Shown here piece after piece: positions 1-37,136 of a stretch of DNA of 37,136 bases. The DNA is from Bacteroidota bacterium. GTDB lineage: Bacteria > Bacteroidota > Ignavibacteria > Kapaibacteriales > UBA961. The notes beneath the pieces were generated by a model. The model searched no databases. It had not been told where the DNA came from and saw only the letters and a program-made list of their open reading frames with translations. Numbering within the stretch: position 1 is the stretch's first letter; the number at the start of each line of letters is the position of its first letter. A program made the translations under genes and the position numbers. The stretch spans positions 1 to 37,136 of the forward strand of contig JAFDZU010000092.1 of NCBI GenBank assembly GCA_018266765.1. Direction: 5' to 3'.

Positions 1-2588
1 ATAATTTCTTCGCTTACCACTTGTCCTGGAACGAGCACCGGAAACCCCGGAGGGTATGGAATTACAAATGAAGAAGCGACTAAAGTTCTGCCTTTTTTTA
101 ATTCAGGAAGACATTCAACAAGTGGAATATATTCGTAATTATCCTCGTTATACGCCAGATAATATGCTTCTCTCAAATTACCGCCCGGCACACCCGGAAC
201 TGCTTGAAATGATGAATGAAATGCACTGAAATCAGGCAATGGCGGGAATTCCTTTGTCAATGAATGTATCTGCTTTTGATGAATTTCATTTTCTCGTAAA
301 TTTAGTGACTTGAATTCTTCATCAAGCTCATCTGCAATCATTAGAAGTGCATTCGTAAGATACGTAATACTACCTCGTGTCGTACCTATATTTGTCATAA
401 ACAACACAGTGTTACGCGATGTTTTATTTATTTGAATGTTAAATTTGTCCATCAAATACTTGTTTTTAAATGTGTCCCCGTCCACTCCTGTTCTACCGAT
501 GTGTAAGGTAATTTTTGTAGGGTCAAGCACGAATTCATCATCTTCCCATGCTTCTTCCATTCGATTCCAGCCCTCTTTTTTATCGTGGTATTCGGCAAGA
601 CCTGTTTGTCGGTATTTATTAGGAATAAAGTCTCGAACAGTCAGCACATCAAAATATTTGCTAAGTTGAACATTATTATTTACTTTAGCTCGCAGAACCA
701 TAGCAAGTTCTATGCTTTTTTCGACTAATTCATACCCCTCGAATTGAACCTGTCGTCTGCCAACATCCAAAGAGGCAAGCATTTGATAATTCGGAGAAGT
801 TGACGTATGCGTCATATATGCTTCCAAAAAAGTACTTTCACTTTTTCTGCGATAATCTTCATCCCAAATATGTATCATCGAACCCTGACGAAAACTACTC
901 AGTGTTTTGTGCGTACTTTGTGTAGAATACACTCGAACGCGAACTTTATCTGGATCCGGTAATTTTGAAACTTCACCTTTTGAAAGCTCTTTGATATGCT
1001 TAGCATATTGTTCTCGATATTCTTCACTTGTGTATTTTTGATGAAGTTTATTTGCGGTGTACATCCCGGTTCGCTGTCTGTAAACATATGTAAAACCTGC
1101 AAATGCGAACCATGCCTCATCCCACAAAAATATCATGTCGGGCTTGATCGCCAACACTTCTTCCATTACCCGTTCAACATTGTACACCAAACCATCAAAA
1201 GTACAATTTGTCAAAAGCAACATTTTCACTTTTTCGAGTCTGCCTGCTTTTTTAAGCTGAAATAGTTTCGCTTTAATCTGCTCTAAAGGCACTGCGCCAT
1301 ACATAGAGTATTCCTGAATTGGATACGAATCCAAATAAACAGGATAAGCTCCTGCTAATACTAGACCATAGTGATGTGACTTGTGGCAATCCCGATCAAT
1401 TAGAACTACATCTCCCGGCTCAACTAATGCTTGCATTACTATTTTGTTAGCAGTTGATGTACCGTTTGTAACAAAAAACGTATGTTGTGAACCGTAGGCA
1501 TCTCGAGCCATTTCTTGCGCTTTTTTTATTGGTCCGGTTGGTTGGAGCAAAGAATCAAGTCCGCCGGTGGTTGCTGAAGTTTCGGCTAAAAACATATTTC
1601 TGCCGTAAAATTCACCGAAGTCTTTTATCCATCTAGATTTAAAAACAGAATTTCCCCGAGAAATCGGCATCGCATGAAAAACCCCCATTGGTTTTTGGGA
1701 ATAACTTTTTAATGCAGAGAAAAATGGAGTATTATATCGCTCTCTTATTCCTCGTATAATAGTTAAATGTAATTCTTGCAAGTCTTCTCTGCGATAAAAA
1801 ATCCTCTTAAATTCTTTAATTGTACTGTCGCGAATATTTCCAAGTGAAGTTTCGGTTACATAATACGTGTCAATTTCAGGTCGGAATTTTCTAATGAGAT
1901 TTCCAAGTATTGGTCCCAAGTTCGATTCATTTTTCGATTGTTCACCAAATTTCAAAGCATTTTTAATATACGGTTTAATGAGTTCAGTTGTCCGTTTAGA
2001 TTCGTAGGGAATCGCATGACGAACGACCACTGCTTGTATATTATAATTAAATTGCAAAGCAATAAGTGCATCTTGAAATGAACGCTGTACTACTACACCA
2101 TAGGTGAATTGTTCATTTGAATTTTTGAGTTCATTCAGTTTGTAACGAAGAACTTTTTCTTCTTCATCTGTCATATCTTCTACAAACAAAACATCAAAAT
2201 AATTTTTTCGGGATTCATCGGAACGTTCTCCAAAATCCATAGATTCAGACCGCATTTCCTCTTCGCCGATAAAATCTGAACTTCGGTAACTATCACTTAC
2301 AAGATGCCGTATATTCAAGGCAACTTGATTAGCCAATGAAGTATATTCTTGCCTAACTATAGATTCTTTTAGATGTTCTAACCGTGTAACCCCGGGGAAA
2401 CTAAAAAAACACTCTACTCCACTAAGTTCTACGAGTAATTGTTCACAATTTGACTTGTGTTTTTTCTCAGAATCAGTTCCTTTATCGCAATGTGCTAAAT
2501 CTGTTGTAGCTTTTTTGAGAGCATTCCAGTAGTCAATTCTTAATTGTCCGACATTATAATATGGTGCGCTTTTTTGTGTTTTTATCAT
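1..2588 (-). CDS. Orn/Lys/Arg decarboxylase-family PLP enzyme (3' end outside window)
   Basis: Fold-type I PLP enzyme of the Orn/Lys/Arg decarboxylase family, expected to decarboxylate a basic amino acid in the cytoplasm. I read 862 codons from the ATG at 2588, and the frame is still open at base 1. Visible parts in order: an N-terminal region with no clear match (about 1-120); a receiver-like 'wing' segment (FDVLFVEDMT, near 130); the PLP domain with DRDCHKSHHYG near 397, the cofactor-contacting Asp490 in LWDEAWFAF, and the Schiff-base lysine K561 in STQSTHKTLSSFRQG; and the start of the family's C-terminal domain (PYPPGFPVLVPGQ, near 845). The ATG lies 7 nt after the VOC gene's stop, so it is the last visible gene of a four-gene operon. 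The family is certain. Which of arginine, lysine or ornithine is the substrate cannot be told from what I see. Confidence 0.9.
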   Translation of the reverse strand, partial: MIKTQKSAPYYNVGQLRIDYWNALKKATTDLAHCDKGTDSEKKHKSNCEQLLVELSGVECFFSFPGVTRLEHLKESIVRQEYTSLANQVALNIRHLVSDSYRSSDFIGEEEMRSESMDFGERSDESRKNYFDVLFVEDMTDEEEKVLRYKLNELKNSNEQFTYGVVVQRSFQDALIALQFNYNIQAVVVRHAIPYESKRTTELIKPYIKNALKFGEQSKNESNLGPILGNLIRKFRPEIDTYYVTETSLGNIRDSTIKEFKRIFYRREDLQELHLTIIRGIRERYNTPFFSALKSYSQKPMGVFHAMPISRGNSVFKSRWIKDFGEFYGRNMFLAETSATTGGLDSLLQPTGPIKKAQEMARDAYGSQHTFFVTNGTSTANKIVMQALVEPGDVVLIDRDCHKSHHYGLVLAGAYPVYLDSYPIQEYSMYGAVPLEQIKAKLFQLKKAGRLEKVKMLLLTNCTFDGLVYNVERVMEEVLAIKPDMIFLWDEAWFAFAGFTYVYRQRTGMYTANKLHQKYTSEEYREQYAKHIKELSKGEVSKLPDPDKVRVRVYSTQSTHKTLSSFRQGSMIHIWDEDYRRKSESTFLEAYMTHTSTSPNYQMLASLDVGRRQVQFEGYELVEKSIELAMVLRAKVNNNVQLSKYFDVLTVRDFIPNKYRQTGLAEYHDKKEGWNRMEEAWEDDEFVLDPTKITLHIGRTGVDGDTFKNKYLMDKFNIQINKTSRNTVLFMTNIGTTRGSITYLTNALLMIADELDEEFKSLNLRENEIHQKQIHSLTKEFPPLPDFSAFHSSFQAVPGVPGGNLREAYYLAYNEDNYEYIPLVECLPELKKGRTLVASSFVIPYPPGFPVLVPGQVVSEEI

Positions 2589-2595
2589 TATGTTA

Positions 2596-3003
2596 TTATT
2601 TTTCAGAATGTAACGCCAGTTTATTACCTTCTGTGTCAATGAAAATGGCAAAGTATCCGGCTTCGTCCGAGATAAGTGTTTTTTCCATCACTATTCGTCC
2701 TCCTGCCTCAACTACTTTCCCCAAAATATTATTTAAATCATTACCACCATTGAGATATATAAGAGGTCCTGCATCACTTGGCATTGAACTTGGCCCGGCG
2801 ACGACCGCTCCTCCGATACCTCCATTGGCAGGGAAAAAAGCCATAGTGTAATCATTGGTAAAGATTTTATCCATTGTAATACTATAAATGTGATTATAGA
2901 ATCCAACTGCTTGTTCAAAATTGACAGCAGGGATTTCAAACCAACTTACATAATTAGTTAATTTCGGTTGAGTTATTTTCTTTTTCAATACAATTGATCC
3001 CAT
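2596..3003 (-). CDS. VOC (glyoxalase/bleomycin-resistance fold) family protein
   Basis: Small protein of 135 residues with the paired beta-alpha-beta-beta-beta layout of the vicinal oxygen chelate superfamily. It opens with the typical WFEIPAVNFEQAVGFYNHIY and closes with DEAGYFAIFIDTEGNKLALHS. Family members bind a metal or small ligand at a dimer interface, and many have no known substrate. I chose the ATG at 3003, 10 nt after the stop of the upstream amidase gene. A TTG at 3027 would extend it by 8 residues and overlap that gene. It sits between the amidase and the decarboxylase in a tight operon, so a helper role in the same pathway is possible but not shown. Function is unknown. Confidence 0.8.
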   Translation of the reverse strand: MGSIVLKKKITQPKLTNYVSWFEIPAVNFEQAVGFYNHIYSITMDKIFTNDYTMAFFPANGGIGGAVVAGPSSMPSDAGPLIYLNGGNDLNNILGKVVEAGGRIVMEKTLISDEAGYFAIFIDTEGNKLALHSEK

Positions 3004-3013
3004 AATGTTTTTT

Positions 3014-3958
3014 TTAAAGATTCTCAATACCTTTATATTCTACTAAGTCTATCGTTGTAGGAGTTTGAGTAAGTTCATTTTCAATTAATTTTAACTTTTC
3101 TAACTTATCTAACTTCGTAGGTTTAATAAGTGGCCCAAGTGATTCGAGATAGGGATGCACAGCCCCTTTTTGATATATATCAAATTCACCAATATGATCT
3201 CGAAAACTTTTCAATGGCTGTCCAAGCCGCAAAACTCCCAGCTCCCTACTACGTTTCACACGCTCTATGTCGAGCTCTAACGGGAAGATTTCTTCTGTTC
3301 CGCCTGCCTGATAGAGAACCCTGCCATCAGGACCACACACAACAGAAACACCGCTTCCACCTGAATCCAAACCATTTACATCAAAAAAGAAGCACTGATT
3401 AACTGTTGCCATTGCTCGTACTATCGAAAGTTCTATATCTCTGTCTATTGTTCCCGTCATTGTTGGATGCAAGATTACTTCTGCTCCCATTACAGTCATA
3501 GTACGTATAGTTTCGGGAAACCACATATCATAGCAAATAGATACACCGAATCTTCCCACATTTGGAACATCAAATATGCAGAATTTATTCCCGGGTGTAA
3601 CTCCTACTTCATAGGGATAGAACGGAAACATTTTTCGATAACGAGTAACAACTTCACCTTGAGGATTAATCACAGATGCAGTATTATAAATTTTGCCATC
3701 GTGTTTTTCAAAAACCGATCCGGGAAGTAACCAGATTCCATATTTCTTAGCCATTTTCTGCATTTCATGCTCAAAGTATCCGGGAACTTCATGTGCTGTA
3801 TATGTCAATGGACCGTAAGCACATAACTCACTAAACACGACCATCTCTACCCATGGATAAAGATTCATAGTAATGTCAAGTTTGAGTTTCATCATCTCTA
3901 CATTCGGAGCTACAGCAGAGACTTTCATTTGTATTCCGGCAATTGCGAAAGGATTCAT
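3014..3958 (-). CDS. Carbon-nitrogen hydrolase (nitrilase-superfamily amidase)
   Basis: Amidase of the nitrilase superfamily, 314 residues. The catalytic Glu-Lys-Cys triad is visible: E44 in VVFSELCAYGP, K109 in RYRKMFPFYP and C142 in GVSICYDMWFPET. Members hydrolyse C-N bonds of amides, carbamoyl compounds or nitriles in the cytoplasm. Its gene begins 3 nt after the aminotransferase stop and is followed within 10 nt by the VOC gene, so the genes are surely cotranscribed. Next to an Orn/Lys/Arg decarboxylase and a GABA-type transaminase, candidates include N-carbamoylputrescine amidase or 5-aminovaleramidase-like activity, but the sequence alone does not settle this. The C-terminal 30 or so residues (after about 280) are Lys/Glu/Leu-rich and look like a lineage-specific tail. 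Confidence 0.88.
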   Translation of the reverse strand: MNPFAIAGIQMKVSAVAPNVEMMKLKLDITMNLYPWVEMVVFSELCAYGPLTYTAHEVPGYFEHEMQKMAKKYGIWLLPGSVFEKHDGKIYNTASVINPQGEVVTRYRKMFPFYPYEVGVTPGNKFCIFDVPNVGRFGVSICYDMWFPETIRTMTVMGAEVILHPTMTGTIDRDIELSIVRAMATVNQCFFFDVNGLDSGGSGVSVVCGPDGRVLYQAGGTEEIFPLELDIERVKRSRELGVLRLGQPLKSFRDHIGEFDIYQKGAVHPYLESLGPLIKPTKLDKLEKLKLIENELTQTPTTIDLVEYKGIENL

Positions 3959-3961
3959 AGT

Positions 3962-5284
3962 TTATATATTTGTTTCTTTTAAAATTTCTTCAATAAGAAT
4001 ATCTAATCCGATGTTCAACTGTTCATCGGTAATAACTAATGGCGAGAGGATTCTAATAACATTTTTAAATGTACCTGCACCGAGAAGAATTAAACCACGT
4101 TCTGCTCCATTTTTGATAATTCGACTACATAATTCACCATCAGGTTGAGATGGATCCCCATTTTTTACAAATTCAATTCCAACCATAGCACCGATACCAC
4201 GAACTTCTCCAACTGCTGAACATTTTTTTTGCAGAATATTAAAACGATTTGTAATAATAGAACCAATTTTAACAGCTCTTTCGTTTAGATTTTCATCCTT
4301 CATAAACTGAATAGTCGCGAGTGCAGCGGCACAACAAACAGGACTTCCGATATATGTTCCACCGATTGTTCCTGAAGCAGCCGCATCCATTATTTCTGCC
4401 CTCCCTAGCACAGCGGCAATTGGCATTCCTGAGCCAAGCGACTTTGCATAGGTACTAATATCAGGGACTACATTATAGTTTTGCCAAGAAGCCCACTTGC
4501 CTGTACGGCAGAAACCGCTTTGAACTTCGTCCATAATGAGCATGATTCCATGCTCATCACAAAAAGTGCGCAACCCTTCGAGATATTTTTGGGGAACAGG
4601 ATTAAATCCGCCTTCACCTTGGACTGGCTCGATGATAATCGCCGCAAGATTATTGAGGTCAACTAAATTATGGACACTTTCATGCAGTCTTTGTAATTCC
4701 CGTGCTACAAATTCATCATGATTTCTATTACCATGATAACGGTAAAAGTTAGGGAATGGTAAGCGATATATTTCCGGAGCAAATGGTCCACAATTTAATT
4801 TGTATCCAATTTTACTGGTAAGTGTCATCGCCATCATTGTTCTTCCGTGGTAAGCATCGGTATAACAAAGAATTGCAGGACGTTTCGTTGCTTGACGTGC
4901 AATCTTTATTGCATTTTCAACTGCTTCAGCTCCGGTGGAAACCAACATTGCCTTAGTTCTTTCACCATGGGGAAGAATCTCTACAAGCTTCTCACAGAGT
5001 TCTATATATGGTTCATATGTAACTACATTAAAACTTGTATGGATATATTTTCCTGCCTGCTCTCTAATTGCCTCAACAACTGGACTGGGACAGTGTCCCG
5101 CGTTTACAACTCCTATCCCACCGGCAAAATCAATCCATTCTTTACCGTCAACATCTTTTATTAATGCACCCTTTGCATCTTGGACTGTAGCGGTATTAAA
5201 GACACCGACACCGTTTGCCACGATATTTTTTCGCCGTTCAAAGAGATTTTGTGACTTTATCGTATCTTGTAGCATAATTCCCAT
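3962..5284 (-). CDS. Class III aminotransferase, GABA/omega-amino acid type
   Basis: PLP-dependent class III transaminase of 440 residues, the usual length for 4-aminobutyrate or 5-aminovalerate transaminases, which move an omega-amino group to 2-oxoglutarate. Visible signatures are FAGGIGVVNAGHCP (53-66), STGAEAVENAIKIAR (116-130, phosphate binding), EPVQGEGGF (219-227), MDEVQSGFCRTG (251-262) with PLP-contacting D252, Schiff-base lysine K281 in STYAKSLGSG, and GGTYIGSP (308-315). The overall sequence is closest to GabT/DavT-like enzymes rather than acetylornithine transaminase, but substrate preference is inferred. It is the first gene of the four-gene operon. The start at 5284 has no strong ribosome site, and an ATG three codons later (5275) is an equal alternative. 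Confidence 0.88.
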   Translation of the reverse strand: MGIMLQDTIKSQNLFERRKNIVANGVGVFNTATVQDAKGALIKDVDGKEWIDFAGGIGVVNAGHCPSPVVEAIREQAGKYIHTSFNVVTYEPYIELCEKLVEILPHGERTKAMLVSTGAEAVENAIKIARQATKRPAILCYTDAYHGRTMMAMTLTSKIGYKLNCGPFAPEIYRLPFPNFYRYHGNRNHDEFVARELQRLHESVHNLVDLNNLAAIIIEPVQGEGGFNPVPQKYLEGLRTFCDEHGIMLIMDEVQSGFCRTGKWASWQNYNVVPDISTYAKSLGSGMPIAAVLGRAEIMDAAASGTIGGTYIGSPVCCAAALATIQFMKDENLNERAVKIGSIITNRFNILQKKCSAVGEVRGIGAMVGIEFVKNGDPSQPDGELCSRIIKNGAERGLILLGAGTFKNVIRILSPLVITDEQLNIGLDILIEEILKETNI

Positions 5285-5314
5285 GAATAGTGGTTGAATT
5301 AAATTTTTATTTGC

Positions 5315-5327
5315 AAAGCATTGCTTT
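5315..5327. promoter_or_regulatory. Short dyad upstream of the amine operon
   Basis: AAAGCA-T-TGCTTT is a 6+1+6 perfect dyad about 31 nt upstream of the aminotransferase start. Its position fits an operator or leader element for the operon. It is short enough to occur by chance in AT-rich DNA. Confidence 0.2.
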
Positions 5328-5687
5328 TATCTTCCGTCATTTTTATCTAGTTATTCTAAAGATAACTCAAAAGTCAAAAATTGAATAAATCACTAAATAA
5401 TATAATTAAAATCAATAGTTAATAATTTATCTATATATTAATAACTAAATAAGTAACGACTTTTTTAATATAACGAATAAACGTACCAATTCCAAAATTT
5501 TCACTCTAAATTTTCATTAAAATTCCTCGTTTTTTTACTGAAAATAAAAATATATTAGCAAGCTTTTTTTAAACTGATTTTACAGAGTAAACTTCCATTG
5601 ATATTAGCCAAACAATAACATCTAACTAGTTTTTAAAAAGTCAAGTTGCAGTAAATAACGGTATGAATTGTTATTGTTCTTATTTCA

Positions 5688-5721
5688 TTTGTAATTACAA
5701 CCCATATTTTGTTTAACTTTG
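5688..5721 (+). promoter_or_regulatory. Bacteroidota-type promoter for the 199-residue gene
   Basis: TTTG at 5688-5691 and TAACTTTG at 5714-5721 match the Bacteroidota -33/-7 consensus (TTTG and TAnnTTTG) with 22 nt between them. Transcription would begin near 5728, giving a leader of about 120 nt that contains the 24-bp palindrome. Confidence 0.45.
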
Positions 5722-5776
5722 AACGTGTAAAAATTTATTTTAAAACGATGATAGTTTTTGCACGAAAAACGTCTTT

Positions 5777-5800
5777 TGAAAGTCTCTTAAGAGACTTTCA
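5777..5800. promoter_or_regulatory. Perfect 24-bp palindrome (operator or leader hairpin)
   Basis: The half-site TGAAAGTCTCTT is followed directly by its exact reverse complement with no spacer, ending 50 nt before the ATG at 5851. No T-run follows, so it is not an ordinary intrinsic terminator. It could be a binding site for a dimeric regulator or a hairpin in the transcript leader. Confidence 0.6.
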
Positions 5801-5850
5801 TCTATTTAAACGTTGGTTTTTAAATCTAAATTCTACAAAAATTACAACTT

Positions 5851-6450
5851 ATGACTACTACTCAATTAATAGACTTATGCGCTAAACAAATAGAAGAAAA
5901 TTCTATTATGGATTTGCCCGATAATATTGTTGCTACTCTCTCAACAGAACAAGCAGAAGCGATAGTTTCCCATTTTCGCGGTAAAGCATTTTTACGACTT
6001 CCGACAAAAGAACGTCAGTTTTTTGATTGGTTAAAAATTAATGATGAACCTGTTTGGAACGATCTATGGAGTGATGAATCAATCGAACCTGCTTATATTG
6101 TTTCGGTTGTATTTTTACCGATGCTGTTAGATGAAGTACGAGGATTTCCAATTTGCGACTTACTCAATGAAAATAACTATTATTTCACAAATGACCATTT
6201 TATTAGCGACGAAGTCGATGTTCTTCTTGAAGCGATAAAAGAACGCTTTTTAGCTCAACAAACCCTTACTGTTTCGCAGTTACTCGTTCTCGAAATAAGT
6301 ATGTCGCCTATTGATATTTGGCGGTTTGCTTATCATCATCGTATTGACCTAGACCAGGCAAAAAGTGCAGTTCACCGATTAGCTGACGAAAAACTTTTGA
6401 TTCACCTCAAAAGCTCTGACGACCTCGCTGATTTTGTTGAGTTTAAATAA
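5851..6450 (+). CDS. Conserved-looking hypothetical protein, 199 residues
   Basis: I do not recognise the family. The protein is acidic, has no signal peptide or membrane segment, and looks soluble and mostly alpha-helical. An N-terminal part (about 1-60) contains AEAIVSHFRGKAFLRLPTKE and a Trp-rich stretch (FFDWLKINDEPVWNDLWSDE, about 64-83). The C-terminal part (about 130-190) has helices resembling a small winged-helix or HTH arrangement (QTLTVSQLLVLEISMSPIDI), but this is a weak impression. It starts 50 nt after a perfect 24-bp palindrome and stands alone between the divergent amine operon and a secreted-protein gene. Codon use resembles its neighbours. The reading frame is convincing as a gene; no function can be given. 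Confidence 0.75.
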   Translation: MTTTQLIDLCAKQIEENSIMDLPDNIVATLSTEQAEAIVSHFRGKAFLRLPTKERQFFDWLKINDEPVWNDLWSDESIEPAYIVSVVFLPMLLDEVRGFPICDLLNENNYYFTNDHFISDEVDVLLEAIKERFLAQQTLTVSQLLVLEISMSPIDIWRFAYHHRIDLDQAKSAVHRLADEKLLIHLKSSDDLADFVEFK

Positions 6451-6605
6451 TCCACAAGTAATTATAAAAATTTACAACTAAATCTCGTTTTTTAGTTTTT
6501 TTGCTATGAATTTACAGTGTGTTTCTGTAATTTGCAACCAAACGAAAAGAGTTGGTGTTTTTCCACTTGATTAGGCGGATAATTTCACTCAGAAACGAGG
6601 TAACT

Positions 6606-9600
6606 ATGAGAATCGTAATTCCTACTTTGCTCACGAGGATATTTTTTACTATCCTGACTGTATTACTATTTACAACGACTCCTTCCTATTCTCAACGATG
6701 GGATAGAGTGCCCATTGATGAGCCGTACAATAGTAATTATTGGCTCGATGTATTTTTTCTTCCCACAAATGCTAATCTTGGCTGGGTATGCGGTTATAAT
6801 GGTATGGTTATCCGAACAGTAGATGCCGGACTTACGTGGAAAGGTTCTAATGTAGATGACGTTAAAAAACCACAATTAGAAAGTATTCACTTCCCTACAC
6901 AATCTGTCGGTTATACTTCCGGCAGTAAAAACATTTATCGTACTGCTAATGGCGGGGCTTCGTGGCAAGAAGTAACTCCTTCGGGAGTAGTTTCACTTTG
7001 GGGATGCTATTTCGTAAGTTCAAATGTCGGGATGGTCATTGGAAGTGGATGCGGTGCTACAAAACAACAGTTCTTCCGAACAACTGACGGTGGTGCTTCT
7101 TGGTCTGAAACTCGAGATTCAGTACCAAACAGCGGCTTAACAGATTTAATTTTAAATTCAAGTACGGGTTTGGGGTATGCAGTAGGAAGCGGTTGGCTGT
7201 GGCGAACATTAGACCTCGGCATTACATGGCAAACATTTATGCCCACCGGACAACAGATTTGGCATGAGGAAATTACCAATGTAAAAAACTCGTTCTTGCT
7301 TCCCTTTTCAGGTACTACTTGTGCCGGTGCAGGTAATGGCGGTGGCATGAGATTCAGTACAAATAATGGCTCTGACTGGACTAATTATATAACACCCGAT
7401 CATAATTACGGAGCATTTTTACTGAGTGATTCGTCGGGTTGGGTATGCGGTTTGAACTCGCAAATGTATTATACTTCAAATTATGGACAAACATGGGAAC
7501 TACGAAACTGTGGTATTTCAACCGATCTTGATGACACGTATTTTATTAATGATACAACAGGTTGGGTAGTAGGCAAAGGTGCTATTTATCATCTTACTGC
7601 CCCTTTCCGTTCGGTCAATAAAAGTTCTGTTAATTATGGTGATGCTTGTTTTCCGGGAGTGAAGAATGATACATTATATGTAAAGATATCTTCATTTTTT
7701 CAATCGTATGGTACTATTCAACTAACAGGTGATAATCCCGAAGAATTTAGAATAATTCAGCCGGGTACAAGTTTTATTGCTCCTGCATGCGATTCAATGC
7801 GCATTATCATCCAATTCAGACCAACTACAGACGGTACAAAAAATGCAGTTGCCGAGATTCGTCTCTCGAATCCTTCTATAGTTTTTACAATACCATTAGT
7901 TGGTAAAACAAAACGAATTTCATCATTTGCTGCTACTGATACTTTATTATTTAAATCTGCACCTTGTGGCTTTGTAACGATAGATTCCTTACGTTTTAAA
8001 AATCCGAGTGCCGATACCGAACAAGTTGTCAAAGTGGATAGACTTACTCAAAACAACCCGCTGATGCTCTTCTCACCTCTTCCACTTGTATTACTTCCTA
8101 AAGACAGTAATAGTTTGATATTTCAAGTTGTTCCAATTGATACAGGTTGGATTACCACATATCATTTAGCGTGGCTTGGTGTTTGCAATAAAGTGCTGAC
8201 TGTTCGCGCTTTTGGTACATCTCCGATTATAAATGCTCCTCCAACAAGAACGATGTTGCTTAATTGCAATACGTATATGTTCGACACTGTTATGATAAGT
8301 AACACAGGTAATAAACCACTATTAATTCCAACACTTCGAGTATTCGGGACTGACTCTTCCGATTTCAAAATTATAGGATTTACCGGCGGAAATACATTGC
8401 CACTTTCAATTGATCCCCAAAAAAGTATTGGCGTAATTGTTCGATTTGGGCCGGTGGCGGCAGGACAGCAGAAGAATGCTGTTATTCGTATTGAAAATAA
8501 TGACTCTACCAGTATTCGCGGACACATGAATCCATTCGATGTTTCGCTTATCGGTGTACTTGGAAGTTCAATTCTTAGCATTTCGGATACCGTTGTAAAT
8601 TGTGGCGATATTTGCGTAAATTCAACAAAACAATTTAAGTTTAAAATTAAGAACATCGGTTCAGCACCTGCTAAAATTACTGCTTTTACCAATTCAGAAC
8701 GAACTTTTAGTTTTTCTGCAAGTGTCGGAGCGGAAGTCAAGCAAGTTGATTCACTGACAATTACTATATTTGCGATGCCTGAGCGTGAAGGGATAATTAG
8801 AGATACACTTCATATTACATTAGATCCATGCGGCGAAAAATTCTCGGTAGCTTTGAATTGTAATGGAGTTAAAACTTCACTCGAAGCGATTCCGACAGAA
8901 ATTCGAGAAACTATTCAAAGCGGACGTGCAGTAAAACGTAGCATTATCGTTAAATCAACCGGAAGTGCGCCTGCTGTTATTTCTTCTATTACTCTCACAC
9001 CTGCTCGACCTGACTGGAAATTAACGGATATTCCACCATTGCCTGATACATTAGCAAATGGCAAGCAACTAACAGTAAATGTTGAATTTAATGCTACTGA
9101 TGATGCATTATTCGACGGCAAAGTTTGTTTTAATGCTTCGCAAACTTGCCCTACACAAATTTGTGTTCCAATTCAAGTACAAAGTATTGCCTCACGCTTA
9201 GGATTCTCTGTTTCTGAATTGGATTTTGGCGATAGTAAATGTATATTACCCAATAGCCGACGAACACTTACAATTACCAACGAAGGTACTGTTACTGACA
9301 CTGTAAATGTCGTGTTACTCAGAGGCAATCCTGTTTTTACGTTACTTACTCCGACCACGCTCGAAATTCCGGGAGGTGGCTCTTCGAATGTTGAAGTAGA
9401 ATACAAACCCACAACCGAAGGTGTCCAACAAGGTGAACTTTCTATATGGTCAGTGAAACAAGATACAGTTCGCCTTTCAGTGCCTATGCACGGATCGTTT
9501 GCTCGCACAAATACAACCGCTTCTTCTAAAATATCGCAAAGAACGTATGAACCATGCGACTTACCGGTGAAGGATACCGTTACTTTCACTAATACAGGCA

Positions 9601-10826
9601 CACTGACTGATACTATTACAATTACAGCTAATAGTGTTATTTCAGGATTTGAAATTTTTCCGACTGATAAAATAATTCTACCTCCTGGAACCACACGAAT
9701 TGCTATAATTACAACTACACCTTCAGCATTCCCTACGGTTGGCATTTACTCACAATCCTATAAATTTACCTGTGACTGTTCAGGTTTATTTGATGTGCCT
9801 ATTGCTTGCAGAATTATTCATCCAATGCTAATCATTTCTCCCGTATCGATCAATTTTGGGAATATTTCATTGGGTGATACAAGTAGTAGAGTAATTACTA
9901 TAAGCAATCCTACTACTATTGATAAAAATATAATAGAGCTTAAGCAACTTACCGGAGCACCGGATTTTATAATTGATACCCCATCATTACCGTTCACAGT
10001 TCCAGCGGGCGGGTTGAGCTTATTGTCAATACGGTTTGTAGCTTCTGCTCAAGGAAATTCTAAAGGATTGATACGACTAATCGAAGAATCAGTTTGCCGC
10101 GATACCACTGCAATTGATATGCAAGCTGATGTATTCTACGAACGCTTTAAAGCTCGTGTGGTGATTGATAATTATTCAGCTCAATACGGAGAAATCCTTT
10201 CAATTCCATTGCGGTTAGAGCAGTCGTTACTAAGTGCCGAAATCCAAAAACTCACTTCTGAAATCCAATTTGACGGTAAATTACTTGCAATTCTCAGCGT
10301 GTCGTTTGATGGAGATACGATTCCTTTTACATATCACGACGGTGTATTAACTGTTGAGCAAGTAGCTTCTCAGAATACAAAACTCGGCGCACAAGGTGCT
10401 GTATTTACAATTAAAGCACTAACACTTCTTTCTGCGCCGGATACGACTACGCTTCACATTCGACAATTTACAGTTCAAGCACGCAAAGATACAGAAATTG
10501 AGAAAAAAGATGGATTTTTGAATGTTGATGACGGGTGTCATATTGCAATTGGCTTAAGTACAATACCGACACTGACTACTCGTATTGTTTCTCCTATTCC
10601 TGCTCTAAATGATATTACAATTGAATTGCAATCCACATCCGAACAGTCTGCAAAAATTACACTTACCGATATAATGGGTGAAACTCGCTTATCAACATCA
10701 ACACACGTACATCGAATTCCCACTGAATTTACTTTGTCGATAAACGAACTCCCCGCCGGAATGTACTTCCTTTCGGTAAGTTCGTTAGGTAAAACTTTTC
10801 GTGAAAAGATAATTGTGGTAAAGTAA
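6606..10826 (+). CDS. Giant T9SS-exported protein: Ycf48-like propeller, HYDIN/ASH-type repeats, cohesin-like domain
   Basis: Exported protein of 1406 residues. I start it at the ATG at 6606, preceded by GAGG and opening with a clear signal peptide that ends near TTTPSYSQ (residue 30); an upstream GTG at 6552 would bury this peptide. Residues 30-330 hold Ycf48/BNR-like propeller repeats (GWVCGYNGMVIRTVDAGLTW, TTDGGASW). From about 334 to 1175 come roughly eight Ig-like repeats of the choice-of-anchor D/HYDIN type (INFGNISLGDTSSRVITISN, LDFGDSKCILPN), many with a Cys near the start. A cohesin-like beta-sandwich follows at about 1177-1310, and a type-A T9SS sorting domain at about 1322-1406 ending in KIIVVK. 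It should be exported across the outer membrane and then anchored or released. Its role is unknown; binding or adhesion is a guess. Confidence 0.88.
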   Translation: MRIVIPTLLTRIFFTILTVLLFTTTPSYSQRWDRVPIDEPYNSNYWLDVFFLPTNANLGWVCGYNGMVIRTVDAGLTWKGSNVDDVKKPQLESIHFPTQSVGYTSGSKNIYRTANGGASWQEVTPSGVVSLWGCYFVSSNVGMVIGSGCGATKQQFFRTTDGGASWSETRDSVPNSGLTDLILNSSTGLGYAVGSGWLWRTLDLGITWQTFMPTGQQIWHEEITNVKNSFLLPFSGTTCAGAGNGGGMRFSTNNGSDWTNYITPDHNYGAFLLSDSSGWVCGLNSQMYYTSNYGQTWELRNCGISTDLDDTYFINDTTGWVVGKGAIYHLTAPFRSVNKSSVNYGDACFPGVKNDTLYVKISSFFQSYGTIQLTGDNPEEFRIIQPGTSFIAPACDSMRIIIQFRPTTDGTKNAVAEIRLSNPSIVFTIPLVGKTKRISSFAATDTLLFKSAPCGFVTIDSLRFKNPSADTEQVVKVDRLTQNNPLMLFSPLPLVLLPKDSNSLIFQVVPIDTGWITTYHLAWLGVCNKVLTVRAFGTSPIINAPPTRTMLLNCNTYMFDTVMISNTGNKPLLIPTLRVFGTDSSDFKIIGFTGGNTLPLSIDPQKSIGVIVRFGPVAAGQQKNAVIRIENNDSTSIRGHMNPFDVSLIGVLGSSILSISDTVVNCGDICVNSTKQFKFKIKNIGSAPAKITAFTNSERTFSFSASVGAEVKQVDSLTITIFAMPEREGIIRDTLHITLDPCGEKFSVALNCNGVKTSLEAIPTEIRETIQSGRAVKRSIIVKSTGSAPAVISSITLTPARPDWKLTDIPPLPDTLANGKQLTVNVEFNATDDALFDGKVCFNASQTCPTQICVPIQVQSIASRLGFSVSELDFGDSKCILPNSRRTLTITNEGTVTDTVNVVLLRGNPVFTLLTPTTLEIPGGGSSNVEVEYKPTTEGVQQGELSIWSVKQDTVRLSVPMHGSFARTNTTASSKISQRTYEPCDLPVKDTVTFTNTGTLTDTITITANSVISGFEIFPTDKIILPPGTTRIAIITTTPSAFPTVGIYSQSYKFTCDCSGLFDVPIACRIIHPMLIISPVSINFGNISLGDTSSRVITISNPTTIDKNIIELKQLTGAPDFIIDTPSLPFTVPAGGLSLLSIRFVASAQGNSKGLIRLIEESVCRDTTAIDMQADVFYERFKARVVIDNYSAQYGEILSIPLRLEQSLLSAEIQKLTSEIQFDGKLLAILSVSFDGDTIPFTYHDGVLTVEQVASQNTKLGAQGAVFTIKALTLLSAPDTTTLHIRQFTVQARKDTEIEKKDGFLNVDDGCHIAIGLSTIPTLTTRIVSPIPALNDITIELQSTSEQSAKITLTDIMGETRLSTSTHVHRIPTEFTLSINELPAGMYFLSVSSLGKTFREKIIVVK

Positions 10827-10841
10827 TAATAGTACAGTCAA

Positions 10842-10885
10842 AAACAAAAAACCCGACAAGAAATTTTTTGTCGGGTTTTTTGTTT
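10842..10885. terminator. Bidirectional intrinsic terminator
   Basis: An 18-bp perfect inverted repeat (arms 10842-10859 and 10868-10885, GC core CCCGACAA/TTGTCGGG) with an 8-nt loop. It is flanked by A-runs on the left arm and T-runs on the right, so it can terminate in both directions. It lies exactly between the convergent ends at 10826 and 10902. Confidence 0.93.
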
Positions 10886-10901
10886 GTCAAGTACTTATAT
10901 A

Positions 10902-13900
10902 TTATTCCTTTATAATCTTACGCACCCATTTTTGATTACCTGCCGTTACCGTAAAGAGATATGCACCTGCGGGAAATTCTTTGAGTGATATATTCTCATG
11001 AATAGAAAGGTTGTTTGACTGAAATTGTAATGATTGAACCGATGCACCGGTTGTATTTGTGATTTCGACGGTAATAGTCGAAGCTGACTTTAATGTCAAG
11101 TCCATCGTTACCATATTCACAGTTGGATTAGGGAATAATTGTAATTCTTGCGCTATTATTCCTTCATCAACTCCAACACTACCAATAATTTGTTCGTCTG
11201 ACAAAGTTCCACATCCACCGGCATTATATACCATAACCGTTACTTTTTTACCATTATCAGCCGGAGCAGGAATGAATTTTTGTTTCGTTGCACCACTAAC
11301 ATCAATTCCATTAATTTTCCACTGATAGTTCGTAGCAGGTGAAGCAATAAGAGTATCTTTATTTGCAGAAATATTTGGTTTGTTCGGAGCTGTTCCGGCT
11401 TTCACTATAAAATCAGAAGAAATTCCCACACACCCTGCTTCATTTGTTGCACTTGCTGAATATTTTCCGGGTTTTGTTACGGTAATTTTACGAGTAGTAT
11501 CACCTGTACTCCAGAGAATTTTATAGCTGGTAAAACCAAATCCAACATCTAATGTAATCGGTTTACCTTCGCAAGTTGATGAATCGGCAACATCACCTCT
11601 GATAGAAGGAACTCTTTTTGTACTCACTAATATTGTGGTAGCCGATGAAGCTCCCGGACATCCATTTCCATCGGTTACAACTACATTATAATCGCCTGAT
11701 TGTTTTACAAAAATAGATTGTGTGGTTGCACCGTTAGACCATTTGTATGAATTAAATCCTGCATTAGCAGTTAGTTTGACACTATCACCTTCGCAAATAG
11801 TTGTTTTACCACCGGCAACTGTAACAGTGACTGCAGGTGAATTACAATTGACAAGATTACCCTCCCAAATCCCACGTGCATACGTTCCTGCACGAACTTT
11901 ACCAATTCCATAATGAATATCTATGCCGGTTACGATTACATTAGGAAGTCCATCGCTATACGGCAACCATTGATTGGTAGCATTATCACGATAATATACA
12001 CCTGCCTCGGTACCGAGATACAATCTGTCGGGTGAATTTTTTTGATAGACAATACAGTGAGCAGGAATCGCCGGTAAACCGTCAGAAATATCTGCCCAAG
12101 TACTGCCTGCATCATTCGATTCAAATACAGATTTACCATTATATGATGAAATTGTAGCCCAAATTCTTCGAGGATTCGTAGGATGAACTGTGATTTGGGT
12201 TATATTTCCTGCCGGAATAGCGGCTGTTTCCCATGTTGTTCCTCCATTTGAAGTTCTCCGAATTGCGGCAGGAGTTCCGGCATAAATAAATTTATTATCC
12301 GAAGGAGCAATCGCAAGATGATACAACGGACTACCAAGATTAAAACTCGATATTTTTGCCCATTTATTGGAGGAAAACTTCCAAACATTAGTGAATCCTG
12401 CATAGACTACTGACTGTGCAACAGGATCCAGAATAAAAGGAGTAACCCAAGCACCTGATTCTCCGGTAGTACCAGAGTTTACAAATCCAGAAAAATTATT
12501 TCCTCCGTCTTGTGAACGAGCGATGTTCCCATTATAAACAGAAGCATACATAACGGTCGGATTATTTGGGTCTATAATACAATTCATTCCATCACCGCCA
12601 TTTACTTGAGCCCATTTTCCGTTTTTAAGACGGTTTGTTCCATTATCTTGAGCACCGCCTATAATTAAATATGGATCACCAACACTTGTGCTAAACCGAT
12701 AGAACTGCATTATACCCATTCCATTACTTAAATCTGTCCAAGTACTTCCGTTATTTTTCGTTTGAAATATGCCGCCATCACATCCGGCAAATACCAGTGC
12801 CGCATTATCTTCTGTTGTTACCAAATCATGTACGTCTGCATGAACATACGGCTTGCCACCTGCACCGGTCCAATGAGCATTTATCGCCCATGTCTGCCCG
12901 CCATTAACAGATTTCCATATATTAACTCCACCTACATAGACTGTATTTGCATTCGACGGTGATACAGCAATTGAAAGATCATACCATCCTTGCTGAGCTC
13001 CATCATTATCATCCGAGCCATCTAATGCACGACCGAGAACATTCGGTGTAGAAGACTTTAATTGCCAAGTTTGACCAGAATTTATGGAAGAATACAACCC
13101 ACCAAACCCCCAGCTTCCGCTCCGAGCACAAAGTGCATACACAGCATCAGGGTTATCAATTGTAACGGCTAAAGCAACTCGCCCTATACTATTTGGAATT
13201 CCTGTAGCAAGTATTTGAAATGAAAGTCCATCGTTTGTGGAACGAAATACTGCATTATTTGAACAAGCATATACTGTCGATGGTTCCCCGGGCTTGAACT
13301 CTAAATCATACATATTGCCATTCTGGACAATTGCCCATGTAACACCACTATTTATAGAACGATAAACGCCTTGATTTGTAGCCGCAAGGAGAATTTTAGG
13401 ATCAGAGGGAGAAATCAATAATCTTCTAATTACACGGGCATTCGAAGTTTGCCAATTTAGTCCTGTTGGCTGCCAAGTTTGTCCGCCATCATTAGAACGC
13501 ATCACACCGACACTATAACTGATTGGGGATTGGATATTACCACCGGAACCATCTCCATCACCTGTTGCTATATAAATTACATTTGGGTCTGAACCCGTAG
13601 TTGCAATATCTGATACTCCCATCGAGGGAATACCATCTGTTTTAGAAGTCCAAGTTTGTCCTTTATCGACACTTAGCCATGCTCCGCCTGCAGCTGTTCC
13701 TACCCAAATATTATTCGGGAATTCAGGATTTAGATGGACACGATTAATACGCCCTGCACCACTTCCTATAGGAGGTCCTGATGGACCAATTTCTTTCCAA
13801 TCCGCCACATTTGGCGAGAGGACAGCTGCACCTTGTTTCTTTAATCTACGTAATTGGTCGGACTTTGCTTTTGCTGTTTCATTATATAATATCATCGGAT

Positions 13901-14150
13901 CAGGAAATTTGCCATCAGGTGAAACTCGTTGAGACCAGAACCACTCCCACCGTTTAAATTGCGCATATCCACCGGATTCAGGAAGCTCTTTTCCGTCTAA
14001 ATCTTCAGTTTTGATATCTTTATAAAATTCCAACGCTTTCTTTTGCATTTCAAAGAAATTCGGTTCGATGGACTGAAGTTGCGCTTCTGCCGAGCCGAAT
14101 ACTCCGGCAAATATCAACAGAGCAATTGCTGTTTTTACAAAATTTTTCAT
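10902..14150 (-). CDS. T9SS-exported BNR/sortilin-like propeller protein with PKD-like domains
   Basis: Exported protein of 1082 residues starting at the ATG at 14150, preceded by GAAAGAG and followed by a signal peptide (ends near GSAEAQ). An upstream start at 14207 is possible but would mask the signal. About residues 20-110 form an N-terminal helical region seen in this Bacteroidota family. About 115-755 is a large propeller built from BNR/Vps10-like repeats (RSNDGGQTWQ, SVDKGQTWTS, FQTKNNGSTWTDLS). Two or three PKD/Ig-like modules with CEGDSVKL and CEGKPITLD motifs follow (about 764-990). A T9SS type-A sorting domain (LQLFPNPTVNMV to KIIKE) covers about 1000-1082. The gene is convergent with the giant repeat protein at a shared terminator and lies 63 nt downstream of the permease gene. 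The function at the cell surface is unknown. Confidence 0.9.
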   Translation of the reverse strand: MKNFVKTAIALLIFAGVFGSAEAQLQSIEPNFFEMQKKALEFYKDIKTEDLDGKELPESGGYAQFKRWEWFWSQRVSPDGKFPDPMILYNETAKAKSDQLRRLKKQGAAVLSPNVADWKEIGPSGPPIGSGAGRINRVHLNPEFPNNIWVGTAAGGAWLSVDKGQTWTSKTDGIPSMGVSDIATTGSDPNVIYIATGDGDGSGGNIQSPISYSVGVMRSNDGGQTWQPTGLNWQTSNARVIRRLLISPSDPKILLAATNQGVYRSINSGVTWAIVQNGNMYDLEFKPGEPSTVYACSNNAVFRSTNDGLSFQILATGIPNSIGRVALAVTIDNPDAVYALCARSGSWGFGGLYSSINSGQTWQLKSSTPNVLGRALDGSDDNDGAQQGWYDLSIAVSPSNANTVYVGGVNIWKSVNGGQTWAINAHWTGAGGKPYVHADVHDLVTTEDNAALVFAGCDGGIFQTKNNGSTWTDLSNGMGIMQFYRFSTSVGDPYLIIGGAQDNGTNRLKNGKWAQVNGGDGMNCIIDPNNPTVMYASVYNGNIARSQDGGNNFSGFVNSGTTGESGAWVTPFILDPVAQSVVYAGFTNVWKFSSNKWAKISSFNLGSPLYHLAIAPSDNKFIYAGTPAAIRRTSNGGTTWETAAIPAGNITQITVHPTNPRRIWATISSYNGKSVFESNDAGSTWADISDGLPAIPAHCIVYQKNSPDRLYLGTEAGVYYRDNATNQWLPYSDGLPNVIVTGIDIHYGIGKVRAGTYARGIWEGNLVNCNSPAVTVTVAGGKTTICEGDSVKLTANAGFNSYKWSNGATTQSIFVKQSGDYNVVVTDGNGCPGASSATTILVSTKRVPSIRGDVADSSTCEGKPITLDVGFGFTSYKILWSTGDTTRKITVTKPGKYSASATNEAGCVGISSDFIVKAGTAPNKPNISANKDTLIASPATNYQWKINGIDVSGATKQKFIPAPADNGKKVTVMVYNAGGCGTLSDEQIIGSVGVDEGIIAQELQLFPNPTVNMVTMDLTLKSASTITVEITNTTGASVQSLQFQSNNLSIHENISLKEFPAGAYLFTVTAGNQKWVRKIIKE

Positions 14151-14213
14151 CTCTTTCTCACTAAAATATTTATATAAATTGTTTATTTCAATTTTCTTTA
14201 ATTTCAATTTTCA

Positions 14214-16199
14214 CTATACTTTTACCGGTAGAATAACAACTGGAATTCCTTCAAAATATAGTTTTCGTTGTACTGCAAATACTGTGTAGTTATGCAACCA
14301 TTTCGATAAAATTGATTCTTTAGGAAAGACAACTTGTCCTCCAAAAAATATCGCATTTGGGAATTTTTTAACAATTGCTGGTGCAAGTTCTCCCACCACA
14401 TTTACCACATCAGTTCCTACGCCACAAATACTTTCTGCATATAACCCGCTATGTTTCATAAAATTAACATATTTTTGCGATTCGGAATTTATATGGATTT
14501 TAAGAGCATCAACTTCTTCGGTACCTTTGAAATTCCCTGCATCAATTACTCCTGCCTGAACAAATATAAAATTCTTAAAGACACCGTCAAACGCTCTCAT
14601 AACTGTAAACAATGTATGTAATCCAAGCCCGCTAAATCCATTCACTAAAAATACGGCAGTTTTTTCCCTTCGGTTTGGAGTTATTAAATTTTCCGGTAAA
14701 TCTTCATTTTTAATAGGACGAATAGAAACATCATCAATTACAGTAAGTACTGTATCATCTAATCTTTTTAATAGTTTTGAAGTATTTGTATAGTGCCGTT
14801 TGAATGAAATTACTAATGCTGCCAAACCGCCTGTCAGGAGCAGAGTAATCCATCCGCCTTCAGTAAATTTTATTATAACAACCGAAATCAAAATAAAGGT
14901 AGTCATGATTAATCCTATACCGTTTACAGTGATTTTCTTTTTCCATTGCTTGAATTGTTTACGAACCGTTATCCAGTGTTTTACCATTCCCAGTTGTGAC
15001 AACGTAAATGTTATGAACACATTTATAGAATACATAACTACTAAATGATGAACCGATCCACCGGTCACAATCATCATAACTGCCGCGGAGACTCCAACTA
15101 AAAGCACTCCATTTTGTGTAACTAATCTATCGCTAAAAGTAGCAAACCGAGTCGGGAACCAACGGTCTAATGCCATATTAGACAATATTTGAGGGCCACC
15201 AAGAAAACCCGTCTGAGCTGCAACAAACAATAATACAGCTTCAGAAATCAATACGACTAATACAGTCGAATATCCGATTGTAGATCCCCAACCTGATGTA
15301 ATTTGTTCAAATAAAACAGCATTAAGAGTTTTACCTTCTACATGCTGAACATTAAACAATGCATAGGCAATCATTAATCCAACAGCTACAAACGCAAGGG
15401 AAGAAGCCATGTATTTCATAGTTTTTTTAGCAGTTTCAACTCGCGGCTCACGCAGAATCGGCATTGCATTACTTACTGCTTCAATTCCGGTATAAGTACC
15501 TGCTCCCATGCTGTATGCTCTCAGCATTAGCACTATAGTTCCCCATAATCCTAAGTTGGATTGAGCATCTGAAAAATTATTCATCGTTTTACCGGCAACG
15601 GCAGGAATTTCTCCTAAATGAGCAACAATAACATAAATTATGGCTGCAACGTGTGTTATTACGAATATCATAAATATTGGTAATAGAACCGTTACAGATT
15701 CTTTTACACCTCTCAAATTAAGAATTATTAACAGACCTACTCCAAACGTACCAACGATGAGCTTATACGGTGCCCAATGAACGGGTAAGAAACTAAAAAC
15801 GGCATCCACCCCACTTGCTATGGATATTGTGATTGTTAATACATAATCTATCAATAAAGAACAACCGGCAACCATACCAATGTTTGGTGATAATAGTTTA
15901 CTTGCTACTAAATATCCGCCACCACCTGTCGGAAATAATTCGATTATTTGGGAATAACTTGCACTAATAATAAAAATTGTTAATGCAGTTCCAATTGCAA
16001 TAAACAAAGAAAGATACGGATATTGTGCAAGCGCACGGAATGCTTCCTCGGGCCCGTAACAAGATGACGAAAGACCATCGGCACCAAGTCCCACCCAAGC
16101 AAAAAATGCTATAAGAGTTAATTGATGAAATACAGACTTATCATGGACACTTTTCCCTTTTCCAATAATAAGGTTTTTAAGACGCTGAATTATAGTCAC
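14214..16199 (-). CDS. APC-superfamily permease (KimA-like) with cytosolic C-terminal domain
   Basis: Inner-membrane secondary transporter of 661 residues. Around 12 hydrophobic segments occupy about 25-465. The first bears GLGADGLSSSCYGPEEAFRA, a form of the SSxxSSVAYGxE signature of the KimA/YdaO potassium importers and related APC permeases, and the second carries FPTGGGGYLVA. The remaining 190 residues or so are soluble and contain AVFLVNGFSGLGLHTL and a Usp/Rossmann-like alternation of strands and helices, a probable regulatory domain. Potassium uptake is the most tempting assignment by likeness to KimA, but amino acid transport cannot be excluded. A promoter lies 40 nt upstream. The LOG gene precedes it on the same strand with a 104-nt gap. 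Confidence 0.82.
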   Translation of the reverse strand: MTIIQRLKNLIIGKGKSVHDKSVFHQLTLIAFFAWVGLGADGLSSSCYGPEEAFRALAQYPYLSLFIAIGTALTIFIISASYSQIIELFPTGGGGYLVASKLLSPNIGMVAGCSLLIDYVLTITISIASGVDAVFSFLPVHWAPYKLIVGTFGVGLLIILNLRGVKESVTVLLPIFMIFVITHVAAIIYVIVAHLGEIPAVAGKTMNNFSDAQSNLGLWGTIVLMLRAYSMGAGTYTGIEAVSNAMPILREPRVETAKKTMKYMASSLAFVAVGLMIAYALFNVQHVEGKTLNAVLFEQITSGWGSTIGYSTVLVVLISEAVLLFVAAQTGFLGGPQILSNMALDRWFPTRFATFSDRLVTQNGVLLVGVSAAVMMIVTGGSVHHLVVMYSINVFITFTLSQLGMVKHWITVRKQFKQWKKKITVNGIGLIMTTFILISVVIIKFTEGGWITLLLTGGLAALVISFKRHYTNTSKLLKRLDDTVLTVIDDVSIRPIKNEDLPENLITPNRREKTAVFLVNGFSGLGLHTLFTVMRAFDGVFKNFIFVQAGVIDAGNFKGTEEVDALKIHINSESQKYVNFMKHSGLYAESICGVGTDVVNVVGELAPAIVKKFPNAIFFGGQVVFPKESILSKWLHNYTVFAVQRKLYFEGIPVVILPVKV

Positions 16200-16239
16200 A
16201 ACAGATATTATAATGTAAAAAAAAACGAAAATTTCAGTT

Positions 16240-16270
16240 CAAACTTAGGAACTTCATATTTCTCTTGCAA
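16240..16270 (-). promoter_or_regulatory. Bacteroidota-type promoter for the permease gene
   Basis: On the minus strand TTG (16270-16268) is followed after 20 nt by TAAGTTTG (16247-16240), a full match to TAnnTTTG. It ends 40 nt before the permease ATG at 16199. This suggests the permease has its own promoter despite following the LOG gene. Confidence 0.5.
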
Positions 16271-16303
16271 GGAAATGATTTAAATCGTAGGTTAAATATT
16301 CTA

Positions 16304-17068
16304 TCAAAGTCCTTCACCCAATATTTTCGAGGGTTTAATTCTATACTTTTTGCTTAAATTAAATCGTTCGCTCACTATTTTTTCGATATAGTTCACTGCT
16401 TCTTCTACTGAATCAGTCACAAGTACTAAATCTAAATCTGAATGGTCAATCGTTCCAATCTTTGCCATAGATTCCAACATACTTTTTAGAGGAGTAAAAT
16501 ACTCTACTCCCATTAAAACTACAGGAAAATCTTTAATTTTTTTTGTTTGTATTAATGTTAGAGTTTCGAACAATTCATCCATTGTGCCGACTCCACCGGG
16601 CAATACTACAAATCCATATGAATATTTGAAAAGCAAGTATTTCCTCACAAAAAAATATTCAAAAGCCACCCATTTATCCATATATGGATTTGGTGTGCTT
16701 TCCATCGGAAGTATAATGGTTGCACCTACTGATTGTCCGTTCGCTTCTCGAGCTCCACGATTGGCAGCTTCCATTATTCCGGGTCCTCCACCTGTCATTA
16801 CGGCAAACTTTTTCTTTACCAAAGCTCCACCAATTTTTTGAGCAAGTTTATAATATTCGTGGTCTTCTTTAAATCGCGCGGAACCAAATACTGTCACACA
16901 AGGGCCAATAAAATGCAACACGCGGAATCCTTGAAAAAACTCCCACATTACTTTAAGTAAAAATTTTAATTCGCTTATTCTGGATTTGCTGCCTTCGAGA
17001 TAATAACTTTCATCGGTTGATGGCTCAACAGTAGTTTTTTTATTCTTTAGATGACTATTATCTATCAT
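16304..17068 (-). CDS. LOG/TIGR00730 family nucleotide phosphoribohydrolase
   Basis: Protein of 254 residues with the Rossmann-like fold of the LOG ('lysine decarboxylase'-misnamed) family. Characterised members release the base from nucleoside 5'-monophosphates, as in cytokinin activation. Both signature motifs are intact: GGGPGIMEAANRGA (93-106) and PGGVGTMDE (157-165), the latter with the catalytic-site Glu165. An N-terminal extension of about 40 residues precedes the core, as in the longer bacterial type. The start at 17068 follows an AAAGG ribosome site by about 10 nt. It lies upstream of the permease on the same strand. Its in vivo substrate is not predictable from context. Confidence 0.88.
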   Translation of the reverse strand: MIDNSHLKNKKTTVEPSTDESYYLEGSKSRISELKFLLKVMWEFFQGFRVLHFIGPCVTVFGSARFKEDHEYYKLAQKIGGALVKKKFAVMTGGGPGIMEAANRGAREANGQSVGATIILPMESTPNPYMDKWVAFEYFFVRKYLLFKYSYGFVVLPGGVGTMDELFETLTLIQTKKIKDFPVVLMGVEYFTPLKSMLESMAKIGTIDHSDLDLVLVTDSVEEAVNYIEKIVSERFNLSKKYRIKPSKILGEGL

Positions 17069-17391
17069 ACTTAGATTACCTTTTGTAGTTTTACGAACTG
17101 AAAGTTGTCAGTTATATTTAATAATATTAACAGCAATTTACCCAATATCTAAATAATAGGAAAGATATTCAAATGAAGTTATGAACTGACTCAGTACATT
17201 TGTATTGACGAATAAAATTATCATTACGTATGTATTAAACAACACAACAATCATCAATTTCATACATTTTGCTATAATAAATGGTTGTTTACGAGCACTT
17301 CTTTTCCAATAATTCAATTCTGCTGTATAGTTTTTGTCTATAAAATTGTATTTTTGTGAAAAAGCCAAGCAACTACAAAAGAAGCCCAAGC
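17069..17391. promoter_or_regulatory. Divergent intergenic region with a -7 element for the crotonase gene
   Basis: This 323-nt gap separates the divergent LOG and crotonase genes and shows no convincing gene. TATTTTTG at 17349-17356 matches the TAnnTTTG -7 element, though I see no TTG at the proper distance. If used, transcription would start near 17362, after the GTG at 17356, which favours the ATG at 17392 as the crotonase start. Confidence 0.35.
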
Positions 17392-18150
17392 ATGAATATC
17401 TTACTTTCGAGTGTTGAAGGAAATATTGCTCGACTTACGCTAAATCGTCCTGATAAGCGCAATGCACTCAATTCGGATTTACTACGTGCTCTAAGGACTG
17501 AATTTGTTAGTTTAAAAACGGATGCTTCAATTAAGGTTATCATTTTAGAAGCCAATGGTAAAGCTTTCTGTGCTGGAGCAGATTTAGCGTATTTGCAAGA
17601 TGTATCCACATTTTCGGCAATGGAAAACCTTGCTGACTCTCAATTATTGCAAGAAACTTTTCATGAAATTTATACTTCTCCCAAACCCGTAATTGCAAAA
17701 GTTCATGGAGCCGCTATCGCCGGAGGTTGTGGCTTAGCAAGTGTTTGTGACATTGTCATTGCCGCCGAACGAGGAGCTAAATTCGGGTATTCTGAGGTAA
17801 AAATAGGGTTTATTCCGGCGGTGGTAATGGTCTATCTTCTAAGAAAAATTGGGGATACAAAAGCACGCCGACTCTTACTTTCTGCTGAAGTTATTTCAAG
17901 CAAAGAAGCAGAACAACTCGGACTTATCACCTATTGCGTGGACGATGAGCTATTAGATAATTTTACAAATACAATTGCAAATACTCTTTCGGGCAATAGC
18001 GCATCTTCAATGGCACTTGTCAAGGAAATGATGGTTAATTTGCAAGGGATGTCGCTCGAAACCGGCTTGCGCTATGCGGCTTCTATGAATGCTTTTACGC
18101 GTATGACCGATGATTGCAAAGCAGGTATTGCTACTTTTTTGAATCAGTAA
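17392..18150 (+). CDS. Enoyl-CoA hydratase/isomerase (crotonase) family protein
   Basis: Cytoplasmic acyl-CoA enzyme of 252 residues, the usual crotonase length. The oxyanion-hole segments are present: AFCAGADL (58-65) and GAAIAGGCGL (106-115). FGYSEVKIGFIPAVV (131-145) holds the Glu (E135) matching Glu164 of rat hydratase. The position matching rat Glu144 is Gly114, so only one of the two classic catalytic glutamates remains. The EVKIGFIPAVVMVYLLRKIG stretch resembles the methylglutaconyl-CoA hydratase-like branch, so a role in leucine or other acyl-CoA breakdown is possible. I chose the ATG at 17392; a GTG at 17356 would add 12 residues lacking family likeness. The next genes are surface proteins and do not help assign the substrate. 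Confidence 0.88.
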   Translation: MNILLSSVEGNIARLTLNRPDKRNALNSDLLRALRTEFVSLKTDASIKVIILEANGKAFCAGADLAYLQDVSTFSAMENLADSQLLQETFHEIYTSPKPVIAKVHGAAIAGGCGLASVCDIVIAAERGAKFGYSEVKIGFIPAVVMVYLLRKIGDTKARRLLLSAEVISSKEAEQLGLITYCVDDELLDNFTNTIANTLSGNSASSMALVKEMMVNLQGMSLETGLRYAASMNAFTRMTDDCKAGIATFLNQ

Positions 18151-18223
18151 TTTATTCATTTTCTTCTTATCAGTTTTTAAATTCATTCAACAGATTTTTA
18201 GTTTGTTTTTTAAAAGGAATACT

Positions 18224-19051
18224 ATGAAATTATTCTCAGTAAAATTTATTCTTCTCGCGGTTTTTTGTCTCACTCTTAGTGGTAATATTATTGCTCAAAC
18301 AAAGGTTGTAACATTACTTCAGGGAACTATAACCGACGAGGAAAGTGGAAAACCAATGACTGTTGATTTTGAAATTACAGACCCGACAGGAGCAAAGACA
18401 CGTGGCAAATCTATTCCAAATAATGGCTCGTACCAAGCAGTTCTTGAACCAGGAAATACCTACACTATCCTACTGTCGAGTTTTGATATTCTCCGTAAAG
18501 TTGAAAAAATAGTACTACCTCCAAGTGAAAAATATTCTATTGCAACTCATGATTACAAAGTTCAGAAATTACGCTCCGGTATGGAATTAAATGCTCTCCA
18601 TGCTTTCAAAGCCGGACAATCTAATTTGTCATCGGAAGCTACCAACTATTTTACTGAATTAAAAGAAATGATGAAACGTAATCGTAGCTTAACTGTTATT
18701 ATTACTACGTTCGGTGACGAAGCATTGCAACCTCCCCCACCGCCTGCACCAATTGAACCAACTCCCGATCCCGCAATAAAAAAAGGAAAATCGAAAAGTA
18801 AAAGCAAAAAAGTAGAACCGCCTCCATCACCTCCGCCACCTGTAGAAATCGTTCCTCAAGAACCACTTATTGACCATCTGGCAGTTCAGCGCGGCGAGGC
18901 AGTAAAGTTATATTTACAAGATGTTAAGAATGCAGACAGTCGTATAAAAATTGTAACAGACGAACCGTTTCCAAAAGGCGCGAATGGACTTTCGCCGGAT
19001 TTTAAAAATCTGCAAGTAAAAGTAGGTGAAGTAAAGAGTTTGTTTGACTAA
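18224..19051 (+). CDS. Exported OmpA-like protein with Pro/Lys-rich insert
   Basis: Protein of 275 residues with a signal peptide (cleavage after NIIAQ, about 25). It starts at the ATG at 18224 behind AAAGGA. Residues 28-110 look like a carboxypeptidase-regulatory-type beta-sandwich (LLQGTITDEESGKPMTVDFE). Residues 118-168 match the first half of an OmpA-like domain (FKAGQSNLSSEATNYFTELKE, then LTVIITTFGDE). Residues 218-248 match the second half (LAVQRGEAVKLYLQDV, then SRIKIV). Between them lies a low-complexity insert of about 45 residues with Pro runs and KKGKSKSKSKK. The usual Asp of the peptidoglycan site may survive in GDE (D165) and the Arg in VQRGEA (R223). It probably sits in the periplasm and may touch peptidoglycan. 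The next OmpA-type gene starts 92 nt later. Confidence 0.78.
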   Translation: MKLFSVKFILLAVFCLTLSGNIIAQTKVVTLLQGTITDEESGKPMTVDFEITDPTGAKTRGKSIPNNGSYQAVLEPGNTYTILLSSFDILRKVEKIVLPPSEKYSIATHDYKVQKLRSGMELNALHAFKAGQSNLSSEATNYFTELKEMMKRNRSLTVIITTFGDEALQPPPPPAPIEPTPDPAIKKGKSKSKSKKVEPPPSPPPPVEIVPQEPLIDHLAVQRGEAVKLYLQDVKNADSRIKIVTDEPFPKGANGLSPDFKNLQVKVGEVKSLFD

Positions 19052-19143
19052 AAGAGCTGATAGTTTAGTAAATACAAGGACAGAAATAAATACGATTCTG
19101 ACCATTTTTTAAATATTGCAACTACATTATTTTCGGAGAAAAT

Positions 19144-21153
19144 ATGAAATTGAGATTACTCATTCTAATTGGTTTGCTCTTCGTCAGCTATTTACCAACA
19201 ACTGCTCAAACAAATTCAGACTCTCCTCGTACACGGTATGGACTTATGTTTCATTTGGGTTTAAATTCTCATTCAGCTAATTTCCAGAAATTACCGGATG
19301 TGCCTAATTGCTGTCCGGGTTTTGAAAGTGGAACAGGCGCAGGGCTGAATATAGCCGGATTAATGGAATTTCCGCTCTCCGAAAAATTAATGCTTTCTAC
19401 CCGACTTGGATATTCTTCTTTGAATGCTACACTTAGTACGCAAGAGCCACTTCCCGTGATAATAAACGGACAAGCAACAACTATTTTCTCCGAGCATTCT
19501 GTTGCAGCCAAGTTATCAAACATTGGTATCGAGCCGCTATTGGGTTACCGATTATTTGGAGAATTTTCGCTTCATGCCGGTGGGCGACTCGGATTCACAA
19601 TGCAAAAAACGTATGACCAGAAAGAAATGATATTGCCTCAGTATGGCGGTACATTCGGTGACGGTCGTCGTGTGAATAATGATTTGAGCGGTGACATTCC
19701 AAATGCTTCTTCAATTGCCGCATCGCTTCTTTTGGGGGCAAGCTATGATTTACCACTTAATACAGGACGAACATTCTTACTTGCACCGGAAGTCTTTTAT
19801 TCGCTTGCTCTTACTCCTGTTGTGTCAAATTGGGATTGGAAAGCTAACAGTTTACGCTTTGGAATAGCTCTGAAATACTCACCTAAACCAGCCGAAAAAG
19901 TTATTGAACCTCCAATTAAAGAAGCCGAACCAGAACGCAAAATTGTAGAAAAAGAAAGAAAGTATGCAATTTCTGCCGAAGCTAAGGTTGTGAGTGTAAA
20001 TGAAGATAATACCGAAACAGATGTACCTAATTTTGTTGTCGAAGAATTTGTATCAACTCAAATGACACCGTTATTAAATTATGTATTCTTCGAAGAAAAT
20101 TCTGCTGAACTTCCTTCACGATATAAATCATTATCTGCAAAAGAAACAAATAAGTTTCAGGCAGAAAAGTTATTTGAAGCTACAACAATTGATGTGTATT
20201 ATAATGTGCTTAATATCATTGGGCAACGTCTACGCGACAATGCTGGAAGCTCTATTTCACTTGTAGGAAGCAATGCAGATGTCGGTAGTGAAAAAGGTAA
20301 TACAACGTTATCTAAAAACCGAGCTGAATCAGTTAAAAATTATTTAGTTACAGCATGGGGAATTTCTGAATCCAGAATAAAAATTGATGCTCCGCGTAAT
20401 TTACCTGAGAAGCCGTCTAATCCCGATAAACCGGAAGGTGCAGCTGAAAACAGACGGGTAGAAATTCGTCCATCTTCGCCTGATATTACCGAACCGGTTA
20501 TCATTGCCGATACAATTTTGACAGCAACACCTCTTTTTAGATTTAAGCCAAAAGCTATTGCTGAAGCAGGTCTCGCTTCTTGGACTCTTACAGCTTCACA
20601 TAAGGGCAAAATACTCAAACAATTTTCAGGAAGTACAACAATACCAAGTGTATTAGAGTGGTCCACAGATGAAAATCGCCAAAATTTCCCACGATCGAGC
20701 GATCCGATTCGTTTTGCTCTTGATGTTCGTGATGCTGTCGGACAAGCCGCAGGGGCAACAGGTAATATTCCTGTTGAAATGATAACTGTTCAGAAAAAAA
20801 GAGATCAACAACTTGATGATAAAATTATTGATAGATATAATTTAATTTTATTTGATTTCGACAAAGCAGAGCTTAGTGGTGCAAACACCAAATTAGTTGA
20901 ATTTATCAAAAAGAAAATATCACAAGATGCTACGGTGAAAATAACAGGATTTTCGGATAATGTAGGTGATGACGATTACAACCTTCGGCTTTCGGATGCC
21001 AGAGCTAAAACGGCCGCTAAAGCTCTTAATATACGTAATGCTTTAGCAAGAGGTGTTGGCGAAAGCCAACCTCTCTTTAACAATGATCTACCTGAAGGAC
21101 GTTTTTATAATCGAACGGTAGAAATTTTAGTGACAACCCCAGTGCGGAAGTAA
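19144..21153 (+). CDS. Outer-membrane protein with two OmpA domains
   Basis: Protein of 669 residues starting behind GGAG at 19144, with a signal peptide ending at TTAQ (22). Residues 23-255 are an outer-membrane beta-barrel-like region (GLMFHLGLNSHSANF; repeated aromatic strands such as LAPEVFYSLALTPVV). A charged Glu/Lys linker follows (256-300). One OmpA-like domain spans about 308-440 (YVFFEENSAELPSRY, then LSKNRAESVKNYL). A beta-rich spacer covers 445-555. A second OmpA-like domain spans about 560-665 (LILFDFDKAELSG, GFSDNVGDDDYNLRLSDARA), with the Asp and Arg that bind meso-diaminopimelate in the family. It likely ties the outer membrane to peptidoglycan. The preceding OmpA-like gene probably shares its transcript. 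The duplicated domain is unusual but known in this phylum. Confidence 0.85.
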   Translation: MKLRLLILIGLLFVSYLPTTAQTNSDSPRTRYGLMFHLGLNSHSANFQKLPDVPNCCPGFESGTGAGLNIAGLMEFPLSEKLMLSTRLGYSSLNATLSTQEPLPVIINGQATTIFSEHSVAAKLSNIGIEPLLGYRLFGEFSLHAGGRLGFTMQKTYDQKEMILPQYGGTFGDGRRVNNDLSGDIPNASSIAASLLLGASYDLPLNTGRTFLLAPEVFYSLALTPVVSNWDWKANSLRFGIALKYSPKPAEKVIEPPIKEAEPERKIVEKERKYAISAEAKVVSVNEDNTETDVPNFVVEEFVSTQMTPLLNYVFFEENSAELPSRYKSLSAKETNKFQAEKLFEATTIDVYYNVLNIIGQRLRDNAGSSISLVGSNADVGSEKGNTTLSKNRAESVKNYLVTAWGISESRIKIDAPRNLPEKPSNPDKPEGAAENRRVEIRPSSPDITEPVIIADTILTATPLFRFKPKAIAEAGLASWTLTASHKGKILKQFSGSTTIPSVLEWSTDENRQNFPRSSDPIRFALDVRDAVGQAAGATGNIPVEMITVQKKRDQQLDDKIIDRYNLILFDFDKAELSGANTKLVEFIKKKISQDATVKITGFSDNVGDDDYNLRLSDARAKTAAKALNIRNALARGVGESQPLFNNDLPEGRFYNRTVEILVTTPVRK

Positions 21154-21212
21154 GAAGGATAATTAATTCCGGTTAAAAAAATCAACATAGATTCACCTTT
21201 GTTTACCTTACG

Positions 21213-23507
21213 ATGTTTTCTTTTCTTACAATTTTTTTTCGAGCGATATTGTTATCCTTATCAATATCGCTCGTCTGTTTTACTCCTGTTTGTGCCCAAC
21301 TACTTCACGCTACTATTTCGATAAGTGATACAACTTCTGCGAATCTCACTCCAATCTCTCCCTTAATATTTGGTGGTTTTATTGAATATATTGATGATGT
21401 TGTAAATGGTTCTCATTCTTTGGCGGCACAAGAACTTACCAATCGTGGGTTCGACATGATTGATAATGAAGGGTATGGTTTATCAAGACATTGGAAATCT
21501 TGGAATTCATCCAAAGATGGAGAAGGAAATTACTACCTAAAAGAAGGTGGCTATAATAGAAATGGAGTTTATTTCCAAAAATTAGAAAATTTAAAAATCG
21601 GGAAATTTGGAATAGCTCAAGAAGTACAACTTCCAAGTACTGTTGGAACAAATTGCTATGTGTACTGCCGAAGTGATGATTACAAAGGAGAACTTTTTGC
21701 AGCTCTTATAAGTTTAGATGGAAAAGAAACATACGCTTCTGTTTCATTAGGGAAGTGTACTCAAAAATGGGAGAAAAAATCAGTAGTTTTCTCCAAATTG
21801 AATGGCATATTTCAAGCTCAACTTGTTTTTTATATAGACAGTATTGGAACTATCGAATTGGACGAAGCATCACTTCTGGCGCAAGACCATTTTCATCAAA
21901 TACGTCGTGAACATCTTGACCTATATCGTGAATGGAAACCCTCAATTATTCGTTTTTTTGGGGGGTGTTTCTCAGACCAACCAGTGGGACGATGGGAGCG
22001 TTCGATTGGTGACTTAGACAAACGTCCATCGCCAAATTTTGATTGGTTAGGTATTTACCAACGAATTGAATTTGGTGTAGATGAATATATGGCATTCTGC
22101 GAATCGGTTAGGGCTATGCCACAATTAACTGTTGGCTTCGGGAATGGCTCACCTGAAGATGCTGCAGATTGGGTTGAATACTGTAATGGAGATACTTTAA
22201 CTAAAAATGGTGCACTGAGAGCAAAAAATGGACATCCGGCTCCTTATAATGTAAAATTTTGGGAAATTGGAAATGAGCAATATGGAGATTGGGAAATAGG
22301 TCATACCACTGCTGTCAAGTATGCAAACAGATATATTGACTATTATCGTGCAATGAAAAAAGTAGATAGTTCAATTTCTATTATGATTAACGGCAATATG
22401 TGGGGGGTTGAATGGAATGATACCATTATTAAAATTGCACACGATTATATTGATATGTTTAGCATACATTACGGTATGGGATATGAATTGACTTCAGATT
22501 ATCCATCAGACAGTGTCTATAAAATACTTATGTTCAATCCTTTCTTTTTCAATAAATGGTTGGATTATTTGGAAAACAGTCTAATAGAAAGTGGATTGCC
22601 TAATACGACAAAACTTGCTATTACTGAGTGGATTCAATTATATGGAGCTTCTGCAAAACCACACAATAGAAACGCGGCAAGTTTGCAGAGTGGGCTTTGG
22701 AACGCACAAATATTTAATGTCATAATCAATCATGCTTCTTCGATTAATCTCGTCAACAAAACTGTTTATAATAGTGTAATTCAAAGTGGTGTTAATTCTC
22801 AAAACGGAGAGCGTTTCATTTTTGGTGACCCTTCCTATCATGTTATCAAACTTTTCAACAATTTTATTAGAAAAAATAAAATTTCATTTAAGATTGATTC
22901 TCCGGTTTACGATTTTAATAGTTGGAAAAATGCACCATGGCTTAATGCTACTGTTACCTATTCGGATGACACTGTTGTTTGTTCATTAATTAATACGCAT
23001 CCAACTGACTCAATGGAAGTTAGCATAAAGTTTCCTTTCTCAATTTCAAATCGAGAATTTTCGATTTCTCAAATTTACAGTGAAAATTATACTGATGCAA
23101 GCACTCCTGATTTCCCCAATAAAATTGTCCCTACTAAAACAAGCAAAAGGTTATTTAATAATTCAGTTAAACTTCCTCCACACTCTTTTTCTTTAATATC
23201 TCTACCTATTGGTAAAACTCCAGATATTAAAGCGAATCCTGTGTTCAGTGAATACCATTTAGATATTCTACCAAATCCAACGGCAAATCAAATGATAATT
23301 AATTTGGATATTCCGAGAACTGGAACAATTTCTATAGAAATATATAATAGCATAGGAGAAAGGCAGTTAGCATTACCCACACAGATTTATTCAAAAGGTA
23401 AATTCAGTATTCCAATTAATCTGCCCCAACTTTCGGATGGAACGTATTTCTGTAAAATAACTACAGATACAGGAGTAATTTCAACACAATTTGTAGTAGT
23501 TCAATAA
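21213..23507 (+). CDS. GH51-type alpha-L-arabinofuranosidase exported by T9SS
   Basis: Secreted glycoside hydrolase of 764 residues with a signal peptide (ends CFTPVCAQ, about 29). The (beta/alpha)8 core shows SPLIFGGFIEY (near 50), a GGCFSDQPVGRWERSIG loop after IIRF, and the general acid/base E355 in WEIGNEQYGDW. The nucleophile is E472 in KLAITEW, 117 residues later, the spacing normal for clan GH-A/GH51. A beta-sandwich follows (about 600-670). A T9SS sorting domain (LDILPNPTANQM to QFVVVQ) spans about 686-764. It should remove arabinofuranosyl side chains from plant-type polysaccharides at the cell surface. GH51 enzymes normally read RFPGGCF where this has RFFGGCF. No transporter or other glycosidase accompanies it here. 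An alternative is another GH-A family with the same layout. Confidence 0.82.
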   Translation: MFSFLTIFFRAILLSLSISLVCFTPVCAQLLHATISISDTTSANLTPISPLIFGGFIEYIDDVVNGSHSLAAQELTNRGFDMIDNEGYGLSRHWKSWNSSKDGEGNYYLKEGGYNRNGVYFQKLENLKIGKFGIAQEVQLPSTVGTNCYVYCRSDDYKGELFAALISLDGKETYASVSLGKCTQKWEKKSVVFSKLNGIFQAQLVFYIDSIGTIELDEASLLAQDHFHQIRREHLDLYREWKPSIIRFFGGCFSDQPVGRWERSIGDLDKRPSPNFDWLGIYQRIEFGVDEYMAFCESVRAMPQLTVGFGNGSPEDAADWVEYCNGDTLTKNGALRAKNGHPAPYNVKFWEIGNEQYGDWEIGHTTAVKYANRYIDYYRAMKKVDSSISIMINGNMWGVEWNDTIIKIAHDYIDMFSIHYGMGYELTSDYPSDSVYKILMFNPFFFNKWLDYLENSLIESGLPNTTKLAITEWIQLYGASAKPHNRNAASLQSGLWNAQIFNVIINHASSINLVNKTVYNSVIQSGVNSQNGERFIFGDPSYHVIKLFNNFIRKNKISFKIDSPVYDFNSWKNAPWLNATVTYSDDTVVCSLINTHPTDSMEVSIKFPFSISNREFSISQIYSENYTDASTPDFPNKIVPTKTSKRLFNNSVKLPPHSFSLISLPIGKTPDIKANPVFSEYHLDILPNPTANQMIINLDIPRTGTISIEIYNSIGERQLALPTQIYSKGKFSIPINLPQLSDGTYFCKITTDTGVISTQFVVVQ

Positions 23508-23749
23508 AATCCGGTTTTGATAGTATGCATTATGGAAAAAAATTGGTAATTTTGATAAGTCTTATTTTAGAATATTTCAATGAGACAAACGTACTTATAG
23601 CAAATTCCAATAGAATATAATTAATTCCTGAAAGCATCAGTTCCATTTAAAATTCAACATCAGAATATTACGTTAAAATTTCTCGCAACATTTAAACAGA
23701 CAAGTTAATTAGCAATTATTAAACTCACACCAAAACAATATAAAACATT

Positions 23750-24781
23750 ATGAAAAAAATATACTATTTTACAATAGGAATTACTCTTTCAATTGTTATT
23801 TTAGCAGGATGCTCGCGTCCCAACCGTATTATTGATAATACACAAGATGAATGGAAAATTCTAATGGCAACTGATGCTGCCCCATCAGCTCTTACGCTTC
23901 TGCACCAACCTGATAATGCGGTGACTTCATCTGATATTTTCATGAATGTAAACGGTTCACCACTTCCTGGAAAAGTAACAAAAATCATTGAATTTCGGGA
24001 ATACCTATATTTGCTTATTCCTTCTGCTTATCAAATTATTGTAATTGATAAAAACTATAAAATACATACGGTTGTAGATTTATCTGCCTCGCAGAGAATC
24101 CCAACTGACATTGCATTCGGTAATGCAACTACCGGCTATATTGCCCATGAAAATGATACAACAGTTAGTGTGATTGACATTACTAATTTTAAAATAGCTC
24201 GATCGATAACAGTCGGTAGTCATCCGATTGCAATCGCCGGAATTGGTAATCAAATTTTCGTTGCTAATCAAGCAAGCAATACAGTTTCACAAATTGATAC
24301 ACGAACGAATACAGTTGTTGCTACTCATGCGGTAACAGTAGCTCCAACTTATATTCAACCTAATTCCAAAAATGGACATGAAGTTATTGTATTATCTTTA
24401 GGTGCAGGGAAATTGGATGGTGAGCCGAAAACTGCTCCGGTTGTTACGTTTATAGATTCAGCGCGAGTTGTTACTGCAATTACTCCATTAGACAATGAGC
24501 TATTCGGTGGTGCGGACGCCAAACCTACAGGAATTGCACTCACATCGCTTGATTGGGTGTTTATACCCGTACAAAAAGGGATTATTCGTCTGGATGCTCG
24601 TAGTAAAACTGATGCAACTCTATTTTTAGATAAAGAATACTCAAATATTTATTATAATTTTCGACGAGATGAATTGTTGCTTTTAAATAATACAGTTGGT
24701 ACTATAACCGATGGTAATGGTGTAGAGAAAACCCCGGGGTTTACCCTACCATTTAATGCTACTTTTATCATTGGTTTGTAA
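23750..24781 (+). CDS. Lipoprotein with YVTN/YncE-type beta-propeller
   Basis: Protein of 343 residues. A lipoprotein signal peptide ends in LAGC, with the lipidated Cys at 21. The rest looks like a seven-bladed propeller of YncE/YVTN type, best seen in ITVGSHPIAIAGIGNQIFVA followed by NQASNTVSQIDTRTNTVVAT (about 150-200). Such proteins are periplasmic or surface lipoproteins, and most lack a known partner. It stands 242 nt after the arabinofuranosidase and 58 nt before the IcmF-like gene on the same strand, so cotranscription with the latter is possible but its relevance is doubtful. A TAATTTTG element at 23547-23554 could be a distant promoter, but the TTG upstream of it is at 27 nt, too far to be convincing. 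Confidence 0.8.
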   Translation: MKKIYYFTIGITLSIVILAGCSRPNRIIDNTQDEWKILMATDAAPSALTLLHQPDNAVTSSDIFMNVNGSPLPGKVTKIIEFREYLYLLIPSAYQIIVIDKNYKIHTVVDLSASQRIPTDIAFGNATTGYIAHENDTTVSVIDITNFKIARSITVGSHPIAIAGIGNQIFVANQASNTVSQIDTRTNTVVATHAVTVAPTYIQPNSKNGHEVIVLSLGAGKLDGEPKTAPVVTFIDSARVVTAITPLDNELFGGADAKPTGIALTSLDWVFIPVQKGIIRLDARSKTDATLFLDKEYSNIYYNFRRDELLLLNNTVGTITDGNGVEKTPGFTLPFNATFIIGL

Positions 24782-24839
24782 ATATTTAATTTTAATCACA
24801 TAAGACCAATATCAGCAACTCTATTAATTACTTGAAACT

Positions 24840-26246
24840 ATGTCAGAACTACTTCAGCCCTACAAACCCAAAAATACAATCAGAATTGTAACAGCAGCTT
24901 CTCTTTTCGACGGGCATGATGCCGCAATAAACGTGATGCGTAGAATTATTCAATCTACGGGAGTTGAAGTTATACATCTTGGTCATAACCGTTCGGCACA
25001 AGATGTTGTTGACTGCGCAATCGAAGAAGATGCACAGGCGATTGCACTCACAAGCTATCAAGGTGGACATGTAGAGTATTTTAAATATATGTACGATCTT
25101 TTATACCAAAAAGGAGCTGGACATATAAAGTTATTCGGTGGCGGCGGCGGAACAATTCTCCCACAAGAGATTGAAGAATTACACGCTTATGGAATCGAAA
25201 GAATTTATTCGCCTGATGACGGACGCTCACTCGGACTTCAGGGGATGATTAATGATTTGGTACAAAAATCTGATTTTGAAACACCTGTTTCTTTTGAAAA
25301 TGAAATACTATTACATGAAGTAAAGAAGAAAAATCCGGTTGCAATTGCTCAAGCAATCACGATGCTCGAACGCGGACAATTAATCCCAACTAAAACTGAC
25401 TCCTCTATTCCTGTATTAGGAATTACCGGTACAGGAGGAGCAGGAAAATCTTCATTGACTGACGAACTTATTTTGAGATTTTTAGAGGATTTTCACGATA
25501 AAACTATTGCAGTTATATCCGTAGACCCTTCCAAACGCAAGACAGGTGGTGCATTATTGGGCGACCGAATCCGTATGAATTCTGTCAGTAGCTCGCGTGT
25601 GTATATGCGGTCGTTCGCAACGCGTGAAGCAAATATTGCACTTAATAAAAATGTTCATCTGGCTATTGACTTGCTTAAAATTGCTGGTTTTGATTTGATA
25701 ATCGTAGAAACAGCGGGAATCGGTCAAAGTGACTCCGAGATTATAACGATTGCCGATGTTTCACTGTATGTAATGACACCCGAATATGGTGCTGCAAGCC
25801 AACTCGAAAAAATTGACATGGTGGATTATGCAGATATTATTGCTCTCAATAAATTCGATAAACGAGGTGCTCTCGATGCTTTGCGTGATGTAAAAAAACA
25901 GTATCAACGAAGTCATGGATTTTGGAATCGGAAGCCCGATGAAATGCCGGTTTTTGGTACTATTGCTTCACAATTTAATGACCCCGGGACGAATAGTTTA
26001 TACCGTTCAATTATAGATTGTTTGAATGACAAAATGAATTTAAGCTGGAAAAGTTCACTTGAAATTCCAATTGAAACCAGTAAAAAAATATATATTATTC
26101 CACCCGAGAGAACTCGGTACTTAGCCGAAATTGCTGAAGAATCAAAACGCCATTCTACGTATATTCAGCAACAAAAAACAATCGCTCGAAAGCTCAACCA
26201 GCTCAAAGGAGCAATTGACATCTTAGAAGAATTTACTGATAAATAA
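24840..26246 (+). CDS. IcmF-like protein lacking the mutase domain (B12-binding plus MeaB-type G-protein domains)
   Basis: Protein of 468 residues matching the first part of IcmF, the fused isobutyryl-CoA mutase. Residues 12-145 are the adenosylcobalamin-binding domain with [13 protein letters not shown] (cobalt-ligand H26), [15 protein letters not shown] and a GGGGG loop. Residues about 160-400 are a MeaB-type GTPase chaperone domain with P-loop GTGGAGKS (197-204), a VETAGIGQ switch region and base-specificity motif [15 protein letters not shown]. The last 60 residues correspond to the IcmF linker ([20 protein letters not shown]). IcmF usually continues to about 1100 residues with a substrate-binding mutase domain. 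Here a stop occurs, and 28 nt later a convergent gene begins, so no mutase half follows. It may work with a mutase subunit encoded elsewhere. I see no frameshift. Confidence 0.87.
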
Positions 26247-26273
26247 CTGAAAGTAAAGTCGTTTTAGTTAATT

Positions 26274-27134
26274 CTATTTACTATATTTAGCTAATATATG
26301 TCCACGACGATTGATAATAACATTTACCAATCCATCAACTAATTTCCACAGACCAAACGGTAATATCCTTGTGAGAAAATAGGAGCGCAACAAAATAAGT
26401 GCTTTATTACCAAAAGTACAATATTCAAACGTTCCATTTGGGGAATAACTACCTAATTTCTGCTCGTCGAAACTGTGAAGATGTGCATTTCTGGGTGTTT
26501 CACAATTGCAATGAACGCACGTTTCCATTCTGATTACTTCTTTATACGGCGTGGTGATAATCAAAACTCCATTTGGCTTTAATGCTTGAAACAACCTTGC
26601 TACAAAAAGTGACGGCTCCACGGTATGCTCGATAACCTCACTTGAGATAATACAATCAAAACTATTATCCTGTAGCGGCAAGTTTAGTGCATCTCCCACA
26701 ATTCCTGTATGATTCACGAACGGAAAAGCAGAAAGTGCTTTTTGAACATTATAAAGAGTTATATCAAATGAAGTTACAGCCACTCCCTTTGGACAAAAAT
26801 GACGCGCTACCCATGCTCCGCCAGAACCAACATCTAATATATGTTTTGCATTTTTAGGAACTTGACTGATGATGTACTCGTGTACACGCCGTTCGTCGTC
26901 TGCTTGAGCATGACAGATAAGTTCGGCAAAATAATCACTTCGTTCATGTTCGAGCGTATAATGTTCCACATATTCCATGTTGAAAGAATTATGATTTGAT
27001 GCTTGGGGAAGCAACACAGGAATTCCATTTTTGATAGGGTAATTATGCTGTTTACTTATTAATATTTCGCCATTTAGGGTAAGCGGTTCGCCTGAATGGG
27101 GGCATTTTAGAAGTGAGATAAGTTGCTGATTCAT
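26274..27134 (-). CDS. Class I SAM-dependent methyltransferase with Trm112-like N-terminus
   Basis: Protein of 286 residues. Residues 1-48 resemble the Trm112-type small domain (LLKCPHSGEPLTL, then YPIKNGIPVLL), but with only one of the usual zinc cysteines at that site. Residues 95-205 form a methyltransferase core with motif I ILDVGSGGAWVARHF, an acidic strand-2 end FDITLYN, GDALNLPLQDNSFDCIISSE and EHTVEPSLFVARLFQALKPN. Beyond this come a possible metal site CVHCNC (near 222) and a basic, hydrophobic C-terminus. This layout is common for methyltransferases in polysaccharide, quinone or lipid pathways, and no substrate can be named. It converges with the IcmF-like gene at a 27-nt gap with no visible terminator. 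Confidence 0.82.
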   Translation of the reverse strand: MNQQLISLLKCPHSGEPLTLNGEILISKQHNYPIKNGIPVLLPQASNHNSFNMEYVEHYTLEHERSDYFAELICHAQADDERRVHEYIISQVPKNAKHILDVGSGGAWVARHFCPKGVAVTSFDITLYNVQKALSAFPFVNHTGIVGDALNLPLQDNSFDCIISSEVIEHTVEPSLFVARLFQALKPNGVLIITTPYKEVIRMETCVHCNCETPRNAHLHSFDEQKLGSYSPNGTFEYCTFGNKALILLRSYFLTRILPFGLWKLVDGLVNVIINRRGHILAKYSK

Positions 27135-27297
27135 TGAGGGTTTCTTTGCAATTTTGAAATTCTGAAGTTATGTTTTTGAATTAATTTATCAGAAGTATGT
27201 AATACTTAACTTGTGCTCTATACTCTTTAATTTTTAGAAAATATAATTGCAAAGATAGGGAAAGTTGGTGGAATTGTTGCTGTGGATTTATTCAAAC

Positions 27298-27332
27298 AAA
27301 AAATCCTTTGTAAATATTAAATCTACAAAGGA
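27298..27332 (-). terminator. Intrinsic terminator of the tRNA-Asn gene
   Basis: On the minus strand a 9-bp perfect stem (TCCTTTGTA with TACAAAGGA, 27332-27304) with an 11-nt loop is followed by six T's (27303-27298). It begins 11 nt after the mature 3' end of the tRNA. Confidence 0.75.
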
Positions 27333-27343
27333 CTTGTGCTATG

Positions 27344-27417
27344 CTCCGACTCACAGACTTGAACTGTGGACCCTCTGATTAACAGTCAGATGCTCTAACC
27401 AGCTGAGCTAAGTCGGA
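27344..27417 (-). tRNA. tRNA-Asn (anticodon GTT)
   Basis: A 74-nt cloverleaf on the minus strand. The acceptor stem TCCGACT pairs with AGTCGGA, followed by discriminator G at 27344. The D arm is AGCTCAGCTGGTTAGAGC. The anticodon stem is TCTGA/TCAGA with loop CTGTTAA, so the anticodon is GTT (27383-27381). The T arm contains GTTCAAGTC. CCA is not encoded. It is a single gene with its own promoter and terminator. Confidence 0.96.
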
Positions 27418-27435
27418 ATCCAAATTATTGGAACG

Positions 27436-27465
27436 CAAAAATAAGGCGAAACTTCAAATTTTCAA
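27436..27465 (-). promoter_or_regulatory. Bacteroidota-type promoter for tRNA-Asn
   Basis: On the minus strand TTG (27465-27463) is followed after 19 nt by TATTTTTG (27443-27436), a match to TAnnTTTG. The mature tRNA begins 19 nt downstream, as expected for a short 5' leader. Confidence 0.5.
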
Positions 27466-27514
27466 AATTTTTTCTCAATTTTTTATGTATTTTCTGAAAA
27501 AGAATTATTCTCGG

Positions 27515-27547
27515 TTGTAGATTTCTTCAAGAAAAAATGTAAATTTG
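27515..27547 (+). promoter_or_regulatory. Bacteroidota-type promoter for the small exported protein
   Basis: TTG at 27515-27517 and TAAATTTG at 27540-27547, separated by 22 nt, match the phylum's -33/-7 consensus. The -7 element ends 38 nt before the ATG at 27586. The spacing equals that of the element before 5851. Confidence 0.5.
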
Positions 27548-27585
27548 TACCAAGAACACATCATTATTCAACAAGAGAATCCATT

Positions 27586-28152
27586 ATGAAATTATCACGC
27601 AAGCAACTATTTATCAGCATGTTCACCCTGTTTTTCATTGTCTCTTTTTTTAGAGTTGACGCAGGTAAAAACTCAAAAAAGAACGAATCCATTACTTCAA
27701 CCTCCGGAAAATTTCGAGTGACTCTTCCAAATGGCTTTGTAGCCCCAAAACCCGATAGTCAATACATAAGAACTGATTTTGGTGAGACAATGTTCTATGC
27801 CTATCTTATGGATTCAAAGAAAAGTAGCTGTATGGTTGGCTATTATGATTATTCCACCGATTCATTGAAAGGTAAGGATATTTCTGCGGTGATTGATACT
27901 ACTCAAATGAGAATTATTCAAAACATGGGCGGGACACTTACTCGTAAATACAAACTTATGCGCGACGGTTTGCCAACCAGAACTTCTTATTTTACAACAA
28001 CTTCTCGTGGCGATACAACTTCCTATTGGAGGTTTGAATTAGTATTTGCCAATCCTCGTGTTTATCAATTTGGTTTTACTTGCACAAACAAAAAAATGTT
28101 AGAAGCTACTGATACTAAAAATTTCTTTAATTCATTTAAAGTATTGAAATAA
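27586..28152 (+). CDS. Exported hypothetical protein, 188 residues
   Basis: I do not recognise the family with confidence. A signal peptide covers about 1-26 (basic start, Phe-rich core, ending near RVDAG). The mature part has the look of a PsbP/DUF1795-like alpha-beta fold: an opening GKFRVTLPNGF, a middle with MVGYYDYSTDS and a long helix, a strand pair RTSYFTTTSRGDTTSYWRFE, and a closing NFFNSFKVLK typical of such domains. It lies on its own promoter between the tRNA and a convergent gene ending 6 nt away. It is probably periplasmic; its function is unknown. Confidence 0.75.
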   Translation: MKLSRKQLFISMFTLFFIVSFFRVDAGKNSKKNESITSTSGKFRVTLPNGFVAPKPDSQYIRTDFGETMFYAYLMDSKKSSCMVGYYDYSTDSLKGKDISAVIDTTQMRIIQNMGGTLTRKYKLMRDGLPTRTSYFTTTSRGDTTSYWRFELVFANPRVYQFGFTCTNKKMLEATDTKNFFNSFKVLK

Positions 28153-28158
28153 TTCATA

Positions 28159-29079
28159 TTAGCGAAGTAAATCTTTCATAGCCGTCTCTAATTCTTTAAA
28201 TTGGAACGTATAACCGAGTTGCTTTGCAACCTCCGGCATTACTCGCTGACCTGCAGTTACTATCCATGCTTGTTCTCCCAAAACTAATTTTAGAAGGAAT
28301 TCAGGCACAGGAAACCACGAAGGACGACCAAGTACTTTTCCCAAAGTATCCGCAAATTTTTTCATAGTCACAGGATTTGGGGAAACGATATTTACAGCTC
28401 CACGGACTAACGTATTCTCAATTGCCCAAACTATCATTCCCACCACATCGCTATAATGCACCCATGAAAGCCACTGACGACCGCTTCCAAGCCAGCCACC
28501 AAACCATAATCGAAACGGAACTAACATCTTGGCAAGCGCGCCTTCTCGTTTATCTAAGACCACTCCAATTCGCCCTCGCACTACTCGGCAGACAGTTTCA
28601 GCCGGAATTGTGGCAGATTCCCATTCTTGACAGACCTTAGAGAGAAAATCTGATGCGGCTGTTGAATGTTCATTTTTAATTTCATCGCCGCCATTTCCGT
28701 AATATCCGATGGCTGATGTAGAAAACCATACTTCGGGTGGAATTTCGGCTAATGCAATAGCTTGAGCAATAACACTTGTCCCTTGTTTGCGACTTTCCAT
28801 AATTTCACGTTTGTAAGTCTCCGACCACCGTGCACCTGCTACATTTGCTCCTGCAAGATGAATCACCGCTTTGCTTCCTTCGATTGCAGATTGCAACTCC
28901 GCACTTAGTTCACCATTCCATTGGACATATTGGTGCGCTTCGCCCAAAGATTTTCGAGCTTTTACAGCGTTTCTCGACAGCACACATATATCATAACCTT
29001 TAGAGGAAAGAGATGTTATAATAAACTTCCCAAGAAATCCTGTTGCGCCGCTAATTACTATTTTTGAAGGTGTGTTCAT
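28159..29079 (-). CDS. TIGR01777 family epimerase-like oxidoreductase (YfcH type)
   Basis: Extended short-chain dehydrogenase-like protein of 306 residues. The dinucleotide motif GATGFLG is at 11-17. GSKAVIHLAGANVAGARWSE carries the family's hallmark. STSAIGYYGN holds the Tyr of the active-site region. The C-terminal 55 residues (GRPSWFPVPEFLLKLVLGEQ to the end) form the DUF1731 cap found in the YfcH/SULA-like group. Its substrate is not known in any organism I can name. Its ATG overlaps the TGA of the upstream DUF2461 gene by four bases (ATGA), indicating translational coupling. It converges with the small exported protein gene. Confidence 0.9.
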   Translation of the reverse strand: MNTPSKIVISGATGFLGKFIITSLSSKGYDICVLSRNAVKARKSLGEAHQYVQWNGELSAELQSAIEGSKAVIHLAGANVAGARWSETYKREIMESRKQGTSVIAQAIALAEIPPEVWFSTSAIGYYGNGGDEIKNEHSTAASDFLSKVCQEWESATIPAETVCRVVRGRIGVVLDKREGALAKMLVPFRLWFGGWLGSGRQWLSWVHYSDVVGMIVWAIENTLVRGAVNIVSPNPVTMKKFADTLGKVLGRPSWFPVPEFLLKLVLGEQAWIVTAGQRVMPEVAKQLGYTFQFKELETAMKDLLR

Positions 29080-29771
29080 TGTTCGATTGCCTCTACGAAA
29101 TATTCCAAAAGCGGAGCAAGAGCCAGAGATTTCGCTTCTATAATATCAATAATTTGTTCGGTAAATACTTGTCCTTCAGTTAGTTTACATGTCACCAAAT
29201 ACTGTTTCATTTTTAGTAACTCTCCTGCTTTGTGGTCAGACGGAAACCCACGAGGAACACGTTGCAGACGTTCACCGCGTAAACCTTCGGGAAATTCATT
29301 CAGGAATATCGGGTGAGTGATAATATTCCCGAACTCTTTCCATTCTTCGGATATACGTTCGCGGATGCCACGCAACTGTTCGGGCATCGGCATATACAAA
29401 CCTCCGCCAATAAACATTTCGGTCGAATCAATATGAATATATAACCCCGGTGCTTCGATGGGGCGATTTTCGGTTTTTCGGCGAATATACGGGAAAAACA
29501 ACCCGATATTTGTTTTGTATGGTGCTTTGTTTTTACTGAATCGTGTATCGCGGTGAATCCTAAACATTGATGCTTTTGGTGTCGAAATAAAGGGCACTCC
29601 CAAATCTTCAAATCGTTCATTCATAACTGCAATCAACGACAGTGACGGCTGTTTTACTAACCTTTCATAATCGGGTTTTCGTTCTGCGAACCATTCTTTG
29701 GTATTATTTTCACGTAATTGGCTCAAAAATTCTATCGTTGCAGGTGTAAATCCTGTATAGTGTTCCATCAT
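29076..29771 (-). CDS. DUF2461 (TIGR02453) family protein
   Basis: Soluble protein of 231 residues of the DUF2461 family. It starts with the typical FTPATIEFLSQLRENNTKEW (about 7-26). The conserved block FRIHRDTRFSKNKAPYKTNI lies near 75-94, followed by APGLYIHIDSTEMFIGGGLY (about 113-132). I chose the ATG at 29771, with GGAG ten bases upstream; a longer frame to 30032 adds 87 residues unlike the family. No activity is established for this family. Its stop overlaps the start of the TIGR01777 gene by four bases, so the two are coexpressed. Confidence 0.88.
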   Translation of the reverse strand: MMEHYTGFTPATIEFLSQLRENNTKEWFAERKPDYERLVKQPSLSLIAVMNERFEDLGVPFISTPKASMFRIHRDTRFSKNKAPYKTNIGLFFPYIRRKTENRPIEAPGLYIHIDSTEMFIGGGLYMPMPEQLRGIRERISEEWKEFGNIITHPIFLNEFPEGLRGERLQRVPRGFPSDHKAGELLKMKQYLVTCKLTEGQVFTEQIIDIIEAKSLALAPLLEYFVEAIEQ

Positions 29772-30008
29772 AGTTTTTTCTCCAAAAGTAATTGAAAAAT
29801 CTGCAAGAAATACGTCGTTGTATCTCACAAATATACTGTTTCTTTTGATGAAAGGAACGTGTAGAATGAAAAAAAACAGGCATTCAAAAGAAGTGTTTAC
29901 AGGACATCTAAACCTTAGAAAAACGAACAATGTGGTAATTTGAGGTAGGATTAAATACAATCTGATGTTGAGTGTTTGGAGCAACACTTGAATAAATCTA
30001 TACGTCCA

Positions 30009-30037
30009 TTGGGGCAGACGGTATTCGTCCACCCCAA
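30009..30037 (-). other. Hairpin between the exported-protein operon and the DUF2461 gene
   Basis: On the minus strand, arms TTGGGGTGGACG and CGTCTGCCCCAA can pair over 12 positions (two G-U wobbles) around a 5-nt loop, 16 nt after the stop at 30053. No T-run follows, so it is at best an imperfect terminator, or an mRNA-end stabiliser. Confidence 0.4.
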
Positions 30038-30052
30038 CAGAAAAGAAAAAAA

Positions 30053-30913
30053 TTACCGTTGTCCTTCGGCTACAACTACGCGGTTGTAATCCACTATTTC
30101 ACCTTTATTATTTTTGAGATAAAGAATATACGAACCGGAAGCAACATCTTGGAGTGTCATCGTAAAGGTTGATGCACCCTTTTTGAGACTTCCCTCCCAC
30201 AACGTAGCAAGTTTTTGCCCTGTAATGGAATAGAGTTCTGCTGTTACATTCGTAGCGTTTTCGCTCGACTCGGCATCAATAGAAAGCGTTCCATTTGTTG
30301 CGGGCTGTGGATATAACCTTCCGATACGAAATGTTTTTATCTTGCACACGGTTTGCTCGCAAATCATGTTTGGATTGTAGAAGTCATCTTCTTCTGTTTC
30401 GCTGGAAAGTGCTGTTTCTTGTGTTTTGATTTGTGAGACGAGATGAGTCGAAGCGAAAGATGATGATTCTATTGAACTTAGATTAACGTTAGAATTTATT
30501 CTCGTATCCTCATTTTGAGATGTTGGGTTCATTGCAATAGGAGGAACAGGATCTATTGCAAAATAACTGTCGCTCATTCTTGAGGTATTTGGACTGCCCA
30601 ATTGTTCAACTCGGACACGATATTTACTACCTGCATACAACCCCGATGAAAGAGTGAACGAATATATGCCTGCGCTTGCTGATACAGAATCTGTAATCGT
30701 TGTATTTTCACCTCGTTCCCCATCCCATAAGGTAATACGAACCGTACCTGAATAAAGCTCCGAATTCCAACGGACTTGTGCCGCAGAACCTGCCACCCAT
30801 TTTTCATTGCTGACTCCGCCATGAGGATAGATTTGTGCTGTTAAATAGATTGTATTGATACTAAGCATGACAAGCAATGTCAATGCTCCAATAAGTTTTG
30901 ATATGTGTTTCAT
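30053..30913 (-). CDS. T9SS-exported protein with Kre9/KNH-like Ig domain
   Basis: Exported protein of 286 residues with a signal peptide (ends IYLTAQ, 27). Residues 33-121 look like the Kre9/KNH1-type Ig-like domain also found in many bacterial surface proteins: NEKWVAGSAAQVRWNSE, GTVRITLWDG, a strand SAGIYSFTLSSGLYAG and a closing MSDSYFAI. Residues 125-195 are low-complexity Ser/Thr/Glu/Asn-rich linker. Residues 200-286 are a T9SS type-A sorting domain (RIGRLYPQPATNGTLSID). It is the last gene of a minus-strand run of exported proteins, 23 nt after its upstream neighbour. It is likely a small cell-surface binding or structural protein; the ligand is unknown. Confidence 0.78.
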   Translation of the reverse strand: MKHISKLIGALTLLVMLSINTIYLTAQIYPHGGVSNEKWVAGSAAQVRWNSELYSGTVRITLWDGERGENTTITDSVSASAGIYSFTLSSGLYAGSKYRVRVEQLGSPNTSRMSDSYFAIDPVPPIAMNPTSQNEDTRINSNVNLSSIESSSFASTHLVSQIKTQETALSSETEEDDFYNPNMICEQTVCKIKTFRIGRLYPQPATNGTLSIDAESSENATNVTAELYSITGQKLATLWEGSLKKGASTFTMTLQDVASGSYILYLKNNKGEIVDYNRVVVAEGQR

Positions 30914-30936
30914 ATAATATTGCTTTCTAAAAATTG

Positions 30937-32385
30937 TTAATGAATAATTTGAAGGACAGTGCCACTTCGATAGTTCTTCGACTTTACCAGAACAATATAT
31001 GCACCTGACGGAATCCCAGCCGTTGGCAGAAGCATTCCTTCACTACTTCTGCTTAGAGTATTTACATCAAATTGCTGTACCATAGTTCCGAGTATTGTAT
31101 AGAGTTCTACTTGTCCTTCGCCCCAAAGCGGCGGAGTTTTGAGAAGTATATCGCGCTCCGAAGTAGTCTGCCATTGTAACTGTTGCAAGCCCGCTTCAGG
31201 TATGTTTTCTTCCACGCTATTGACTGCCGACCGTGTAAAGTGGATATGAACACTGTCGTAGCCCGGGTGGTAGTAGAACCTGAGGTACTTAAGGGTATTT
31301 TTCCCATCACTCGTTAAATTGAATTCTGGTACATTACTTATCATCCTTAATGGTAATCCAATATAGCCTCCATTTGCCTCCACAAACGCAACATAAAACA
31401 TATCAGCCGAATCTTTAAGGAGACTAAATTGATAAGATGTTTCACCATTGAAATACCAATGTTGTTCGTCACTTATACTATCTGGGAGCCATTGTTGAAA
31501 TGGGTAAAAATGGGAACATGATAGACTCTTTATGGTCGAATCCATAGTAATCGTCAGATTCCACCGGGGAATTGGCTTAGAATAAATTGGTGTAATTGCT
31601 AGGTCTATTTCTCCGGTTATTGCCCTACAACCAATAGTATATTCAAGTTGATTATTATAGGGATTGTTAAATTCTATTCCATCAAGATACCTTCCTTTTG
31701 TTTCCCAGCGAAGCATCTTCCTGTCGCCAAAAAATTTACTGGCATATAAATTATAGGTATGCTCGACATCTTGCAGTAGTTCTATTTTATCAATAATAGT
31801 ATCCTCCAATTGATGCTGGTAAGTTTCTACATAATTTGGTGCATACCAATAATTACCTATTTTTTCCTTTAGTTCTAATCTGCTCTCCTCTTCTACGCCT
31901 AAATACAACAGCACACGAGAGAGCCTATACCCCAAGTGGTATTCTTTAAAGATTATTTCGTCGGGGCTATTATCACTCTTTGGTGTGAATCTATCGTAGA
32001 TTTGAATGCCATAAAATGGTCCATTAACCTCACCTTTGCCATTGCGTAAGGCAGGGTCAAACATTGTCAGATTTTTGAATACAACATAAATCACTCGTTT
32101 ATCCTCACTTAACCAAACATGAGCATCGGGAAAGGGCTTAAGGTTCTTAGGATTACTAATATCTGCATTTTTATCCTCAGTATGGGTTGTAATTTCAACA
32201 ACCTTACCACGACTATTTTCAAGAGTCGGAATAGGATTGGATATACTAAACCACATAGTATCTCTACAGCCAATATCACCACGTAAATTTGTACCTGTAA
32301 TCCAGATATCACCAGCACGAGTAGAGAGAGTTGTAGCTAACACTATAATAGTCAATCGCAAAAGTATTTTTATGTTTTTTTTCAT
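30937..32385 (-). CDS. Exported hypothetical protein with T9SS-type C-terminus
   Basis: Protein of 482 residues behind a good ribosome site (GGAG), with a signal peptide ending near STRAG (25). I do not recognise the 370-residue middle region. It is beta-rich and aromatic, with GDIGCRDTMWFSISNP near the start, many Tyr/Trp residues and few repeats, so it may be one large domain rather than tandem modules. The last 80 residues (from about 400) resemble a type-A T9SS sorting domain (LKTPPLWGEGQVELYTILGT, GIPSGAYIVLVKSK), although the usual PNP motif is degenerate. The gene follows the interrupted small exported gene by 36 nt and precedes the Kre9-like gene by 23 nt, so they probably form one transcript. 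Confidence 0.75.
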   Translation of the reverse strand: MKKNIKILLRLTIIVLATTLSTRAGDIWITGTNLRGDIGCRDTMWFSISNPIPTLENSRGKVVEITTHTEDKNADISNPKNLKPFPDAHVWLSEDKRVIYVVFKNLTMFDPALRNGKGEVNGPFYGIQIYDRFTPKSDNSPDEIIFKEYHLGYRLSRVLLYLGVEEESRLELKEKIGNYWYAPNYVETYQHQLEDTIIDKIELLQDVEHTYNLYASKFFGDRKMLRWETKGRYLDGIEFNNPYNNQLEYTIGCRAITGEIDLAITPIYSKPIPRWNLTITMDSTIKSLSCSHFYPFQQWLPDSISDEQHWYFNGETSYQFSLLKDSADMFYVAFVEANGGYIGLPLRMISNVPEFNLTSDGKNTLKYLRFYYHPGYDSVHIHFTRSAVNSVEENIPEAGLQQLQWQTTSERDILLKTPPLWGEGQVELYTILGTMVQQFDVNTLSRSSEGMLLPTAGIPSGAYIVLVKSKNYRSGTVLQIIH

Positions 32386-32694
32386 AGGTCTATCTCCTAA
32401 TTAATGTTTTGAAAATAGTAGTTACCACAAATCCACTCGCCAATAATAAATTACATTTTTAATCTTATATTCGGTCTGTGATTTATCATACTTTCCAAAA
32501 AAGTTGCTACGACTTCCATAAAAGTGTTGCTCTCCCATTAATTCCTGTTGGGGATCGGCAAATGCTTTGAAAATACCCGAGAGTATTCCCAATCCTGTTT
32601 CAAAAATTTGAACTACGTCATTGGGCTTCAACGAAGTATTGGTGGTATCAGTTCTATTTGTACCAAGACTATCAACTGCATTCTTTATTCCACC

Positions 32695-32731
32695 TGATCT
32701 ATCCCCGATATGATAGACAGTATAAAGAGAG
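32695..32731. repeat. Left terminal inverted repeat of the IS
   Basis: It begins TGATCTATCCCCGATA and continues through TAGACAGTATAAAGAGAG. It matches the reverse complement of the right end apart from a few substitutions and small gaps. It is the 3' end relative to the transposase genes. Confidence 0.85.
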
Positions 32732-32732
32732 A

Positions 32733-33554
32733 CTATTTGATGTTATAAAATTGAAGTTCATATTCTATGGGAGCCATAAAGTTGATTGCAGAATGCAACC
32801 GTTGTCTGTTATAAAACACTTCAATATATTCAAATATACTTATTTCTGCCTCTACTCTTGTCCTGTAGCTCGTTTGATACACTAATTCCGTCTTCAACGT
32901 ATGAAAAAAGGTTTCCGTAATTGCATTGTCATAACAATTACCTTTACCACTCATACTCTGCCGTATTGAATTATTCTTCAATATGTTCCGTACTTCGTTA
33001 CTTGCATACTGAACACCTCTGTCCGAGTGAAACACCAAGCCGGAGCTCGGTCTCCTTGATTGCACCGATTTGATAATCACTTCACTGACAATCTCTTTGT
33101 TTAAACTATTCGATACCTTCCAACCGATGATTTGCCTACTGAATATATCCAATACTACAGCCAAATAAATCCAACCTTCCGATGTCCAAATATACGTTAT
33201 ATCCGATGTCCATACCTGATTCGGACGCTCCGTCGAAAATTTCTGTTGGACGATATTCTCCGATACTGCGTGGCTATGATTCGAATTCGTGGTTGCTTTG
33301 AACTTCTGCTTCACGATTGAACGAAGACCATGACTATTCATTATCCGTGCAACTCGTTTCTTACTCGTCTTGATGCCTCGTTGACGTAATGCTTTTTCTA
33401 TACGCATTGAACCATAAATCTTACGGCTTTTGTCATATTCCGTCTTGATGGCTTGGTATAATGCTTCGTCGGATACTCTGCTATTACTGACCTTGCAAGC
33501 TCGCCAACGATAATAACCGCTCGACGGGATTTCGATTGTTCGGCATATTCTCAC
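32733..33554 (-). CDS. IS3-family transposase orfB (DDE integrase core)
   Basis: Catalytic subunit of 273 residues from the GTG at 33554. An HTH_21-like segment (YGSMRIEKALRQRGI) is followed by the rve integrase core with the DDE triad: Asp in WTSDITYI, Asp in VFHSDRGVQYAS and Glu in NCYDNAITETFFHTLK. All three are present and the frame is unbroken. The frame stays open upstream to the end of orfA and is -1 relative to it, meeting at AAAAG near 33607-33611, where ribosomal slippage could produce an OrfAB fusion as in other IS3 elements. The GTG start given here may therefore be internal to the working product. Confidence 0.92.
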   Translation of the reverse strand: MRICRTIEIPSSGYYRWRACKVSNSRVSDEALYQAIKTEYDKSRKIYGSMRIEKALRQRGIKTSKKRVARIMNSHGLRSIVKQKFKATTNSNHSHAVSENIVQQKFSTERPNQVWTSDITYIWTSEGWIYLAVVLDIFSRQIIGWKVSNSLNKEIVSEVIIKSVQSRRPSSGLVFHSDRGVQYASNEVRNILKNNSIRQSMSGKGNCYDNAITETFFHTLKTELVYQTSYRTRVEAEISIFEYIEVFYNRQRLHSAINFMAPIEYELQFYNIK

Positions 33555-33601
33555 TACTCCATACTCCGAGCGATGGTGCTCTACAAACTCATACTTGTCT
33601 G

Positions 33602-33895
33602 CTATGCTTTTGAAAATATGCCGAGTGCTTTTTTTAGGATATCACGCTCTTCCTGTAATACCCGATTCTCTTGACGGTGTCTGCGCAACTCTTCCTCCTG
33701 AGGGCTTTGATGACCTTTACCCGGAAACGATCCCTCGGCATCCTTAAGATATTGATTCCGCCATGTGTGGAGCGTATTTTCATTTATCCGTAATTCTCTC
33801 GATAATTCAGATATCTTCTTTGCTTTACTTACTATCAAACGTACTGTAGTGATTTTGAACTCTTTGTCGAATACTCGTTTCGATTGCTTTTCCAT
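33602..33895 (-). CDS. IS3-family transposase orfA (HTH protein)
   Basis: DNA-binding subunit of 97 residues of the HTH_Tnp_1 type. Residues 8-50 hold the helix-turn-helix (FKITTVRLIVSKAKKISELS, then NENTLHTWRNQYLKD). Residues 65-92 form the leucine-zipper-like coiled coil that mediates dimerisation (EEELRRHRQENRVLQEERDI). It ends GIFSKA just before orfB, with AAAAG in the overlap. It recognises the terminal repeats and limits transposition in related elements. Confidence 0.92.
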   Translation of the reverse strand: MEKQSKRVFDKEFKITTVRLIVSKAKKISELSRELRINENTLHTWRNQYLKDAEGSFPGKGHQSPQEEELRRHRQENRVLQEERDILKKALGIFSKA

Positions 33896-33952
33896 GTTAT
33901 TACCCTCTTAATGGTTGTTGAACTATAAATTTAACGCTTTTTTGTCGTTTTA

Positions 33953-33991
33953 CTCTCTTTTTATAGTGTCTACAGTATCGGGGGCAGATCA
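33953..33991. repeat. Right terminal inverted repeat of the IS
   Basis: Read on the minus strand it begins TGATCTGCCCCCGATA and continues through TGTAGACACTATAAA. It lies 57 nt upstream of orfA and should carry the transposase promoter. Its first three bases (TGA) form the stop codon of the interrupted gene. Confidence 0.85.
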
Positions 33992-34174
33992 GTCGACAAG
34001 TTGTAAGCATGCAGGTTTGATAGGCGTTTGTGCGGTAGAAATAAATGTATTACCCATAATTATGTATGTCAGAAGGATACTTAAGATTGATAACGCTTTC
34101 ATTTTAACCTCCTTAAATTAGGAACAGTAGTTTGGGGAATGTAGGCAATAAAGATAAATAAGTTAACTAACCTG

Positions 34175-36223
34175 CTATTTGATAATAGCAACAGTTCTTG
34201 ATGCAATCCTGCCACCTACCTGCACCCGCAAGGTATAAACGCCGCTTGAAAGGTTGTCGGTCTTGATGGTTGAACGTCCACTGCCAACGCTGTAACTGCC
34301 TACACACGAACCGTATAAGTCGTAGAGAATTATCCTACAGTCTGTTGTTTCATTTTCAAACTCTACGGTTATATGGTCGCTTGCGGGGTTCGGGGAAATG
34401 TGCACTTCGGGCATTTCTACAAGGGGTTGTTCTTCAACGGACGAGAATTCAAGGTAATTACCAATATAAAATACTCCCTGCATTTGTGTCCCTGCTACAA
34501 GAATGTTTTCAAAGGGTCTATATTCATAAATAACAAATGTAGTAACTACACTTTTTATTAGATCTGTCGGATTTTGATGCCATGAACTACCCTGATCTTT
34601 CGATACAAATACTCCTGCATCTGTTCCTACTAAGAATTTTCCGTAAAGGATGGCTACACAATGAACATTGGTATTAGATAATCCATTATTGATTGCAGTC
34701 CACGACGTGCCTCCATTGTTTGAAAGAAACACTCCATTCGGCGTTCCGGCAAGCATCCGATTGCCTTCAACATAGAGTGCCTGAATCGTTGTAGCTGTGA
34801 GTCCAGAGTTCTTTTATCTCCATGACTGACCATCATTGGTGGAAATATAGACACCGTTGTCTGTACCTACTGTAACGGTTCCATTATTTACTACAATAAC
34901 CCGTACCGCAGAAGTACCTACCTGAGTTTGCTTCTCCCAGGTCTTAGAGCCGTTTTTAAGGCGATAAATACCGCTATTGGTGCCGGCATACGATGATGTA
35001 CCATTTACTCCAAGAGAAAGAATAGTACCCGACAAACCAACTTGAGTATAGGTAATGGGCAACACCAATGAATCTGCAAATGAATAGATTCCATCTTCCG
35101 TTCCAGCGTATATCGAAGTGCCGTTTTGTGCTAAGGAATAATAGGTGTGCTGCTTATTATCATCAATATCCCTCCGTACATATTTAGAGCGTCCATATAT
35201 AAAATAACCATCATCTGTGCCTATATGAAGTCCCACTTGTTCACTCATCAACATCGAGTAAATGGGATAGAAACAATTTACTAGCGACGTACTTTTTATA
35301 TAGTTGCTGGAACGGTACATTTCATCCATACCAAAATACATCGTCTTGCCGATTGCCGTTGCATACGTACCGATATTTTGCTCCGTAGATTCCCATGTTG
35401 CACCATTATCTTTGGAACGATTTTCACCTGCAAAAACCCATCCGTCGAATATAAAGACAGACCTAACTCCGCTACCTACGTTTGTTACAAGTGTCCAAGT
35501 AGCACCTCCGTCTTCGGAACGTAACAGATCACCACTACTAAATATTGATAGTTCTGTCATAAATATTGTTGTACCACTCTTAAAGTACTTACCACGAACT
35601 ATACTATTACCTACCGTCTGAATTGCTTTCCATGTATTTCCCCCGTCAGCGGATATTGATATTCCTTTTTGTCCTGCACTTTGATCATCAATCCATACAC
35701 TATCGCCATCGGCTAAAAATACGGTCGGTACGGTTGCTTTTACAAGTTGCCAGGATTCGCCATTGTCAGTTGTGCGATAAATTCCATCCGACCCACCGTT
35801 TGTGCCCGCACCAGTAAAGATTGCTTTTCCATTGGTCACCATAGACTGAATAAACAATTCGCTTCCGGTTAGTTTCCATGAAGTGCCATCATTATTCGTT
35901 CGGAACACTCCTCGTGAAGTAGCAATAAAAACCCAAGAGTTAATAGACAACATTTCAAAGATTTGGAGCCGCTGCTTGTCAACACTCAATCCATTATTTA
36001 CCATTTCCCATGTTTTACCATTGTCCGATGAGCGAAGCACTCCTTTTTCTTGTGTTCCTGCGAAGAGGACAGTGCCATTATGAGCCATACAGCAAATATC
36101 GCTGCGATATGCGGCCTCGTTAGGCACCCACTCAATAACCTGAGAGAAAGATAATTGAGGTAAAAGAAACATTATGCTTATTAGCAAAAGGACCCATTTT
36201 ATACTAAACTTTATTTTTTTCAT
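34175..36223 (-). pseudogene. T9SS-exported BNR/Ycf48-like propeller protein split by an in-frame TAA
   Basis: The full frame is 682 residues if codon 470 is read through. A signal peptide ends at LPQLSFSQ (28). Propeller repeats of the form LRSSDNGKTWEMVNNGL recur about every 45 residues to about 590. A T9SS sorting domain (VHISPNPASDHITVEFENE to VAIIK) ends it. The TAA at 34816-34814 falls inside a repeat, between GQSWR and KNSGLTATTIQ, and the frame continues without shift on both sides. A single base change from GAA or CAA would explain it. As written, the first product (469 residues) loses its sorting domain, and an internal ATG at 34756 heads the remainder. It is the first gene of the exported-protein run next to the IS. 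A sequencing error is the chief alternative. Confidence 0.82.
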
Positions 36224-36638
36224 GTTATTTGCTTGAAATGTTGAAAATATATGTACTCTAATAACTTAAAGCAATTTCTTATAAAGCAGGGCTTATTCTG
36301 ACTTAGGGTAGGGAATAAAAAACACACTACGATTTATTCACATTCCGTTTAAGTTGAAATAGAACTTTAAAAATGAACTATTAATTCATTGATTAGTTTG
36401 ACTGTGAAACGAAGCTATCTCTGTAATGATAAATGTGAATATCACGAAACTACTAAAATTATTTTGGAAATATGCATGGTTTCATTTTGATAGCACATTA
36501 TTTTTTAAAACCGTTCAAAATCTAAAATTTATCCACTTTACAATTCAAAAAGGCACGATTTTCGCGGGAAACCTCAAAAATCAATATTCTTGGACAACTA
36601 TTGCTCTGTGCTTAGAGTTAAATTCAGTATAATCGAAT
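36224..36638. other. Divergent intergenic region without evident gene
   Basis: This 415-nt AT-rich gap lies between the split propeller gene (minus) and the glycosyltransferase (plus). I see no convincing coding sequence, hairpin or TAnnTTTG element in it, though promoters for both genes must lie here. A 68-codon frame at 36426-36632 lacks a ribosome site and any family likeness. Confidence 0.5.
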
Positions 36639-37136
36639 ATGAATACACCCTCTCGTTATGGAATTGCAATCTTTCATGGAATTGGCGATATTCTCAATTG
36701 TACGCCGATTGCCAAGCAACTAAAACTCAATGAACCGAATTGTCATATTACGTGGTACACCGCCGCTAAATACCAATTTATTATAGAGCATAATCCTTAC
36801 ATTGATGAAATTATTACACTCGAAGGTGATGTTCTCTCCCTTGATAGTGAAATTCCCCGATTACGCACCGAACAACCTTGGACACGGTTTTTTACACCTG
36901 CTCCCTATATGAATTATGAAGTTTTGCCGGGTGGCTCGCTTTTGGATTTAATCAAAACAGCCGCAAAACTTGAATGGACTATACCGTTTATTCCCACATT
37001 TGCACTCACAGCCACCGAAAAAAAACAAGCCGGTGAATATTGGCAAACACTTCCCGAAGGAAAAAAAATACTTGTCGAAACTGAATTTTACTCTGAGCAA
37101 AGCCATTGGAAAGACGATTACGCCTTTGAAATGCTC
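36639..37136 (+). CDS. Glycosyltransferase family 9-like protein (5' part)
   Basis: The first 166 codons of a gene that runs off the window. The N-terminus has the GT9/ADP-heptose transferase pattern: a strand (YGIAIFHGIGDILNCTPIAK, about 6-25) with the Gly-Asp that follows the first beta strand, a second strand CHITWYTAAKYQFII, then NPYIDEIITLEGD. Such enzymes add heptose or another sugar to LPS core or surface glycans, with the first Rossmann domain binding acceptor. Residues 85-166 look lineage-specific, so the exact group is uncertain. The ATG at 36639 has no strong ribosome site, but the family likeness begins within six residues of it. Confidence 0.72.
   Translation, partial: MNTPSRYGIAIFHGIGDILNCTPIAKQLKLNEPNCHITWYTAAKYQFIIEHNPYIDEIITLEGDVLSLDSEIPRLRTEQPWTRFFTPAPYMNYEVLPGGSLLDLIKTAAKLEWTIPFIPTFALTATEKKQAGEYWQTLPEGKKILVETEFYSEQSHWKDDYAFEML

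Follow-up and report, generated by a model that had tools for sequence, protein, structure and literature searches.

Elements of the IS3 family, of which IS150 is a studied example, combine two open reading frames in −1 phase, a slippery run of A residues with a hairpin, and an rve/DDE domain, within about 1.3 kb of DNA bounded by TG...CA ends. The element described here shares all of these features, and its relatives carry 3-bp target duplications, within the 3-5 bp normally left by IS3 elements; however, the copy in the window (the whole 37,136-nt stretch of Bacteroidota DNA that was analysed) has no such duplication. Absent duplications have been documented in the E. coli LTEE, in PMC11708052, which lists as causes the decay of the duplication, recombination of one IS copy with another, and deletion next to the element. 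According to this source, a duplication was found in 69/69 IS movements without deletion and in 0/14 IS150 events whose deletions spanned 14 to 48,894 bp, and all 14 of the latter were attributed to an adjacent deletion that came later; the authors also propose that insertion may occur without a TSD.

The initial annotation of the window described a 1297-bp IS3 element, lacking a target duplication, which splits a small exported-protein gene whose product is cut by a TGA in the IS end, and whose two halves would otherwise join in frame into a 127-residue protein. Follow-up bore out the IS3 assignment together with the limits of the element, its lack of a duplication and the premature stop, whereas the parental 127-residue protein was not established.

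The IS3-family element and its ends

The insertion sequence occupies positions 32695..33991 (1297 bp) and carries its transposase genes on the minus strand; it was recognised with transposase profiles, and its boundaries were defined by the ends of related copies. The first gene, orfA (33602..33895, minus strand, 97 aa), represents the helix-turn-helix part of the transposase (PF01527, E 7.7e-13; NF033516 positions 1-85). The second, orfB (32733..33554, minus strand, 273 aa), represents the DDE catalytic part (PF00665, E 4e-26; Pfam domains rve, rve_2, rve_3 and HTH_21) and scores 326 bits against the NCBIfam model for IS3 family transposases, NF033516, with a cut-off of 160. Both reading frames are open, with orfB in −1 phase relative to orfA. 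A run of seven A residues in phase A_AAA_AAA (33629..33635, minus strand), read from the sequence and translated, would allow −1 slippage to yield a 387-aa OrfAB. A branched hairpin of 85 nt (33540..33624, minus strand) begins 4 nt past this run, as compared to the spacing rule of 4-10 nt given for hairpins of this kind in PMC4066793. The stretch 33530-33640 folds at −31.1 kcal/mol, against −18.28 ± 3.09 for shuffled sequences (z −4.15), with 1/200 shuffles folding equally well. With orfA and orfB open, and with the A7 site and hairpin in place, the element, which is complete, appears intact and competent and is probably still mobile. Since its best match among the plasmid matches listed reaches only 47.6% protein identity, it probably has no name as yet within the IS3 family, although this reading may be wrong. 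Elsewhere in the same genome, contig C14 (C14:47345-47680; L002 1501-1836) contains 336 bp of a closely related IS in a decayed state, with 84% identity and the same TGATCTGCCCCC end.

The left terminal repeat, TGATCTATCCCCGATA (32695..32710, plus strand), was defined by comparison with related copies, and the right terminal repeat is TGATCTGCCCCCGATA (33976..33991, minus strand); the right end, as the reverse complement, reads TGATCTGCCCCCGATACTGTAGACAC. These inverted repeats are imperfect, matching at 20/26 positions, with TG at the start and CA at the end. Both junctions carry GATC, a short palindrome resembling a 4-bp target duplication. This interpretation was rejected, because related copies have the tips TGATCT, TGACCT or TGATCC with 3-bp duplications outside them, and GATC thus belongs to the terminal repeat of the element. 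Tips TGATCC and TGATCT were found in G001:C201, TGACCT and TGATCT in G072:C2 and C14, and TGATCT in four related pieces of G094, with TAATCT in one piece of G002; outside the tip letters, the two-ended relatives show the duplications GAA (G001), and ACC and ATA (G072). With TGATCT as the tip, the true flanks on the plus strand of the window read ACC before the element and GTC after it, i.e. no target duplication is present. Palindromic GATC at both junctions mimics a target duplication while belonging to the element ends, which calls for caution.

A missing duplication is not rare among relatives of this element. Besides the window, 18 related places were considered; four (G068, G124, G134 and G153) were dropped as their ends were unreadable, and in the 14 others visual inspection of the top-scoring inverted pair served to pick the readable ends. 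An exact 3-bp duplication was present in 8/14 (G001, G072 twice, G155, and four of five places in G151), and was lacking in the other 6 (G084, G126, G162 twice, one place in G151, and G167). In the single-contig genome G151, a related IS is present in five near-identical copies (L060, L065, L066, L067 and L068), of which four have 3-bp duplications that differ from one another and the fifth has none; this set appears well suited to studying how duplications are lost.

The lack of a duplication could also arise in the course of assembly, since two contigs misjoined through a repeated element would likewise show none, and the genome is indeed a draft in 106 contigs. The full element is single-copy, however, which offers an assembler no cause to misjoin; among the matches listed, the only other one, a diverged piece of 336 bp, is internal to its contig, and none lies at a contig end. 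An assembly artefact is accordingly hardly probable at all.

Gene fragments on either side of the element

Fragment 1 (33992..34102, minus strand) comprises 37 codons, with a start codon, an apparent signal peptide (a judgement by eye) and about 12 more residues. Its translation start features a good ribosome-binding site, AAGGAGG, followed by a 5-nt spacer and ATG. The stop codon is the TGA at 33989-33991, that is the first three bases of the right repeat at the very tip of the element, so that insertion at a codon boundary of any element with such a tip will halt translation immediately.

Fragment 2 (32422..32694, minus strand) consists of 90 codons (32425-32694) and a stop (32422-32424) located 36 bp ahead of the start of the next gene. 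Its frame is stop-free over the 90 codons, with 2 to 11 stops in each of the remaining five frames. Its coding score of 0.302 bits/codon lies close to that of 90-codon windows of true coding sequence (0.312 ± 0.098, n=271), 42% of which score no higher, whereas off-frame windows (n=1355) score −0.140 ± 0.192, and only 2.1% of these reach the value of fragment 2. Fragment 2 is a real coding sequence. The open frame runs on for 16 codons within the element, a stretch that offers no start codon, and the earliest possible start is an internal TTG at 32631. Fragment 2 hence represents the 3' coding part of a gene that lacks its start and, having no start codon ahead of this TTG, is probably silent. 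The genome at present probably holds a null allele of this small exported protein.

The flanking genes, which feature T9SS sorting domains, displayed particularities of their own. The BNR-repeat/T9SS gene (34175-36223, minus strand) is interrupted by a single in-frame TAA at codon 470 (34814-34816), whereas its paralogue on contig C59 (L048 4676-6718) has an uninterrupted frame of 680 aa and, as judged by eye, a glutamine at the corresponding position. The 482-aa gene (30937-32385, minus strand) shows approx. 53-75% DNA identity over most of its length to its own-genome paralogue on contig C84 (L047, about 4083-5528), rising to 93-96% in the final 275 comparable bases, a pattern suggesting that the C-terminal sorting region underwent recent gene conversion or exchange.

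An uninterrupted relative was found in none of the genomes and contigs searched. Among 99 genomes, 98 of them relatives, fragment 2 was detected in its own genome only. It matched nothing but itself when its own genome was searched at E up to 10, or in 395 genomes of the phylum, and in 391 genomes of the class it matched itself and one sequence in G064; the three genome sets overlap. The weak G064 match (E 0.0013, 34% over 48 aa), within an ORF that looks WD40-like by eye, was judged spurious. Weak pieces of fragment 2 obtained by tblastn in L048 (best E 0.002 in a small set of four loci) were attributed to chance; they sit antisense to a long ORF taken by eye for a ribonucleotide reductase. 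Scans of genome_contigs and viral_contigs gave no match to fragment 2, and neither Pfam nor NCBIfam assigned it to a family; the best E values were 0.051 against PHROGs and 0.43 against PDB, and its predicted fold is poor (mean pLDDT 54.9). Within its own genome, fragment 1 matches one further sequence, at E 0.3. The loci of the two paralogues on C84 and C59 were considered as sources of an empty site and discarded, as no related small gene adjoins either, and a scan of genome_contigs with the 482-aa neighbour and its paralogue returned nothing.

Origin of the junction

Fragments 1 and 2 lie on a common strand and in a common phase, and phase is kept upon removal of exactly 1297 bp and likewise of 1300 bp. 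The layout, with a start before the element, a stop after it, and agreement in strand and phase, suggests that both derive from a single gene, and the phase agreement mildly favours a loss at the junction of either zero bases or a multiple of three. The same observations argue against the fragments stemming from two different genes joined at the element by IS-IS recombination or by a large adjacent deletion. Nevertheless, agreement in phase alone has a chance of 1 in 3, and such a fusion would account for the lack of a duplication, loss or recombination being the usual cause documented in the sections of PMC11708052 on this subject. No homologue of fragment 2 links it to fragment 1, and contig C14 of this genome does carry another, older IS piece that is closely related to the element (84% identical), although it is too diverged to have served as a direct recombination partner. 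We consider such a fusion of two genes doubtful, if quite conceivable.

Alternatively, the element may simply have inserted into a gene of 126 or 127 codons with nothing else lost, the duplication having later mutated or never having been made at a break. The exact phase obtained once 1297 bp are removed fits this well, as does the proposal of duplication-free insertion cited above, but the published duplication-free insertions, in the sections of PMC11708052 that treat them, accompanied large rearrangements. Decay of the duplication also fits poorly with transposase genes and a fragment that are undamaged. In a model assuming neutral mutation, fixed ratios and a duplication once present, the joint chance that at least 2 of the 3 duplicated sites mutated while fragment 2, orfA and orfB all remained open is at most 0.00105 over 21 settings, and at most 0.027 when fragment 2 alone is counted. 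A mutated-away duplication is thus unlikely, and adjacent deletion or IS-IS recombination would explain its absence better. Simple insertion as a whole appears unlikely. Its most specific form, in which the element was captured at a double-strand break with no target cleavage of its own and came to lie base-perfectly, with neither duplication nor loss, in a 127-codon gene, is very improbable; if true, it would be an example from nature of an IS3 insertion that is targeted to a break and leaves no duplication.

The missing 3-bp duplication beside an undamaged element hence casts doubt on the annotated parental protein. The 37 and 90 codons do stand in one phase after removal of the element, but the missing duplication suggests that either bases were lost at the junction or IS-IS recombination took place, and a parent of 127 residues should not be assumed; probably the parent exceeded 127 codons, or else two genes contributed one half each. 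The explanation that we prefer, and to which we attach about an even chance of being right, is insertion of the IS3 element into a small exported-protein gene with loss of adjacent DNA then or afterwards. A complete element would have inserted into a target gene located between the BNR-repeat gene and the T9SS-type gene, all three on one strand. During or after insertion, an adjacent deletion, probably small, would have removed DNA adjoining the element together with one copy of the 3-bp duplication, leaving fewer codons than the parent gene probably possessed. Fragment 1 would then yield only the signal peptide and about 12 residues, fragment 2 would be silent, and the gene would be null.

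Comparison with duplication-free IS150 insertions

The locus is an ordinary case of an IS3-family element disrupting a small orphan gene, with a junction that has probably been rearranged since. In silico excision of a duplication-free element is no safe way to restore a gene. The IS150 events in the LTEE sections of PMC11708052 benefit from a known ancestor and a measured deletion, whereas the deletion beside the window element is one that we infer. Even so, it is those IS150 insertions with adjacent deletions that the present locus resembles, in combining an IS3-family element, the lack of a target duplication and a truncated sequence alongside.
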